Assembly: GCA_021414245.1 (NCBI GenBank)
Contig: JAIOOU010000017.1
Location: 434,001-498,000, forward strand
Length of the DNA: 64,000 nt
Direction of reading: 5' to 3'
From: Chloroflexota bacterium
GTDB lineage: Bacteria > Chloroflexota > Anaerolineae > Anaerolineales > Villigracilaceae
The translations under genes were made by a program, and so were the position numbers. The first letter of the stretch is position 1. Each line of letters opens with the position of its first letter. Positions 1 to 64,000 of the stretch are shown here, in pieces. The notes beneath the pieces were generated by a model. The model was not told where the DNA came from, searched no databases, and saw nothing but the letters and a program-made list of their open reading frames with translations.

Positions 1-195
1 GAAGCCTACAAGATCGTTTCCAACAAGGAATTCAGACAGGGCGCGAATGTCGGCAAATATACCATCTCACAGTTAAGCACCGAAGACGGGATGATCAACG
101 TTGTCGCAAGCTCCCCCTTTGATGAGGTCGAGCACGACCAGATCCTGAGTTTTTTGAAATCCACCTATTCCCTCCTGCAACGAAAGGCCGCCTAA
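1..195 (+). CDS. C-terminal end of an unidentified protein
   Basis: The reading frame is open from the first base and stops with TAA at 193-195, giving the last 64 residues of a protein whose start lies outside the window. The piece is soluble in character, with no membrane segment, and ends in a helix-like stretch rich in Leu, Ser and Lys. I do not recognise a family. Its stop lies one base before the ATG of the propeller/zinc-ribbon gene, so the two are very probably co-transcribed and perhaps translationally coupled. The missing N-terminal part would be needed for any functional call. Confidence 0.75.
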   Translation, partial: EAYKIVSNKEFRQGANVGKYTISQLSTEDGMINVVASSPFDEVEHDQILSFLKSTYSLLQRKAA

Positions 196-196
196 C

Positions 197-1756
197 ATGA
201 GCAGAAAAATCATTCCCTTTATTGTCGCCTTTGTACTCGCCTGTCTTGTCATGATCGTGGCCGGCGTGTTCTCCTTCAGTGGTGCAGTAAGCGCCGAAAA
301 ATTCGGCAGCACCGTCACCTGGACACAGCCCTACAATACCGCCGAAAGCATGAAGGTTTTGGATTTCACGGGTGATGGCCTGGACGAACTCTTCATTCAA
401 AATACCAGTGATGTCAGTGTATACGATGGCAGTGGAAGCCGCATATGGAATTTTCCATACTCGTCGCCAAAAACGACCTTGGGCGATCTGAACGGCGATA
501 ATGTCGAGGACATCATTGTCTATTATGTGGGCACAGGCATGTCTGTGGATACAATCATCAATGGACAACAGGCCAGGCTGGCTGAGACACTTGACATCGG
601 ATTTCCCTCACGCGTGGCCCTCATCCGCTTCTCTTCCGGACCCGAGATCGTGCTCGGCGACAACAGCGGCGGACTCCTGACTTTGGATTTGAACGGCCAA
701 CCTGTCTGGAACGGCGACGCTGGAAACGAGGAAGTACGCGGCATGGATGATGCAAAGATTGGCGGTCAAACCTATCTTGCCACGGCCAGTCATGATGGAA
801 CGGTAACGGTCTTCGACGCTCAAGGCCAGACGGTCTGGAAAACCAGCCAGGAACAGCTGCGCCGCATGCGCGCCTTCGACCTGAACGCGGACGGGAACAG
901 TGAGATCATCACCGGCGGCGAATACGGCGCCTTTAATATTTACAGCGCCGTGGATGGAAGCGTGCTGTTCAGCAAATCGCTGGGACAAGCCATCAGTGAA
1001 GTGCGCGAAGTGGAATTGAACGGCGACCCCTCCTCCCGGGAGATCATCGTCGGCGGAAAGGATGGCGGTGTATGGGCCTTTTCTTTCAACGGCACGACCG
1101 CAGCACAAATGTGGACGGGGTCGCTATCTGACAAGGTTACCGAAATTTCGGGCATTGATGTCAACGAAGACGGGAAGGAAGAGGCTGTACTCGGGGATGA
1201 TTCCGGCAATGTGGCCGTTTTCACCGAAACGGGTTCGCGCAACAACCTGCCAAAGCACACCTCCGGAATTACCCGCATCGATGTGGGTAAACTTGGCGGC
1301 GACCGTCAGGTTGTGATCGCGGATTACAATGAAGTACAGGTCAACACCGTCAACTTCAACTCCATTCCCGGGTTCCAGTACACGCCCCTGATCGTTGGCT
1401 TGATCGTTTCGGCCATCATGATGATCATCGCCGCCATCCTGGCATCCATTCCACCCAAACCGGAAATGAAGATCGCCTTCCAGGATAACAGCAAGGAATC
1501 ACTGGAGGCCCAGCGGCGCATGCTTAAGGAATCCATTGCCGATGTGGAGCGACTGCGGAAATCCGGCGAGGTCACCGGGGACGCCTATCTGGCCCGTCTG
1601 AAACGCCTGCGCGGCGATCTCGCAGAAAATGAAGCTGCCTACAAGACCGCAGGCTATCCGATCAAGGTGGAGACCTTCCAATGCCCGAACTGCGGAGGCA
1701 CCCTTGAACTGGGCATGGACAAGTGCGAGTATTGTGGACAGGTGATCCTTTCGTAA
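197..1756 (+). CDS. Membrane-anchored FG-GAP/PQQ-like beta-propeller protein with SHOCT-like segment and C-terminal zinc ribbon
   Basis: 519 residues. Residues 1-33 form a signal peptide or first membrane helix. Residues about 35-390 hold repeated Asp-rich blades of FG-GAP/VCBS type (for example LDFTGDGLDELF, FDLNADGNSEIITGG, IDVNEDGKEEAVLGDDSG), expected to fold as a beta-propeller outside the membrane. A strong membrane helix follows at about 396-417, then a charged helical stretch (about 430-485) resembling a SHOCT element, and a zinc ribbon with two Cys pairs (CPNCGG and CEYCGQ) at the very end, placed in the cytoplasm by this topology. An outside sensor or binding propeller joined to an inside zinc module suggests a sensing or scaffold role, but no function is established. 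It starts one base after the upstream stop and ends at a bidirectional terminator. Confidence 0.85.
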   Translation: MSRKIIPFIVAFVLACLVMIVAGVFSFSGAVSAEKFGSTVTWTQPYNTAESMKVLDFTGDGLDELFIQNTSDVSVYDGSGSRIWNFPYSSPKTTLGDLNGDNVEDIIVYYVGTGMSVDTIINGQQARLAETLDIGFPSRVALIRFSSGPEIVLGDNSGGLLTLDLNGQPVWNGDAGNEEVRGMDDAKIGGQTYLATASHDGTVTVFDAQGQTVWKTSQEQLRRMRAFDLNADGNSEIITGGEYGAFNIYSAVDGSVLFSKSLGQAISEVREVELNGDPSSREIIVGGKDGGVWAFSFNGTTAAQMWTGSLSDKVTEISGIDVNEDGKEEAVLGDDSGNVAVFTETGSRNNLPKHTSGITRIDVGKLGGDRQVVIADYNEVQVNTVNFNSIPGFQYTPLIVGLIVSAIMMIIAAILASIPPKPEMKIAFQDNSKESLEAQRRMLKESIADVERLRKSGEVTGDAYLARLKRLRGDLAENEAAYKTAGYPIKVETFQCPNCGGTLELGMDKCEYCGQVILS

Positions 1757-1773
1757 ACCCCAGTTGAAAACAA

Positions 1774-1806
1774 AAAAGAGGCCACTGCTTTGCAGTGGCC
1801 TCTTTT
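1774..1806. terminator. Bidirectional intrinsic terminator
   Basis: A perfect 15-bp stem (1774-1788 with 1792-1806) closes a TTT loop. It has an A-run on the left and a T-run on the right, so it can stop transcription from both sides. It sits between the convergent propeller gene and the lipoprotein gene. Confidence 0.9.
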
Positions 1807-1817
1807 AGATAACCCGG

Positions 1818-2228
1818 CTATTGGATCGAGAATTGCTGCTCGCCGACCTTCGCACCGGCAAGGTAAATTTCAACCTTGTATTGGGCTGCCGGGAAGCCGC
1901 CCTGTGTGCTTTCAATCTGGGCATAGATTGTCGGCTCACCATTGTAGGTGTAATCCGTGGTCAGGAAGGCTTCGTTCGGATCCTGTCCATCCACATTGAG
2001 GGCAAACCACCTGACCTGGAATTGAGATCCGTTGTCAACCTGGTTTACATCAAAAAAGACATAGATCACATCCGTGGGCGCAAACGTGGAAGTCTTGTTC
2101 TTCCCTTCCGCATCATTCGCCATGTAAATATTGGAAACGCCCGCAGGGGCGGTTGAGCCGCACGCCAGGGTCGAGACAAACAGGGCGATTGCAGCTAACA
2201 AGATGGAAAACTTTTTGAAATTCATCAC
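1818..2228 (-). CDS. Small predicted lipoprotein of unknown function
   Basis: 136 residues. The N-terminus is a lipoprotein signal with lipobox STLAC (lipidated Cys at residue 23). The mature part of about 110 residues is rich in beta-strand-forming residues and has no membrane segment, so it should be a small beta domain tethered to the outer face of the membrane. A ribosome site (AAGGAG) lies about 8 bases before the start. I do not recognise a family; the pattern (a DVIYVFFDV strand, an F-V-RWFALNVDG strand, an A-YKVEIYLAG strand near the end) suggests an immunoglobulin-like fold, but that is inference. It is monocistronic between a terminator and the convergent end of the alaX intergenic region. 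Confidence 0.8.
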   Translation of the reverse strand: MMNFKKFSILLAAIALFVSTLACGSTAPAGVSNIYMANDAEGKNKTSTFAPTDVIYVFFDVNQVDNGSQFQVRWFALNVDGQDPNEAFLTTDYTYNGEPTIYAQIESTQGGFPAAQYKVEIYLAGAKVGEQQFSIQ

Positions 2229-2315
2229 ACATTCTCCTTTGGTTTTTTTGAGGATCCACCCCTCAAATTTTCTGCATTATACAGCAGAGACGAAAAAACA
2301 CAAACTCCATTCCGC

Positions 2316-3035
2316 CTATTCGATCTCGAGATAAATTCGCTTATTGATTGCGCCCTTGCTCTTGTAATCAACCACTTTCACCTGCCCCACCTCGGCAGTG
2401 TTGGCGACATGCGTTCCGCCGTCGGCCTGCAAATCCAGGCCAACGATCTCCACAGTGCGAACCTCGAGAATGCCCGCCGGCAGAAGATTGATCTTTGTGC
2501 GGATCAGGTCCGGGATCTGGAAGGCTTGCTCCCTGGGCAGGATCTTCACCCGAATTTCGCGTCCCTGCCGGACCTCATGGTTGACCGCCGCTTCGATGTC
2601 GCGGACCAACTCTGCGCGCATGGTCTCAAACTCAAAATCCATGCGTCCCTTCAAAGGGTCCATGTCCCCGCCAGTGACCTTCGCACCATAATCCCGAAAC
2701 ACCGTGCCACACAGAATGTGCATGGCTGTATGGGTGCGCATCAACTGGTGCCGCCGGACCCAGTCCAGGGTCCCGAAAGATGCGGCGTTGATCGCGGGCA
2801 GCGCAGAGGATCCACCTAGAAAATGGAGAACTTCTTCGCCCACTTTTTTGACCTTTTCCACAGGATATTGCACGCCATCGGCTTCCAGGAAGCCAAAGTC
2901 ACAGGGCTGGCCTCCGCCTCCGGGGTAAAAAGCAGACTGGTCAAGAACAACCACGCGAGTCGAGGCATCCACCGAAATGATTTTCGCCTGAAATTCTTTA
3001 AGGTAGGAATCCGTTTGATAGAGGAGCCGGGTCAT
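2316..3035 (-). CDS. alaX: Alanyl-tRNA editing protein AlaX
   Basis: 239 residues from the preferred start. The protein hydrolyses mischarged Ser- or Gly-tRNA(Ala) in trans and is homologous to the editing domain of alanyl-tRNA synthetase. It carries the glycine-rich motif FYPGGGGQP, typical of AlaX forms with an extra N-terminal domain, and the HxxxH zinc motif (HTAMH). The second zinc motif, normally CxxxH, reads DGGTH here, so Asp replaces Cys. The frame extends 12 codons upstream, but the first AlaX-like residues begin at the ATG at 3035. A TATAAT box ends only six bases before that ATG, arguing for a leaderless transcript and against the longer start. No Shine-Dalgarno sequence is visible. 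Confidence 0.9.
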   Translation of the reverse strand: MTRLLYQTDSYLKEFQAKIISVDASTRVVVLDQSAFYPGGGGQPCDFGFLEADGVQYPVEKVKKVGEEVLHFLGGSSALPAINAASFGTLDWVRRHQLMRTHTAMHILCGTVFRDYGAKVTGGDMDPLKGRMDFEFETMRAELVRDIEAAVNHEVRQGREIRVKILPREQAFQIPDLIRTKINLLPAGILEVRTVEIVGLDLQADGGTHVANTAEVGQVKVVDYKSKGAINKRIYLEIE

Positions 3036-3041
3036 GTGCAA

Positions 3042-3047
3042 ATTATA
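3042..3047 (-). promoter_or_regulatory. -10 box of a probable leaderless alaX promoter
   Basis: A perfect TATAAT on the minus strand is followed by six bases and then the ATG of alaX. A normal start site would fall at or next to the A of the ATG. No good -35 box is visible at 16-18 bases. Confidence 0.5.
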
Positions 3048-3094
3048 GCCGATGACAAACAAGATTAACATTAGATTAGAACTTAATTACCCGC

Positions 3095-3124
3095 TTGACT
3101 TTGCGAGTCCAGATATTGTATAGT
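3095..3124 (+). promoter_or_regulatory. Promoter of the ABC exporter cassette
   Basis: TTGACT (3095-3100) and TATAGT (3119-3124) are separated by 18 bases, a good match to a sigma-70-type promoter. It reads toward the ATPase gene at 3217 and leaves a leader of about 85 bases. Confidence 0.6.
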
Positions 3125-3216
3125 AATCAACGGTATCAGGAATTGGCACCGCCCACGGGCTGTGTCTTTTGTTTGTAAACGCACGAATTTATCAAATCAA
3201 TTTGCAAGGAGAGGCA

Positions 3217-4143
3217 ATGATCAAAGTAAGTGGTCTTACAAAGGACTACGGCGCACGCCGCGCCATTCATAACCTGAATTTCGATGCTCAACAGGGTGAA
3301 ATTGTGGGTTTTCTTGGCCCGAATGGTGCGGGAAAAACCACGACCATGCGCATTCTGACCGGCTACATGCCCCCCACCGATGGTGAGGTGATCGTGGCGG
3401 GTTATGATGTGGTGGAGGAATCTCTTGAGGTGCGCAAACGCGTTGGCTACCTGCCCGAGACCGTCCCGCTCTACACGGAAATGGCCGTTTTTGACTATTT
3501 GAAATTTATGGGCGAACTGAGAAAAATCCCGAATGTGGATGACCGTGTCGACGAAGTATTGGACATGGTCGGGTTGGGCGATCGCGCAAATGGATTTATC
3601 GGCAATTTATCGAAAGGGATGCGCCAGAGAGTGGGGCTGGCCCAGGCCTTGCTGCACCGACCCGAGGTCCTGATCCTGGATGAACCCACCATTGGCCTTG
3701 ATCCGGGACAGGTTGTGGAGGTGCGCAAGCTGATCCGGGAAATTGGCAGGGATCGAACCGTTCTTCTTTCCACCCATTTATTGAATGAAGCCCAGAATAT
3801 CTGTGACCGGGTCTTGATCATTAACAAAGGCAAGATCGTAACCGAGGACACCACCGAGAACCTGCAGGCGCGTTTAATCGGCGCGGAGCGGGTCATCCTT
3901 CGCGTGCGCGGTGAAGCCGACGAACTCGCCAAGACCGTCAAACAGGTCAAGGGCGTGCAGAGCGTGGTGACAAAGGAAGATGGCTCGGTGGAATTCGAGT
4001 TTTCCTCCGGCAAGGATGTCCGTCCCGAGGTCGCCAAACAGGTGATCAAATCGGGCTACGACCTGCTTGAACTACGTCCGCTGGGCATGAGTCTGGAGGA
4101 GATCTTCCTCGAACTGACTGGCACAGACTCCAAAAAGAATTAA
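3217..4143 (+). CDS. ABC-2 type transporter ATP-binding protein
   Basis: 308 residues. It is the ATP-hydrolysing subunit of an ABC-2 exporter on the cytoplasmic face. Walker A is GPNGAGKTT (residues 34-42), the signature is LSKGMRQR, and Walker B is VLILDEPT, followed by a switch His in LSTHLL. A C-terminal extension of about 90 residues follows, as in GldA/CcmA-like ATPases. The start at 3217 is chosen because AAGGAG lies 5-10 bases upstream; the frame is open 16 codons further but without a ribosome site. It is followed after 11 bases by the permease, a GldG-like protein and a DUF4340 protein, the order seen in GldA-GldF-GldG-like cassettes of many non-gliding bacteria. The substrate is unknown. 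Confidence 0.92.
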   Translation: MIKVSGLTKDYGARRAIHNLNFDAQQGEIVGFLGPNGAGKTTTMRILTGYMPPTDGEVIVAGYDVVEESLEVRKRVGYLPETVPLYTEMAVFDYLKFMGELRKIPNVDDRVDEVLDMVGLGDRANGFIGNLSKGMRQRVGLAQALLHRPEVLILDEPTIGLDPGQVVEVRKLIREIGRDRTVLLSTHLLNEAQNICDRVLIINKGKIVTEDTTENLQARLIGAERVILRVRGEADELAKTVKQVKGVQSVVTKEDGSVEFEFSSGKDVRPEVAKQVIKSGYDLLELRPLGMSLEEIFLELTGTDSKKN

Positions 4144-4154
4144 AGAGGAAATCC

Positions 4155-4898
4155 ATGAGAAACATTTGGACAATCGCACAACGCGAGTACGACAACTACT
4201 TTAATAGCCCCGTGGCTTACGTGGTGGCCCTGGCCATCCTGCTGCCGATCGGGATCATCTTTTCCATCATCATGTTCGTTTCCTCCCAGCAATCCGCCTT
4301 TGGCGGCGGGGCCCCCACCCCGGATCAATTGACCTATTGGTTTGTGATCCTGCTGCTCTTCTTCAGTCCGGCCGTAACGATGCGCCTGCTATCAGATGAA
4401 TCCCGCATGGGAACCATTGAACTCCTGCTGACCGCTCCCATCCGGGATTTTGAGCTGGTCGCCGGAAAATGGCTGGGGGCTTTCCTGTTCATTTTCACAC
4501 TGATCGCTGCAACCCTGATATTCCCGATCATCATGAATAATTTCATCACACCTGGCATCGATCTGAAGATGCTGCTATCCTCCTATCTGGGTGTCATCCT
4601 GATCAGTTCCGCGCTGCTTTCGCTGGGAGTGGGCATTTCAGCCATCTTCAGCAACCAATTCGCAGCCTTCTTTGTGACCTTTGCCCTGTTCTTCTTCCTC
4701 TGGATCCTGGTGGGAGCGCCGGCAAGTTTCCTCCAGCAGGGCGGGGATGTATTCAAATATTTGAGCCTCGGCACACATTTCTTTGATTCGATGAATCGAG
4801 GCACGATCAATATCGGCGATATTGTTTATTTTCTTAGTCTGACTGCGTTGGGCCTGTTCGTCGGGACCACCGCGATTGAAATTCGGAGATGGCGCTAA
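4155..4898 (+). CDS. ABC-2 type permease (GldF-like)
   Basis: 247 residues with six predicted membrane helices: one near residue 20-45, one at about 60-75, and four from about 100 to the end. The short cytoplasmic N-terminus (IAQREYDNYFNSP) is typical of ABC-2 permeases next to GldG proteins. It should pair with the ATPase just upstream to form the exporter core. Its start has AGAGGAAA 6-9 bases before it. The TAA stop shares one base with the ATG of the next gene (TAATG), so the two are translationally coupled. Confidence 0.9.
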   Translation: MRNIWTIAQREYDNYFNSPVAYVVALAILLPIGIIFSIIMFVSSQQSAFGGGAPTPDQLTYWFVILLLFFSPAVTMRLLSDESRMGTIELLLTAPIRDFELVAGKWLGAFLFIFTLIAATLIFPIIMNNFITPGIDLKMLLSSYLGVILISSALLSLGVGISAIFSNQFAAFFVTFALFFFLWILVGAPASFLQQGGDVFKYLSLGTHFFDSMNRGTINIGDIVYFLSLTALGLFVGTTAIEIRRWR

Positions 4899-6505
4899 TG
4901 GCTGGAAAAAAGAAATCCCCCTCGGCGAAGTACGCCGTAATTGGCCTTATCCTTGCTTTGATCGCCTGTATCTCAACGGGTTTGATCGGGGCGGCCAAGG
5001 GCATGCTCGCCATGCAAATGTTCACGCTCGATAAAACAGACGGCCTTAACCAGGCTTTCATCATCAGCATTGCCCTGCTTGTTATTGGCCTGGCGGCATA
5101 TGCCATCATGGCACCGGATACCGTCCGCCGCTTCCTCACCGGACGCCAGGCAAGGTACGGTTCCAATTCACTGATCATCACTCTGGCATTCGTTGGCATC
5201 ATTATCGTGATCAACATGCTGGCATACCAGAATCCAAATATTCTGGGCGCACCCTGGGATCTTACCCAGGACAAGACCAATACGCTGGCACCTGAGACTT
5301 TGCAGGCCCTTGCGACTCTTCCCGGCAAGGTGACCGCTACAGCCTTCTATACAACCAGCCTGAGCACATCCAGTGCGGATGAACTGCTGCTGAATTTTAA
5401 AAATAACAGCAAGGGCAAGTTCGACTACACATTTGTAAACCCGGATCAGGATCCGCTGGCCGCCCGAGAAGCAGGCATTACCGGCGATGGCAAGATCCTG
5501 TTGAAAATGGGCGAATCCAAGGAGGTAGCCTCCTCCGCAAGTGAAAGCGAGCTTACCAAGGCTCTCATCCGCTTGATTAGTCCGGAGGCACGTGTCGTCT
5601 ACTTCCTTGAGGGACATGGCGAACCTTCGCTGGATTCCAGCAACCAATTAAGTTTCTCGATCGCCAAATCCACGCTGGAATCAAAGAATTACACCGTTAA
5701 ATCCCTTAATCTATTTTCCACAAACGCCATCCCTGACGACGCTTTGGCCATCATTATCGGCGGTCCGCTCAAGCCACTCGCGACAACCGAGGTAGCCCTT
5801 CTAAAGAAATATGTGGATGCCGGAGGGTCGTTGGTGGTCATGGAAGATCCGATCCAGGTTACGGAATTCGGAAATACCTTTGATCCGCTTGCGGCATATT
5901 TAACGGATGATTGGGGCATCACTTTGAACAAGGATATTGTCATTGATCTTGTAAATACTCAAAACCCCCTGCAGGCAGTATCCTCGCAGATCGCACAGCA
6001 TCCGATCACGCAAAACCTGACCAAGAATTACATCGTCATTCTTCCACAGGCACGCAGCTTGAGCGTTGCCGGTCAAAAGGAAAACGTCACGCAGACACCC
6101 TTCTTGATGACGACCGATCAATCCTGGGGTGAGACCGAGCTGGTAGCCAATGAAACACCTGCCTTCTCGGCCGAGACTGATAATCCGGGTCCTCTCAATC
6201 TGGCGGTTGCCGCAGAAAATTCAGCTTCCAAAGGGCGGGTTGTGGTCTTCGGAAACTCCGTCTTCGCCACGGATCAAGTCTTTGATGCCTATGGAAATGG
6301 CAATATCTTCATTAACTCTGTGGATTGGGCAGCGGAACAGGACAACCTGATCAACATCACGCCCCGTCAACAAACTCCGCGAACCCTAAAACCTATTGCA
6401 AACTGGAAGTTCATTCTACTGATCATTTTTTCCGTGATCATCCTGCCTGGGTCCGTAGTATTTGCCGGCGTTTCCACATGGCTCGCACGCCGCAAGAGAG
6501 GTTAG
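4898..6505 (+). CDS. GldG-like ABC transporter auxiliary protein
   Basis: 535 residues. Three membrane helices lie in the first 110 residues, then a large extracytoplasmic domain of about 370 residues with the ABC_transp_aux/GldG pattern (thiamine-binding-like region followed by a segment containing VVYFLEGHGEPSL), and a last membrane helix before a basic tail. Members of this family accompany ABC-2 exporters; in gliding Bacteroidetes GldG is needed for motility, but elsewhere the role is unknown. Two ATGs are possible, at 4889 and 4898. GGAG at 4885-4888 touches the first but sits nine bases before the second, so 4898 is preferred. The gene overlaps the permease stop by one base and precedes the DUF4340 gene by three. 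Confidence 0.88.
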   Translation: MAGKKKSPSAKYAVIGLILALIACISTGLIGAAKGMLAMQMFTLDKTDGLNQAFIISIALLVIGLAAYAIMAPDTVRRFLTGRQARYGSNSLIITLAFVGIIIVINMLAYQNPNILGAPWDLTQDKTNTLAPETLQALATLPGKVTATAFYTTSLSTSSADELLLNFKNNSKGKFDYTFVNPDQDPLAAREAGITGDGKILLKMGESKEVASSASESELTKALIRLISPEARVVYFLEGHGEPSLDSSNQLSFSIAKSTLESKNYTVKSLNLFSTNAIPDDALAIIIGGPLKPLATTEVALLKKYVDAGGSLVVMEDPIQVTEFGNTFDPLAAYLTDDWGITLNKDIVIDLVNTQNPLQAVSSQIAQHPITQNLTKNYIVILPQARSLSVAGQKENVTQTPFLMTTDQSWGETELVANETPAFSAETDNPGPLNLAVAAENSASKGRVVVFGNSVFATDQVFDAYGNGNIFINSVDWAAEQDNLINITPRQQTPRTLKPIANWKFILLIIFSVIILPGSVVFAGVSTWLARRKRG

Positions 6506-6508
6506 AAA

Positions 6509-7210
6509 ATGGCCCGCAAAGCAACAATAAACAGCAAGTCAAAGACCTCAGCGCGAAAGCAAAGACCGGCAATCCAAAAGGAACCGGTCACACCCAAACG
6601 CCAGAAGCCAGTGATCAGCGTTGGCACCTTGTTTACACTGGTCTTGTTCGCAGGACTGCTGACCCTGGCTGTCTATCTGAACAAGAATAAGGAAGCTACG
6701 GCCCTGGCAACCCCCACGGGACAACAATTGTCCTTCGTTTTTGCGGAGGATGAAGGTTCTCCGACCAGCATCGAAATTAAATCCGCTTCCGGCACGGAAG
6801 TTAAACTGGTGCGCAATGCTCAAAATACCTGGGCATTGGAGCTGCCCCAGCCAGCTGAGGCGGATCAGGGATTGGCAGAGGCGGCGGCCACCCAAATTAC
6901 CTCTCTGCCCGTGCTGGATGAAGTCGATGCCGACCCCAGCATCTTCGGGTTTGACGCTCCGGGATATGTCGTGACAGTTGAGTTTACCGGCGGCAAGAAA
7001 CATATTCTCGAAATTGGGGATACCACACCCTCCAACAGCGGTTATTACGTCCGCGTGGACAGCAACAAAATGACGGTCGTAAGCACAAGCAGCATCGACT
7101 CGCTATTGAAAATTGTCGCATCACCGCCTTATTTAAACACACCCACCCCCACCACCCTGCCGGCAAGCGGGGCACCCGCTCCCGAAGTGACCGTAACCTC
7201 CGTGCCTTAA
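6509..7210 (+). CDS. DUF4340-domain membrane protein
   Basis: 233 residues. A basic, Lys/Arg-rich cytoplasmic N-terminus of about 35 residues is followed by one membrane helix (about 38-58), then an extracytoplasmic domain with DUF4340 features: a repeated pattern of short beta strands and turns, including a motif DPSIFGFDAPGYVV of the type seen in this family. It ends in a Thr/Pro-rich tail. DUF4340 proteins are regular partners of GldG-like proteins in ABC cassettes, which supports a joint complex. The gene is the last of the operon and is followed by a hairpin. Confidence 0.85.
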   Translation: MARKATINSKSKTSARKQRPAIQKEPVTPKRQKPVISVGTLFTLVLFAGLLTLAVYLNKNKEATALATPTGQQLSFVFAEDEGSPTSIEIKSASGTEVKLVRNAQNTWALELPQPAEADQGLAEAAATQITSLPVLDEVDADPSIFGFDAPGYVVTVEFTGGKKHILEIGDTTPSNSGYYVRVDSNKMTVVSTSSIDSLLKIVASPPYLNTPTPTTLPASGAPAPEVTVTSVP

Positions 7211-7219
7211 CGGGTTAAT

Positions 7220-7260
7220 GTATTACGGTTGTCTGAGCAGCCTTCAGGCAGCCGTAATAC
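7220..7260 (+). terminator. Long hairpin after the ABC exporter operon
   Basis: A 17-bp imperfect stem (7220-7236 with 7244-7260, including wobble pairs) closes a seven-base loop. No T-run follows, so it may stabilise the mRNA 3' end or act with Rho rather than terminate intrinsically. Confidence 0.5.
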
Positions 7261-7295
7261 GGGCGCTTTGCAAAGCATCTGGAAAGTGAGGGGTA

Positions 7296-7324
7296 TTGCT
7301 TTTCGCATTAAAAAAGTGTATTCT
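7296..7324 (+). promoter_or_regulatory. Promoter of the sigma factor gene
   Basis: TTGCTT (7296-7301) and TATTCT (7319-7324) are 17 bases apart. They predict a leader of about 40 bases before the ATG at 7370. Confidence 0.6.
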
Positions 7325-7369
7325 AATTCTGGTCTTGGCCAATAAAAAATTTGAAAGTTGGAATTGCGA

Positions 7370-8584
7370 ATGGATGTAGAGAAAATATTAATTGTTGATG
7401 ATGAAGAGGAATTTTCAGCGATCGCGCGGCTCGTTGAACTGGGCCGTCAAAAATCATATGTGACACTGGACGACATTCTGCACTTCTTCCCGGAAGCGGA
7501 ACAGGATGTGGAGCAACTTGAAGAGGCCTTTTCGGCCTTGTTGAGTGCGGGGATCCCGTTCCAGGAAGATACGGTCACACCCGAACCAACTGAAGATGAG
7601 CTGGCCGCGGTGGAAGAAAGCGGCGAGGCTGAACCTGAGCCGGATCCATCCCTCGACGACTATCTTGCCAACATCGACACAGACGATACGATTGGCTTGT
7701 ACCTCAAAGAGGTCAGCCGCGTTCCCTTGTTGACCGCCGTGGAGGAAGTTCAGCTTGCCCAGCGCATTGAACGCGGGCGTTCCGCACGTGAGGAACTTGC
7801 ACACGGGAATATCACCCCCAAACGCAGGCTTGACCTGCGCCAATCCATTGAAGATGGCTGGGGAGCGCGTGAACATCTGATCACCGCGAACTCCCGCCTT
7901 GTCATTTCCGTTGCAAAAAAATACATGGGACGAGGCGTCCCCTTCCTTGACCTGATCCAGGAAGGCAATATCGGTCTGATTCGCGCAACCAAGAAGTTCG
8001 ATTACCGCCGCGGACATAAATTTTCGACGTACGCAACCTGGTGGATCCGCCAGGCAGTCACCCGCGCAATCGCCGATCAGGGTCGAACCATCCGGGTGCC
8101 CGTCCATATGGGAGACCAGATCAACAAACTCCTGAGGGTACAGCACCAGCTCACCCAACGGCTCGGTCGCGAACCCAGTGTGGATGAACTGGCTGACGCC
8201 CTGGATGTGCCGCCAAAGAAGATTGAGAACATGATTCAGGTCGCCCGGCGCCCGCTTTCTCTGGAAACCCCCACTGATGATGAAGAAGATTCGGTGCTCG
8301 GAGATTTCATTGAAGACGACGAGGCCCCGCCGCCAGACGAGACTGCCACTTATAACCTTTTGCGCGAACATCTTGGCGAAGTCTTAAATGGCTTGCCGCC
8401 GCGTGAAGTGCGCATTCTGCAGTTGCGCTATGGCTTGCTGGATGGGCAGGCCTACACTCTCGAAGAAGTTGGACGAAAAATGGGCGTCACCCGCGAACGT
8501 GTCAGACAGATCGAAGCACAGGCATTAAGTCGCCTGCGGCATCCCTCCATTCGCAGAAAATTACGCGATTACCTCGGAGAATAG
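7370..8584 (+). CDS. sigA: RNA polymerase primary sigma factor (SigA/RpoD)
   Basis: 404 residues. The protein directs RNA polymerase to housekeeping promoters. A region 1.1-like segment occupies about 18-65 (LGRQKSYVTLDDILHFF...), an acidic linker follows, then region 1.2 (DTIGLYLKEVSRVPLL), region 2 with the -10 recognition helix (GHKFSTYATWWIRQAV), region 3, and region 4 with the -35 helix-turn-helix (TLEEVGRKMGVTRERVRQIE). The full set of regions marks a group 1 or group 2 sigma factor. The start is the ATG at 7370; a TTG four codons upstream is possible but less likely. The first residues (EKILIVDDEEEF) resemble the first strand of a response-regulator receiver domain, but no receiver follows. 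It is monocistronic, with its own promoter and terminator. Confidence 0.95.
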   Translation: MDVEKILIVDDEEEFSAIARLVELGRQKSYVTLDDILHFFPEAEQDVEQLEEAFSALLSAGIPFQEDTVTPEPTEDELAAVEESGEAEPEPDPSLDDYLANIDTDDTIGLYLKEVSRVPLLTAVEEVQLAQRIERGRSAREELAHGNITPKRRLDLRQSIEDGWGAREHLITANSRLVISVAKKYMGRGVPFLDLIQEGNIGLIRATKKFDYRRGHKFSTYATWWIRQAVTRAIADQGRTIRVPVHMGDQINKLLRVQHQLTQRLGREPSVDELADALDVPPKKIENMIQVARRPLSLETPTDDEEDSVLGDFIEDDEAPPPDETATYNLLREHLGEVLNGLPPREVRILQLRYGLLDGQAYTLEEVGRKMGVTRERVRQIEAQALSRLRHPSIRRKLRDYLGE

Positions 8585-8621
8585 AAAAAAAGGCCCCTGA
8601 TAAAAATCGGGGCCTTTTTTT
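8585..8621 (+). terminator. Terminator of the sigma factor gene
   Basis: An A-run and GGCCCC arm (8585-8597) pair with GGGGCC and a T-run (8609-8621). It begins directly after the stop codon. Confidence 0.9.
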
Positions 8622-8652
8622 CTGCTACAATTCAACCACAAAACGGCTCGAC

Positions 8653-10128
8653 ATGAACAAAAACATTTCCTTGAAACTCCTTCCGCGGTTGCAGGATATT
8701 TTCTTCGGATCATTATTCGCAGCCGTTCTGTTGCTCGGCCGGCGAATGCTCAATCTGGACGGGGATTTTCCACGTCATTTATTGACCGGTAAATACATTA
8801 TTGAAAACGGTTCAGTCCCGACCGTGGAACTGTTCATCCACCCATACCTCAACCAGTTGAATGTTTCCCATGCTTCTGAGTGGCTCTCGGATGTCATTTT
8901 TTATTCAATTTACAGCCGTATCGGACTGGCCGGTGTAATAGTCTTCTCCGCCCTGTTGCTTGGAACCACATTTACCCTGCTCTATAGCTGGCTGGCAAAA
9001 AGATTCGACCTTCGACTACCCGTATTGGCCCTGGTTGCCTGGGGGGCAATGGCTACCTCATTAAATTGGGTCACCCGACCCCATTTAATTTCAATGTTTC
9101 TTTTGGTCATCTGGCTGATCTGGACCGACGAACTTAGAAGGGGAGAAAACATATCAATCTGGAAATTTCCGTTATTGATGCTTTTATGGGCCAATCTGCA
9201 TGGAGAATTTATTGCCGGAATTCTGGTCCTGACCGCATACTGTGCCGGCTGGATATTTGACTATTTCATGGATCGGGACCATACGAATGCAATCATTGGA
9301 AAAAAACTTTTTTGGGCATTAATTTTTTCGGCAATCGCTAGTTTGATCAATCCTGGAGGTATTGGACCCTGGGCGGGTATCCTTGGATTCGTAAACAATC
9401 GGTATTTAATGTCCCGAATGCTGGAAGCCAACACTCCCAATTTTCAGATGCCTGAAATGAAGGTATTGTTGGGCCTGCTAGCCGCATCAATTTTCCTGCT
9501 GGCCTTCAAAAGGGAAAAGTTGTCTCCAGGACAGGGCTTTTTACTGGCAGGTTTTTCCGCTTTAAGCCTGATGGCGGTCCGAAACATCCATTTATATGGG
9601 ATCGTAGCCCCCTTTGTACTCGCTGAAACTCTGTCCTTCACAAGGGACCTCCCATGGCTGAGCCGGCTCGAAACCACTCTGGATTCCATGGAAGGAAAAA
9701 TCCAGGGCATTGCATGGCCGGTTTTTATTACAATCATATTGGGCGGTTTTGCAATCTCAAACTCCGGGTTGAAGACCTTTTTTCAATTCTCCCAACAGAC
9801 CTTCCCAGTTCAGGCAGTGGCGTGGCTGGAGAGCAATCCCCAACAGGGGAAAATGTTCAATGAACTCGATTGGGGAGGCTATTTGGCCCTGCACTTATGG
9901 CCGGATCAATTAACCTTCATCGACAGCATGGCAGATGTCACAGGGGAAGTTACGCTGGAATATGAAAAAGTCATCATGCTTTCGGAGGGTTGGCAGGACA
10001 TCTTTAAGAAATATGACATCGCATGGGCGATCGTCAATGGAAACAGTGACCTCGCAAAGAGGCTTGAAACCGAACTTCACTGGCGGGTGCTTTACAAGGA
10101 CGATACATCCATTATTTTGCGCCGATAA
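8653..10128 (+). CDS. Polytopic membrane protein, GT-C-like, function unknown
   Basis: 491 residues with about ten predicted membrane helices and a soluble tail of about 110 residues. An acidic pair in the first outer loop (NLDGDFPRHLLTGKYI) followed by a conserved-looking loop (HASEWLSDVIF) has the layout of GT-C glycosyltransferases, which use an Asp/Glu in the first extracytoplasmic loop to bind a lipid-linked sugar. No named family is recognised with certainty. The start ATG has no strong ribosome site; a possible -10 box (TACAAT) overlaps the end of the upstream terminator. It lies 18 bases before a clearer glycosyltransferase gene, so a joint role in cell-surface glycan assembly is likely but inferred. 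Confidence 0.75.
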   Translation: MNKNISLKLLPRLQDIFFGSLFAAVLLLGRRMLNLDGDFPRHLLTGKYIIENGSVPTVELFIHPYLNQLNVSHASEWLSDVIFYSIYSRIGLAGVIVFSALLLGTTFTLLYSWLAKRFDLRLPVLALVAWGAMATSLNWVTRPHLISMFLLVIWLIWTDELRRGENISIWKFPLLMLLWANLHGEFIAGILVLTAYCAGWIFDYFMDRDHTNAIIGKKLFWALIFSAIASLINPGGIGPWAGILGFVNNRYLMSRMLEANTPNFQMPEMKVLLGLLAASIFLLAFKREKLSPGQGFLLAGFSALSLMAVRNIHLYGIVAPFVLAETLSFTRDLPWLSRLETTLDSMEGKIQGIAWPVFITIILGGFAISNSGLKTFFQFSQQTFPVQAVAWLESNPQQGKMFNELDWGGYLALHLWPDQLTFIDSMADVTGEVTLEYEKVIMLSEGWQDIFKKYDIAWAIVNGNSDLAKRLETELHWRVLYKDDTSIILRR

Positions 10129-10146
10129 CCCAAGGTCAAAGCCTTC

Positions 10147-11649
10147 ATGACCGCCATCCTTCAAAAACGCTCAAATCGCAACTTAATTCTCATACTGGCT
10201 CTGGCACTATTACTGCGGCTGGCCGGCATCAGTTCCCGGCCGATCTGGTATGACGAATCATTCTCCGCCCTGTTTGCCGAACAGGGTCCGCAGGCAATCC
10301 TGGAGGGCACACTAGCACGCGAGGCCGACACTTCCGCCGCAGAAGAACATCCGCCTGTTTATTATTTTATTTTATGGGGATGGATGCAAATCTTTGGAAA
10401 CTCCCTGATCTCCATCCGATTATTATCGGTTGCTGCATCTCTCGGGATAATCACTTGCATTTATCACATTGCCGGGCGTCTTGCCGGCGAGTCAACAGCC
10501 ATCACAGCTTCGCTGCTGACAGCCATTCTGCCCTTCCAAATTCATTACGGCCAGGAAATCCGAATGTATGTTTTCCTTGCTTTCTGGCTGTGCCTGGCGG
10601 TTTATGCCCTGATCAATGAGAAGTGGGGTCTTTTTTGTATCTCGTCAGCGCTGGCGCAATATACACATAATCTTGCCGCATTCTTCCTGATTCCCCTGGC
10701 ATTTATTCCAGTCTTTCAAAAGGACTGGAAATCGCTTCGTTCTTTAACTCTGGCTGGGCTCGCCGCAATCGCCCTGTATCTTCCCTGGCTGACCCAACTT
10801 CCGGCTCAATTCTCAAAGGTCACATCCGGTTTTTGGATTGAGAAGCCCGGTTTGGAAAAAATATTTACGCTTTTCCTGATCTATCTCCCTCACTTACCTC
10901 TCTCAAAACTCCAATTGCTGCCGGGGCTATTGCTGGCTACATTAACAATAACGCTTGGCGCTTACCAAACTTATAGGGCCCGAACAACAAATGAAGACCT
11001 CGCCCGAAGCGGGCTCTTTTTTGCCTATCTGGCCTTCGTGCCGCCCTTGTTTCTGTGGCTTGTTTCTCAAATTTTTCCCGTATATCTGGAGAGAGCACTA
11101 CTCCCCTCACATGCATTTTTTTGCATCTGGATCGCCTGGGCCTTTACAAAAACCCGTCTCCCCCGTCCGGTTCAAATTTTTACTTTTATATTAATTTTGT
11201 TGTCCGCGGGAATCGGCTTTTATCAACAAATTACTTACAACGGATTTCCGTATGGACCCTTCGCCAGTCTCGACCAAAGCATCCGAAATAGATTCCAAAA
11301 TGGCGACATGGTCATTCATTCGAATAAACTCACCTACCTGCCCACATTCTATTTTGACCGTAATCTGCCCGAAAGCTTTCTCATGGACCCCGCCGGCGGC
11401 ACTACCGATACCCTTTCACCTGCCATTCAAAAATTACTGGGCCTGGATCAGGAAAATAACATCGAGGCTGCCTCCGCACACGCAACCCGGGTATGGTATG
11501 TTATTTTTCAGGAATCCCTGGACGAATATAAAGCCGAGGGTTATCTAATCCACCCTGATATCGCATATTTGAATGAAAATTTCACACTAACATCCTCTGA
11601 AAAGGATGGTGATATCTGGCTTTTCCTGTACACCAGGCCGGCACGCTAG
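10147..11649 (+). CDS. GT39/ArnT-like membrane glycosyltransferase
   Basis: 500 residues. The first outer loop has WYDESF, the acidic pair that coordinates the lipid-phosphate sugar donor in PMT/ArnT-type enzymes, followed by HPPVYYFILWGWM, a hallmark of the PMT_2 domain. About eleven membrane helices and a C-terminal extracytoplasmic domain of about 110 residues follow. It should transfer a sugar from a polyprenyl-phosphate donor to a protein or glycolipid outside the membrane. It sits 18 bases after the previous polytopic protein. The convergent gene at 11672 begins 22 bases away and no hairpin separates them. Confidence 0.85.
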   Translation: MTAILQKRSNRNLILILALALLLRLAGISSRPIWYDESFSALFAEQGPQAILEGTLAREADTSAAEEHPPVYYFILWGWMQIFGNSLISIRLLSVAASLGIITCIYHIAGRLAGESTAITASLLTAILPFQIHYGQEIRMYVFLAFWLCLAVYALINEKWGLFCISSALAQYTHNLAAFFLIPLAFIPVFQKDWKSLRSLTLAGLAAIALYLPWLTQLPAQFSKVTSGFWIEKPGLEKIFTLFLIYLPHLPLSKLQLLPGLLLATLTITLGAYQTYRARTTNEDLARSGLFFAYLAFVPPLFLWLVSQIFPVYLERALLPSHAFFCIWIAWAFTKTRLPRPVQIFTFILILLSAGIGFYQQITYNGFPYGPFASLDQSIRNRFQNGDMVIHSNKLTYLPTFYFDRNLPESFLMDPAGGTTDTLSPAIQKLLGLDQENNIEAASAHATRVWYVIFQESLDEYKAEGYLIHPDIAYLNENFTLTSSEKDGDIWLFLYTRPAR

Positions 11650-11671
11650 GATTGGAGCCGGGACGAACGAT

Positions 11672-12889
11672 CTAGAATTCGGATTTTCCCGGTACGAATT
11701 TCAGCCTTCTGATTCCGATGCCCACGATCAAAATCCCCCCCAACTCAAACGCCCGCCGCAGGAGGGACTCATTCAAACGCAATGAATATCCACCATAAAA
11801 ATCACGGTATTTATCTACATCCCAATCCGGAATGGACATCCAAATTCTATTAAAAATAAATACAACTGCGAAGACGGCGATCACCTGAACAATCGAAATA
11901 CGCGGGCCGATTTCACCGATCAAAATGATCTGGGGCAGGAAAAGAAATGTCGCAAACCGGAACAGATCCGTGCCGCCGTACAGGCTAAGCAGCAGGACCA
12001 GCACCGTGTAAGCTGTCAGATATCTTCGCTGCGGTACCGGCTGCTTAAAATATGCTTCGATAATTTGCCCGGATCCCGCCAGGAAGAAAAGAGGAAGGAA
12101 ATAAGCTGCCGTTGAAAAAATAAAATTCAGGCTGATGCTCGGAATAAGCGGGAGCAACAAAACGTTCATCAATCCTTCCCTTGACAGACTCAGAAGTTGA
12201 AAGTTTTCAGAGACAGGGATCAGGATGCGGGGAAGCAAAATTGCGGGAATGAGGAAAATCATGGATGTGACCAGCTGCCGGACCCAGGTTTTTCCATCTT
12301 CGCCGGGTGCGGTCATGAATAAATATGCTACCAGCGGGATGATATTGAATTCACGGACCTGCGAAGCAAACAGCGTGACAATCAGCAATATGGCGAAATT
12401 TTTTTTGAAGGCCAGATAGGTCTGCAATAAAATCAACGCGTACGCCAGATGGTCGGGCCGGTAAATATCAAACAGCAAAAATTTAACATTATAGAGACTA
12501 AGTGCGGTCACCCCCAAACCCAGACAGGCTCCTTTTCGCGATCCGGTGAGCCAACGCACGAAAAAGTAGACGCCGCTTAATTGGCCGATTGCTCCCAAAT
12601 AAGCCAACAGACCAAACCCCTGCTCAATCGTCAGTCCCAAAGAGGTGAGGCCGTGGACAATCAACGGGCTGATGTACCTGTATGCAAACGGACTTGCCAG
12701 AGGATCGGCATGAAATCCATCCCTTGCCATGGCAATGTAATACGCAAAATCCCAGCCGTTCCTGTGAATATCAATGGAGTTTGTGACCGCATCCAACGCA
12801 ATCACGATCAAACTAGAAAGGGCGATTATCCATAATGCCTCGCGCAGCTTTATGGATTCCACGGGGCGGGGCAAAAATGTTCCATCCAT
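11672..12889 (-). CDS. Polytopic membrane protein of unknown function
   Basis: 405 residues with nine or ten predicted membrane helices. The first outer loop contains NGWDFAYYIAMARDGF and FAYRYISPLIV, a layout shared with uncharacterised GT-C-like integral membrane proteins. It lies 12 bases downstream of the heme synthase fusion on the same strand, with no ribosome site of its own in view, so it may be expressed as the tail of the oxidase operon. Nothing in the sequence ties it to heme or copper. Function is unassigned. Confidence 0.7.
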   Translation of the reverse strand: MDGTFLPRPVESIKLREALWIIALSSLIVIALDAVTNSIDIHRNGWDFAYYIAMARDGFHADPLASPFAYRYISPLIVHGLTSLGLTIEQGFGLLAYLGAIGQLSGVYFFVRWLTGSRKGACLGLGVTALSLYNVKFLLFDIYRPDHLAYALILLQTYLAFKKNFAILLIVTLFASQVREFNIIPLVAYLFMTAPGEDGKTWVRQLVTSMIFLIPAILLPRILIPVSENFQLLSLSREGLMNVLLLPLIPSISLNFIFSTAAYFLPLFFLAGSGQIIEAYFKQPVPQRRYLTAYTVLVLLLSLYGGTDLFRFATFLFLPQIILIGEIGPRISIVQVIAVFAVVFIFNRIWMSIPDWDVDKYRDFYGGYSLRLNESLLRRAFELGGILIVGIGIRRLKFVPGKSEF

Positions 12890-12901
12890 TAATGGCGTAT
12901 T

Positions 12902-14218
12902 TTATACCAATGCGTCAACCACGATCGCCAGAAAAATAAATGCCAGATACATGCTGGACCAGCGATACATGGTCCAGGCCACTTTGTTTCCCCCGATCGT
13001 AAATACGCGCCAGGCCGCATAAAGAAGAAAACCACCCAAAACCAGGGCGGATACCAAATAGACCGACCCCGCCAGGTTGAACAACGGCAGCAATAACGTG
13101 ACTACGATCAGTTCTATCGTGTATACCAGGATGTGCCTGCGGGTTTTTTCCTCACCATGGACCACGGGCATCATGGGAACTCCCGCTTTTTCATAATCCT
13201 TCAAGCGGACAATTGCCAGCGCCCAAAAGTGAGGCGGCGTCCACATGAAGACGATCGCAAAAAGGATCCAGGCCGCCAGTCCAAGGTGACCCGTGGCAGC
13301 CGCCCATCCCACCATGGGAGGAATGGCACCGGCCCCACCTCCGATCACGATATTTTGAACGGTGGCTTTTTTCAGCAGGACACTGTAAAAGATCACGTAG
13401 TAAAAAATCCCGGTCAGGGATAAAAGGGCAGCCAGCAGGTTAACAAACCCCGCCATCACATAATAACTGATCAGGCAAAGAGCCAGGCCATAGGATAACC
13501 CCTCTGCAGCGGTCAAGCGCTGGTCAGCCAACGGCCGTTTGGCCGTACGTTGCATATTCTTATCCAACTCACGATCAATATATTGATTCAAAGCACTTGA
13601 ACCCGCCGCGGCAAGTGCACCACCCAGCAGGGTCCAGAATGCCAGCGAAACGGATGGCCAGGCCTTGCCCCCCGCCACCAGACCCGCAAAGGTGGTAACG
13701 AGTAACAATGCCACGATCAGGGGCTTGGAAAGGGTGAAAAAGTCCCTGACCCGCTGCCGAAAGTCCAGATGTGGGCCAGCCTCCCTGTCCATGCCAAGTA
13801 CTCCGGATGCAAAGACCAGCATTCCAAGAGAAATCCATAATGCAACGGCCGAGAGGGTATGTAAAACCACCAGATGCAGCGGGAAGTTTCGTGCCACTTG
13901 AATGGCGCCCACAAAGGCCTGCCCGAAGAAAAGGACAGCCGTCACAGTGGTAAGCGGGAGCAGTAAATTTTGATCGCGTTGTTCGCGCCATGCCTTCCGT
14001 AACACAAGGGCCATCAAAATCGACGCAATCCCCACCAGTACCAAGTGCACCAGCTTTAAATATCCAATCGGGTCGCTGGGAGTGCACACCGGCAGGCCGG
14101 TGCAATATGCCCAGGCACCGGTAACAGTAACGATCCGACCGACGATCGTCAACAAAAATACAAGCGCAAACAGCGCCAATACCAATCGCGAGAAGGATGA
14201 TCGTAGGGAATATTTCAT
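12902..14218 (-). CDS. ctaB: Fusion of a compact (half-size) heme A synthase-like domain with protoheme IX farnesyltransferase (heme O synthase)
   Basis: 438 residues. Residues 1-140 form four membrane helices resembling one half of CtaA/COX15: a Cys pair (C39, C45) in the first outer loop, a His in helix 2 (H58) and His in or near helix 4 (H115, H120). The Glu three residues before the helix-2 His, conserved in ordinary CtaA, is Lys55. Residues about 160-438 are CtaB, with NQYIDRELDKNMQRTAKRPL covering the first Asp-rich prenyl-diphosphate motif and DYEKAGVPMMP covering the second. CtaB makes heme O from heme B. The CtaA half could oxidise it to heme A, as four-helix archaeal CtaA forms are known. 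The start at 14218 has AGGA eight bases upstream and lies four bases after the SURF1 stop. Confidence 0.88.
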   Translation of the reverse strand: MKYSLRSSFSRLVLALFALVFLLTIVGRIVTVTGAWAYCTGLPVCTPSDPIGYLKLVHLVLVGIASILMALVLRKAWREQRDQNLLLPLTTVTAVLFFGQAFVGAIQVARNFPLHLVVLHTLSAVALWISLGMLVFASGVLGMDREAGPHLDFRQRVRDFFTLSKPLIVALLLVTTFAGLVAGGKAWPSVSLAFWTLLGGALAAAGSSALNQYIDRELDKNMQRTAKRPLADQRLTAAEGLSYGLALCLISYYVMAGFVNLLAALLSLTGIFYYVIFYSVLLKKATVQNIVIGGGAGAIPPMVGWAAATGHLGLAAWILFAIVFMWTPPHFWALAIVRLKDYEKAGVPMMPVVHGEEKTRRHILVYTIELIVVTLLLPLFNLAGSVYLVSALVLGGFLLYAAWRVFTIGGNKVAWTMYRWSSMYLAFIFLAIVVDALV

Positions 14219-14222
14219 ATTT

Positions 14223-14960
14223 TTAGTCCTGCCTTCGCAAATAAAAGGGATATCCAACGAATAATATCGTCGCAAACAGAAACCACTGAAAAGCATAACC
14301 GAGATGAGGCCCTTCGGTCAGGTCCAGCACGGGTTGGGACCTGATGGGCGGCTCAAAATTCTTTTCATCGGCGTCTGGTTGAATATATATGGTCAGGAGT
14401 GGATATGGGCTTTGCTCGGAGATTCTCGCCACATTTAGATTGTTCCAGATATCCAGCCGTTTCACATCCGGACCAAATTCCGGGTCGTCGACTCCGCCGA
14501 AGGCTGGCTTCACCTGCCCAAGCCGGATCTGTCCCGCAACCGTCACCTGTCCGGCCTGGTCATATTTCCGCCAGGCTGCGGGCGAGTCGTTCCCGTCAGC
14601 GGGGATCCAGCCCCGGTCCACAAGAACAGCTCCCCCGTCGAAAAGAAGCGGTGTGATCAGGTGATATCCATACTCATCCCCGTTGTATTGATTCCGCAAA
14701 ACCACCTGATTTTCAAAATCATATTCGCCGGATACTGTTACCCGACGCCACTCCATTTTGGAGATGTCGCCGGGTAAATTCTGATTCAAATTCAGCATTT
14801 CAGCGGAACGCATGGAGGTCACCTGGGCATTGAAGGCGCGGCGCTGCTCCAGCCGATCCAACTGCCAGATACCCAGACGAATGCACAGGGCCGTCCCCGC
14901 AAAGACCAGCAGAGTGGCAAGCAACCAGGATCGGCCAAACATTTTTTTCAAGAGCATCAT
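14223..14960 (-). CDS. SURF1 family cytochrome oxidase assembly protein
   Basis: 245 residues. Two membrane helices, near residues 12-28 and near 220-240, bracket an extracytoplasmic domain, the standard SURF1 topology. Near the N-terminus LGIWQLDRLEQRRAFN matches the SURF1 signature (GxWQxxRxxWK type). Also visible are the conserved region VLVDRGWIPA and the C-terminal YAFQWFLFA. SURF1 helps insert heme into oxidase subunit I. Its ATG overlaps the stop of the upstream cupredoxin-like gene (ATGATG with TGA inside), and its stop is four bases before the heme synthase fusion, so these genes are coupled. Confidence 0.93.
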   Translation of the reverse strand: MMLLKKMFGRSWLLATLLVFAGTALCIRLGIWQLDRLEQRRAFNAQVTSMRSAEMLNLNQNLPGDISKMEWRRVTVSGEYDFENQVVLRNQYNGDEYGYHLITPLLFDGGAVLVDRGWIPADGNDSPAAWRKYDQAGQVTVAGQIRLGQVKPAFGGVDDPEFGPDVKRLDIWNNLNVARISEQSPYPLLTIYIQPDADEKNFEPPIRSQPVLDLTEGPHLGYAFQWFLFATILFVGYPFYLRRQD

Positions 14961-15451
14961 TTTTCTTCTTTTTTCTTGAAGGGCATGATCACGGAATACA
15001 ATGCCAGCAGACCGCCCATCGGAATACCTGAATACAAAATGCCATACAGGCGGGTGCTGAGAGTTAAAGCTTCATGCACATCCAGCCCAAAATATTTGCC
15101 GGGTTGGAATGAGCAGGAATAGGCATAGGACTGGACGGAGTCAAGGGAGAGAGAGGCGGAGGAGCCTGCCGGTATCCACAACGGCCCAAGCTCATGATCC
15201 GCCGTGTCCTCATTTTTGACAATCAGGGTGTCGCCCACCACAAAAGTCATCGAGTCCGGGATGGTTGGCGGCGTTTCGCCCCGTGCAATGCGGTCAGCCG
15301 TTCCTTTCGGAATGATCAGTTCGATCTGCTTTGGCGGACGCGCGGTTTCGCGCAGGAACATGAAGGTGATCTCATTAATGGCGGTGCCGATCAAAAGGCC
15401 GATCACCAGGGAGACCAATATTCGCTTGATGATGATATTAACTGGAGGCAT
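14957..15451 (-). CDS. Membrane-anchored cupredoxin-like protein in the oxidase operon
   Basis: 164 residues. Membrane helices at about 8-33 and 135-157 flank a domain of about 100 residues outside the membrane. That domain has the cupredoxin pattern: a strand ending NEDTADHELG (His86, first copper-ligand position), then a turn PAGSSASLSL, then YSCSFQPG (Cys113). Ordinary type 1 sites read CxxH next; here it is CSFQ, with the next His at 126. Position between SCO1 and SURF1 suggests a role in copper delivery or storage for the oxidase. The family is not one I can name, so the copper role is inference. It starts 21 bases after SCO1 and overlaps SURF1 by four bases. Confidence 0.75.
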   Translation of the reverse strand: MPPVNIIIKRILVSLVIGLLIGTAINEITFMFLRETARPPKQIELIIPKGTADRIARGETPPTIPDSMTFVVGDTLIVKNEDTADHELGPLWIPAGSSASLSLDSVQSYAYSCSFQPGKYFGLDVHEALTLSTRLYGILYSGIPMGGLLALYSVIMPFKKKEEK

Positions 15452-15472
15452 GGCTGTATCTTTCGATATAAC

Positions 15473-16075
15473 TTACTTCAGGAGGAGCCGCACATCATTG
15501 ACAATATCTTCGACCGGCGTTTCAAAGCCATACGAAAGCCGCAGGTTGCCATCCATGTCGATCAGATACACCCGCGCAGTATGATTAACCGTGTAGCCGG
15601 CGGCGGAATCACCCTGGACCTCTTCGCGATAGATGCCGTAGTCATTCCAAATACCCTGCAACACGTCCATCGACCCGGATAATCCCACAAATTTGGAATT
15701 AAAATGGTTGACGTATTGCTGAATCTTTTCCGGTGTGTCCCGTTCGGGGTCCACCGAAACAAAAAGGACCTGGACCAGATCGGTTTTGTTTCCCAGGCTT
15801 GTCAGAACCTGGTTAAGTTCTGCCAGGGTGGTCGGACACACATCCGGACAGGAAGTATAGCCAAAGAACAGCAGGTTGATCTTTCCTTTTTGATCTGACA
15901 AACGAAATCTCTCGCCGTTCGAACGGACCAGCTCGATCGGGGGCGCGACCGGATAGGGTTCCCCATAGGCCGTGCCTCGAAAGCTACCCGAACCTGAGAA
16001 CACGAGGGCCAACAATGCGGCCAGCGCCACCAGGGCGGCAACCATCAGACCCACAACCACAATTTTTTTATCCAT
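15473..16075 (-). CDS. SCO1/SenC family copper chaperone
   Basis: 200 residues. An N-terminal membrane helix (about 5-27) anchors a thioredoxin-fold domain outside the membrane. The copper site is complete: the Cys pair in TSCPDVCPTT (C76, C80) and the distal His in VNHTARV (H165). The protein delivers copper to, or reduces the Cys pair of, the CuA site on subunit II. It is separated from the coxIV-III gene by 110 bases that contain a GC-rich hairpin. Confidence 0.95.
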   Translation of the reverse strand: MDKKIVVVGLMVAALVALAALLALVFSGSGSFRGTAYGEPYPVAPPIELVRSNGERFRLSDQKGKINLLFFGYTSCPDVCPTTLAELNQVLTSLGNKTDLVQVLFVSVDPERDTPEKIQQYVNHFNSKFVGLSGSMDVLQGIWNDYGIYREEVQGDSAAGYTVNHTARVYLIDMDGNLRLSYGFETPVEDIVNDVRLLLK

Positions 16076-16095
16076 TTGCTATTGATACTCCAAAA

Positions 16096-16119
16096 CGGGG
16101 CGGCCTTGCGGCCGCCCCG
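16096..16119 (-). terminator. GC-rich hairpin between oxidase structural and assembly genes
   Basis: A 10-bp stem (CGGGGCGGCC with GGCCGCCCCG) has a four-base loop, followed on the minus strand by GTTTTGG. The short T-run suggests partial termination, which would lower expression of assembly genes relative to oxidase subunits. Confidence 0.6.
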
Positions 16120-16185
16120 GTCGTACTGGCATAATTCATTTATATCAGTTTTTGGTCATGAACACCAGTTCATGCCGGTCAAACT

Positions 16186-16971
16186 TTATCCAATTAGTTT
16201 TCCGATCAGGTACAGGGCGGGGTAAAAAATGATCCACACGAGGTCAACAAAATGCCAGTAGACTGCGGCAGCTTCCACTCCCCAGTGCTTCTCGGCAGAA
16301 TAAACACCCTTTCGGGCATTATTCCAGACAACGGCCAGAAAAATCAGGCCGGTAAGGACATGGAAGGCATGCATACCCGTCATCATGTAGAAAACCGCGC
16401 CCATCGGACCATTGGCAGGGTCACCGAAGCTGGCAACCAGTCCCTCCTTGGCAGCCAGCGGCCACTCCACCAGGACCACGCCGAACAAAAACCCGAGGCC
16501 GAGAACAAATGTGATGATCGTATTGTTCATAAAGCCCTTTTTATCCCCATGCGCCATGGCAGTTTCGCCGCGATTCATGAAGAAGGATGAGAGCAGAAGA
16601 ACCGAAGTCACGCCCAGACCGAGCAATTGATTTAAGTGGGGGCGGGTGAGGCCGAGCAGGTTGATACGGGTGGTCAATAAACCGGCAAACACAAAAGCAT
16701 CAGACAGCAAAAAGAGCCATAAGCCAAGGCGCATGGTGCCTGTTTTATATTCATAGGAATGCTGATCGCCTTCAGCGCCTTCGTTCAACTTGTAAATATG
16801 CATGTAGTAGTACATGACCAGGGCAAGTTTTATGACGGCAATCACGACCAGGATCGAGACCGCATCAAAGGTAACGGCGACGAAATATTCCAGGGCAGTT
16901 AGCAGGGCGAGATAGACAAATATAACCACGCCTTGCGCAAGAGCAGAAGATTTATCTTGAGTATGTGACAT
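16186..16971 (-). CDS. ctaE: Cytochrome c oxidase subunit IV-III fusion
   Basis: 261 residues. Residues 1-65 hold two helices with the prokaryotic subunit IV (COX4_pro/CtaF) signature, including VIKLALVMYYYMHIYKL. From about residue 75 a five-helix subunit III follows, beginning TMRLGLWLFLLSDAFVFAG and ending with the helix that contains YWHFVDLVWIIFYPALYL, the strongest subunit III motif. Bacterial CtaE normally has five helices and CtaF is separate, so this is a head-to-tail fusion. The total of seven helices equals that of mitochondrial-type subunit III, so a divergent seven-helix subunit III is an alternative reading. It lies 14 bases after coxI. Confidence 0.88.
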   Translation of the reverse strand: MSHTQDKSSALAQGVVIFVYLALLTALEYFVAVTFDAVSILVVIAVIKLALVMYYYMHIYKLNEGAEGDQHSYEYKTGTMRLGLWLFLLSDAFVFAGLLTTRINLLGLTRPHLNQLLGLGVTSVLLLSSFFMNRGETAMAHGDKKGFMNNTIITFVLGLGFLFGVVLVEWPLAAKEGLVASFGDPANGPMGAVFYMMTGMHAFHVLTGLIFLAVVWNNARKGVYSAEKHWGVEAAAVYWHFVDLVWIIFYPALYLIGKLIG

Positions 16972-16985
16972 TGGTATCCTCCCCT

Positions 16986-18881
16986 TTATTTATGCTTGCT
17001 TTTGGCGGCAGGAACAATGAATTCAACATACTTCGAGCCGGGCAAACCGTAATCATAAGGTTCGCCAACAACTTCAAAGGGTTGATCATAGTTATGGGTG
17101 GGCATGGGCGAAGGCACCTGCCATTCCGGGGATCGGGAATTCCAGACATTTCCCTCAGCCTTCTCGCCTTTTTTGATGCTGTTGAAGAAATTATAAATGA
17201 AGATCATCACGGACAGGCCGATCAGGTAACCGGCAATCGTCATGACCAAGTGAACGTTGTCAAAGCCAAGGGCCGGATCGTAGTCGACGATGCGGCGGCG
17301 CATCCCCAACAGGCCCACATCCATCATGCCCAGGGTCAGCACAAAGAAGGAAGGGGTCATGAGCCAGAAATGAATCTTGCCCAGCGTCTCATTCATGCGG
17401 CGGCCGGTGGCTTTCGGAAACCAGTAATACAAGGCCGCAAAGAAGGGGAATACAAATCCGCCAAAGATCGTATCGTGGAAGTGGCCCACGATGAAATAAG
17501 TGTCATGCAAATGAAGATCAACCGAAATGGTGGCGTTAGGAGGGCCGGTCAAGCCGCCCATCAGAAACACAACAATGGCGCCTACCACGAACAGCATGGG
17601 GGTTTCAAAGGAGAGCTTGCCTTTCCAGATCGTCGCTACCCAGGAAAAGAATTTAACACCGGTCGGGATGGCCACCAACAAGGTGCTGTACATGAACGGC
17701 ACACGCAGGTATTCATTCATTCCAGAAGTAAACATGTGATGAGCCCAAACCAGGAAACCCACCAGGGCAATTCCCATGGAGGACATGGCGATCCAACGAT
17801 AGCCGAAGAGGGGTTTGCGGGCGAACACAGGCAAAAGCTCCGAGATCACACCAAGGCCGGGCAGGACAAATACATACACGGCGGGATGGGAGTAGAACCA
17901 GAACAAATGTTGAAACAGAACAGGATTTCCGCCTTTTGCGGGGTCAAAGAAACCCATTCCCAGCAGTCGCTGGAACATCACCAACTGAAAGGAAAGACCG
18001 ATCAACTGCGTGGCCGTCATGGCAATGATCGAAGTCGCCACGGCTGCCCAGACGAAGATGGGCATGCGCATTGCAGTCATACCCTTGGATCGCATCCGAA
18101 TGACGGTTGCGATCACGTTCAAGGCGCCCAGGATCGACGACCAACCGGCGGTCCATACGCCAAGAAAGAACATCTGAACGCCGACGGGAGCCCGGGCAGA
18201 TAATGGCGGGTATCCAGTCCAGCCAGTGCCAAATCCGCCCAGGACCAGGCTCATCAACAAAAGCACAGCGGCTGGTACAGCAATCCAGTAGGAAAAAGCA
18301 TTTAAACGCGGGAACGCCATATCCTGTGCGCCTAGCAGGAGAGGAACTACATAGTTAATGATGCCGGCCACTCCCAGTAAAATGGAAACAATCATGATCA
18401 TACCGTGCAGGGACATGAGCGTGTTATAGAGCTGCGGACCATTCTGGCCGAATAACTTCATATCGAGGGTCAGAAACTGCAGACCTGATTCAGCCAGCTC
18501 GGTACGGAAAATCAAGGCAAACAAGCCTCCAATACTAATCAGCAACAGGGCGGTGACCGTGTACTGGATCCCGATCACCTTGTGATCGAGTGAAACATTG
18601 AAGTATTTCTCCCAACCGGAATAATGCTCTTCATGGTGTTCGGGTGTTTCGATCCCGCGCGCCCACTTGAACCAGTCTGTCACTGAACCATTGCCGGCAA
18701 GGAAGAAAAGCACGCCGAAAAAGGCACCCAGGACCCAGGCGGGCTCGGTAAAAAAGAATGTGTCTGTCGTACTAAGCCCCATGATCGCGCGTATGCCTGT
18801 GACCAGCCCGGCCCCCACCAGGGTGCCGATCAATTGCCAGAACAAACCACGCATCAGGGCTGTGGAAAAGAATTTCTTCAT
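16986..18881 (-). CDS. ctaD: Cytochrome c oxidase subunit I, A2-type heme-copper oxidase, with N-terminal extension
   Basis: 631 residues. The catalytic subunit reduces oxygen to water and pumps protons. The low-spin heme ligands are H159 and H469, the high-spin ligand is H467, and CuB is bound by H332, H381 and H382, with Tyr336 placed for the His-Tyr cross-link. The motif FYSHPAVY (330-336 region) carries the Tyr-Ser pair of A2-type oxidases in place of the Glu of A1 enzymes. The usual start of the family (LDHKVIGIQY) is at about residue 98; the preceding 97 residues add two predicted membrane helices and a His/Glu-rich loop (PEHHEEH). The gene lies 17 bases after subunit II. Confidence 0.95.
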   Translation of the reverse strand: MKKFFSTALMRGLFWQLIGTLVGAGLVTGIRAIMGLSTTDTFFFTEPAWVLGAFFGVLFFLAGNGSVTDWFKWARGIETPEHHEEHYSGWEKYFNVSLDHKVIGIQYTVTALLLISIGGLFALIFRTELAESGLQFLTLDMKLFGQNGPQLYNTLMSLHGMIMIVSILLGVAGIINYVVPLLLGAQDMAFPRLNAFSYWIAVPAAVLLLMSLVLGGFGTGWTGYPPLSARAPVGVQMFFLGVWTAGWSSILGALNVIATVIRMRSKGMTAMRMPIFVWAAVATSIIAMTATQLIGLSFQLVMFQRLLGMGFFDPAKGGNPVLFQHLFWFYSHPAVYVFVLPGLGVISELLPVFARKPLFGYRWIAMSSMGIALVGFLVWAHHMFTSGMNEYLRVPFMYSTLLVAIPTGVKFFSWVATIWKGKLSFETPMLFVVGAIVVFLMGGLTGPPNATISVDLHLHDTYFIVGHFHDTIFGGFVFPFFAALYYWFPKATGRRMNETLGKIHFWLMTPSFFVLTLGMMDVGLLGMRRRIVDYDPALGFDNVHLVMTIAGYLIGLSVMIFIYNFFNSIKKGEKAEGNVWNSRSPEWQVPSPMPTHNYDQPFEVVGEPYDYGLPGSKYVEFIVPAAKSKHK

Positions 18882-18898
18882 TATTAATCCTCCGCCAA

Positions 18899-19912
18899 TT
18901 ATTTCAGCGTCTTAATATACGCGATGATATTCGCGATTTCTTCCGGAGTTAGGGAATAAGGCGGCATGACTGTCGGGGAGAAGCCCGCGACTTCCTTGGC
19001 CTTGGAGTTCAGGATGGACTCAGATAGGTAGGCATCATCTGCAACCACTGTGGTTCCATCCGCCAGCTCAACAGTAGAACCCGCCAGACCGAACCAGGTC
19101 GGCCCTGTCATCTTGGAGCCGTCCACGGAATGGCAGCCAATACAACCATTCTTCACCGTCAATGCCTGTCCCTTGCCCTCGGGTGTCTGATTGGCCAGGG
19201 CAGCAGCCTGTTGTTCCGTGATCCAGGCATCGTAATCGGATTTTGTATCCACGATCACGCCATTTTCCATATAAGCATGCGAGGCACCGCATAATTCAGC
19301 ACAGCGCACCTTGTAATTCCCCACCAAAATGGGAGTAATCCGGTATTCAGTCACACGCCCGGGAACAACATCCTGTTTGACGCGGAATTCGGGCACCCAA
19401 AAGGAATGGATGACATCCGAGGATTCCATTTTCAAGACCACCTGCTGATCCACTGGAAGATGCAACTCATTGCTGACAATGCCATACTCCGGATATTCAA
19501 AGGTCCAGGAAAATTGCTGGGCTTTTACCTTGATCGTGATCGCATTTGGATCAACCCGGCGTGTTTCCCCAAGTGAATAAGAACCCATATAAGCCAGAAC
19601 CAGCACGGCAAATAAAGGAATTACCGTCCAAACGATCTCCAGGGTAGTGTTTCCTTCAAAATGCTCACCATCGCTTGTATCCCCCTTCCTGCGCCGAAAA
19701 ACAATCATGCTGTAAGCCATCGGCACAACAATGAGGGAGAACAAAAAAGATATTGCCACAATCTGCCAATGCCACAACCAGTCAATTGACAGCGATTGCA
19801 GGCTGGCCTCGACCGGATGCATTTGCGTGGCTACGCCGGCGAGATCCAAGCCCATATAGGTGAGAATGGCCATCACGATAACCAAAATTCCCACAATTAC
19901 AAAGTGTCCCAT
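18899..19912 (-). CDS. ctaC: Cytochrome c oxidase subunit II with fused cytochrome c domain (caa3-type)
   Basis: 337 residues. Two membrane helices (about 4-22 and 49-72) precede the cupredoxin domain. CuA ligands are H169, C204, E206, C208, H212 and M215 (CAELCGASHAYM). A class I cytochrome c domain follows from about 245, with the heme site CIGCH (257-261) and likely axial Met316 (VMPPY). Electrons therefore enter from a fused cytochrome c, as in caa3 oxidases of Bacillus and Thermus. The start at 19912 is preferred over the longer frame to 19957 because AGGAGAG lies just upstream. Confidence 0.95.
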   Translation of the reverse strand: MGHFVIVGILVIVMAILTYMGLDLAGVATQMHPVEASLQSLSIDWLWHWQIVAISFLFSLIVVPMAYSMIVFRRRKGDTSDGEHFEGNTTLEIVWTVIPLFAVLVLAYMGSYSLGETRRVDPNAITIKVKAQQFSWTFEYPEYGIVSNELHLPVDQQVVLKMESSDVIHSFWVPEFRVKQDVVPGRVTEYRITPILVGNYKVRCAELCGASHAYMENGVIVDTKSDYDAWITEQQAAALANQTPEGKGQALTVKNGCIGCHSVDGSKMTGPTWFGLAGSTVELADGTTVVADDAYLSESILNSKAKEVAGFSPTVMPPYSLTPEEIANIIAYIKTLK

Positions 19913-19940
19913 ACGCTCTCTCTCCTGATGAAATATCACA

Positions 19941-19958
19941 CGTGAAGAATAATTCACG
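19941..19958. repeat. Inverted repeat in the oxidase leader
   Basis: CGTGAA and TTCACG flank six bases (GAATAA). It lies between the tandem promoters and the coxII start and could be an operator or a small leader hairpin. Confidence 0.45.
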
Positions 19959-19971
19959 CTACAACAACAAA

Positions 19972-19999
19972 ATTAGACCAATCCTGTATGAATTGTCAC
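19972..19999 (-). promoter_or_regulatory. Oxidase operon promoter, proximal copy
   Basis: On the minus strand GTGACA (19994-19999) and TCTAAT (19972-19977) are 16 bases apart. The -35 box sits inside the repeated 14-mer described separately. Confidence 0.55.
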
Positions 20000-20052
20000 T
20001 ATTTTCACAACCTGACTAATATACCAAATTCTTTTCCGATTGTCACTATTTT
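19992..20052 (-). repeat. Two direct 14-base repeats over the -35 regions of the oxidase promoters
   Basis: The plus-strand sequence ATTGTCACTATTTT occurs at 19992-20005 and again, identical, at 20039-20052, 47 bases apart (minus strand AAAATAGTGACAAT). Each copy contains the GTGACA -35 box of one promoter plus an A/T-rich upstream end. This is consistent with a regulator site at both promoters or with duplicated promoter units. Confidence 0.7.
20018..20046 (-). promoter_or_regulatory. Oxidase operon promoter, distal copy
   Basis: On the minus strand GTGACA (20041-20046) and TATATT (20018-20023) are 17 bases apart. Both boxes match the consensus at five of six bases. Confidence 0.65.
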
Positions 20053-20110
20053 TGGGGGACATTGTACACATCTTCATTAACCAGGCGCCCGATCGATGCT
20101 TTACAAAACC

Positions 20111-20143
20111 ATGCAGACGGCCTGATAAACAGGCCGTCTGCAT
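20111..20143 (-). terminator. Terminator of the peroxiredoxin gene
   Basis: A perfect 14-bp stem (20111-20124 with 20130-20143) has a five-base loop. It is downstream of bcp on the minus strand and is followed by GGTTTTG. Confidence 0.7.
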
Positions 20144-20174
20144 GTCCAAATCCAGCAATAATAAGAATCGTTGA

Positions 20175-20639
20175 CTACGCCAAGCCCAACTCGCCCAGCA
20201 ATTCACTGCTGTGCTCAGCCGGCCTCACATTCTCATAAATGCGTTTGATATTTCCTTCCGTATCAATGAGGAATGTGGTTCGCAGGACACCGTCATATTC
20301 CTTGCCCATGAATTTTTTTGCCCCCCACACCCCGTATGCATCACAGACCTTATGACCCTCATCTGAAAGCAGGGGGAATTGCAATTGGAATTTTTTCTTA
20401 AATTTTACATGGGAGGCCACATCATCCGGGCTCACTCCCAGAATGGCCACTCCTGCCTTTTCATAGGCTGAATAATCATCGCGAAAATTACAGGCTTCCT
20501 TCGTGCAACCTGGCGTGTCATCCTTCGGATAAAAATACAGGATCACATTACGGCCCCTAAAGTCAGAGAGCTTCCGCGGCACATTGGTGTCGTCCAGCAT
20601 TTCAAATTCGGGCGCAGGCATTCCAGAACTAAGAGTCAT
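20175..20639 (-). CDS. bcp: Thiol peroxidase, Bcp/PrxQ-type peroxiredoxin
   Basis: 154 residues. It reduces hydrogen peroxide and organic peroxides. The peroxidatic Cys lies in DDTPGCTKEACNF, where the second Cys, five residues later, is the resolving Cys of the atypical 2-Cys PrxQ group. The thioredoxin-like fold elements (NVILYFYPKDDTPGC) and the C-terminal RTTFLIDTEGNI are typical, and length is normal for the family. The ATG at 20639 has AGGAG ten bases upstream; a TTG two codons earlier is possible. Its position divergent to the tRNA gene and ahead of the oxidase operon fits a role in oxidative stress, though no co-regulation is shown. Confidence 0.95.
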   Translation of the reverse strand: MTLSSGMPAPEFEMLDDTNVPRKLSDFRGRNVILYFYPKDDTPGCTKEACNFRDDYSAYEKAGVAILGVSPDDVASHVKFKKKFQLQFPLLSDEGHKVCDAYGVWGAKKFMGKEYDGVLRTTFLIDTEGNIKRIYENVRPAEHSSELLGELGLA

Positions 20640-20706
20640 GGTCAAATTTCTCCTATATGGCAGTTAAACAGGGCCAATTATAACGGCAAAATCAAGGCCT
20701 CAAAAA

Positions 20707-20736
20707 TTTACAAATCTGCCCTTTAGGCAGTATAAT
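20707..20736 (+). promoter_or_regulatory. Promoter of tRNA-Leu
   Basis: TTTACA (20707-20712) and a perfect TATAAT (20731-20736) are 18 bases apart, 28 bases before the tRNA. Confidence 0.7.
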
Positions 20737-20764
20737 TCCGCCCGCTTATTGCAGGAAAGAAATC

Positions 20765-20846
20765 GGGGACGTGTTGGAATTGGCAGACAAGCATGACTTA
20801 GGATCATGTGCCGCAAGGCATGTGGGTTCGACTCCCACCGTCCTCA
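20765..20846 (+). tRNA. trnL: tRNA-Leu (anticodon UAG)
   Basis: The acceptor arm GGGGACG (20765-20771) pairs with CGTCCTC (20839-20845), followed by discriminator A. The anticodon arm is CATGA, loop CTTAGGA, TCATG, giving anticodon TAG, which reads CUA and related Leu codons. A long variable arm (GTGCCGCAAGGCAT region) and the T arm GTGGG-TTCGACT-CCCAC complete a class II tRNA. CCA is not encoded. Confidence 0.95.
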
Positions 20847-20940
20847 CTTAAGTGCAATGATCAGGATGGCGTTAGAGATGAAATTCTACGCATAAAAAAT
20901 TAGGTTCGGCAGCACAGGCTTCCGGAACCTGGAGGAAACT

Positions 20941-22401
20941 TTGAATATCGAAAAACAATATCAGGAAGATCATTCTGTAAAGCTCATTGTGGATGTGGAG
21001 CAGGAAAAAATGGATGTCTACAAACGCCGCGCGGCGACCAAGATTTCCTCGCGCAGCAAAGTCCCTGGTTTTCGCCCAGGCAAGGCTCCCTATGACATCG
21101 TGCTGCGCACCTTCGGGGACGCAGCCATAACGGAACAGGCCATTGACCTGTTCATTGACGCCGAATATGGCAACATTCTAAAGGAAGCGGACGTGAATCC
21201 GGGAGCAGCCGGTTCCCTCGAATCTGTTGACAGCCTCACGCCTCCGAAATTGACCTTTCGCATTCCCCTTGCCCCGGAAGTGGACCTGGGCAGCTACCAC
21301 TCGGTCCGCATGGACTATGAGTGGAAGGCGCCCGGTGAAAAAGAAGTCGAAGCCGCCATTGAAGATCTCCGCCAAATGTATGCCACCACGGAAAACGTGG
21401 ACCGCGCCATAGAGACCGGCGATTATGTATTGGTGGACGTAAAATCGGATGCACCCGAGATCAACCGCACCGGGTTTGCGACCTTTGTCCGCAGCGAGGA
21501 CCGCGACACGGAATGGCCCTACAACGGATTCGCGAAAGAACTGCTCGGGTTAAAGGCCGGGGAAAACAAGACCGTTAAGCATAAATTCCCCAAGGATTGG
21601 GAAGTTGAAGAATTAAAGGGAAAAAACGTCGAGATCGAGGTCACAGTTAAAACCGTGCGCGGGGTCACCCTCCCGGAGATCAACGATGAATTCGCAAAAA
21701 TGACCGGCGCAGGCGAGACCGTGGACGCCCTCCGGGAAGCTGTTAAGAAGGATGTCGAAACACGTTCCCAGGCCGAATATGACGACAAATATTTTGTCGA
21801 ACTGATCGAAAAGGTAAAGGAAGGCGCGACGATCAAATATCATGAACACACCCTGGAGCACGAAGGTGAGCATGTTCTGTCTGACCTGAGCAACCGCCTA
21901 GCACAACAGAGCATGGACCTTGATACTTATTTCAAGGTGCGCGAAACCACCCGCGAAAAATTCGTGGAAGAGGAAGTAAACCCGGTGGCGAAAAAACGCC
22001 TTGAACGCGGGTTGATCCTGGATGAGATCGTCCGCAAGGAGCAGATCCAGATCGACAACGAAGCACTGGAATCAGAATACAACAACACCATTAACAGTCT
22101 GGCCCAGCAGGGTATGGATTTCGGCAAGATGCGCGGCGGCCGTCAGGGCGCCAAGCAATTGAGTGAAGCCATCGCTATGGAATCAGCCAGCCGGGTAATG
22201 ACACGCAGAGCGCTCGACATGCTCAAGTCGATCGCGACAGGCGAATATAAACCGGTGGAGGTGAAAGCCGGTTCCGGTGAAAATGCCGCAGACGTGGAAG
22301 TTCAGGAAGCACCCAAGGCGAAGAAGAAGTCGAAGAAAGCCGTGACAGATGCCGGGTCCGACGAGACCGAAACCCATTCCGCCGAGGAAAAATCCGAATA
22401 G
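20941..22401 (+). CDS. tig: Trigger factor
   Basis: 486 residues. This ribosome-bound chaperone folds new chains and has a peptidyl-prolyl isomerase domain. The ribosome-binding signature appears as SKVPGFRPGKAPYDIV (about 38-53). The isomerase-like domain is at about 150-245, and the helical C-terminal chaperone domain follows. A tail of about 40 residues rich in Lys, Glu and Ser extends beyond the usual length of 430-450. The start is TTG at 20941, supported by GGAGG six bases upstream and by the alignment of the first residues (IEKQYQEDHSVKL) with the family; no ATG exists nearby. The tRNA-Leu promoter may also serve it. It precedes clpP, as in many bacteria. Confidence 0.93.
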   Translation: MNIEKQYQEDHSVKLIVDVEQEKMDVYKRRAATKISSRSKVPGFRPGKAPYDIVLRTFGDAAITEQAIDLFIDAEYGNILKEADVNPGAAGSLESVDSLTPPKLTFRIPLAPEVDLGSYHSVRMDYEWKAPGEKEVEAAIEDLRQMYATTENVDRAIETGDYVLVDVKSDAPEINRTGFATFVRSEDRDTEWPYNGFAKELLGLKAGENKTVKHKFPKDWEVEELKGKNVEIEVTVKTVRGVTLPEINDEFAKMTGAGETVDALREAVKKDVETRSQAEYDDKYFVELIEKVKEGATIKYHEHTLEHEGEHVLSDLSNRLAQQSMDLDTYFKVRETTREKFVEEEVNPVAKKRLERGLILDEIVRKEQIQIDNEALESEYNNTINSLAQQGMDFGKMRGGRQGAKQLSEAIAMESASRVMTRRALDMLKSIATGEYKPVEVKAGSGENAADVEVQEAPKAKKKSKKAVTDAGSDETETHSAEEKSE

Positions 22402-22494
22402 TTCATCAGGGACGGGTTAACGACTCACCCCCAAAACTTTAACAAAAATCCAACACATTCTGTGTATTATTGTCCCAACAAAAAGGAGACAAAT

Positions 22495-23106
22495 ATGATT
22501 CCAGATTTTAAAAATGTAGTCCCAATGGTTGTCGAAAATACCGGCCGCGGCGAGCGCGCTTATGACATTTACTCGCTCCTGCTTAAAGAACGGATCATTT
22601 TCCTTGGCACACCGATCGATGACCAGGTGGCCAATGTGATCGTGGCGCAATTGCTTTTCCTGAACCACGAAGACCCTGAAAAAGAGATCCGCATGTATAT
22701 CAATTCACCCGGCGGCGTAATCTACGCGGGACTCGCCATTTACGACACCATGCAGATCATTTCCAACCCGATCTCCACGGTGGCTGTCGGCGTGACCGCC
22801 TCATTCGGGACCGTATTGCTGACTGCCGGTACGAAGGGCAGACGCTACGCCCTGCCGCATGCAACCATCCATATGCATCAACCCCTTGGCGGCGCACAGG
22901 GTCAGGCAACGGATATTGCCATTCAAGCCAAGCAGATCATGCACTTGAAATCCCTGCTCAACGGCGTGATGGCCAAACATACAGGCCAGCCGCTTGAAGT
23001 GATCGAACGTGACCTGGATCGCGATTATTATCTCGACGCCCAACAGGCCGTGGATTATGGTCTGGTGGACCAGATCATTGAAATGCCCGAAAAAGTCGCC
23101 CGATAA
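22495..23106 (+). CDS. clpP: ATP-dependent Clp protease proteolytic subunit
   Basis: 203 residues. The Ser protease forms tetradecamers that degrade proteins unfolded by ClpX or ClpC. The catalytic triad is visible: Ser in TASFGTVLL, His in IHMHQPLGG, and Asp in LDRDYYLDA. The motif YINSPGG is the oxyanion-hole strand. The start at 22495 is preferred because AAGGAG lies eight bases upstream; the open frame extends 11 codons further. It follows tig by 93 bases, but no clpX is next to it, unlike the common tig-clpP-clpX order. Confidence 0.96.
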
Positions 23107-23134
23107 TTCGGGAACTGGTTTGCAAAAATGAGTA

Positions 23135-23164
23135 AAGACCTCGAGGAGAAATCTTCGGGGTCTT
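23135..23164 (+). terminator. Terminator-like hairpin after clpP
   Basis: A 12-13 bp stem with two wobble pairs is closed by a GAAA loop (23148-23151) and followed by TCCGTTTAT. A TATAAT box at 23170-23175 just downstream may serve the next gene. Confidence 0.6.
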
Positions 23165-23220
23165 CCGTTTATAATGAAGTCCGAAACCACTTTTTGTAAT
23201 ATCCAGCCAGGAAATCCGAG

Positions 23221-24060
23221 ATGACCTTCTCAATCGTTGCATGTGATCTTAAAGAAAAGAGCTGGGGAATTGCCGTTGCCTCCAAATTCCCCGCCGTCGG
23301 GGCGGTCGTACCATGGGCCCGGGCAGGTGCTGGAGCAGTGGCAACCCAGTCATTTGCGAACACCTCCTTCGGTCCGCGCGGACTGGAAATGATGGAGGGC
23401 GGATTATCCGCAGAGGAAACGCTGGCCAAACTGCTCATGGACGACCCTGATCGAGAGTTACGCCAGATCGGGCTTGTGGATGCCTCCGGACATGCAAAAA
23501 CATTTACGGGGGCTGGATGTTTTCCATGGGCGGGAGGTGTGGCAGGCAAAGGATATGCGATCCAGGGAAATATACTTGCCAGTGCAAAGGTTGTCCCCGC
23601 CATGGAGAAAAAATTCCTGGCCACAAAAGGAAGTCTGCCAACCCGGTTGCACGCAGCCCTTCTGGCCGGTGACCGCGCAGGCGGCGACAAGCGCGGACGC
23701 CAATCTGCAGCAATTTATGTGGTCAAACCAAACGGCGGTTATGGCGGATTCGTCGACCGCTGGATCGATTACCGTGTGGACGATCACGAGGACCCCGTTC
23801 CACGCCTCGGCGAATTGCTGGAAATGCACGAGTTGTATTTTGGAAAAAGTCCCGAGAATGAACGGCTGGCACTTAAAGGAAAGTCCCTTGGGCAGATGTC
23901 TGCGATCCTCAAACAGGAGGGATACCTAAAGAGGAACTCATCGTTTCAAGATGCCTTCAACGCCTTCATTGGCAATGAAAATTTCGAGGAACGCGCCGAT
24001 GCGCTGGCACAATGGATTGACAAGCCGGTCATGAAGTATTTAATCAAAAAATTCTTATAA
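23221..24060 (+). CDS. DUF1028 family Ntn-hydrolase-like protein
   Basis: 279 residues. The N-terminal two thirds match DUF1028: TFSIVACD at the start, WGIAVASKFPAVGAVVPWA, and a Gly-rich core (GAGCFPWAGGVAGKGYAIQGN), with the final motif GDKRGRQSAAIYV. DUF1028 proteins are predicted relatives of Ntn hydrolases (the proteasome/acylase fold) without a firm function. The C-terminal 60 residues carry a helical extension. It lies 20 bases before a HAD phosphatase gene and 23 bases plus one gene before rlmN, forming a three-gene run. Confidence 0.88.
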   Translation: MTFSIVACDLKEKSWGIAVASKFPAVGAVVPWARAGAGAVATQSFANTSFGPRGLEMMEGGLSAEETLAKLLMDDPDRELRQIGLVDASGHAKTFTGAGCFPWAGGVAGKGYAIQGNILASAKVVPAMEKKFLATKGSLPTRLHAALLAGDRAGGDKRGRQSAAIYVVKPNGGYGGFVDRWIDYRVDDHEDPVPRLGELLEMHELYFGKSPENERLALKGKSLGQMSAILKQEGYLKRNSSFQDAFNAFIGNENFEERADALAQWIDKPVMKYLIKKFL

Positions 24061-24079
24061 AGCGAGAAATCCAATCCAT

Positions 24080-24868
24080 ATGTCAATTCCCAAAAACATC
24101 AAAGCCCTGATCCTCGACATGGACGGCGTCATCTGGAAAGGGGATGTCCCCATCGGAGATCTCCCATCCACATTTGCTCGCATCCGGGAGCGCGGACTCA
24201 AATTTGTCTTCGCGACCAATAATGGGACGAAAACACCGGAAGAATATCAGCAAAAGCTGGCCGATCTGGGCGTCGATATTGAGCCTTGGCAAGTGGTCAC
24301 CTCAGCCATGGGAATCGCTTTTATGCTCTCCCGGAAATACCAGCCAGGGACAAAGATATTCATGATCGGCGAAGATGGCATTCGGGTGGCCCTGCAGGAA
24401 AAGGGTTTCGAGGTCCTCTCCACCGAGAACGCGCCCGAAGCACAGGCCGTGGTCATGGGGATTGACCGGGGCATCAACTTCCAAAAAATCGCGGAGGCGA
24501 CCCTGCTTGTCCGCGCCGGGATTCCTTTTTACACCACCAATACGGACAGGACCTTCCCCACTTCCCGGGGGGAGATCCCCGGCTCGGGTGCATGGCTTGC
24601 CGTTATCACAGCCGCTACAGGCGTCGAACCGATCGTTGCTGGAAAGCCCCAACCCTACCTGATGGAGCTTTCCCTTGAACGGTTGGGCTCAAAAAAAGAG
24701 GATACCCTCATTGTTGGCGACCGGCTGGAAACGGACATTGCCTCCGGTCAGACCGTTGGCTGCCCGACAGCCCTGGTCTTGTCCGGTGTAAGCACGCAGG
24801 AACAGGCTGCTCAATGGAACCCAAAACCAGATGTAATCGCAGACAGCCTGGCTGCCTTGGTACAATAA
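24080..24868 (+). CDS. HAD-superfamily hydrolase, NagD/class IIA type
   Basis: 262 residues. It is a probable phosphatase with an Asp nucleophile in LDMDGVIWKG (D13, D15), motif II in ATNNGTK, Lys in VAGKPQPYLME, and motif IV in VGDRLETDIASG. The cap sits between motifs II and III, as in NagD-like enzymes acting on small sugar or nucleotide phosphates. The exact substrate cannot be read from the sequence. It is cytoplasmic and lies four bases before rlmN. Confidence 0.92.
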   Translation: MSIPKNIKALILDMDGVIWKGDVPIGDLPSTFARIRERGLKFVFATNNGTKTPEEYQQKLADLGVDIEPWQVVTSAMGIAFMLSRKYQPGTKIFMIGEDGIRVALQEKGFEVLSTENAPEAQAVVMGIDRGINFQKIAEATLLVRAGIPFYTTNTDRTFPTSRGEIPGSGAWLAVITAATGVEPIVAGKPQPYLMELSLERLGSKKEDTLIVGDRLETDIASGQTVGCPTALVLSGVSTQEQAAQWNPKPDVIADSLAALVQ

Positions 24869-24872
24869 GCAA

Positions 24873-25925
24873 ATGAATATATATGATTTTGACCTTGCCG
24901 CGCTGGGCGACCTGTTAAAAACATGGGATGAACCCGCCTATCGTGCAAAACAAATCTGGCAGGGACTGTATCAACATTTATATAACTCCCCTGAACAATT
25001 CACCAACCTGCCCGGCACACTGCGCCAAAAACTCGCCGAAAACCTGAGCTTCTCGCCTATTCAAGTCAAACTCTTTCAGGATTCCTCGGATGGGCAAACT
25101 CGAAAGACCTTGTTCGAATTGCCTGACCGCCATCTGATTGAAGCAGTCCTTATGCGCTACGATCCGAATACAAATTCGGGCAAGGGTCGCCGCACTTTAT
25201 GCATCTCCACCCAGGCGGGCTGTGCCATGGGCTGCGTATTCTGTGCCACGGGTCAAATGGGGTTTAGCCGGCATTTGACCAGCGGGGAGATCGTGGCCCA
25301 GGTCATGTATTATGCGCGCGCCCTCAAAGAGGAGCAGCAGGCGGTCACCAACATTGTCTTCATGGGCATGGGCGAACCCTTTCACAATTACGAAAATTCC
25401 ATGGCCGCGATTGACCGGCTCAACGATGCAGATGGCTACAACTTTGGCGCACGCCGCTTCACCATCTCGACCGTCGGGCTGGTTCCCCAGATCAGGAAAT
25501 TCGCGGACGAGAAACGACAGGTCAATCTCGCGATCTCCCTGCACGCAGCCGATGACGCGGAAAGACTGGCGATCATGCCGGTCAATAAACGCTACAAGAT
25601 CGACGATGTGATCCAGGCCTGCAGATATTATGTGGAAAAGACCCACCGCCGTGTCACTTTCGAATGGGCCTTAATCAGCGGCGTGAATGACACTCCCGAA
25701 GTGGCACGCAGGCTTGCATCCCGGCTCAAGGGATTGCTCTGCCACGTAAACGCGATCCCTCTTAATCCGACAACCGGTTTTGACGGTCAGGCGACAGACC
25801 GTCAGCGGGCGATGATCTTCAAAGAAACACTGGAGCAGGCCGGGATCGAATGTACGATCCGCATGCGTCGCGGGATCGATATTCAGGCGGGCTGCGGTCA
25901 ATTGGCGGGAGCACCCGCTGTCTAA
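24873..25925 (+). CDS. rlmN: 23S rRNA (adenine2503-C2)-methyltransferase
   Basis: 350 residues. The radical-SAM enzyme methylates A2503 of 23S rRNA and A37 of some tRNAs. The iron-sulfur motif CAMGCVFC (CxxxCxxC) is followed by ATGQMGFSRHLTSGEI. The catalytic C-terminal Cys is in DIQAGCGQLAG. The N-terminal helical domain (PAYRAKQIWQGLY) is present. The ATG at 24873 lacks a ribosome site, so translation is probably coupled to the HAD gene four bases before it. Confidence 0.97.
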   Translation: MNIYDFDLAALGDLLKTWDEPAYRAKQIWQGLYQHLYNSPEQFTNLPGTLRQKLAENLSFSPIQVKLFQDSSDGQTRKTLFELPDRHLIEAVLMRYDPNTNSGKGRRTLCISTQAGCAMGCVFCATGQMGFSRHLTSGEIVAQVMYYARALKEEQQAVTNIVFMGMGEPFHNYENSMAAIDRLNDADGYNFGARRFTISTVGLVPQIRKFADEKRQVNLAISLHAADDAERLAIMPVNKRYKIDDVIQACRYYVEKTHRRVTFEWALISGVNDTPEVARRLASRLKGLLCHVNAIPLNPTTGFDGQATDRQRAMIFKETLEQAGIECTIRMRRGIDIQAGCGQLAGAPAV

Positions 25926-26121
25926 AGAAATGGAATTGGCAGTGCGTTTCATGCCTACGCGCAAGGCGAGGCAATCCGATGGTTCCATTATTTCTCAGAC
26001 ACCCTTAAACATTTTCATATAAGATTTGACTGAAAAGAATTAATTAGGTTTATCTTTCCCGTCAAAGATTGGGTACAATTCAGCATCATTCTGATTAAAG
26101 CATAGCGAGGCAACTTTACCG

Positions 26122-29100
26122 ATGGCGAACACAACGGAACAAAAACAAAACTGGCTCGAACGCCCCATTCATTCCGCGCTGCCCGGCATCACCAACGAGA
26201 TCGTAATCTTTGCGGTGATCATGCTCCTGGCAGTCATCACCCGCTTTTACAAACTCGAACCGCGCGTGATGAGTCACGACGAAAGCCTGCACACCTATTT
26301 CTCCTGGCTGTTGTATCGCGGACAGGGATATGAACACTCCCCCATGATGCACGGCCCCTTCCAGTTTCATATTGTCGCACTGACCTACTTTTTGTTCGGC
26401 GTCAGCGATTTTACTTCGCGCGTCCCATCCGTCCTGTTTTCCATCGCCACCGTGGCCATGGTTTGGTATTGGCGGCGCTATTTGGGTAAATGGGGAGCCT
26501 TGATCGCCGGTTTGCTGCTGGTAATCTCGCCATACATGTTGTACTATGGCCGCTATGTCCGCAACGAATCCTTTGTGGGCTTTTCCGGCATAGTCATGTT
26601 ATACGCCATGCTGCGTCACCTGGAAATGGGCGGTAAAAAATATCTTTTCCTGATGGCTGCCGCCCTCGCACTTCATTTCACCTCGAAAGAAACAGCTTTT
26701 ATCTACACGGCAGAGGCGCTTCTCTATCTTGCGATCTACTTCATTGCCAAGGTGACCCGCCGGCCGTGGAAGGAAGCCGGTCAAGACTATCGTTCCTTCA
26801 TTATTGCCCTGGGAATCACCGTTTTGCTGGCCGGTGCCACGGTTGGGTATGCCCTGTATACACGTGACAATGCCACTCTGGCCGGCAATGAAACTGCGGT
26901 TCCAAGCGACCCGTCAGCTGCAGTAACTCCCGCGCTAACGCCTGCAGCATCCGCAATATCTCCAACGACAATCCTGGGAATCATCACCCTGATCGCATTG
27001 ATGGCAACGGCTTACTTCCTCATCCGCGGTTATACCCGGGAACGCATCCGGAATGAACGTTCCTTCGATCTGTTGATGGTTGCCGGAACGCTCGTGCTGC
27101 CCAACCTGACCGCTTTTGCAATAAAGGCCCTGGAACGCTGGCTGCATGTCAACATCCCTACCACGGCACCCGAAGTTCAGGCAATGGCCAGCGACACGAA
27201 ATCGATTCTGGTGATCGCAGGCCTGCTGGTTCTCATGTTCATCCTTTCGGGAGTGATCGGCATGCTGTGGAGCAGGGATAAGTGGTGGAAGATCGCCCTG
27301 ATCTTTTGGATCCCCTTTACGATTTTATATACCACCATATTTACAAACAGCGACGGCTTCTTCACCGGCGTGATCGGTTCGCTTGGCTACTGGATCGTGC
27401 AACAGGGTGTGGCCCGCGGAAGTCAGCCCTGGTATTACTATTTGCTCGTCCAAATCCCAATTTATGAGTTCCTGCCGGCCCTGGGGTTGATCCTGGCCAT
27501 GATTCTCGGTTTTAGAAGGCGGATCACCTCAAAGATCGAAGAGGATGTTGTTGACAACAACGACGAGGTCATCGGCCTCTTTGAAAAAGAGGATACCAAC
27601 ACCGAGGAAAAGAATTTTCCAAACACATTTAGCCTGCTGGTCTGGTGGAGCATTCTAACCATCGCAGCATTCTCTTATGCGGGCGAAAGAATGCCCTGGC
27701 TGACCTATCACATGGCATGGCCAATGATCCTGATCACCGGCTGGGCGCTTGGACGCGTCATCGATACCACAAATTGGGAGAAATTAAAGGAACAACGTGT
27801 TCCTTTGACCCTTGCCTCGATCGTGATCTTTGTTGTCAGCATTACCGGGATGGCCCTGGCTCTTGGCGGGTCCACTCCCCCATTCCAGGGAAAGGAACTG
27901 GCTCAGCTGCAGGCAACGAGCGCCTTCCTGCTCCCGACCATTGTCGCCATTATCAGCGCAGTGGGTATCACCTATCTTTTCAAGGAATGGACTCTTAAAG
28001 AGATCCGGCATGTTTTTGTTCTTGTCATCTTCGGCTTCCTGGCTTTGTTGACTGGCCGGGCCGCCTTCCGCGCCTCCTATATAACATACGACCAGGCAAC
28101 TGAATTTCTGGTATACGCCCATGGCGCAACCGGCATCAAGGAAATCATCCAACAGGCCACGGAGATATCCGAACGCACCACGGGAGGCATGGGGGTCGCC
28201 CTTGCTTATGATGCCAGCGCGCCCGACACGGGGGTTTCCTGGCCGTTTGTCTGGTATCTGCGTGACTTTACCAATCAGCGTTCCTTTGACCAACCCACCC
28301 GGTCCCTGCGTGATTCTCAGATCGTGATCGTGGACGAAAAGAACTTCGACAAGATCGAACCCGCTTTGGGTCCGGGCTACTACCGCATGGACTATATCCG
28401 TATGTGGTGGCCGATGCAGGATTATTTTACGCTCTCTTATGACAGGGATCCCAGCCAGCCATTTCCCGAGGATTACGCCTGCAGTGGCTTACTGAGCGTT
28501 TTCAAACTGAACAAATCCAAGGATTACACCACCTTCTGCGAAGCCTTTACCAATCCCGATATTCGCGCAGGAATTTTCCAAATCTGGCTGAACCGGGATT
28601 ACACCAAATACGCGGAAGCCAAGGGACGAACCGACCTGACCCTGACTACCTGGAGTCCGGCCGATAAAATGCGGCTTTATATCCGCCAGGATGTGGTTTC
28701 GCAGATATGGAATTACGGCGTGGCCCCGGCTCCGGTCGAGACTGTCCAGGATCCAACCGAAGGTAAATATATCGCCCTCGCAGCCGATCTGATCTGGAAT
28801 GTCAGCGGCGCCGATCAAATTCCCCTGAATGCCCCGCGCTCGCTTGCATTTGCCAGGGATGGCAGCGTATTTGTGGCAGACTCACGCAATCATCGCGTGG
28901 TCCATATCGACTCACAGGGAAATGTGATCAACACATGGGGCACGTTCGCTGACGGTGTCAGTGAACCCGCAGCTCCCGGAACGTTCAATGAGCCATGGGG
29001 GATTGCAGTGGGGCCGGACGGTTCGGTCTATGTAACAGACACCTGGAATCACCGGATCGAGAAATTCACCTCCGCCGGGAAATACATCACCTCGTGGGGT

Positions 29101-29670
29101 GTTTTCGGACAGGGCGAGACTCCCGATTCATTATATGGACCTCGAGGTCTGGCCATAGACCCGCAGGGGCGGATCTACCTGACGGATACCGGAAACAAAC
29201 GCGTGCTTGTGTTTGACTCGAACGGCAACTTCATCACTCAATTCGGTGGAGCCGGCCTCGACCCCGGTCAATTCGATGAGCCGGTGGGCATCGCCATCGA
29301 TAAAAATGGAACCGTCTACGTGGTGGATACATGGAACCAACGTGTGCAAACTTTTGTCCCATCGGAAAGTGATGGCATCCTGAGTTTCCTGCCCGAAAAG
29401 CAATGGGATGTATATGGCTGGTTCGGCCAATCCCTTGAAAACAAGCCTTATATTGCGGTGAACGATCAGCTGCACGTGTTTATTACCGACCCCGACGGAT
29501 TCCGCGTTCAGGAATTTGATTCCGAAGGAACTTTGATCCGCACCTGGGGGGATTACGGAGATGGCAATACGAGCTTTGGTTCGCCCTCCGGCATCACGGT
29601 CGATCAAGAAGGTCACATTTGGGTGACCGACAGCGTTTACAATCGTTTGATGCGATTCACTCTCCCCTAA
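26122..29670 (+). CDS. Agl23-like (TIGR03663-type) membrane glycosyltransferase fused to a six-bladed NHL beta-propeller
   Basis: 1182 residues. The N-terminal 640 residues form about 13 membrane helices. The first outer loop holds the acidic pair SHDESLHTYF and HSPMMHGPF, the pattern of the Agl23/TIGR03663 family, related to PMT enzymes. A Pro/Ala/Thr-rich insert lies at about 255-290. After a soluble region, residues about 900-1182 contain six NHL repeats (typical strand: GSVYVTDTWNHRIEKF), ending at the C-terminus. The propeller should face outside, next to the active site, and may bind the acceptor glycan or protein. A possible -10 box (TACAAT, 26074-26079) lies upstream, and a terminator follows. 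The 196-base leader holds no gene. Confidence 0.9.
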   Translation: MANTTEQKQNWLERPIHSALPGITNEIVIFAVIMLLAVITRFYKLEPRVMSHDESLHTYFSWLLYRGQGYEHSPMMHGPFQFHIVALTYFLFGVSDFTSRVPSVLFSIATVAMVWYWRRYLGKWGALIAGLLLVISPYMLYYGRYVRNESFVGFSGIVMLYAMLRHLEMGGKKYLFLMAAALALHFTSKETAFIYTAEALLYLAIYFIAKVTRRPWKEAGQDYRSFIIALGITVLLAGATVGYALYTRDNATLAGNETAVPSDPSAAVTPALTPAASAISPTTILGIITLIALMATAYFLIRGYTRERIRNERSFDLLMVAGTLVLPNLTAFAIKALERWLHVNIPTTAPEVQAMASDTKSILVIAGLLVLMFILSGVIGMLWSRDKWWKIALIFWIPFTILYTTIFTNSDGFFTGVIGSLGYWIVQQGVARGSQPWYYYLLVQIPIYEFLPALGLILAMILGFRRRITSKIEEDVVDNNDEVIGLFEKEDTNTEEKNFPNTFSLLVWWSILTIAAFSYAGERMPWLTYHMAWPMILITGWALGRVIDTTNWEKLKEQRVPLTLASIVIFVVSITGMALALGGSTPPFQGKELAQLQATSAFLLPTIVAIISAVGITYLFKEWTLKEIRHVFVLVIFGFLALLTGRAAFRASYITYDQATEFLVYAHGATGIKEIIQQATEISERTTGGMGVALAYDASAPDTGVSWPFVWYLRDFTNQRSFDQPTRSLRDSQIVIVDEKNFDKIEPALGPGYYRMDYIRMWWPMQDYFTLSYDRDPSQPFPEDYACSGLLSVFKLNKSKDYTTFCEAFTNPDIRAGIFQIWLNRDYTKYAEAKGRTDLTLTTWSPADKMRLYIRQDVVSQIWNYGVAPAPVETVQDPTEGKYIALAADLIWNVSGADQIPLNAPRSLAFARDGSVFVADSRNHRVVHIDSQGNVINTWGTFADGVSEPAAPGTFNEPWGIAVGPDGSVYVTDTWNHRIEKFTSAGKYITSWGVFGQGETPDSLYGPRGLAIDPQGRIYLTDTGNKRVLVFDSNGNFITQFGGAGLDPGQFDEPVGIAIDKNGTVYVVDTWNQRVQTFVPSESDGILSFLPEKQWDVYGWFGQSLENKPYIAVNDQLHVFITDPDGFRVQEFDSEGTLIRTWGDYGDGNTSFGSPSGITVDQEGHIWVTDSVYNRLMRFTLP

Positions 29671-29679
29671 TTAAGATGG

Positions 29680-29718
29680 AAAAGGTCCGCAAGGCAAGGC
29701 GCCATGCGGACCTTTTTT
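29680..29718 (+). terminator. Terminator of the glycosyltransferase gene
   Basis: A 12-bp stem (29680-29691 with 29705-29716) and 13-base loop are followed by a T-run. It lies immediately upstream of the sucC promoter. Confidence 0.9.
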
Positions 29719-29719
29719 A

Positions 29720-29747
29720 TTGTCATAATTTTTTATGGTGGTATAAT
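29720..29747 (+). promoter_or_regulatory. Promoter of sucCD
   Basis: TTGTCA (29720-29725) and TATAAT (29742-29747) are 16 bases apart, a near-consensus promoter 40 bases before sucC. Confidence 0.7.
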
Positions 29748-29787
29748 CGCCGTGCTTTAAAAGCAAAACATCCTCCGAGGGAGAATA

Positions 29788-30927
29788 ATGAAACTCCACG
29801 AATACCAATCAAAAACAATTTTTTCGAAGTATGGCATCCCGATTCCCAAGGGAAGGGTTGCGGCTACCGCTCAGGAAGCAAGGCAAATCGCAGACGAGCT
29901 TGGTGGCCGCGTTGTCATTAAATCACAAGTGCTGGTGGGCGGACGCGGCAAGGCCGGCGGGGTAAAACTCGCCAAAGACTCAGCCGAAGCCGAACAACTT
30001 GCCACGCAAATCCTGGGCATGGAGATCAAAGGCCTGCCCGTTCGCAAGGTGCTGGTCGATGAAGCCTCCGCGATCGACCAGGAAATATATTTTGCGATCA
30101 CCGATGACCGTGCATCCAAAAGACCGGTTATGATCGCTTCCGCAGCCGGCGGCGTGGACATTGAGGAAGTCGCCGCAAAGACACCTGAAAAAATCGTCAA
30201 AGCATCCATTGACCCATTGCTTGGCCTGCGTGAATACCAGGCGCGTGACGTGGCGCTGGCCATCGACCTGCCGCGCGAATACTGGAAGGATTTCGTCAAG
30301 GTCGCCATGGGGCTTTGGGAGGTGTATAAAAATTCCGACGCCACCCTGGCGGAGATCAATCCACTCGTGATCACCAAGGACAAAAAGATGATCGCCCTGG
30401 ATGGCAAAATGATGATCGACGACAACGCCCTCTTTCGCCAGCCCGCTCTCAGTGAAATGCGGGATACGGATGAAGACGCGCCTTCCGAGATCGAAGCCCG
30501 CAAATACGGTTTGTCCTTCATAAAACTTGACGGCAACATCGGCTGCATGGTCAACGGCGCAGGCCTGGCAATGACCAGCATGGACGTGATCAAACTTTTT
30601 GGCGGCGAACCAGCCAACTTTCTGGATGTGGGCGGCGGCGCCGGTGCTGAAAAAGTTGCAGCCGCAATGCGTATTATCCTTACGGATCCCAATGTGAAAG
30701 CCGTTTTATTCAACATCTTTGGCGGCATCACCCGCTGTGACGAAGTGGCGCGCGGCATTCTCGCGGCCATGGATGAAGTCAAACCCAAGGTCCCGATGGT
30801 GGTCCGTTTGGTCGGTACAAATGCTGAAGAGGGGCGCAAATTGCTGGAAAATGCAAAGATGATCACCGCGGAAACGCTGGCGGATGCGGCTAAAAAAGCC
30901 GTGGAAGCCGCAAAAAAAGGTAAATAA
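29788..30927 (+). CDS. sucC: Succinate-CoA ligase (ADP-forming) subunit beta
   Basis: 379 residues. With SucD it makes succinate and ATP from succinyl-CoA in the TCA cycle. The N-terminal ATP-grasp domain begins [22 protein letters not shown] and has the loop [12 protein letters not shown]. The C-terminal domain contains [13 protein letters not shown] and [14 protein letters not shown], the standard signatures. Its start has GAGGGAG upstream. sucD follows after four bases, and a promoter lies directly upstream, so the pair is one unit. Confidence 0.97.
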
Positions 30928-30931
30928 TTCC

Positions 30932-31795
30932 ATGAGCATTTTAGTCGATAAAAACACACGCCTGATCGTTCAGGGCATCACAGGCAACGAAGGCTTGTTT
31001 CACACCACACAAATGGTCGCTTACGGCACCAACATTGTCGGCGGCGTAACACCCGGCAAGGGCGGTGAATGGGTGTTGGACGGCAAAGTCCCGGTCTTTG
31101 ACTCAGTCAAAACCGCCCGGGATGCCACCGACGCCAATGCAACCATCATATTTGTCCCGGCCCGCTTTGCCCCGGACGCCATGTTTGAAGCTGCCGACGC
31201 AGGCATCCCCCTGATCATTTGCATTACCGAAGGGGTCCCTGTGCAGGACATGATGCGGGTTCGCAATTACCTCGATCAGAAAAAGGTTCGTTTGATCGGA
31301 CCCAACTGCCCTGGTTTGCTGACCCCCGGTGAAGCCAAAGTCGGCATTATCCCCGGCAATATCACCATCCCGGGCAATGTTGGTGTGGTTTCACGCTCCG
31401 GCACACTCACCTACGAGGTGCTGTATGCCATGAAGAATCTCGGCATGGGAGCCTCCACTTGCGTGGGCATCGGCGGCGACCCGATCAACGGCACCAACTT
31501 TCGCGATGTGCTCGAAATGTTTGAACACGATCCCAAAACGGAAAAAGTCATCATGATCGGCGAGATCGGCGGCAATGAAGAGGAAAAAGCCGCTGAATAC
31601 ATTTCATCGAAGATGACCAAACCGGTCGCAGGTTTTATTGCCGGCCAGACCGCCCCTCCCGGAAAACGCATGGGACATGCAGGCGCGATCATCGAAGGCG
31701 GCGCGGGTACCGCAGCAGACAAGATCAAAGCCATGGAAGCTGCAGGCGTGAAAGTGGCCAAACACCCCGAAGAGATCCCGACCCTGCTTCAATAA
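30932..31795 (+). CDS. sucD: Succinate-CoA ligase subunit alpha
   Basis: 287 residues. The CoA-binding Rossmann domain starts at the N-terminus ([19 protein letters not shown]), and the phosphorylated His lies in [10 protein letters not shown] near residue 245. The motif [10 protein letters not shown] is typical. The start at 30932 is chosen because the family begins at [14 protein letters not shown]; the open frame extends 16 codons upstream inside sucC. It is coupled to sucC and ends before a terminator shared with acpP. Confidence 0.97.
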
Positions 31796-31825
31796 CGCAA
31801 ACAATCAATTCCCCATAAAAATAGA

Positions 31826-31851
31826 TAGAGCCGCCCTCACAGGCGGCTCTA
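31826..31851. terminator. Terminator shared by sucD and acpP
   Basis: A 10-bp stem (31826-31835 with 31842-31851) has a six-base loop. On the minus strand a TTTTT run follows, so it fits acpP best; it also closes the convergent sucD side. Confidence 0.75.
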
Positions 31852-31877
31852 CGGTTATAATCATTTCGAACGAGGGA

Positions 31878-32114
31878 TTATTTCTTGTGTGCGTCGATAT
31901 ATTTGGCGGCTTCGCCGACCGTGGTGATCTTCTGGGCATCTTCGTCGGAAATCTCAGCGCCGAATTTGTCTTCAAAAGCCATGATCAGCTCAACCAGATC
32001 GAGCGAATCAGCTTCAAGGTCCTCACGGAAGCGGGCTTCAGGTGTGATTTTCGCCTCATCCGCGCCGAGTAAATCCTTTACAATTTCCTTGAGTTCAGTA
32101 TATGTGTCAGACAT
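31878..32114 (-). CDS. acpP: Acyl carrier protein
   Basis: 78 residues, acidic, typical length. The phosphopantetheine attachment Ser is in [10 protein letters not shown]. It carries growing acyl chains in fatty-acid synthesis. AGGAGG lies eight bases before the start. It stands alone rather than in a fab cluster, under a strong promoter with a full TTGACA box, and is divergent from fni. Confidence 0.97.
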
Positions 32115-32144
32115 GACAACCTCCTGTTAAATTTTGACTGGCTT

Positions 32145-32172
32145 ATTGTAATCGGTCTGAAAACCGTGTCAA
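32145..32172 (-). promoter_or_regulatory. Strong promoter of acpP
   Basis: On the minus strand TTGACA (32167-32172) and TACAAT (32145-32150) are 16 bases apart. The -35 box is a perfect match. Confidence 0.8.
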
Positions 32173-32209
32173 GCCAGCTTTATGGTATCACATTCAGGAA
32201 CACTGCCTT

Positions 32210-33244
32210 ATGACAAAAGTTGCGCCGATCGACCAGAGAAAAGCTGACCATATTAAAATAAACTTAGAACAGGATGTCCGCTCCGCAGTAACGACCGGAC
32301 TGGAGAATTATCGCTTCATCCACGAGGCCCTGCCCGAACTGGACTTGAACCGCATCGATACGACCCTCGGCCTGTTCGGCAAAAAATTACAATCTCCCAT
32401 CCTGGTCAGTTCCATGACCGGCGGAACGTCCGCTGCGGAGACCATCAACTTGCGACTCGCAGAAGCAGCGCAGGAATGCGGAGTCGCCATGGGCGTGGGC
32501 TCCCAACGCGCCGCCATAGAACACCCTGAACAGGCTTCCACCTTTCAGGTGCGCAGGGTTGCAAAGGATATTCTGCTGTTTGCCAATATCGGCGCCGTGC
32601 AATTCAATTACGGCTATGGCATTGACCAATGCCGCAGGGCTGTGGAAATGATCGAGGCCGACGCATTATACCTGCACTTGAATCCCCTGCAGGAAGCCGT
32701 GCAGGATGCGGGCGATACCAACTGGGTCGGATTGGCCAAAAAGATCGAAGACGTTTGCAAAAAATTGGAAGTGCCCGTGATCGCCAAGGAAGTCGGCTGG
32801 GGCATTTCCGAGAAGACCGCAAAGCTGCTGGCAAATTGCGGCGTGCAGGCCATTGACGTGGCCGGGGCAGGCGGGACATCCTGGTCACAGGTTGAGATGC
32901 ACCGGGCGCCGGACGAATTCACCCGCCAGCTGGCAGCCACCTTTGTCGGCTGGGGCATCCCAACCACGGAATCAATTTTGAATGTAAAGAAAGCTGTTCC
33001 AGCAATGACTGTCTTCGCCAGCGGCGGCGTCAAGGACGGCCTCGACATTGCCAAATGCATTGCCCTGGGCGCGACTTTGGGCGGGATGGCCGGGAATTTT
33101 CTAAAAGCCGCAGCGATCTCCACCGATAATGTCGTTGAGATGATGAGGCTGACCAAACGTCAGATCGAGGTCACCATGTTTGCAACGGGAGCGGGCAATC
33201 TGCACAAGCTGGAAGATAAACTCATAAAGAAGATAAACTCATAA
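32210..33244 (+). CDS. fni: Type 2 isopentenyl-diphosphate delta-isomerase
   Basis: 344 residues. The FMN-dependent enzyme interconverts IPP and DMAPP for isoprenoid synthesis, including quinones and the farnesyl group of heme O. The start [14 protein letters not shown] is typical, followed by [11 protein letters not shown], the FMN-binding [12 protein letters not shown], and the phosphate-binding [10 protein letters not shown] and [12 protein letters not shown]. Length is normal for the family. It is divergent from acpP and ends at a bidirectional terminator. Confidence 0.96.
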
Positions 33245-33249
33245 AATAG

Positions 33250-33282
33250 AAAAGAGGCTGCCCTTGGGGCAGCCTCTTTTTT
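33250..33282. terminator. Bidirectional terminator between fni and a small secreted protein gene
   Basis: A 14-bp stem (33250-33263 with 33267-33280) carries an A-run and a T-run on its two sides and lies between convergent genes. Confidence 0.9.
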
Positions 33283-33294
33283 GATCACTCAACA

Positions 33295-33795
33295 CTACGG
33301 ATTGACTTGTTGTGAACCCCAACCGTTCATCATTCCGCGGCCCTGTCCATTATTTCCCATCATGCCTCGTTGGCCGGAACCATCCTGAAAGGTGCAATTG
33401 CCGTTTCCCATCCCGCCCTGTCCAAATCCGCGGGATTTCATCCAGTCGGCCTGTTCCTGGGTAATGACTTTGGCCTTTACCGCGGCATCCAGGGCATTGG
33501 CTCGCACTTCTGTCATGACAGCGGGAAATTCCTCAGCCGTCACCCCTGCCGAGAGGGCCATGTCATACATGCTCTCCCCAGCCGCCAGCCGGGTATTGAC
33601 ATCATTCACATTCAGCCCCACTTTCCTTGCGAATTCGGTCACCATAAAAGTATGCATGGGACCTGTCGTTCCGTCCTGCATCATTGGTCCATGTCCGCCA
33701 AAGGGCGGCGTTCCGCTTTGGGCAAAAACTGCGCCCACGCCAAGCACACCAAGCCCCAAAACCACCAAAGCAATCACCAAAATTGTCTTTTTCAT
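33295..33795 (-). CDS. Small secreted Gly/Met-rich protein, DUF2680-like
   Basis: 166 residues from the preferred start. The N-terminus is a cleavable signal peptide ending AVFAQSG. The middle has a helical region (VNTRLAAGESMYDMALSAGV, then VITQEQADWMKSRG) resembling the DUF2680 family of small secreted proteins. Met-, His- and Gly-rich ends (GGHGPMMQDG near the mature start and GQRGMMGNNGQGRGMMNGWG at the end) suggest metal binding, possibly copper, but this is inference. The ATG at 33795 has AAGGAG seven bases upstream; the ATG two codons earlier touches that site and is unlikely. Confidence 0.8.
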   Translation of the reverse strand: MKKTILVIALVVLGLGVLGVGAVFAQSGTPPFGGHGPMMQDGTTGPMHTFMVTEFARKVGLNVNDVNTRLAAGESMYDMALSAGVTAEEFPAVMTEVRANALDAAVKAKVITQEQADWMKSRGFGQGGMGNGNCTFQDGSGQRGMMGNNGQGRGMMNGWGSQQVNP

Positions 33796-33944
33796 TTTCA
33801 TACTCCTTTTGTGTATTCGTTCAGAATTCTTCCTGAACTCTCCCCAAGGATACAACCGCAATGTAAAGGTTGTGTAAAGAAGAAAAAAAGGTTGCTGAAA
33901 GAAAGCCGTGAAAATGTTATATACTTGAGTCGGAGACCTGTAAA

Positions 33945-34193
33945 ATGAGCGAACTTAAATACGAAAAGATCGGGGATGCCAACAACCGTGCGGAAGCCGA
34001 AGTTATTGAAAGTTTTCTGAAAGCCGAAGGTATTGACGTGGAGCTCGTTGAGGAGTCCATTTCACGATCTGCTTATGCATTTCCCCTGACCCGTGTCGAA
34101 ATATTTGTTCCCAAGGAGAAATTCCGCCAGGCGCTCAAACTGTTGAAACCGTTTGACGACATCCAGCCGGAAGACGGGGATGAGAATCAATAA
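33945..34193 (+). CDS. DUF2007-type small protein
   Basis: 82 residues, soluble and cytoplasmic. It has the ferredoxin-like pattern of DUF2007, with NNRAEAEVIESFLKAEGID in the first half and RVEIFVPKEKFRQALKLLK in the second. These proteins are annotated as putative signal transducers without firm evidence. GGAG lies about ten bases before the ATG. Its stop codon is inside a long hairpin. It is followed by the convergent DUF4190-uvrB pair. Confidence 0.8.
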   Translation: MSELKYEKIGDANNRAEAEVIESFLKAEGIDVELVEESISRSAYAFPLTRVEIFVPKEKFRQALKLLKPFDDIQPEDGDENQ

Positions 34194-34225
34194 GGGTTCG
34201 CAATGAATATTGCCAACCCTTATTG
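34188..34225 (+). terminator. Hairpin overlapping the stop of the DUF2007 gene
   Basis: A 17-bp stem with one C-C mismatch (34188-34204 with 34209-34225) has a four-base loop and includes the TAA stop. No T-run follows, so it is a weak or Rho-assisted terminator, or a stability element. Confidence 0.55.
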
Positions 34226-34258
34226 ATCAATTAAGTCCGAACCACCCGGAACCTTCTT

Positions 34259-34525
34259 TTAGTAGGTAGCCCTGTAAACCAGAATGGAATACAGGACCGC
34301 CGTCAACAAACCGATCACAGACAGGCCGATGCCCACGGTCGCCGCCCTTCTGTTTTCAGAACGTCTTCCCAACACACCCAGCACGATGCCAAAAACGCCA
34401 AGCAGAATCCCAAAGATCGGGATCAAAGCCCCGCACAAACTTAACACTCCCAAGGCCGCAGAAGCCAGCGCGTAGAATTTATTGCTTCTCTCCTCCGGGT
34501 CCAGCGAAGCGGGGTCGGTCTGCAT
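34259..34525 (-). CDS. Small membrane protein, DUF4190-like
   Basis: 88 residues. A short polar N-terminus is followed by a Gly-rich hydrophobic region, and a second helix (AATVGIGLSVIGLLTAVLYS) lies near the C-terminus. The spacing with two helices and a short basic loop (LGRRSENRR) matches DUF4190. No function is known. It starts three bases after the uvrB stop, so it is the second gene of that unit. Confidence 0.75.
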   Translation of the reverse strand: MQTDPASLDPEERSNKFYALASAALGVLSLCGALIPIFGILLGVFGIVLGVLGRRSENRRAATVGIGLSVIGLLTAVLYSILVYRATY

Positions 34526-34528
34526 GGA

Positions 34529-36565
34529 TCAGTCTTCCTGCCCGGTCATTAATTTGAGTCGTTCCCACGGTTTCAGATTTTCCTCCTCCGCAAGAACGTT
34601 TTTCAATTCATACAACTCGTCCCGCAGGGCTGCGGCCCGTTCGAATTCAAGGTTCTTAGCCGCCTCTTTCATTTGCTTCTCCACCTCGTCAACGATCTTG
34701 CGCAGTTCGCCGCGCGGTAATCCTTCCGCTCCGGTTTTGTATTGCGCCCTGGCTTCGCCAACCGCCTTGGCGCTCATCATCTCGGTCAGTTCGTGGATTT
34801 CCTTGTGAATGCTGATTGGATGAATGCCGTTCTCTTCGTTATATTTCACCTGCTTGGCACGGCGGCGGTTGGTTTCATCCAATGCCCTTTTCATGGAATC
34901 AGTCACCCGGTCGGCATACATGATCACCCGCCCATTGACATTCCTGGCCGCGCGTCCAATGGTTTGAATCAAGGCGGTGTCTGAACGCAGGAAACCCTCC
35001 TTGTCGGCATCCAAAATCGCCACCAGGGAAACTTCCGGCAAATCCAGTCCTTCGCGCAAAAGATTGATGCCCACCAGCACGTCAAAGGTACCCAGGCGCA
35101 GGTCGCGTAAAATACCCACCCGCTCAAGGGTCTCCACCTCTGAGTGCAAATACTGGACCTTGATTCCCAGTTCTTTTAAATAAGTGGTCAAGTCCTCGGA
35201 CATGCGTTTCGTAAGAGTCGTGACCAGGACGCGCTCGCGTCTTTCCACCCGCAGCCTGATCTCTCCGACCAGATCATCCACCTGGCCTTTGGTCGGCCGC
35301 ACATCCACCTCGGGATCCACCAAACCCGTCGGACGGATGATCTGCTCGACGACCTGGTCCGCGTGTTCCATCTCATAATGAGAAGGGGTAGCGGAGGTGT
35401 AAATGGTCGAACCCATCACCTGCTCAAACTCTTCGAATTTAAGCGGACGATTGTCCATGGCGGAAGGCAAACGGAATCCGTATTCCACCAGGGTTTCCTT
35501 GCGGGCACGATCACCGTTGTACATGCCGCGGATCTGCGGGACGGTCATGTGACTCTCGTCCAGAACGAGCAGATAATCGCTCGGCAGAAAGTCGATCATC
35601 GTCCACGGATGCGAACCGGGCGCCCTGCCATCCAGATGACGGGAATAATTCTCGATACCCGAGCAATAACCGACCTCCCTGAGCATCTCCAGGTCGTATC
35701 GCGTACGCTGCTCAATGCGCTGCGCCTCAAGATATTTGCCTGAATCCTTGAAGAATTTCAACCGTTCCTCAAGTTCCTCTTCAATGTGGGCAACCGATTC
35801 CTTCATGCGGTCGGCATCGGTCAAATATTGTTTGGCAGGGAAAATCGTGACCTCAGTGGGTTCGTCGAAGATCTCACCGCTGACCGGGCTGAACTGCATG
35901 ATGCGTTCGACCTCATCGCCAAAAAAGGTGATCCTGAATCCACGCTTGTCTTCATAGGCAGGAATGATCTCGAGCGTATCGCCCCTCACCCGAAAAGTCC
36001 CGGAGCGCAGTTCCATGTCATTGCGCTGGTATTGACTTTCGATTAATTGACGAAGCAGCGCATTGCGGCGGTGGATCTCCCCCACCTTGAGTGTCATCGT
36101 GCCTTTGCCAAACTCCTCGGGAGAGCCCAGGCCGTAAATGCAGGAGACCGAAGCCACAATAATGACGTCACGCCGCGAAACCAGAGAGGCCGTGGCCGCG
36201 AGGCGCAGACGTTCGATTTCCTCATTGATATCCGTTTCTTTTTCAATAAAGAGATCCCGGCGCGGGACGTAGGCTTCGGGTTGATAGTAGTCGTAGTAAC
36301 TGACGAAATAAGAGACCGCATTCTCCGGAAAGAATTCCTTGAACTCCGCATACAACTGGGCCGCCAGGGTCTTGTTGTGCGCCATGATCAGGGCCGGTTT
36401 CTGCAGCTCCTGAATGACGGAGGCGATCGTAAAGGTCTTGCCGGTGCCGGTGGCGCCCAGCAACACCTGATTTTTCTTGCCGTCCCGGACCCCTTGAACG
36501 AGGTCTCGGATGGCTTCGGGCTGATCGCCCATCGGGATAAAAGGTGCTTGAAGTTTGAAGTCCAT
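34529..36565 (-). CDS. uvrB: Excinuclease ABC subunit B
   Basis: 678 residues. The nucleotide-excision-repair helicase is loaded by UvrA and recruits UvrC. Walker A is [11 protein letters not shown], the beta-hairpin that grips damaged DNA is [12 protein letters not shown], and later helicase motifs include [17 protein letters not shown] and [10 protein letters not shown]. The C-terminal UVR motif ([22 protein letters not shown]) binds UvrC. Length is standard. There is no strong ribosome site before its ATG. mfd, which delivers UvrA-UvrB to stalled polymerase, lies 1.2 kb upstream on the same strand. Confidence 0.97.
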
Positions 36566-36649
36566 GGTTTTTTTGTGGGGTTGGATTAGGGGAACGCGTG
36601 TTCTATTTTACACCAAACCTGGGCGAACGGCCAGTCAACTGCAAAAATG

Positions 36650-36681
36650 CGATCTCCCCGATAAGAGTTCCGGGGAGATCG
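36650..36681 (-). terminator. Terminator of the tandem-domain lipoprotein gene
   Basis: An 11-bp stem (36650-36660 with 36671-36681) has a ten-base loop and is followed on the minus strand by GCATTTTTG. Confidence 0.8.
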
Positions 36682-36731
36682 TGAATTTCGTGATTGTAAC
36701 AGGTTGAGGGTCGGCCCGATTCGCTGTTTTC

Positions 36732-37745
36732 CTAAGGAAGTGGATTCTCGGGAAGAGTCCCTTCAGGCGCGTACCAATCCTGGGGGTTGATATTTCCCGT
36801 CACCTGACCGGCGTTGACGGTCACTTCCATCAAGGCATGATTCGAACAAGGCGGCTGCATACCACATACAACATACTGGGTATATCCACCGGCAAGACCG
36901 GCCGGAAAACCGGGGCCGCCCAGAGAGTACGCCACGATCCAGTAATTTCCCACGGGCAGATTGTCGATCTGGTATGTTGATTGGTTTTGTGATGTGGCCA
37001 CAAAATAATAATCCGTGGGCGCACCGCCGACATGGAAGGCAACCACCGCCATGGCGGGCAGCCCTTCCGCGGGATAAGACAAGGTCCCGGAAATACTTCC
37101 AGCCTGTCCACCGGGAGGCGTGTTGGTGGGAATGTTATCGGTGCCGGTGTTGTTTTGATCATACCCAAAATATTTGATCATGTACGGATTGCGATCGGGA
37201 ATTCCGTAATTATCGAGAATGTTGATATTCGCGGTCAATTGTCCGGCTGTGACCGTCACAGGGATCATGCCATGGTCGGTGCAATTTTCGGTTAATCCAC
37301 AAACGACGTATTGGGAGTAGGCAAATGGGAACGGCGCGGCGTGTCCACCTGCGCTGGTGAAGGCCAGCACATAATATTGTCCCGGGGGCAGGTTGTCTAT
37401 CTGATAAGTCAACTGTCCGTTCGGAAGTTCAAGTTTATAAAAAGCATCCGAACCGATCTGAAAAATACCCACATGTCCTGCTCCAGGAAGCACCTGCCCG
37501 GAAATACTTCCGGTGCTGGCTGCTGCGGCGGCAGGTGTCGGGGTCGCGGCTTGCGCGGTCAAAGCCTGAAAAGTGGCCTGCACGATCGCGTTCACATCCT
37601 GGGTGGGCGGGGACACAATGGTCACCTGGGCAAGGGCCGTCTGCTCGACTGAATTGATGATCTCATTGACCTGCTCCTGCGAAGGCACGCAGGCCGCGAC
37701 CAGCAGGATTCCCGCCAAAATTACGAATAATAATTTTCTTTTCAC
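36732..37745 (-). CDS. Lipoprotein with two tandem beta-sandwich (carboxypeptidase-regulatory-like) domains
   Basis: 337 residues. The lipobox is LVAAC (lipidated Cys19). A helical stretch and an Ala/Pro/Thr linker run to about residue 80. Two similar domains of about 115 residues then repeat: each begins GSISG, contains a YQIDNLP-GxYxV/I-A turn and a QYVVCG motif, and ends with VTAGQ/VNAGQ followed by an N-I-N strand. The repeat is visible in the DNA too. The turn motif is typical of carboxypeptidase regulatory-like/prealbumin-like surface domains. It should be displayed on the outer face. No enzyme site is seen. It has its own terminator and lies between mfd and uvrB without clear relation to repair. 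Confidence 0.82.
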   Translation of the reverse strand: MKRKLLFVILAGILLVAACVPSQEQVNEIINSVEQTALAQVTIVSPPTQDVNAIVQATFQALTAQAATPTPAAAAASTGSISGQVLPGAGHVGIFQIGSDAFYKLELPNGQLTYQIDNLPPGQYYVLAFTSAGGHAAPFPFAYSQYVVCGLTENCTDHGMIPVTVTAGQLTANINILDNYGIPDRNPYMIKYFGYDQNNTGTDNIPTNTPPGGQAGSISGTLSYPAEGLPAMAVVAFHVGGAPTDYYFVATSQNQSTYQIDNLPVGNYWIVAYSLGGPGFPAGLAGGYTQYVVCGMQPPCSNHALMEVTVNAGQVTGNINPQDWYAPEGTLPENPLP

Positions 37746-37791
37746 ACCATTCTCCTTTGATTTGTTTTTATTATGTTACCGGACAATTACA

Positions 37792-40700
37792 TCAGGCCCT
37801 ATCACCCAATTGGGCTAACACATCCAGCAATTTAATTTTCCAGATTTCATCCTTCGCGACCGTCACCCAGTAGGCGGATTTACCGCCCCTTACGCCGTTT
37901 CCAAGATCGGGCAGGCGCGGCGCTTCCGACCCGTCGGCTGGGGAAGCGTACTTGAGCAGAATCTGCCCCGACGATTCCAGACCCACCGAAGTCAAGCCCG
38001 CTTTCTCCGCGCGCAGCTTCACACGCATTTGATACAAAAGATTTTGGGTCATCTCCGGCAGTTGACCGAAGCGGTCGCGGAATTCAGAACCCAGTGCATC
38101 CAGTTCGGTTTCATCGCGCAGGTCAGCAATACGCCGATATAAGCGCAGACGCAGGTCCTGGTCGGAAATATATTCGCTCGGAATGCCGACCGCAAGCGGC
38201 AGGTCCACATTGACCGGCATGGAAATAGGCAGGCTGAAACTGGCAAAAGCGCTGTCCATTTGGGACATGTCGAGTTTAAGATGCTCACCAGCCAGACGCC
38301 GCAGCCGGCGTACGGCGTCCGCAAGCATTCTGGTATATAGATGAAAACCCACCGATTGAATGTACCCGTGCTGGCGCGTACCCAGCAAATCTCCCGCCCC
38401 GCGAATCTCCAGGTCACGCATGGCGATCGAGTAGCCAGCTCCCAGTTGGGTGTTTTCTGCGATCACCTCCAGCCGCTGCTGACCGTCCTGGGTGGGTGAC
38501 ATTTTGTTGTGACGGAAGAAATACGCATACGCGCGCATGGCCCCGCGCCCAACCCGCCCGCGCAATTGATAGAGCTGGGCCAGGCCAAAGGTGTCGGCCC
38601 GGTCCACAATCAGTGTGTTCGCGTTGGGAATGTCCAAACCGGATTCAATGATGGTGGTGCACAACAGGATGTCAATCTCACCCATGTTAAACCTGTGCAT
38701 GACACTGGCAAGCTGCCCTTCCGCCATTTGACCGTGACCGATGTCCACACGCGCCTCCGGGACAAGTTTGTTGAGATGGGCCTTCATTGCCTCAATCGTA
38801 TTAACGCGGTTGTGTACGAAGAAGATCTGCCCGCCGCGCTCCAATTCCCGCAAAATGGACTGTCTCACCAGCCTTGGAGAATACGGCCCCACATGCGTGA
38901 CGATCGGCAGGCGCTCCTCGGGAGGGGTGTTCAAGTTGGAGATATCACGCACGCCGGTCAGAGCCATGTACAAAGTGCGCGGAATGGGCGTGGCAGTCAA
39001 CGTAAGCACATCCACCTCGGTGCGCAGTTTCTTGAGATGTTCCTTATGGGTCACGCCGAAGCGCTGCTCTTCATCAATGACCACCAGTCCCAAATCTTTA
39101 AACTGCACATCGGCGGAGATCAGGCGATGCGTACCGATCACGATGTCGATCTCCCCAAGGGCAAGCTTGAGCAGGATCTCGGTCTGTTCACGCGGGCTGC
39201 GGAAGCGCGAGAGCATTTCCACTTTAACAGGATAAGCTGCAAGCCTTTGCGAGAAGGTTTCGAAGTGCTGCTGGGCGAGCACGGTGGTCGGCACCAGCAC
39301 AGCCGCCTGCCGGCCGTTCATGACTGCCTTAAAGGCTGCCCGCAATGCAACTTCAGTTTTTCCATAACCGACATCGCCGCACAACAAACGATCCATCGGG
39401 CGCGCTCGCTCCATGTCCTTTTTGATCTCGGCGATGGCGCGCTTTTGGTCCTCGGTCTCCACATAGGGGAAGCTGTCTTCCAGTTCCTTCTGCCATTGAG
39501 AGTCAGGGGCAAAGGCAAAGCCTTCCACCACCTGACGGCGCGCGTACAGATCCAACAGGTCCTGCGCAACATGCTGGACCGCCTCTTTGACCCTGGACTT
39601 GGTTTCATTCCAGGCCTGTCCACCCAAATGGTCGAGGGTCGGCTTGCCGCCATCCGCGCCCACATAACGGGTCAGGCGGTCCGCCTGATGGACCGGGACG
39701 AAGAGGGTGTCGTCGCGGTCATATTCAACGGCAAGATATTCCCTTTCGTGGCCGTCCATCTGTCGTTGAGTCAGACCCGCAAAACGTCCAATGCCGTGAT
39801 CCACGTGAACCACATAGTCCCCAACCAGCAGGTCCGCATACAACGATTCAGGAGTTTCCGCTGTTTGTTTTTGCCGGACGCGGGTCTGCGGCCGTTCCCA
39901 GCCAAAGACTTCAGAATCGGTAATTAGGTGAGTAGTGCCAGCCAGGCAAATCCCTTCGGAAAGCGAGGCTTCGATGAACTCCAAATTATTGAATTCGGAA
40001 TCCGGATAATGCTCATTCCACAGCTCATGCAAACGGGAGGATTGGCGCGAAACAATAAAGACCTGCTCCCCTTTTTCCACAATCGGAGCCAGATAGTCAA
40101 TGAAGGGTTTCAGCCTGCCGCCAAATCTTTCATCGTGAGTAAATTGAGAAGCAAGATCCGGAGAATCGTTGGTGATGATCCCGGTCGAGTGGCCCAATTC
40201 AAGGGACCAAAAACCGCTCAGGGTGTCATTCAATTCAGACCACGGCAGATAGGGAACGGGAAAACCGGAAGCCAGAGTCCCTTCGGAGATGCTTTCCTGC
40301 CGGAACTTAACAGCCTGCTCCTCGACATCATTTGCCATCGCATCCACGAGGCTTAGGTCGTCCACCAGCACCAAAGTCTTTGTCGGAAAGTAATCCAGCA
40401 GGGAGGCTGGCGTGGAATGCAGCAGAGGAATATGAAATTCGGAAAGCTGCGTATCGGTTTCCACCGTATCGACCAAAAATTCACGAGCCGGTGTGACGAG
40501 GATCTGCTCGAGAGTTTCCACCGTGCGCTGCGAAGCAGGCTCAAAACGGCGAATGGTCTCGATCTCGTCGCCAAAGAAATCCAGGCGGACAGGATTCCCT
40601 TCAATGGAAGGCCAGACATCCAGCAGACCTCCGCGATGGGAAAATTGACCTGGTTCGAGGACTGTGTTCACACGCTGGTAACCGATCCTGGCCCACTCAC

Positions 40701-41184
40701 GGATCAGGACATCGGGTTGAATGCTCTGGCCTGCGGACAGCTTTTTGCAGGCCTTGAGAAAATCACGCCTCGGAAGGGTGCGGGTCATCAGCGAACGCAC
40801 CGAGCTGACGATGATGGGCGGGATTTCGGGAGTTTTTGCAAAAGGCAGGTGATAAGCCGCGAGAGCGGTCAACACCTGCAGGCGATCGCGCCGGGTGGTC
40901 ACTCCCCAGGCAGCTTCTTCATAGAAAAGCGGATTTGGCTCCGCAAACAAATAACGCGGCGACTTGACCCAAAAACCAAGCTCATCATACAAGGATAGGG
41001 CATGATCGGCCCGGTCTGTGATGAGCAGGATCGGAAGATTCAAATCCGCGTGCAGGGAGGCAAGCAAAGGCAGTCGTGCTGCGCGCGGCAACCCCAGGCC
41101 CGGGACGGTCTTCCCTGTCTGAATTTGAGTCAGCAATTGCCGATATTGGGGTAATGAGTGAACTTGTTCCAGAAGAAATTGCAT
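37792..41184 (-). CDS. mfd: Transcription-repair coupling factor
   Basis: 1130 residues. Mfd removes RNA polymerase stalled at DNA damage and recruits UvrA. A UvrB-homology region fills the N-terminus (to about 350), the polymerase-interacting domain contains YVVHVDHGIGRFAGL, and the RecG-like translocase has Walker A GDVGYGKTEVALRAAF and Walker B VVIDEEQRFGV. The TRG region (TPIPRTLYMAL) and the C-terminal UvrA-binding domain follow. Length is normal. pth lies 21 bases upstream on the same strand, the widespread pth-mfd order. Confidence 0.97.
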   Translation of the reverse strand: MQFLLEQVHSLPQYRQLLTQIQTGKTVPGLGLPRAARLPLLASLHADLNLPILLITDRADHALSLYDELGFWVKSPRYLFAEPNPLFYEEAAWGVTTRRDRLQVLTALAAYHLPFAKTPEIPPIIVSSVRSLMTRTLPRRDFLKACKKLSAGQSIQPDVLIREWARIGYQRVNTVLEPGQFSHRGGLLDVWPSIEGNPVRLDFFGDEIETIRRFEPASQRTVETLEQILVTPAREFLVDTVETDTQLSEFHIPLLHSTPASLLDYFPTKTLVLVDDLSLVDAMANDVEEQAVKFRQESISEGTLASGFPVPYLPWSELNDTLSGFWSLELGHSTGIITNDSPDLASQFTHDERFGGRLKPFIDYLAPIVEKGEQVFIVSRQSSRLHELWNEHYPDSEFNNLEFIEASLSEGICLAGTTHLITDSEVFGWERPQTRVRQKQTAETPESLYADLLVGDYVVHVDHGIGRFAGLTQRQMDGHEREYLAVEYDRDDTLFVPVHQADRLTRYVGADGGKPTLDHLGGQAWNETKSRVKEAVQHVAQDLLDLYARRQVVEGFAFAPDSQWQKELEDSFPYVETEDQKRAIAEIKKDMERARPMDRLLCGDVGYGKTEVALRAAFKAVMNGRQAAVLVPTTVLAQQHFETFSQRLAAYPVKVEMLSRFRSPREQTEILLKLALGEIDIVIGTHRLISADVQFKDLGLVVIDEEQRFGVTHKEHLKKLRTEVDVLTLTATPIPRTLYMALTGVRDISNLNTPPEERLPIVTHVGPYSPRLVRQSILRELERGGQIFFVHNRVNTIEAMKAHLNKLVPEARVDIGHGQMAEGQLASVMHRFNMGEIDILLCTTIIESGLDIPNANTLIVDRADTFGLAQLYQLRGRVGRGAMRAYAYFFRHNKMSPTQDGQQRLEVIAENTQLGAGYSIAMRDLEIRGAGDLLGTRQHGYIQSVGFHLYTRMLADAVRRLRRLAGEHLKLDMSQMDSAFASFSLPISMPVNVDLPLAVGIPSEYISDQDLRLRLYRRIADLRDETELDALGSEFRDRFGQLPEMTQNLLYQMRVKLRAEKAGLTSVGLESSGQILLKYASPADGSEAPRLPDLGNGVRGGKSAYWVTVAKDEIWKIKLLDVLAQLGDRA

Positions 41185-41205
41185 ATTTTCTATCTGCCCT
41201 GATCC

Positions 41206-41790
41206 CTAAGACTCCACACCGCCATTAAATTTATTCATCGCGGCATTCAAGCCCTTCATTACAAATTCAAATGCGGCGTCCGCGGCGCGATCCAGAACCT
41301 CCGGCAGGAATTTTTGGTCATCCTTGGAGAAATCCTGCAGGACGTAATCCTTCGGATCCATGCGTCCGGGCGGACGCCCAATACCGAGGCGCAAGCGCGG
41401 AAATTCCTTCGTACCGAGCCGGTCGATGGTGTCTGCCATGCCGCGCTGCCCGCCCGGTCCCCCGCCGGGACGAATGCGAATGGTTCCAAAGGGAATATCC
41501 AGGTCGTCATGTGCCACCAGAAGATTCTCGTTGGGCAATTTGTAGAAATGCAAAAGTCCCTGCACCGATTGGCCGGACAGGTTCATATAGGTCTGCGGTT
41601 TGGCAAGGATGATCTTGCGGCCTTCATATATTGATGAGATCACGATGGCCTTGGATTGCAGTTTCATGCCTTGTGCGTTCAAACGCAGGGCAATGTGGTC
41701 GATCAACATGAACCCGATGTTATGACGGGTATGAATATATTCGCGGCCCGGGTTTCCAAAGCCGACAAGGAGAAAGGTGTTTTCTGTCAT
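41206..41790 (-). CDS. pth: Peptidyl-tRNA hydrolase with altered substrate loop
   Basis: 194 residues. The enzyme releases peptides from peptidyl-tRNA that drops off ribosomes. The catalytic His is in HTRHNIGF (H23), the supporting Asp in VAHDDLD (D95), and the substrate-binding Asn in QTYMNLSG (N70). In the loop that normally reads GGxxGHNG, the sequence is GGGPGGQRG, so the usual His-Asn pair is Gln-Arg. Length is standard. It precedes mfd and probably shares its transcript. Confidence 0.93.
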   Translation of the reverse strand: MTENTFLLVGFGNPGREYIHTRHNIGFMLIDHIALRLNAQGMKLQSKAIVISSIYEGRKIILAKPQTYMNLSGQSVQGLLHFYKLPNENLLVAHDDLDIPFGTIRIRPGGGPGGQRGMADTIDRLGTKEFPRLRLGIGRPPGRMDPKDYVLQDFSKDDQKFLPEVLDRAADAAFEFVMKGLNAAMNKFNGGVES

Positions 41791-41848
41791 TATTTAGTTC
41801 CACATAAAACATGTATTTCAAGCAGGGAAATCGAAACGGTCATATGGG

Positions 41849-42463
41849 TCATGACCGGCCTCTGAACCTCAAAAATATACCCAGAAAAACAAACAGGACC
41901 AAAACCAGCAATCCGCCGCGCGTAAAGTTCACGTAGATGGATGAATTCGTCACCGAGGCCGGGTTGGCAGGCAACGGCGTCGAGGAGGGAAAGACGACCG
42001 CGGCTGTCGGGGGAATCACGGTTGCAACCGGGGACGAATCCTCAAAGAAAGGTACCGAAAAATCTGGGGTTGGCGTCTCGCTCGGCAGGATCAGGTCGTT
42101 TCTGATCTTCAGGTCTGAAACCACGGCATCCTGCGAGGAACCATCCAAAAGGTATACACGCAAGTGCAGAACATAATCCCCATCCGTTAATGAGGAAGTG
42201 TCCCAGGTGGTGATGATCGAATTCGCCACTGGTTGGGGAAAAGTCTGAATCGTGAACCAGCTGTCGGCGGGGTTCGAAGCGTAGGAAAACGCCAGTTCAG
42301 CCGATGAAAACCCGGGAATATTCATATTTCCCACAATCTGGACCTGTCCGCGCAATATATCGCCGGACAAAGGGGAGGTAATGGAAATATTCTCCACTTG
42401 CACGATAAAAAACAATGAGAAGAGGGAAAGGAATTTCATCATGGCAATCGATAAGTTTAACAT
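41849..42463 (-). CDS. Surface protein with immunoglobulin-like domain and C-terminal membrane anchor
   Basis: 204 residues. The N-terminus is hydrophobic (signal peptide). Residues about 25-120 show an Ig/fibronectin-like pattern (ISITSPLSGDILRGQVQIVG, TWDTSSLTDGDYVLHLRVY). A Thr/Pro/Ser-rich linker follows, then one membrane helix and a basic end (FLRFRGRS). It should be anchored by its C-terminus with the domain outside. An internal ATG pair at residues 8-9 could be the true start; no ribosome site decides. No family with known function is recognised. Confidence 0.75.
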   Translation of the reverse strand: MLNLSIAMMKFLSLFSLFFIVQVENISITSPLSGDILRGQVQIVGNMNIPGFSSAELAFSYASNPADSWFTIQTFPQPVANSIITTWDTSSLTDGDYVLHLRVYLLDGSSQDAVVSDLKIRNDLILPSETPTPDFSVPFFEDSSPVATVIPPTAAVVFPSSTPLPANPASVTNSSIYVNFTRGGLLVLVLFVFLGIFLRFRGRS

Positions 42464-42601
42464 GAAGAAGAAAAGGGGTCAAATTCTGCAAATTTCGGAA
42501 TTGAAAAGCCCGAACAATTCTCGAAAAATTATTTTTCTGGTAAACTCAAGATAATTAATTACACAGTGGTGGGGTAACCCACTTTCCCAGGAGAGCAAGT
42601 C

Positions 42602-42976
42602 ATGGCAAAATCACGTTCTGATCAAATGGTGGAGCGCCTGCGCAACATGCAGGCGGCCGCACCCGATATCGAAGCCTCCGCAGTTGTATCCGTGGACGGC
42701 CTGATCATGGCGTCCGCTCTGCAGCAGGGTGTCGAAGAGGATCGGGTTTCAGCCATGTCAGCGGCCATGCTCAGCCTGGGCGAGCGAATTTCGGGCGAAC
42801 TGGGGCGTGGCGGTCTCGAGCAGGTTTACATCAAGGGCGACAAGGGTGCCATCGTATTGACCGCGATCGGGGATGAAGCCGTTTTGACAGCCATGTCCCG
42901 CCAGGATGCCAAGCTCGGTATGATCTTCCTCGAGATGAGACGCGCCGCAGAAGATCTGGTTAAACTGGTCGGATGA
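42602..42976 (+). CDS. Roadblock/LC7 domain protein
   Basis: 124 residues. The single domain matches the Roadblock/LC7 fold: ASAVVSVDGLIMASAL, a middle helix (SAMSAAMLSLGERISGEL), and strands QVYIKGDKGAIVLTAI. Bacterial members such as MglB act as partners or GTPase-activating proteins of small Ras-like GTPases and as dimeric scaffolds. No GTPase gene lies next to it here, so its partner is elsewhere. AGGAGAG lies eight bases before the start, and a strong terminator follows. Confidence 0.9.
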   Translation: MAKSRSDQMVERLRNMQAAAPDIEASAVVSVDGLIMASALQQGVEEDRVSAMSAAMLSLGERISGELGRGGLEQVYIKGDKGAIVLTAIGDEAVLTAMSRQDAKLGMIFLEMRRAAEDLVKLVG

Positions 42977-43017
42977 AGACGATACGACATCAACACTCCG
43001 GAACATGCACAACCCCA

Positions 43018-43053
43018 AATGGGGAGGGCTTCAACGCCCTCCCCATTCTTTTT
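43018..43053 (+). terminator. Terminator of the Roadblock gene
   Basis: A 12-bp stem (43018-43029 with 43036-43047) has loop TTCAAC and is followed by CTTTTTG. Confidence 0.92.
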
Positions 43054-43094
43054 GTGTTTTCAGAAACGCAACCATTTATTATCAGGAGGCATCC

Positions 43095-44705
43095 ATGACT
43101 ACCAAATATTTATTCTTTACAGGCGGCGTGGTTTCATCGGTTGGAAAAGGCGTCACTGCCGCAGCCATGGGATTACTGCTCAAGGAACGCGGCTTTAACG
43201 TCGCCGTCCAAAAACTCGACCCGTACATTAATGTTGATCCGGGGACCATGTCTCCATATCAACATGGAGAAGTCTATGTGCTGGATGACGGCGCAGAAAC
43301 GGATCTGGATCTCGGTCATTATGAAAGATTTATTGACAATCGCCTGACCCGGGTCAGTAACTTCACAACCGGGCAGGTTTATGCCGAGACCATCTCCAAG
43401 GAACGCCGCGGCGATTATTTGGGCGGCACCATCCAAGTCATTCCGCATATCACCAATGAAATCAAACGCAGGATCGGTCTGGTGGCAAAGGAGACCGGCG
43501 GCGAGATCGTGATTCTGGAGGTGGGCGGGACAGTCGGTGATATCGAATCCCAGCCCTTTCTGGAGGCGCTCCGCCAGCTCCGCAATGAAGTCGGCCGGGA
43601 GAATTGCCTGTTCGTGCATGTCACCTGGCTGCCCACCATCGGTGCGACGGGCGAGATCAAGACCAAACCCACCCAGCATTCCGTGGCCGCCCTTCGTTCA
43701 ATCGGTATTTCGCCGAACATCATTATTGCGCGCGCGGATCAGGATGTGGACAAGGGACTGTGCGAGAAGATCGCCCTCTTCTGCGATGTGGATCGAGATT
43801 CGGTCATCCCGATGAAAACTGCGGATGTTTTGTATGAGGTCCCCCTCCTGCTCGAAAAAATGGGTGTGGGCGATCTTGTGCTTGACAAGCTTGGACTAAC
43901 CGCAAAACGAAAACCGAACATGCGGCCGTGGAAGAAACTTGTCGAGGATGTTCGTAAACCCAAGCCAACGGTAAAAGTTGCCCTGGTCGGCAAGTATGTG
44001 GAACTGCAGGATGCATATATGTCTGTTCGCGAGGCACTGAAACATGCCGCACTCGCAAACGGAGTTGAAGTGGAGATCGGCTGGGTGCACTCCGCCGACC
44101 TTGAAAAAGAGAAGGGTTGGGATATCGTCAAAAAGGCTGATGCCGTGCTCGTTCCAGGCGGTTTCGGTTCCCGGGGTATTGAAGGCAAGATCCTCGCAGC
44201 CCGCTATGCACGCGAAAACAAGGTCCCATATCTTGGATTGTGTTTGGGAATGCAGGTCATGTCCATCGACTTTGCCCGCCATGTGCTCGACCTCGAGGAT
44301 GCCAATTCGTCCGAATTTGACCGGGGCACGGAACACCCGGTCATCGATTTGATGATCGACCAGCGCTCGATCACGGATATGGGGGGAACCATGCGGCTCG
44401 GACTCTACCCGTGTCTGATTCAAAAGGGAACAAAGGCCGCCGCCGCTTACGGTGTCCCGCACGTGGACGAAAGGCATCGTCACCGCTTTGAGTTTAACAA
44501 TGCCTACCGGGCTGATTTTGAAAGTCACGGAATGGTGTTCTCGGGTCTCTCGCCTGACGGCAGGCTCGTGGAGATCGTTGAACTTGCGGATCATCCGTAC
44601 ATGGTCGCAAGCCAATTCCATCCTGAATTTCTATCGCGTCCGATGAGACCTCACCCTCTTTTCGTCGGCCTGCTAAAAGCCGCAAAGGAAAAATCAAAGA
44701 AGTAA
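43095..44705 (+). CDS. pyrG: CTP synthase
   Basis: 536 residues. The enzyme makes CTP from UTP using glutamine. The N-terminal synthase begins KYLFFTGGVVSSVGKG with its ATP loop, and contains CLFVHVTWLPTIGATGEIKTKPTQHSV. The C-terminal class I glutamine amidotransferase has nucleophile Cys in LGLCLGMQ and catalytic His-Pro-Glu in QFHPEFLSRP. AGGAGG lies five bases before the ATG at 43095; the open frame extends 30 codons upstream through the terminator and is rejected. Confidence 0.97.
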   Translation: MTTKYLFFTGGVVSSVGKGVTAAAMGLLLKERGFNVAVQKLDPYINVDPGTMSPYQHGEVYVLDDGAETDLDLGHYERFIDNRLTRVSNFTTGQVYAETISKERRGDYLGGTIQVIPHITNEIKRRIGLVAKETGGEIVILEVGGTVGDIESQPFLEALRQLRNEVGRENCLFVHVTWLPTIGATGEIKTKPTQHSVAALRSIGISPNIIIARADQDVDKGLCEKIALFCDVDRDSVIPMKTADVLYEVPLLLEKMGVGDLVLDKLGLTAKRKPNMRPWKKLVEDVRKPKPTVKVALVGKYVELQDAYMSVREALKHAALANGVEVEIGWVHSADLEKEKGWDIVKKADAVLVPGGFGSRGIEGKILAARYARENKVPYLGLCLGMQVMSIDFARHVLDLEDANSSEFDRGTEHPVIDLMIDQRSITDMGGTMRLGLYPCLIQKGTKAAAAYGVPHVDERHRHRFEFNNAYRADFESHGMVFSGLSPDGRLVEIVELADHPYMVASQFHPEFLSRPMRPHPLFVGLLKAAKEKSKK

Positions 44706-44708
44706 AAC

Positions 44709-44740
44709 AAAAAAGCCCCGTCTTTTGACGGGGCTTTTTT
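44709..44740. terminator. Bidirectional terminator after pyrG
   Basis: A perfect 14-bp stem (44709-44722 with 44727-44740) has a TTTT loop, with an A-run on one side and a T-run on the other. It separates the convergent pyrG and flp genes. Confidence 0.92.
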
Positions 44741-44755
44741 GTTTTATGACGTAAA

Positions 44756-44911
44756 TTAGACGCCGGACAGACTGGAGTTGATCTTGCTGAACACGTTGCC
44801 GATGATCGGTCCGAGAATCATAAGAGCCGCGATAACGACAATGGCTACCAAAACGAGGATTAATGCGTATTCAACAAGGCCCTGGCCTTTTTCTTTGGGT
44901 GAAAATAACAT
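44756..44911 (-). CDS. flp: Flp/Fap-type pilin
   Basis: 51 residues. A short basic leader ends in EKG, followed by QGLVEYALIL: Gly at the prepilin-peptidase cut, with Glu5 and Tyr6 of the mature form, the Flp hallmark. One long hydrophobic helix and a short polar tail follow. It would assemble into a thin Tad/Flp pilus for adhesion or secretion. AAGGAG lies nine bases upstream, choosing this start over the longer open frame. No tad genes are within the window. Confidence 0.9.
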   Translation of the reverse strand: MLFSPKEKGQGLVEYALILVLVAIVVIAALMILGPIIGNVFSKINSSLSGV

Positions 44912-44966
44912 GATGGAATCTCCTTTTTCTAAGATTTCCGGGGAACAACTCCCAGGATTTAAGTTA

Positions 44967-44994
44967 ATTTTACACCTAATACGAAATATGACAA
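44967..44994 (-). promoter_or_regulatory. Promoter of the Flp pilin gene
   Basis: On the minus strand TTGTCA (44989-44994) and TAAAAT (44967-44972) are 16 bases apart. Confidence 0.6.
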
Positions 44995-45050
44995 GAGAAG
45001 ATGCATTCACCATCTTAACGGTATTGTTAACCTGCCGGAATGCCCCAAAA

Positions 45051-47097
<2,047 letters not shown>

Positions 47098-47107
47098 TCA
47101 ACAAGCG

Positions 47108-47139
47108 CCAACGGGGATCAACTCCCCGTTGGTTTTTTT
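47108..47139 (+). terminator. Terminator of eno
   Basis: A 10-bp stem (CCAACGGGGA with TCCCCGTTGG) and five-base loop are followed by seven T. It lies 19 bases before the next gene. Confidence 0.92.
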
Positions 47140-47157
47140 ATATTTCCAGGAGGAAAT

Positions 47158-48282
47158 ATGGCAAACAATAAGGATGCGGAACGATATCTCGCCAACCGTC
47201 AAAAGGAGATCGATGGAGCCGCCCTCTACCTCGCCCTGGCGGAAGCAGAAAAACAGCCGCAAATGGCCGAAGTCTACAAGCGGCTTTCCGCCAGCGAGGG
47301 AAAACATGCTGCTGCATGGGACAGGAAACTGGAAGAACTGCATGTCCCGATTCCCCCACGCAAACCAACCGGTCGGACCCGGATCCTGATCTGGCTTGCG
47401 AAACGCTTCGGACCGCAATTTGTTCTGCCCACCATCACAGGAAATGAAAAAGCCGACAGCATGGCTTATGATGGTCAAGCCGACGCAGAGGCCAGGGAAT
47501 TTTCAAAGGATGAAAAGTCTCATGCCCGGCTGATCTCGATGGCATCCAATTCAAGCCGCGGCCTTCCCGGCGGAAGCGTGGCACAAATGGAAGGCCGCCA
47601 CCGTGCTGGCGGCGGGAATGCGTTGCGCGCTGCAGTACTGGGAGCCAATGATGGGCTGGTCTCCATTTTGAGCCTCGTCATGGGCGTGGCCGGGGCAACA
47701 GATTCCAATTCCGCGGTGTTAATCGCAGGCATGGCGGGACTGCTGGCAGGAGCCGGGTCCATGGCCCTGGGCGAGTGGCTTTCCGTGCAAAGTTCGCGGG
47801 AACTTTATGAAAATCAGATCAAGATCGAGGCGGAGGAAATCGCTGAAAGCCCAGAACAGGAACAGGAGGAATTGGCCCTGATCTATCAATCGAAGGGACT
47901 GCCCGAGGAGCGTGCGCGTGAACTGGCAGCCCACATGATGGCGGATAAAGGGAGTATTTTGGACACCCTTGCACGCGAAGAACTCGGAATTGACCCTGAA
48001 GAATTGGGAGGCTCAGCCTACGAGGCTGCCTTCACCTCCTTCTTCTTATTTGCAGTCGGTGCGATCTTCCCCTTGTTCCCATTTTTGTTCTGGAGCGGAA
48101 ATCTCGCAATCTACATCAGCCTGGCAGTCAGCGGCGTGGGCTTGTTCATTATAGGGGCCGCAATCACTTTGATGACGGGTCGTGGCATTCTGTTTTCGGG
48201 CACACGCCAGGTATTGGTTGGGATTGCCGCCGCTCTGTTGACCTTTGGCATAGGACGGTTAATCGGTGTTTCACTGACTTAA
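47158..48282 (+). CDS. Membrane-bound ferritin-like iron transporter (MbfA/VIT1-CCC1 family)
   Basis: 374 residues. Residues 1-140 form a rubrerythrin/ferritin-like helical domain with Glu and ExxH ligands (QKEIDGAALYL, ASEGKHAAAW, DEKSHARL). From about 160 a VIT1/CCC1 transporter follows with five helices: LRAAVLGANDGLVSILSLVMGVAGA is its signature, followed by GAGSMALGEWLSVQSSRELYENQ. In Agrobacterium and Bradyrhizobium such MbfA proteins export iron and protect against peroxide. GGAGGAAAT lies just before the ATG. The ferritin half probably senses or gathers Fe(II) in the cytoplasm. Confidence 0.9.
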   Translation: MANNKDAERYLANRQKEIDGAALYLALAEAEKQPQMAEVYKRLSASEGKHAAAWDRKLEELHVPIPPRKPTGRTRILIWLAKRFGPQFVLPTITGNEKADSMAYDGQADAEAREFSKDEKSHARLISMASNSSRGLPGGSVAQMEGRHRAGGGNALRAAVLGANDGLVSILSLVMGVAGATDSNSAVLIAGMAGLLAGAGSMALGEWLSVQSSRELYENQIKIEAEEIAESPEQEQEELALIYQSKGLPEERARELAAHMMADKGSILDTLAREELGIDPEELGGSAYEAAFTSFFLFAVGAIFPLFPFLFWSGNLAIYISLAVSGVGLFIIGAAITLMTGRGILFSGTRQVLVGIAAALLTFGIGRLIGVSLT

Positions 48283-48313
48283 AACATTCGCGAGGATGTT
48301 TCAACTTAACACT

Positions 48314-48356
48314 TTATAACGGGTCCGGCTGAGTAATATAGCCGGACCCGTTATAA
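48314..48356 (+). terminator. Strong hairpin between the iron transporter and MFS genes, overlapping a -10 box
   Basis: A perfect 17-bp stem (48314-48330 with 48340-48356) is followed by TTT. Its right arm contains TATAAT (48352-48357), ten bases before the ATG of the MFS gene, so the element could serve as terminator and as part of the next promoter. Confidence 0.7.
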
Positions 48357-48367
48357 TTTGGCTCAAC

Positions 48368-49543
48368 ATGCAAAATAAACCCTCAAAGACAACGATCTTT
48401 CTTCTCACAGCCGGCTGTTTTCTTTCTTTCTTTGTATTTGGATTTACCGACAACCTAAAGGGGCCAACCCTGCCGTCCATGCTGGCGGAACTGCACATCA
48501 GTTACGGAACGGGAGGGAATATTTTCTTCGGCGAGTATTTTGGCTTCTTAATAGCCACCCTGATCACCGGTTTAATGGCCGATCGTTTCGGGTTGAAAAG
48601 CGCAATCCTGCTTGCCGGCGTATTCCTAGGGATCGGTGTCAGCGGGTACAGCTTTTTTCAGTCCGCGATCCTCCTGTCCGGGTCCCTTTTTATTCTTGGC
48701 ATGGGATTGGGTGCGCTTGAGCTGGGCCCGAATGCCATCATCGTCAGCCTGCACCATGAAAGAAAAGGGCTCTATCTTAATCTTATGGCCATGTTGCACG
48801 GACTTGGCTCGTTAATGGCACCGCTCTTCGCAGGCTGGCTCCTGAGTTTGAGCATTTCCTGGCGCATGATCTATCGCTGGGACATTCTATTGATCGCGCT
48901 GTTTGTGTTTATTTTTGCCTTCCTGAGATTTCCGAAGGCAGAGAAAAAAACACAGCTGGACTTCCGTCACCTGCCGCAAATCGCATTCAAGGAACAGCTC
49001 CCCTGGTTTTATTCCCTAATCACATTTTACGTCGCGCTCGAGATCGGCCTGGCCTCCTGGCTGGTCACATACCTGCAGCAAATTCATCATTTTGAGGTGC
49101 AAGCCAGCAATCAATCCCTTTCCATGTTCTTTGCCATGCTCATGCTCGGGCGTTTGCTTGGAGGTTTTTTTGTGCAGAGAATAGGATATTTACGATCAAT
49201 CCTTTTCATGACCCTGGGCGCCGTGATCTGCATCGCCGCCGGGCTGTTCGGCCCGGGAGAATTTGCCTGGCTTCTGCCCATTTCAGGTCTTTTCCTGTCC
49301 ATCATGTTCCCCACCATCACCGCAGCAGTTTCAGATTCTCACCCGGAAAATGGCAACACCATTCTCGGAACGCTCTTTACTTTCGCAGGCCTGGGGGGTG
49401 TTTTCGGTCCGTGGGTGATCGGTTGGGCAAGTGACTTGTTGGGTCTGCAGTTTGGATTTTCGATCCTGATCCTCTTTTTGATGGCCATGCTCGCATCCAT
49501 CTTCATTCTTTTCAAAGGACAATTCAATGGAAAAAATTCTTAA
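48368..49543 (+). CDS. MFS transporter
   Basis: 391 residues with twelve predicted helices. MFS signatures are visible: FFGEYFGFLIATLITGLMADRFGLKS in the loop between helices 2 and 3, and GMGLGALELGPNA in helix 4. The pattern is like the FucP/sugar MFS branch, but the substrate cannot be read. Its last 17 bases overlap the start of a Gfo/Idh/MocA oxidoreductase gene, which suggests that the pair imports and oxidises the same sugar or polyol. No clear ribosome site precedes it. Confidence 0.88.
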   Translation: MQNKPSKTTIFLLTAGCFLSFFVFGFTDNLKGPTLPSMLAELHISYGTGGNIFFGEYFGFLIATLITGLMADRFGLKSAILLAGVFLGIGVSGYSFFQSAILLSGSLFILGMGLGALELGPNAIIVSLHHERKGLYLNLMAMLHGLGSLMAPLFAGWLLSLSISWRMIYRWDILLIALFVFIFAFLRFPKAEKKTQLDFRHLPQIAFKEQLPWFYSLITFYVALEIGLASWLVTYLQQIHHFEVQASNQSLSMFFAMLMLGRLLGGFFVQRIGYLRSILFMTLGAVICIAAGLFGPGEFAWLLPISGLFLSIMFPTITAAVSDSHPENGNTILGTLFTFAGLGGVFGPWVIGWASDLLGLQFGFSILILFLMAMLASIFILFKGQFNGKNS

Positions 49544-50507
49544 TTGGGGCTTACTGTCGACGGCACGGATCAATCGCGCCCTGATCAACCCCTTGAACGC
49601 ATCAGAGCGGACCCGGTTACTGGCCGTCGCTTCGAGGAGCCAGGTTTCGGCTGATGAATATGCCCGGGAATGGAAGATTCCGCGGGCCTACGGATCTTAC
49701 GAGGCCCTGCTCGAAGACCCCGAGATCGATGTCATTTACAACTCCCTGCCGAATCACCTGCATGCAGAATGGACGGCCAGGGCCCTGCAGGCGGGAAAAC
49801 ATGTTTTATGCGAAAAGCCAATGGGTCTCAGCCTGGGCGAGATGGACGAGATGGCAAAGACCGCCCGTGAAACAGGAAAGGTTCTGGCCGAGGCCTTTAT
49901 GTATCGCCATCACGACCAGACCTTGAAGGCCAAAGAACTGGTGGACAGCGGCGTCCTTGGAAGGATCCAGCTGATCAAGGGCGCCTTCACTTTTACCCTC
50001 GAGCGTGAGGGGAATTACCGCTGGATGAGCGACATGGGTGGAGGCAGTATTTGGGATGTAGGCTGTTATCCCATTTCGTTCGGGCGCACGCTCGTCGGTG
50101 CCGAACCGCTTGAAGTGTTTGGCTGGCAGGTTACGGGTCGGGGAGGAAGCGATGATTCATTCATCGGGCAAATGAAATTCAAGGAGGGAATCCATATGCA
50201 ATTCGATTGCGGATTCAAATCGCCTGCCCGTTCGATGATGGAGATCGTCGGCAGCGAAGGGATTCTAAACATACCGAACCCTTTCAAACCGGGAAGCCAT
50301 AATGAGATTTATCTGACCCGAAACGGTGAAACTGAGACGATCAAGGTCCCCGGCCGGGAATTGTATCTCGGTGAGGTGGAGGACATGTGTGACACAGTCC
50401 TGCTGGGCAGCCCCCAGCGCATCCCCCTGGAGGACAGCCGAAAAAATGTAGCCGTGATCCTGGCCCTGCTCGAATCAGCCAGAACCGGAAAAATCGTCAT
50501 TGTCTAG
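49527..50507 (+). CDS. Gfo/Idh/MocA family oxidoreductase
   Basis: 326 residues. The N-terminal Rossmann fold begins LNWGLLSTARINRA, with Ser-Thr replacing part of the usual Gly-rich turn. The family motif EKP (VLCEKPMGLSL) is present. The second domain has the beta-sheet dimer face, with a candidate catalytic His-Asp region (WDVGCYPISFGR). Such enzymes oxidise sugars, polyols or sugar dimers with NAD(P). It overlaps the MFS gene by 17 bases. Substrate is unknown. Confidence 0.9.
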   Translation: MEKILNWGLLSTARINRALINPLNASERTRLLAVASRSQVSADEYAREWKIPRAYGSYEALLEDPEIDVIYNSLPNHLHAEWTARALQAGKHVLCEKPMGLSLGEMDEMAKTARETGKVLAEAFMYRHHDQTLKAKELVDSGVLGRIQLIKGAFTFTLEREGNYRWMSDMGGGSIWDVGCYPISFGRTLVGAEPLEVFGWQVTGRGGSDDSFIGQMKFKEGIHMQFDCGFKSPARSMMEIVGSEGILNIPNPFKPGSHNEIYLTRNGETETIKVPGRELYLGEVEDMCDTVLLGSPQRIPLEDSRKNVAVILALLESARTGKIVIV

Positions 50508-50527
50508 CACCAGTCTGGGATTATAAT
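50500..50527 (+). promoter_or_regulatory. Promoter of the sugar ABC ATPase gene
   Basis: TTGTCT (50500-50505) and TATAAT (50522-50527) are 16 bases apart. The -35 box overlaps the end of the oxidoreductase gene. Confidence 0.6.
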
Positions 50528-50560
50528 TACCCCACTATATTCTATTGACTGGAGGATATC

Positions 50561-51661
50561 ATGGCAAGTGTAACATTCCAAAATGTGCAAAAGAAGTTTG
50601 GTGATCTAACCATCATCAAAGGCCTCGACATCACTGTTGAGGACAAAGAGTTTCTCGTTTTGGTCGGCCCGTCCGGCTGTGGAAAAACCACGGCCCTGCG
50701 CCTGCTGGCCGGATTGGAAGAGATTACCGCTGGCGAAATCAAAATCGGTGACCGTGTGGTGAACGATGTTGCACCGAAAGACCGCGATATTGCCATGGTA
50801 TTCCAATCCTACGCGTTATATCCACATCTTTCCGTGTACGACAACATGGCCTTTGGCCTAAAATTGCGCAAAACGCCCAAGGATGAAATCAAACGACGCG
50901 TGAACGAAGCCGCGGATATTTTGGGGATCCAGGATCTGCTTCAGCGTAAACCACGACAGCTTTCGGGCGGTCAACGCCAGCGTGTGGCAGTGGGCCGCGC
51001 CATCGTGCGGGAACCGAAGGTCTTCCTGTTTGATGAACCCCTCTCAAACCTAGACGCCAAACTTCGCGTGCAAATGCGCGCCGAGATCAGCAAGCTTCAT
51101 CAACGGCTGCAGACCACATTCATTTATGTGACTCATGACCAAACCGAGGCGATGACCATGGCAAGCCGCATTGCGGTCATCAACAAGGGAAACCTTCAGC
51201 AGCTGGATACTCCCCAAAACCTCTACGACCGCCCCAACAACCTCTTCGTGGCCGGTTTTATTGGCTCCCCTTCGATGAATTTCTTTCCGGCAAAAATCGA
51301 AAAGAACGGCAATAAATTCTTCGTGGACACCGAGGATTTCAAAGTTCAAATCCCGGATAACCTCTCTGGACCCTACAAAGGCATGGACGGAAAGAAAGTC
51401 GTGTTTGGCATCCGCCCCGAGAATATCCACGATCCTGAATTCGCGCCGAATAACATTCACGGTGAAAAAATCTCCGCCAAGGTCGACGTTACCGAACTCA
51501 TGGGCAACGAAACCCTGCTTTATCTCGTCAGCGGAAAAAACACATTTGTTGGCCGGGTTGATCCCCGCTCCCACTTGCGGGTCGGCAATCAAACCCAGTT
51601 TATCTTCGATATGGATAAATTCCACATCTTCGATGCCGAAACCGAACAGGCAGTTCGATAA
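50561..51661 (+). CDS. Sugar ABC transporter ATP-binding protein, MalK/UgpC/MsmX type
   Basis: 366 residues. Walker A is GPSGCGKTTALR, signature LSGGQRQRVAVGRA, Walker B VFLFDEPLSNLDA, and the switch His is in VTHDQTEAM. A C-terminal regulatory domain with two OB/TOBE folds follows (GIRPENIHDPEF). This class energises carbohydrate importers and may serve more than one of them. It lies upstream of the ROK regulator and binding-protein genes and is separated from them by a terminator, so it can be expressed independently. GGAGG precedes the ATG. Confidence 0.95.
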   Translation: MASVTFQNVQKKFGDLTIIKGLDITVEDKEFLVLVGPSGCGKTTALRLLAGLEEITAGEIKIGDRVVNDVAPKDRDIAMVFQSYALYPHLSVYDNMAFGLKLRKTPKDEIKRRVNEAADILGIQDLLQRKPRQLSGGQRQRVAVGRAIVREPKVFLFDEPLSNLDAKLRVQMRAEISKLHQRLQTTFIYVTHDQTEAMTMASRIAVINKGNLQQLDTPQNLYDRPNNLFVAGFIGSPSMNFFPAKIEKNGNKFFVDTEDFKVQIPDNLSGPYKGMDGKKVVFGIRPENIHDPEFAPNNIHGEKISAKVDVTELMGNETLLYLVSGKNTFVGRVDPRSHLRVGNQTQFIFDMDKFHIFDAETEQAVR

Positions 51662-51678
51662 CAAAGCCATAACCTAAA

Positions 51679-51722
51679 ATTAACTAAAAGACCGGGCTGA
51701 AATGCCCGGTCTTTTAGTTAAT
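51679..51722 (+). terminator. Terminator of the sugar ABC ATPase gene
   Basis: A perfect 19-bp stem (51679-51697 with 51704-51722) has a six-base loop, with T-rich right arm (CTTTTAGTTAAT). Confidence 0.85.
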
Positions 51723-51761
51723 TAAGCATAGAAATTTTAAGGTCGAGGTTTGTTAAAACAC

Positions 51762-51789
51762 TTGATTTAATAGAATTCTATGCTATTAT
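51762..51789 (+). promoter_or_regulatory. Promoter of the ROK regulator with palindrome between the boxes
   Basis: TTGATT (51762-51767) and TATTAT (51784-51789) are 16 bases apart. The spacer contains the perfect palindrome ATAGAATTCTAT (51770-51781), a natural place for an autoregulatory operator. Confidence 0.6.
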
Positions 51790-51837
51790 TAACCAAGATA
51801 GGCATAAGAAGTATTGTTTGATTCAGGTGTATAAACC

Positions 51838-53112
51838 ATGTTTTATTGGATACCAGCCAATCAAAATATTAAGAATTTTAACAAACATTCTGCAGTGGAC
51901 CTGATCCGCTTTGCTTCCAATGGCATTTCGAGAACAGACCTGTCTGATCAGATGGGATTGACCCGCGCCGCTGTAAGCATGATTGTTACTGATTTACTCG
52001 AAAACGGGGTTATTCTCGAGGCAGAAAGCCGTGCGACCCCAAATGGCCGCCCCCCTGTTGTACTTGAAATCAACCCCAAACGAGGATTGGTCGCTGCGGT
52101 TGACATGGGTGCCACTCACATTAATATAGCCGTTGCTGATTTCTCAGCAAAAATAATCGAAGAAATCTCCCTTTCCTTTGACATTAATCAAGGTCCCCAA
52201 ATCTGCCTGGCCGAAGCGGACCGTATCCTGAAGGAACTTCTGGCCCACTCCGGCATCAACATTTCCCAGATCATGGCGGTTGGAGTTGGCGTTCCAGGGC
52301 CGGTCATTACCGATGCCGGGATCGTTGTTTCTCCACCAATTATGCCGGGTTGGGACGGGTATCCGATTCGCGACTCCCTTCAGAAACAATGGGGCATTCC
52401 TGTTTCCCTTAACAACGACGCAGAACTGGGTGCCCTGGGTGAATGGGCTTATGGCGCAGGCCGTGGAGAAAAAAATCTGGCCTTTATAAAAGTCGGTTCC
52501 GGCATTGGCGCAGGATTGATTATTAATCAACAGATCTATGGTGGCACCACTGGTTCTGCTGGTGAGATCGGCCATTTGACCATCGATGAAAACGGTCCAT
52601 TATGTACTTGTGGAAACCGGGGCTGCATGGAGGCCTTTGCAGGCGGGCATGCCATTGCACAGCAAGCCAGGGAATTGGTGAAATCAGGCAAACGAACCCT
52701 GTTATCCAATATTCCCGTGGAGAACCTGACCGCCCAGGAGGTTGCCAAGGCAGCGCGGCGTGGAGATCTGCCGTCACAGGAGATCATTATGCGTGCAGGC
52801 ACATTTATTGGTATCGCGATTGCGGGTCTCGTCAATTTATTCAACCCGGGAGCCGTGATCATTGGCGGCGGCGTTGCGCAGGCCGGCGACCTCCTGACGA
52901 CCTCCATTCGTCAGGCAGTCCGGGAACGTTCCCTGCGGGCTTCGGAACAGGGTGTTCATATTACGACCGCAATGCTTGGAAAACGCTCCTCTCTAATGGG
53001 TGCTACCGTGCAGGCAATCAATATTGCCATTCACGATGCAATTGAAAGAAAAAATCCTGTATCCAAGGAAGCACTTTCGGCTGAAATTAAACAGGTGGCC
53101 GCAACCGAATAA
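51838..53112 (+). CDS. ROK family transcriptional regulator (NagC/XylR/Mlc type)
   Basis: 424 residues. A winged helix-turn-helix fills about residues 15-75 (GISRTDLSDQMGLTRAAVSMIV). The ROK sugar-kinase-like domain follows: ATP-site DMGATHINIA, the sugar-site region NNDAELGALGEWAYGAG with candidate catalytic Asp, and the ROK zinc motif CTCGNRGCMEA. Presence of both the DNA-binding part and an intact kinase-like site means it may bind sugar as an inducer and could still phosphorylate it; most such regulators do not. It lies directly before the binding-protein gene and likely controls the sugar locus. Confidence 0.92.
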   Translation: MFYWIPANQNIKNFNKHSAVDLIRFASNGISRTDLSDQMGLTRAAVSMIVTDLLENGVILEAESRATPNGRPPVVLEINPKRGLVAAVDMGATHINIAVADFSAKIIEEISLSFDINQGPQICLAEADRILKELLAHSGINISQIMAVGVGVPGPVITDAGIVVSPPIMPGWDGYPIRDSLQKQWGIPVSLNNDAELGALGEWAYGAGRGEKNLAFIKVGSGIGAGLIINQQIYGGTTGSAGEIGHLTIDENGPLCTCGNRGCMEAFAGGHAIAQQARELVKSGKRTLLSNIPVENLTAQEVAKAARRGDLPSQEIIMRAGTFIGIAIAGLVNLFNPGAVIIGGGVAQAGDLLTTSIRQAVRERSLRASEQGVHITTAMLGKRSSLMGATVQAINIAIHDAIERKNPVSKEALSAEIKQVAATE

Positions 53113-53218
53113 AGGAGGTGATAACCCGTTCAAAGTGACCCGTCGTACTGCCCATGATAAAATTGTCCCAGTGTAATCAACACACCATCTAAAACTATCC
53201 TAAGTAAGGAGAAGAGTA

Positions 53219-54451
53219 ATGAAAAAGTTAAGCATTTTATTCAGCCTGTTGGTGATCGCCAGCATCGCTTTGACCGCCTGTGGTGGATCAGCCCCGGCTG
53301 CAACTGAAGCCCCCGCTGGTTCCGAAGCCCCGGCTGCCACCCAGGCCCCCGCCGCTGAGCCCATCGAAGTCACCTTCTGGCATGCCTACGGCACCGGCTC
53401 TGCTGAAGAGACCGCCCTGGCTGGCATTCTTGCCCAAGCCGCGATCGATCTTCCTCAATATAAGATCAACGTCCTTCAGGTTCCTTTCAATGACATCTTC
53501 ACCAAATACGAAACCGACGTGGCCGCAGGCGGCGGACCAGACATGTTCATCGCCCCCAACGACAACCTCGGTTCCGAGGTACGCGGTGGATTGATCATGG
53601 ACATCACCGATCTGGCTGCCGGCAAACTCGCTGACTACAGCGACCTCGCCAAGGGCGGCATGATGTACGAAGGCAAGCTCTATGGTGTTCCTGAATCCTT
53701 GAAAGCCGTTGCTTTCTGGTACAACACCGATATGCTCGCCACTCCTCCCGCCACCACCGATGAACTCAAGGCTTTGATGGAAGGCGGCACACCGGTCTCC
53801 ATCACCTACGGCTGCTACCATGAATGGGGCTTTTTCGGCTCCTTCGGCGGCCAAATCTTCGATGCAGACTTCAATTTCGTCACCGACGAAGCCAACCAGG
53901 CCAAGGTCACCGAAGCGGTCTCCTATCTCAATGACCTCTATCAGATCTCCAAGGCGAACGGCTGGCCCAAGAATGATGCTGATGGTCTCGCCCCCTTCAC
54001 TGAAGGCACTGTTGCCGCCATTACCAATGGCAACTGGGCCATGGGCGATTACCGCAAGGCTTTGGGTGACAAACTCGCTGTAGCTCCATTGCCCGCCGGC
54101 CCCGGTGGTCCTTCCAACCCGCTCCTGGGTGTGGATGGCTACTACTTCAACCCGAACAGCGCCAACCCGGAAGCTGCCCTCGAAGTTGCAATGTACCTGA
54201 CCAACGCTGCCGCTCAAACTGCCATGATGAATGATGCCGGACACGTTCCTGCCAACAATACCGTGGAAGTAACCGATCCATTGATCAAGAGCCTGCTCGA
54301 CGCTTTTGCCACCTCCTACTTCCGCCCCCAGTCAGAATCCATGGGCAACTATTGGGGTAATTTCTGCGGAACCGACCAGGTCTTTGAAGCAGGCACTCCC
54401 GCTGCTGACTGGGTCAAGGCTGGTTTCGAAGGCGCCACCAAACCCAAATAA
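53219..54451 (+). CDS. Maltose/maltodextrin-type extracellular solute-binding lipoprotein
   Basis: 410 residues. The lipobox is LTAC (Cys21), then an Ala/Pro/Thr/Glu linker to about residue 48. The mature part matches family 1 binding proteins: VTFWHAYGTGS near the start, GGPDMFIAPNDNLG, and AITNGNWAMGDYRKALG. It binds an oligosaccharide and hands it to the two permeases downstream. AAGGAG lies eight bases before the ATG. A hairpin separates it from the permease genes, which would favour more binding protein than permease. Ligand assignment to maltodextrin rests on the two GH13 genes nearby. Confidence 0.92.
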   Translation: MKKLSILFSLLVIASIALTACGGSAPAATEAPAGSEAPAATQAPAAEPIEVTFWHAYGTGSAEETALAGILAQAAIDLPQYKINVLQVPFNDIFTKYETDVAAGGGPDMFIAPNDNLGSEVRGGLIMDITDLAAGKLADYSDLAKGGMMYEGKLYGVPESLKAVAFWYNTDMLATPPATTDELKALMEGGTPVSITYGCYHEWGFFGSFGGQIFDADFNFVTDEANQAKVTEAVSYLNDLYQISKANGWPKNDADGLAPFTEGTVAAITNGNWAMGDYRKALGDKLAVAPLPAGPGGPSNPLLGVDGYYFNPNSANPEAALEVAMYLTNAAAQTAMMNDAGHVPANNTVEVTDPLIKSLLDAFATSYFRPQSESMGNYWGNFCGTDQVFEAGTPAADWVKAGFEGATKPK

Positions 54452-54478
54452 GCTTAGATCTTGAAATTTGTAATACAA

Positions 54479-54509
54479 TGGAGCGGACGGTGTAACACCG
54501 TCCGCTCCA
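54479..54509 (+). terminator. Hairpin between binding-protein and permease genes
   Basis: A perfect 14-bp GC-rich stem (54479-54492 with 54496-54509) has a TAA loop and no T-run. It probably blocks 3' decay of the binding-protein mRNA rather than stopping transcription fully. Confidence 0.6.
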
Positions 54510-54540
54510 AATATGATTATTCCTATCAGGAGAGAAGACC

Positions 54541-55554
54541 ATGGCGCTGGCGAATAATAAACAAATTCAAAAGGCAAAAAAACAACGCAATCTGCTGCCT
54601 TATTATTATCTTGTGCCGGCCTTCCTGATCATGGGGGTGATCACATTCTATCCATTAATTTACCAGCTCGTAATTTCATTCACAAATTTTGAAACCAAAG
54701 ACCTGCTGCTTGGCCTAAGTTCACCCGACCTGAAATTCATCGGTTTTAAAAATTATATTGACATCCTGACCGGCTCGCTGCCTGTCGAGAATTTCAATTT
54801 CTTCCGCGTGCTTGAGTTCAATTTTTGGTGGGCTTTGAGCAATGTAATGCTGCATGTGCCCGCCGGCGTTTTGATCGCAACCGTCCTGAATACCGAAGGG
54901 CTATGGCTCAAAAAGATCTACCGGGCCTTATATATTCTTCCGGTTGTGGTCCCCCCCATTGTGGTGGCGACAGTCTGGCGCAATATATTCGATGAGCAAT
55001 ATGGGGCCATGAATCAATTTCTAACTGTTCTCACGGGCCTGCTGGGACAAACGGATCCGGTTCGACTGCGCTGGCTGACCGAATTCACGCCACCCATTCC
55101 CGGGTTTCTACCCGGCGCCCCATTGACCCTTGCCTATTATTCCATGATGATCGCGAATTTTTGGCTGGGCTGGCCATTCATGTCCGTGGTCGCCACAGGC
55201 GCATTACAAAGCATTCCCCGGGACCTTTACGAGGCCGCTTCGATTGACGGCGCGACCGGTAATCAACAATTCTGGAACATTACGGTCCCTCTTCTGAGGC
55301 CTGCAATGATCCCGGCAGCGGTCTACGGATTTACCCTGTCTTTTAACTTGTTCAACTTCGTATTTTTTATGACCGGTGGGGGGCCGGCCCGATCCACGGA
55401 ACTTCTGGTAACGTTTGCCTACAACCTCGTCCGGAACCTGCGCTGGTTTGGTGTTGCAGCCGCTTTTGCGGTGATCATCTTCTTCATTGCACTGGTCGTC
55501 CTGCTGGTCACCAATCGTATTACACGTGCCACACAAAACTACTCGGAGAGCTAA
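54541..55554 (+). CDS. Sugar ABC transporter permease, MalF type
   Basis: 337 residues with six to seven helices. The cytoplasmic EAA loop that docks on the ATPase is EAASIDGATGNQQFWNITVPLL. The N-terminal region is basic and lacks the large MalF P2 insertion of enteric bacteria. It pairs with the MalG-type permease that starts one base after its stop. AGGAGAG lies upstream. Confidence 0.94.
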   Translation: MALANNKQIQKAKKQRNLLPYYYLVPAFLIMGVITFYPLIYQLVISFTNFETKDLLLGLSSPDLKFIGFKNYIDILTGSLPVENFNFFRVLEFNFWWALSNVMLHVPAGVLIATVLNTEGLWLKKIYRALYILPVVVPPIVVATVWRNIFDEQYGAMNQFLTVLTGLLGQTDPVRLRWLTEFTPPIPGFLPGAPLTLAYYSMMIANFWLGWPFMSVVATGALQSIPRDLYEAASIDGATGNQQFWNITVPLLRPAMIPAAVYGFTLSFNLFNFVFFMTGGGPARSTELLVTFAYNLVRNLRWFGVAAAFAVIIFFIALVVLLVTNRITRATQNYSES

Positions 55555-55555
55555 G

Positions 55556-56569
55556 ATGACAACCAACTCCCCAGCCGTCAGCAAGAACCTGCTTATCCGC
55601 TTTTTGAATATCAACACCTCCGGTCAAACCAGCGGCAGGAATCTGCCGCTCTGGAGGCAGATATTGCTGCAAGTCATGTGTCTGCTAATCCTTGGCAGTG
55701 TGATGTTCCCGATCATGTACATCCTGACCCTTTCGTTCAGTTCCAAGACCACACGGCCCTCCTCATTGGAACTCCTGCCAAAAGAAATATCCCTGGGCGC
55801 TTATCAACAGGTGCTGGATCATCCAACCGGAAACCCGGTCACCTTCAACGAACTCCTCAAGAACAGTGTCATGCTTTCCTTCGGAGTCGGCGCAGTGGCT
55901 TTACTGGTGGCAGTGACGGCAGCGTACTCCTTCTCGCGCTTCAATTTTAGAATGCGCGAAGTCCTGATGGTTTTGGTGTTCATCCCGTTGCTGATGCCGG
56001 CCGTCGGTCTGGTGACTCCACTTTACCTTTTATTAAACAACTTCAAATTGGTCGATTGCGGCAAGGACGTCATGGCCCTTATGCCGTTATTTGCCTGTGA
56101 CGGGGGCGCAAAAGGGAAATTGATCTTCAATCTGCGCGACTCACTCCTAGGCGTGGGTATTGCCATGACCGCCAGCGCACTGCCTTTCGCGGTCTGGAAT
56201 CTGAAAGGATACCTGGATACAATCCCCCGCGAACTTGAAGAGGCCGCGGCCATTGACGGCGCGGATTCAAATCAGACCTTCTGGAAGATCATCATGCCGC
56301 TCGCAGCTCCCCAGCTTGCCGTGACCTTTTTTCTGGGCTTCATCGGTCACTGGCAGGAATTTGTGACCTCCTGGCTTTTCCTTTCCCAACCAAAGGATTA
56401 CACTCTTGCAATGACCCTTTACAACATGACCGGCCAGTACGCCAGCAGTATCCCGTGGAATCGATTCGCCGCCATGGCTGTGATCGTGGCCCTGCCTGTG
56501 GCTTTTGTATATGTCGCGTTGCAAAAACAAATCGTGGGCGGACTCACGGCGGGCGGCATCAAAGGTTGA
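55556..56569 (+). CDS. Sugar ABC transporter permease, MalG type
   Basis: 337 residues. Six helices are predicted, with EAA loop EEAAAIDGADSNQTFWKIIMPLA. An insertion of about 35 residues with two Cys lies in the outer loop between helices 3 and 4 (LVDCGKDVMALMPLFACDGG), as in MalG-type permeases of this subgroup. The start at 55556 has GGAGAG seven bases upstream; the open frame begins 23 codons earlier inside the previous gene. A terminator follows. Confidence 0.94.
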   Translation: MTTNSPAVSKNLLIRFLNINTSGQTSGRNLPLWRQILLQVMCLLILGSVMFPIMYILTLSFSSKTTRPSSLELLPKEISLGAYQQVLDHPTGNPVTFNELLKNSVMLSFGVGAVALLVAVTAAYSFSRFNFRMREVLMVLVFIPLLMPAVGLVTPLYLLLNNFKLVDCGKDVMALMPLFACDGGAKGKLIFNLRDSLLGVGIAMTASALPFAVWNLKGYLDTIPRELEEAAAIDGADSNQTFWKIIMPLAAPQLAVTFFLGFIGHWQEFVTSWLFLSQPKDYTLAMTLYNMTGQYASSIPWNRFAAMAVIVALPVAFVYVALQKQIVGGLTAGGIKG

Positions 56570-56587
56570 CCTTTCTGCAATTCAACT

Positions 56588-56629
56588 AAATTTCCTCTTC
56601 CCATCTTATCGGGGAAGGGGAAATTTTTT
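56588..56629 (+). terminator. Terminator after the permease genes
   Basis: A 15-bp stem with one wobble pair (56588-56602 with 56612-56626) is followed by TTTTTT, only 13 bases before the alpha-amylase start. It may act as an attenuator ahead of that gene. Confidence 0.8.
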
Positions 56630-56642
56630 ACCCCGGAAAATC

Positions 56643-58247
56643 ATGCTAAAGCGAATTTTCACCACTCTTCTGGTCTTAACTTTTCTGTCCGCTTGCACTT
56701 CCTCCGCGCCGGTACCTGCTCCTACACCAACGGTGGAGACCACGTCCGTACAGGCTCAAGGGAACTGGTGGCGCGACGCCGTGTTTTACGAGATATTTGT
56801 GCGTTCCTATTACGATACCAACCATGATGGAATCGGCGATTTCAACGGGGTCACTCAAAAGCTGGATTACCTCCAATCCCTCGGCATTACTGCAATCTGG
56901 CTGATGCCGATCCATCCCTCCCCTTCCTACCACGGATACGACGTCATTAATTACTACAACGTCAATCCTGAATACGGAAGCATGGCCGATTTCAAGAACC
57001 TGGTAACGCAGGCTCACCAGCGCGGCATTCGTGTCATCATTGACCTGGTGCTCAATCATACCTCGAGCGAGCACCCATGGTTTAAATCCGCGAACAGCGA
57101 CCCCAATTCGCCATATCGTGATTACTATGTATGGTCCGACGAAGGCAGGGGCGGCGGTGGCTGGTATCCGGGAAATCAAGGATATTACTTCGGGCTTTTC
57201 TGGAGCGGCATGCCGGACCTCAACTACAACAACCCCGCAGTGACCGGGGCCATGCTGAAAGTGACCGACTTCTGGCTGAACACAATCGGCGTGGATGGCT
57301 TTCGTGTGGATGCCGCCAAGCATTTGATCGAGGAGGGCGATAAACGTGAGAATACGCCTGCCACGCACCAATGGCTCAAGGGATTTTACACAGCCTATAA
57401 GGCGGAAAATCCGCAGGCTTATACGGTTGGCGAGGTCTTTGGAGCGGGTTCCTCGGTGGTGAAATCCTATACCGGAGACCAGCTCGACCAGATCTTCAAT
57501 TTCGAAATGTCCAGCGGATTCGTGAACAGCACAAAAGGCGGCTCAAATTCCGGTATCAACAGTGCGGTTAAGTTTGCACTTCAAGACATGCCGGATTTCA
57601 ACTTCGCCACTTTTCTGACCAATCACGATCAAACCCGGGTCATGACCGTTCTCAACGGGAATGTGGATCGGGCCAAACTGGCTTCCTTCCTCCTTTTGAC
57701 ATCCCCGGGAACAGCATTTATTTATTACGGTGAGGAGATTGGCATGCAGGGCCAAAAACCGGATGAAGACATCCGCCTGCCAATGCAGTGGAGTACAGGT
57801 CTTAATGCAGGTTTTTCCCCGGCAATGCCATGGCGCGCGCCAGCAAACGATTATGAAGTAGTTAATGTCGAACTTCAAACCGGACGGACCGGATCCCTGC
57901 TGGAGCATTACCGCAGTCTGCTCGCTTTGAGGGCCGCTCACTCCTCCATGCGGACAGGTACTGTCACCCTGCTGGAAACAGGCAATCCTGGCGTATACGC
58001 AGCATTAAGGGCAAATGAAAATGAAACGATCCTGATCCTAGCCAATCTCACCGATATATCGATCACAGATTATGCACTCACGCTCAAGAGCGCAGACATG
58101 ATGGTTTCTGCCTACGAGGCCAAAGTTCTGTTCGGGCAGGGGCAGCCCAACGGTCCCGAAAGAACCGGCGAAGCTTTTCCCAAATTCAAACCTTTTGAGC
58201 AACTCCCCCCCTATGCAATGTACGTCATACAATTAAATCCAAAATAA
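56643..58247 (+). CDS. Exported GH13 alpha-amylase lipoprotein
   Basis: 534 residues. The lipobox is LSAC (Cys18), then a short Pro/Thr linker. The GH13 barrel begins WWRDAVFYEIFVRSYYD. Catalytic residues are visible: nucleophile Asp in GFRVDAAKHL, acid/base Glu in YTVGEVFG, and transition-state Asp in LTNHDQTR. The His motif DLVLNHTSSEH is also present. It should hydrolyse starch or maltodextrins outside the cell, feeding the ABC importer. The start at 56643 follows a weak GGAAA; upstream codons in the frame run through the terminator and are rejected. Confidence 0.93.
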   Translation: MLKRIFTTLLVLTFLSACTSSAPVPAPTPTVETTSVQAQGNWWRDAVFYEIFVRSYYDTNHDGIGDFNGVTQKLDYLQSLGITAIWLMPIHPSPSYHGYDVINYYNVNPEYGSMADFKNLVTQAHQRGIRVIIDLVLNHTSSEHPWFKSANSDPNSPYRDYYVWSDEGRGGGGWYPGNQGYYFGLFWSGMPDLNYNNPAVTGAMLKVTDFWLNTIGVDGFRVDAAKHLIEEGDKRENTPATHQWLKGFYTAYKAENPQAYTVGEVFGAGSSVVKSYTGDQLDQIFNFEMSSGFVNSTKGGSNSGINSAVKFALQDMPDFNFATFLTNHDQTRVMTVLNGNVDRAKLASFLLLTSPGTAFIYYGEEIGMQGQKPDEDIRLPMQWSTGLNAGFSPAMPWRAPANDYEVVNVELQTGRTGSLLEHYRSLLALRAAHSSMRTGTVTLLETGNPGVYAALRANENETILILANLTDISITDYALTLKSADMMVSAYEAKVLFGQGQPNGPERTGEAFPKFKPFEQLPPYAMYVIQLNPK

Positions 58248-58258
58248 TGAGGAAAATA

Positions 58259-59731
58259 ATGTCGACTCCAGAATGGGTGCAGGATGCAATTTTTTATCAA
58301 ATTTTTCCGGATCGTTTCGCGAAAAGCGACCGCAACCCCGCCTCTTCCATGCAATTTGAATCCTGGGATTCCGCACCGACGCATTACGGATTCAAAGGCG
58401 GCGATCTTTACGGCGTGATCGAGAAACTTGACTACATCCAGGAGCTGGGCTCTAATGCCATTTATTTAAACCCGATCTTTGCCTCCGCATCCAATCACCG
58501 CTATCATACTTATGATTATTACAACGTGGATCCGCTGCTTGGCGGAAACGAAGCCCTTAAGAAATTATTGAAGGAAGCTCATAAAAGGGGCATGCACATC
58601 ATTCTGGACGGCGTGTTCAATCACGCCAGCCGCGGATTCTGGCAATTTCATCATGTCCTTGAGACCGGTCAAAAGTCACCCTACAAGGATTGGTTTTATT
58701 TTGACGAGGAACGACTGAATGGTCAAAAGCATTGGGGGGCATACCCGACCCCCCACGAGCAAAAGGTCCTGAATACAGAGGACAGCCTGACCACGATCGG
58801 GTATCGCGCCTGGTGGAACATCCCGGCCCTGCCAAAGTTCAACATCCAAACACCTGCCGTGCGTGAATTCCTATTTGAGGTTGCAGAGTATTGGATCAAA
58901 TTCGGAATCGACGGCTGGCGCCTGGACGTGCCGGGAGAGATCGATGACGACCAGTTCTGGCGCGAATTCCGCCAACGGGTTCGCGCGATCAACCCGCAGG
59001 CCTATATTGTGGGCGAGATCTGGCATGAGGCCCAACGATGGCTGCAAGGAGACCAGTTCGACGCGGTCATGAATTATCTCTTCACGGCTTCCTGCATGAG
59101 CTTCTTCGGCGGGCGCCATCTAAATTTGGATGTGATTTCCGCCGCCGGGGGCATCAAGGACCGTGTACATCCCATTAACGCCTGTGACTTCGCGAATGAG
59201 GTCGACCGGATTTTGAACCTGTACCCCCGGGACATCACTTTTGCGCAATTAAATCTGCTGGACAGCCACGATATGCCGCGCTTCCTTTCCTGTGTTAACG
59301 GCGATAAGAGCGCCCTTAAGCTTGCCCTCCTGATGATGTTCACTCTGGCCGGGGCGCCTTGCATCTACTACGGCGATGAAGTGGGAGTGGACGGAAAACA
59401 CGATCCGGAATGTCGCAAGGCCTTCCCCTGGCAGCATCAGGATCAATGGGATCATGACCTGCTTGAATATACAAAACTTTGCGCCTCGTTGCGCACAAAA
59501 TACAAGTCCCTGCGCCGGGGCGAATACAAACGCCTGCATGCAGAAGGCGAAGTCATGGCATTTGAGCGGTCCCATAAAAATGAACGATTGATCATCCTTT
59601 TTAATACTTCGAGCGAATATCAAACCATCCATCTCGATCTCATGGACAAGCCATCCATTCTTTTTGGCCGGCCCGATTTGTCTGGAAATCAAATTACGCT
59701 TCCACCCAGAAGTGGGGTTGTTTTGAAATAA
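58259..59731 (+). CDS. Cytoplasmic GH13 enzyme, neopullulanase/cyclomaltodextrinase-like
   Basis: 490 residues with no signal peptide. The barrel begins WVQDAIFYQIFPDRFA, with the GH13_20 marker FKGGDLYGVIEKLDYI. Catalytic residues are in DGWRLDVPGEI, IVGEIWHEAQ and LLDSHDMPR. The N-terminal carbohydrate-binding domain found in many neopullulanases is absent. It should split imported maltodextrins. An ATG at 58247 overlaps the amylase stop by one base, but GAGGA lies five bases before the ATG at 58259, which is preferred. It ends at a strong terminator. Confidence 0.92.
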   Translation: MSTPEWVQDAIFYQIFPDRFAKSDRNPASSMQFESWDSAPTHYGFKGGDLYGVIEKLDYIQELGSNAIYLNPIFASASNHRYHTYDYYNVDPLLGGNEALKKLLKEAHKRGMHIILDGVFNHASRGFWQFHHVLETGQKSPYKDWFYFDEERLNGQKHWGAYPTPHEQKVLNTEDSLTTIGYRAWWNIPALPKFNIQTPAVREFLFEVAEYWIKFGIDGWRLDVPGEIDDDQFWREFRQRVRAINPQAYIVGEIWHEAQRWLQGDQFDAVMNYLFTASCMSFFGGRHLNLDVISAAGGIKDRVHPINACDFANEVDRILNLYPRDITFAQLNLLDSHDMPRFLSCVNGDKSALKLALLMMFTLAGAPCIYYGDEVGVDGKHDPECRKAFPWQHQDQWDHDLLEYTKLCASLRTKYKSLRRGEYKRLHAEGEVMAFERSHKNERLIILFNTSSEYQTIHLDLMDKPSILFGRPDLSGNQITLPPRSGVVLK

Positions 59732-59737
59732 AGTCCC

Positions 59738-59770
59738 AAAAAAAGCCGTGCTTTATGCACGGCTTTTTTT
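59738..59770 (+). terminator. Terminator of the maltodextrin genes
   Basis: A 14-bp stem (AAAAAAAGCCGTGC with GCACGGCTTTTTTT) closes a five-base loop. Confidence 0.93.
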
Positions 59771-59838
59771 ACAAACAAAGACAGAAAGGAAAAGCAGCAG
59801 TTTAAGTCCGGCGAAACAAATCCGGACACGCAGGGTTG

Positions 59839-59902
59839 TATAATACTGAGCACAGGCTGGTCGCCATTGGGACATTGCCGGTCGGGAATGGCGACTTGCC
59901 AG
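59839..59902 (+). promoter_or_regulatory. -10 box and structured leader before the giant membrane protein gene
   Basis: TATAAT (59839-59844) lies 85 bases before the ATG, without a convincing -35 box. The leader can fold into a hairpin: CTGG-TCGCCATT (59857-59868) pairs with AATGGCGA and CCAG (59887-59902), with a CTTG bulge. Nothing else is visible in this 198-base gap. Confidence 0.4.
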
Positions 59903-59929
59903 CTATCAGGGAGTTCATCAGAGGTGAAT

Positions 59930-62900
59930 ATGAGCGTCAACGAAAGCGGGAATCCTGCTGAAATTCTCAAGAACATTCTCAACAACTTAAGAAGCACTGA
60001 AACAATCAATCGATTGAATGCCATTGCGCAATTGAGCGAGATCAACTACAGCAGCGAAGCCATCCGGAATGAGCTGGAAATCCTGGCGTTAAAGGACGAG
60101 GATGAAACCGTCAGAAAGGGAGCGCTCACCGCTCTGGATCTGGCAACCCAAAGAAATGTGCGCAGCCGGATCAATAAATTGCCGACGAACAACCGGTTTA
60201 CCCTGTTGAACGAGATCCGTGACTGGGAAAATAACGGGCTTTTGGATCAAAACACGGCTGCAGTCATTAGAAAACGTTATGATTTCGACAGCGCTGCGCC
60301 TCCTGCCCTGTCCAAGCCTGCTCCTGTTCAACCAGCAGCAGCTCCCCGTAAGCCGGATGTTCCCATCCCACCCGCACCGGTTGAACAAACAGTTCAAGCA
60401 AGCAGACCTTTGCCCAAGGCTGAACCGATCTCTGCCCTGCCTGCAAAGACACCAGTAAATACAGGTCCACGCCCGACCCTGTTGCAGACGCTATTGAGTG
60501 AAACCAGCATCAAGATCGCCTTGTATTTGGGCGCATTCTTTGTAATCGCCTCGGCTGCGATCCTGGCGGCGGTATCACCGGCTGCCCGGCTCCCCATTCT
60601 GATCCTCGCAACGTTCATCTTCGGGGTTCTCGCAGTGGCAATTCGGAAAAGGCTGCCGCAGCCAAGTTTTGCCCTGTTCATTGTTTTTTCCTTTCTTCTG
60701 CCCATTACCGCAAACGTGATCGCAGAGGCTCTGCATTTATCCAGGGCGGGAAGCGCGTGGTATTGGGTTTTCATCTCCACCTTGATGGCCTTGATTTGGG
60801 GTGGCGGAACCTGGCTGTATGAATCTCGGGTCTTCAGCGTCACTGCTTTTATCGCCATCATCTCCGCCTTTTTCAATATTGGCAGGATCTTTGAGGCAAA
60901 ACCCGAGTTTTTCATTTGCATGATGAGCCTGGCTGCGTTGGCGGGTCTCGCATGTACCTCAACCCTTAAACGCTGGAAGGATTGGACATTCGCCTGGCCG
61001 CTTTTCCTGACTGCCCAGATCGTACAGGTGGCGGTTCTGGGTGCCTCCATGGCAGCTTTCCTCGCCCAGATTTTTGACGCTTCGAACTCAACGATCTGGA
61101 ATCTCGCATCCTCTGCCACCTGGGGACTGGCCTTTGTGTTCTATGTTTTCTCCAACTCCCTATTCCCCTTCGTCTTCTTCCCCTGGCTCGCTGCATCTGC
61201 ACTGCTGCCCATTCCCTGGTTCATCTCGATCGCCTTCAACTGGCATGAGTTTCCAGCGGCACTGACGTCCATGATCTGGGGCCTGCTTTTATCTGTATCC
61301 AGCGAGGCCGCGAACCGCCGTGAAACCGGCAGTCAATTCAGCCTGCCGTTTTTGTCCATCTCCATCCCAACCTTTGCCATCGCTGTAATTAGCGGTTTCT
61401 ATGAAACAGCCGTCGGACTATCCATGGCCCTGGCCACAGCTCTGATTTTCGGAGTCCTGCATTTTATCCGTCCGCGTGGATGGCTGTGGGCTCTGGCGCT
61501 CTTCAACTTTGTCATTGCCTACTTTGCTTTTTTCGCCTTGCCGATCATCGAAAAGCTAAACCTCTTCGCAGGTTACCCTCTCCTGCTTTTGAACCTGATC
61601 TTCCTGGCGCCGGATCTCTTTCGCAAGCCGGACCTTTCTGCTGCCCGCTCATGGCGGCTGCCTCCCCGAATCTTCGGGAGCTTCTTTTGTTTGTATAACT
61701 TTACAGCTTTTGCGTTTTCCGGGGAGGAAGTTGGCAACCACACAGCGGTTATTTTTGGGATTTATGCAATTTTTCTGACAGTTTACGCCCTCCGTTACAA
61801 TCTGCCCGCATTGGGATTTGCCGCCACTGCTGCTCTGGCCATCAGCCCAACCCATGCGCTTAATTATTATGGCTTTGATCTCTGGCTCCCCGCTTTGACG
61901 ATATTGAGCGTATTATATTTTGGGGGAGGACTGGCCTTGCGCAAGGTCGAAACCATGTCCTCCTGGCGCACAATGCTGGAGGCCAGCAGCTTGATCCTTG
62001 GAAGTATTATTTCGGTAACGGCCATCGTCACACTAAAAGAACACGGCGGATGGTTTATTGCGGTGACCGGTCTGCTCTTCATCATTCAAATGTACAGCCG
62101 CAAGCAGGGTATCTTTGAGGCCGGGGGGCATCTATTCCTGTCCCTGGCCTCATATTTGATCCTGATGGATTTCAAAATTTTTGAATCCACATACACCCTG
62201 ATGGTGCTGAGTCTGATCATCCTCGGTCTGGATTTGATTTTCTCCCGCACATTTCATCATCCCCGTCCGTTAACCTGGCCCGCCAGAGGGCTGGGTGCCA
62301 TGCTGGCTTTCACTGCCAGTATGGCTTTGATCGGCGAAAGGGATCTGCAACGAATTTCCATTTGTTTTACGATCCTTGCGATCTTTTTCCTGATCTACAC
62401 CCTGATTCAACGAAAGGCGATCTACGGATATATACCTGCCGCGTATACATCGCTGGCCGTTTTCTATAATCTTGCGTATTTCAAACTGGACATCTGGCTG
62501 CCTTTATTGACGACGCTGGCAATCTTATATTATCTGGCAGGGCTTTGGATCAAAGGCCGCGAATCTCAAAGAGGGCTGGCAGACTCATGGTCAGAGATGC
62601 TGCGCCTATCTGGTCTGGTGCTTGGCGCGCTCGTCTCCATCAGCGCCTTTTCCGTTGAAAAAGAGTTGGCCGGTTATTTCATTATCGGGATCGCAATCAT
62701 CTTTACAGTGGAAATGTTCATGCGCGCAAACGGCTGGCTTGAGGCCGGTCCACAGCTTCTGGCAGGCATGGCGGTCTATCTGCTTCTAAACGAAAACAAA
62801 GTTGTGGAAATTCCCTATTATTTTCTGGCTTTCAGTTCGGTCTGGCTCGGATTCGACATGCTCTTTAGCCGGCTTTTCAAACATCCGCGTCCGCTGGCAG

Positions 62901-64000
62901 CTTTTATCTGGGGCGGCAGTGGCATCTTGACGGTTGCAAACCTGGTTCTTCTTTTTGATCGGGGAATCAAGTTTCCAGGCCAGGCAGCATTTTGCTTTGG
63001 GATCCATACCCTGGTGTTCCTGCTGAACGTCCTTGTCCGCAGAAAGCCGGTTTTGGGGTACCTGCCGGCCGGGTTTTTGTCCCTCACGATCTATTATTGG
63101 CTGGGATTCTACAAACTCGACCTGTGGCTTCCGGCCTTAACGGCTCTGGCCATCCTGTATTTTGGATCCGGCCTGCTGGTACGCGAAAGAAGGGAATGGG
63201 GCGAAATGCTGCGTAACAGCGCCCTGGCACTTGGCAGCATCATTTGCTTCAGCGCCCTGATCGTGCCAAAGGAATTCAGCGGCTGGTATATGCTGGTCGT
63301 TGCCGCCCTGTTCATCCTCGAAATGTTTGTGCGTAGTGAAAGCCTTTTCGAGGCCGGGGCACAAGTTTTCCTGTCAACAGCAGCCTGCATGATCCTGCGG
63401 GACTTTAACATCACTGATTTCGCATACATCGCACTGGCGGCCAGCCTGACCTGGCTGGGCCTGGACGCGGGTTTGCATAAGACCTACCACAAGCCGCGGC
63501 TGCTGGCATGGCCGATCCGCGCAATCGCGGGGGTGCTTGCCCTTGGAAATGCAGGATACTTGCTCATTAAAGGGGTGGACGAGCCGCGTGTTGCAATGGT
63601 TTGTTTTGGCTTGTATGCAATGTTCTTTCTGATTTACAGCCTGCTTTATCAACAACCTGTTTTGGGATACAGCGTGACCCTCTCGTTTGTGCTTGCTCTT
63701 GTTTATACACTGCGCACCTTTCATTGGAACGAGTGGTTCCTGCCAATTGCCACCGTGTCCGCGGTCTATTATGCGGCAGGCCGTTTTCTGCAAAAAGACG
63801 CACGGTCCATGCCGGAAAACCGTCCGCTCACCTGGGGATTCGTACTCTGGACGAGCGGGATCGGGATTGGAATCATCACCTCGGTGATTGCCCCGCTCAA
63901 GGGTGGACTCTCCGCCGCCATTCCTGCGGCAGTTACCGCGACCATGGTTTCCATGGAGGCGTATCGACGCAGAAACGTCTGGCTGGGATTTCCCGCCAAT
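59930..64000 (+). CDS. Giant repeat-containing polytopic membrane protein, DUF2157-like start (open at window end)
   Basis: At least 1357 codons; the frame is open to the last base. GAGG lies before the ATG. Residues 1-115 are soluble and helical, ending in a DUF2157-like element (LLNEIRDWENNGLLDQNTAAVIRKRYDF). A Pro/Ala linker follows to about 185, then more than thirty hydrophobic segments. From about residue 640 a unit of 200-210 residues repeats: xDxWLPxLTxLxxLYF near 646, 847, 1056 and, weaker, 1265; then W-x2-ML with an Ala-Leu-Gly-Ser/Ala helix near 678, 886 and 1090; then (F/L)EAG and (H/K)xPRPL. A membrane scaffold or surface-polymer role is possible, but no family function is known. 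Confidence 0.82.
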   Translation, partial: MSVNESGNPAEILKNILNNLRSTETINRLNAIAQLSEINYSSEAIRNELEILALKDEDETVRKGALTALDLATQRNVRSRINKLPTNNRFTLLNEIRDWENNGLLDQNTAAVIRKRYDFDSAAPPALSKPAPVQPAAAPRKPDVPIPPAPVEQTVQASRPLPKAEPISALPAKTPVNTGPRPTLLQTLLSETSIKIALYLGAFFVIASAAILAAVSPAARLPILILATFIFGVLAVAIRKRLPQPSFALFIVFSFLLPITANVIAEALHLSRAGSAWYWVFISTLMALIWGGGTWLYESRVFSVTAFIAIISAFFNIGRIFEAKPEFFICMMSLAALAGLACTSTLKRWKDWTFAWPLFLTAQIVQVAVLGASMAAFLAQIFDASNSTIWNLASSATWGLAFVFYVFSNSLFPFVFFPWLAASALLPIPWFISIAFNWHEFPAALTSMIWGLLLSVSSEAANRRETGSQFSLPFLSISIPTFAIAVISGFYETAVGLSMALATALIFGVLHFIRPRGWLWALALFNFVIAYFAFFALPIIEKLNLFAGYPLLLLNLIFLAPDLFRKPDLSAARSWRLPPRIFGSFFCLYNFTAFAFSGEEVGNHTAVIFGIYAIFLTVYALRYNLPALGFAATAALAISPTHALNYYGFDLWLPALTILSVLYFGGGLALRKVETMSSWRTMLEASSLILGSIISVTAIVTLKEHGGWFIAVTGLLFIIQMYSRKQGIFEAGGHLFLSLASYLILMDFKIFESTYTLMVLSLIILGLDLIFSRTFHHPRPLTWPARGLGAMLAFTASMALIGERDLQRISICFTILAIFFLIYTLIQRKAIYGYIPAAYTSLAVFYNLAYFKLDIWLPLLTTLAILYYLAGLWIKGRESQRGLADSWSEMLRLSGLVLGALVSISAFSVEKELAGYFIIGIAIIFTVEMFMRANGWLEAGPQLLAGMAVYLLLNENKVVEIPYYFLAFSSVWLGFDMLFSRLFKHPRPLAAFIWGGSGILTVANLVLLFDRGIKFPGQAAFCFGIHTLVFLLNVLVRRKPVLGYLPAGFLSLTIYYWLGFYKLDLWLPALTALAILYFGSGLLVRERREWGEMLRNSALALGSIICFSALIVPKEFSGWYMLVVAALFILEMFVRSESLFEAGAQVFLSTAACMILRDFNITDFAYIALAASLTWLGLDAGLHKTYHKPRLLAWPIRAIAGVLALGNAGYLLIKGVDEPRVAMVCFGLYAMFFLIYSLLYQQPVLGYSVTLSFVLALVYTLRTFHWNEWFLPIATVSAVYYAAGRFLQKDARSMPENRPLTWGFVLWTSGIGIGIITSVIAPLKGGLSAAIPAAVTATMVSMEAYRRRNVWLGFPAN

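Follow-up and report, generated by a model that had tools for sequence, protein, structure and literature searches.

The heme O synthase CtaB farnesylates heme B. Of the two halves of heme A synthase, CtaA, the C-terminal domain holds heme b and the N-terminal domain seems to be the catalytic one, according to PMC8239418; the role of the heme b in the C-terminal half is described as not fully elucidated (PMC12808453). Fusions between the two enzymes have been recorded before, and a table in PMC8239418 lists type 1.0 and type 1.1 CtaA joined to CtaB in Chloroflexi, Deinococcus-Thermus, Bdellovibrio and others. Archaea, in turn, are reported to possess half-size CtaA enzymes (type 1A or 1.4), which comprise a single four-helix half with one Cys pair and are often fused to CtaB, as in Halobacteria (PMC8239418, PMC12808453). 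As outlined in PMC12808453, type 1A carries the Glu motif E-x-x-H-R, lacks the mirror motif of the C-terminal half, and is, in Archaea, fused to heme o synthase in 154 of 273 cases, mostly from Halobacteria; the same paper, whose alignments exclude fusion proteins, reports type 1A to be absent from Bacteria. In the open-access literature (PMC subset), we found no description of a bacterial orphan C-terminal half attached to CtaB, nor of a link between loss of the N-terminal half and the presence of a separate CtaA.

The gene considered here lies in a window of 64,000 nucleotides, the whole stretch of DNA that was analysed, from a Chloroflexota bacterium. On the minus strand, positions 12902-14218 form a single open frame of 438 amino acids, in which a CtaA-like half precedes CtaB; a plus-strand reading, in the frame tried, contains many stops. 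A preliminary description, which gave no strand, had already proposed that one gene joins the two domains, and had numbered Cys39, Cys45, Lys55, His58, His115 and His120 correctly. For the start codon we prefer the ATG at 14218 (stop at 12902-12904) over a longer ATG at 14296, because the initial MKYSL is nearly invariant across 34 members of the genus. From this conserved start, the gene begins just past the stop of surf1.

The CtaB part, residues 159-438 plus the stop codon (12902-13744, minus strand), is complete. It matches two NCBIfam heme o synthase models with 333 and 303.8 bits, both above cut-off; the latter, TIGR01473, has a cut-off of 210.3 bits and is covered from position 2 to 280 of 281 by residues 159-435. 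Pfam UbiA aligns to residues 172-421 of the fusion with 213.6 bits, and UbiA folds are recovered by structure comparison. No other CtaB in the source genome exceeds the cut-off, and what distinguishes this protein from CtaB/Cox10 is the extra half at its N-terminus. That half, residues 1-140 (13799-14218, minus strand), is far less conspicuous. Within the whole fusion, Pfam COX15-CtaA (PF02628) reaches 18.6 bits, below its curated cut-off of 29.9, and aligns residues 6-130 with profile positions 180-320; the domain alone attains 4.2e-5 and 23.2 bits against positions 179-320, again below cut-off. Of the two four-helix halves that this profile describes, only the one at 180-320 is thus represented. 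The resemblance to CtaA is not due to chance, since all 37 members of an alignment that combines the half with 36 named relatives (C-halves from two-half fusions among them) match COX15-CtaA over the half domain at E≤1, the best of them at 5.7e-16.

Structure prediction agrees with this assignment. With 36 of 44 usable named relatives as input, near-duplicates having been omitted, AlphaFold modelled the whole fusion confidently, at a pLDDT of 89.7 and a pTM of 0.87. Foldseek matches of this model include, among the matches listed, UbiA-type prenyltransferases and prenyl diphosphate synthases, so that the half was modelled alone (pLDDT 90.1, pTM 0.84); at the sequence level, the whole fusion found nothing among PDB entries at E≤1. 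The half is predicted to form four long helices (residues 8-33, 52-79, 86-109 and 114-141), and its top Foldseek match is 6a2j, CtaA of B. subtilis, at an E-value of 5.9e-3 (probability 1.00, TM 0.83 over the query), with no match at E≤0.001. In a VIA alignment, 141 residues superimpose on residues 153-299 of 6a2j at 2.4 A with a Z of 12.0. Because unrelated helix bundles equal or outscore 6a2j, which ranks 21 in the VIA list, the Z-score by itself proves nothing; the weight lies on the first rank and TM of 0.83 in Foldseek and on the residue range, which is that of the C-terminal domain. With this domain the half shares the fold at 14% identity, standing here without its N-terminal counterpart.

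That the fused piece is the C-terminal, cofactor-binding half of CtaA and no compact catalytic half is a conclusion on which four tests agree: profile, fold, half-specific HMMs and tree. HMMs for each half, built from the N-halves and C-halves of 24 two-half fusions whose genomes lack a separate CtaA, give the fusion 83.8 bits with the C-half model vs 52.8 bits with the N-half model, and the C-half model is ahead in 56 of 57 half domains, the exception being L203 (65.9 vs 58.9). A tree built from 50 halves unites the half domains with the C-halves of relatives from the order in a single clade (ultrafast bootstrap 89) and leaves the type 1 N-halves outside; this tree sorts fused type 1 halves only, as the C-half of type 2 CtaA falls outside the C-half clade and beside one N-half. 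The preliminary description was therefore right to see a half-size CtaA on a complete CtaB, with Lys at the place of the Glu of the first CtaA half; its suggestion of a compact catalytic half is not supported. Its parallel with the archaeal half-size enzymes does not hold either: compared by published motif, type 1A keeps the Glu motif without the C-terminal mirror motif (PMC12808453) and would be the opposite half, whereas the fusion, with K-x-x-H-L at helix 2, is a C-half.

Conservation within the half fits this identity. The comparison rests on 56 half-fusions, 55 from the family of the source genome and one from another family (G043). Cys39 and Cys45 (14102-14104 and 14084-14086, spanning 14084-14104), His58 (14045-14047), Gly104 and His120 (13859-13861), all encoded on the minus strand, are invariant in 56 of 56, so that the His/Cys pattern, whose loss in homologues the preliminary description had named as evidence against its reading, is unchanged. 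By alignment column, His58 in helix 2 and His120 in helix 4 correspond to the His pair of the C-half and would be the expected ligands of heme b. His115 (13874-13876, minus strand) is present in 34 of 34 genus members and in 45 of the 56. Cys39 and Cys45 correspond to the second, ECL3 pair, which is dispensable for activity in B. subtilis CtaA, as stated in PMC8239418; their retention is a point against the reading that we favour below.

Lys55 (14054-14056, minus strand) lies three residues N-terminal of His58. As a C-half is not expected to contain the catalytic Glu, which precedes the helix-2 His of the N-half, Lys55 is no lost catalytic residue. How far it is conserved among homologues was a question raised at the outset: Lys occupies the position in 30 of 34 genus members, the others having Met, Gln, Thr and Thr and none Glu, and in 34 of the 56 half-fusions. 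(G013, at a contig edge, was omitted from the genus alignment along with duplicates and two loci of standalone CtaA.) Across the 56, Lys at -3 occurs only where the Arg that normally follows the His is lost: 34 have Lys without Arg at +1, 16 have Arg without Lys, six have neither and none has both. Since the -3 and +1 places are one helix turn apart, Lys55 seems to be a relocated positive charge that substitutes for this Arg; a contact of Lys55 with a heme propionate is conjectural. A single half-fusion has Glu at -3; this is L210, from another genus, and a full-length CtaA is present in its genome, G465.

The source genome, too, possesses a separate CtaA. The preliminary description saw no separate ctaA in the operon, which is true, and named an intact copy elsewhere in the genome as a finding that would count against it; a single such copy is present on another contig (G000:C6:204979-205935), with 353 amino acids and 311.7 bits over profile positions 2-321. 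Judged by eye, it lacks a Cys pair and shows a long first loop together with an EWVHR motif and four His, and by the description in PMC8239418 it would be a type 2 (Cox15-like) enzyme; no oxidase genes were recognised in the 11 kb around it. Because its residue set is complete, this type 2 enzyme is the likely source of heme A. An oxidase left with heme O, as had been suggested in case the half is inactive, was rejected, since the genome encodes a full-length CtaA that has the Glu and four His.

The same pairing recurs among relatives. Of 37 genomes in the genus, 35 match the fusion and 35 encode a full-length CtaA. Among 150 genomes of the family, 111 have a half-fusion (G013, G485 and G512 being counted on weaker matches), and 104 of these 111 also have a full-length CtaA, which is of the high-scoring type 2 kind in 90 and of a lower-scoring kind in 14; G460 and G511, whose CtaA matches are low or partial, were assigned to neither kind. 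CtaA without a half-fusion occurs in seven of the 150, two of them due to contig ends: in G028 the contig stops after surf1 and in G541 after cox3, at the expected site, so these were not taken as signs that the fusion is dispensable. In the seven half-fusion genomes in which no CtaA was found (G013, G034, G459, G475, G494, G497 and G506), a COX1 match is present throughout; five are 60-88% complete, G494 is 96% complete with COX1 split over contig ends, and G459 is 100% complete with 7% contamination. L241 (G459) and L242 (G494), with a half-fusion, COX1 and no detected CtaA, may reflect gaps or be real exceptions.

These two genomes are one argument for the bifunctional enzyme that the preliminary description had envisaged, in which the half would be a compact heme A synthase, perhaps in homodimeric form as with the half-size enzymes of Archaea, and the fusion would convert heme B into heme A. 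Such enzymes do exist and are themselves found fused to heme o synthase, the Cys pair and the two His are unchanged in the half-fusions, and E57K and E57N variants in the N-half are listed among classified heme A synthases in a table of PMC8239418, so that Lys alone is no proof of inactivity. Against this stand the identity of the half as a C-half by tree, fold and HMMs, the near absence of Glu at -3 (1/56 half-fusions, 0/34 genus members), the statement of another paper that E57 is strictly conserved (PMC12808453), and the complete CtaA in the same genome. We consider a bifunctional enzyme very improbable.

Might the half, then, be a decaying relic of a replaced CtaA, kept merely as a structural lead-in for CtaB? 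It does evolve faster than CtaB, with a median dN/dS of 0.14 vs 0.05, and eroded versions exist (G040, G227 and perhaps G063). However, its dN/dS is well below 1, at 0.03-0.13 in the eight closest pairs and 0.03-0.30 in the 14 pairs listed, the median of 0.14 being taken over 81 pairs, and Cys39, Cys45, His58 and His120 stay fixed while the identity to the half of the source fusion falls to 53% inside the genus. In the family of the source genome the half is under purifying selection, which speaks against a dead remnant there, and the unequal fate of the two halves in relatives, set out next, points the same way. We regard the relic as unlikely.

Two-half CtaA-CtaB fusions resemble the gene studied here in the order of the domains, CtaA before CtaB, and in the residues of the C-half; they differ in having the catalytic N-half. 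We compiled 41 other fused proteins from the order and class, two-half or eroded, with a CtaA-derived domain and CtaB in one sufficiently long frame, and compared them by whether the genome contains a separate CtaA, matches under the cut-off not being counted. In the 24 without one, the N-half residues (C, C, E, H, R, H) are complete in 24 of 24 and those of the C-half (C, C, H, R, H) likewise in 24 of 24. With a separate CtaA, the N-half is complete in five of 17 (G055, G048, G314, G284 and G265) and altered or gone in 12, whereas the C-half is complete in 16, the exception being G040. Loss of the N-half is thus associated with a separate CtaA (Fisher p of 8e-7, relatedness ignored). The correlation is in part one of shared ancestry: a tree of 53 CtaB domains implies at least nine changes in N-half state, and of six independent pairs whose branches are well supported, about five follow the expectation and none is opposed (median p 0.06). 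Of the 24 genomes scored as lacking a separate CtaA, several are incomplete, among them G244 (64%), G321 (69%) and G167 (73%), and five (G217, G199, G180, G070 and G157) have weak CtaA matches under the cut-off, which were not counted. G041 and G339 were dropped from the comparison, their N-halves being unreadable at contig edges; G201 is scored as having lost its N-half, but the frame upstream bears no resemblance to CtaA, so that a frameshift is possible. As a separate observation, the two-half fusion L188 (G111) has Lys for the catalytic Glu in its N-half, and its genome contains another CtaA.

The 41 fusions were mostly picked by a C-half-based profile, which favours intact C-halves. A search anchored on CtaB yielded, among the matches listed, 16 further loci, which do not include some long f52 frames; nine of them are not fused to CtaA in frame and seven were taken as fused. 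Of these seven, four retain the C, C, H, H residues of the C-half (G274, G401, G177 and G219), G193, at a contig edge, has kept the His and lost the Cys pair, and G227 and G063, themselves of uncertain CtaA origin, have no CtaA residues; the N-half is complete in G177 only, and in G401 its first His is Tyr. Where long frames precede CtaB in f52 genomes, and likewise in G363, G071 and G106, they contain no in-frame CtaA, and they were excluded from the fusions. The C-half can therefore erode too; in the loci seen its erosion is rarer than that of the N-half, and within the family of the source genome the C-half is firmly held. Half-fusions without an N-half arose more than once, in that family, in G043 and in G274. 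In the CtaB tree, the G043 half-fusion is the sister of the two-half fusion of G055, and by eye its operon has the same gene order with an extra frame between cox3 and sco. In G040 (L247, 7632-9047, plus strand), a membrane region precedes CtaB, but the Cys and His residues of the C-half are gone from it; a separate CtaA is present, and the locus looks like the end state of decay.

Taken together, we think it probable that the protein is the heme O synthase of the cell, carrying a retained orphan cofactor half of CtaA, and that heme A comes from the separate CtaA. The ancestor would have been a complete CtaA, with catalytic N-half and heme-b C-half, fused before CtaB as in living relatives, although the order of events is reconstructed. 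Once an unlinked type 2 CtaA was present, the catalytic N-half would have become dispensable and been lost, and the C-half stayed. His58 and His120 would hold a b-type heme, making the half a heme site or a dock beside CtaB; this module would serve CtaB, most likely as a docking site for the separate CtaA, as a relay for heme that enters or leaves the active site of CtaB, or both, and heme O would then go to the separate type 2 CtaA to become heme A. Several observations count against this reading: the C-half losses in G040, G227, G063 and G193, the five intact N-halves that persist beside a separate CtaA, and the seven of 111 half-fusion genomes without CtaA. More specifically, and as a tentative suggestion, the cofactor half could have a CtaB-linked function of its own, as a bis-His b-heme module taking up or delivering heme at the heme O synthase. 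Once the chemistry had passed to another CtaA, this module would have been freed of its part in making heme A and retained in several lineages, and in ordinary CtaA the cofactor heme would serve in part as a transfer site between CtaB and CtaA.

A related proposal places the half within the separate CtaA, which it would join as an extra or exchangeable cofactor domain in a CtaB-CtaA complex for the hand-over of heme O. Bacterial CtaA and CtaB are reported to form complexes (PMC9145763, PMC13213658), Aquifex CtaA is described as a trimer (PMC7327177), and 104 of 111 half-fusion genomes also contain a separate CtaA. The separate CtaA owns both halves already, however, and its division by score into two kinds (90 and 14) argues against one specific interface; we consider such a subunit in trans rather unlikely. 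With the retained cofactor half on CtaB as the favoured reading, the case is that of a bacterial family in which the catalytic half of an enzyme is gone and the other half is kept on the preceding enzyme of the pathway, while in other parts of the class 12 of 17 genomes with a separate CtaA show decay of this catalytic half. Such a protein, small and expressible, would allow the role of the cofactor heme and the CtaB-CtaA hand-over to be separated from heme A synthesis. For annotation, it is a warning that a CtaA-like match in such fusions need not imply heme A synthesis, and that the working CtaA may sit elsewhere.

The fusion is the last gene of an oxidase operon that runs on the minus strand in the order COX2 with a cytochrome c domain, COX1, COX4/COX3, SCO1, a 164-residue protein, SURF1 and fusion. 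COX2 (18899-19957) has its cytochrome c domain at the C-terminus (PF00116 and PF00034). COX1 (16986-18881) is the sole one over cut-off in the genome, where the search for a second gave just one weak match, under the cut-off. COX3 with a COX4-like N-terminus forms one protein (16186-16971; PF00510 88.1 bits, PF03626 24.3 bits, the COX4 match being under its cut-off) and is followed by sco1 (15473-16075; PF02630 142.8 bits); surf1 (14223-14960; PF02104 147.5 bits) lies directly upstream of the fusion. Just downstream of the fusion, on the same strand, a 405-residue protein (11672-12889) has no Pfam match and is membrane-like by eye. The 164-residue protein between sco1 and surf1 (14957-15451) has no Pfam match at E≤0.01; by eye, its stretch HELGPLWIPAG...YSCSF is cupredoxin-like and is found again at the corresponding site in L042, L243 and L241. 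The protein is possibly an unrecognised copper-handling assembly factor.
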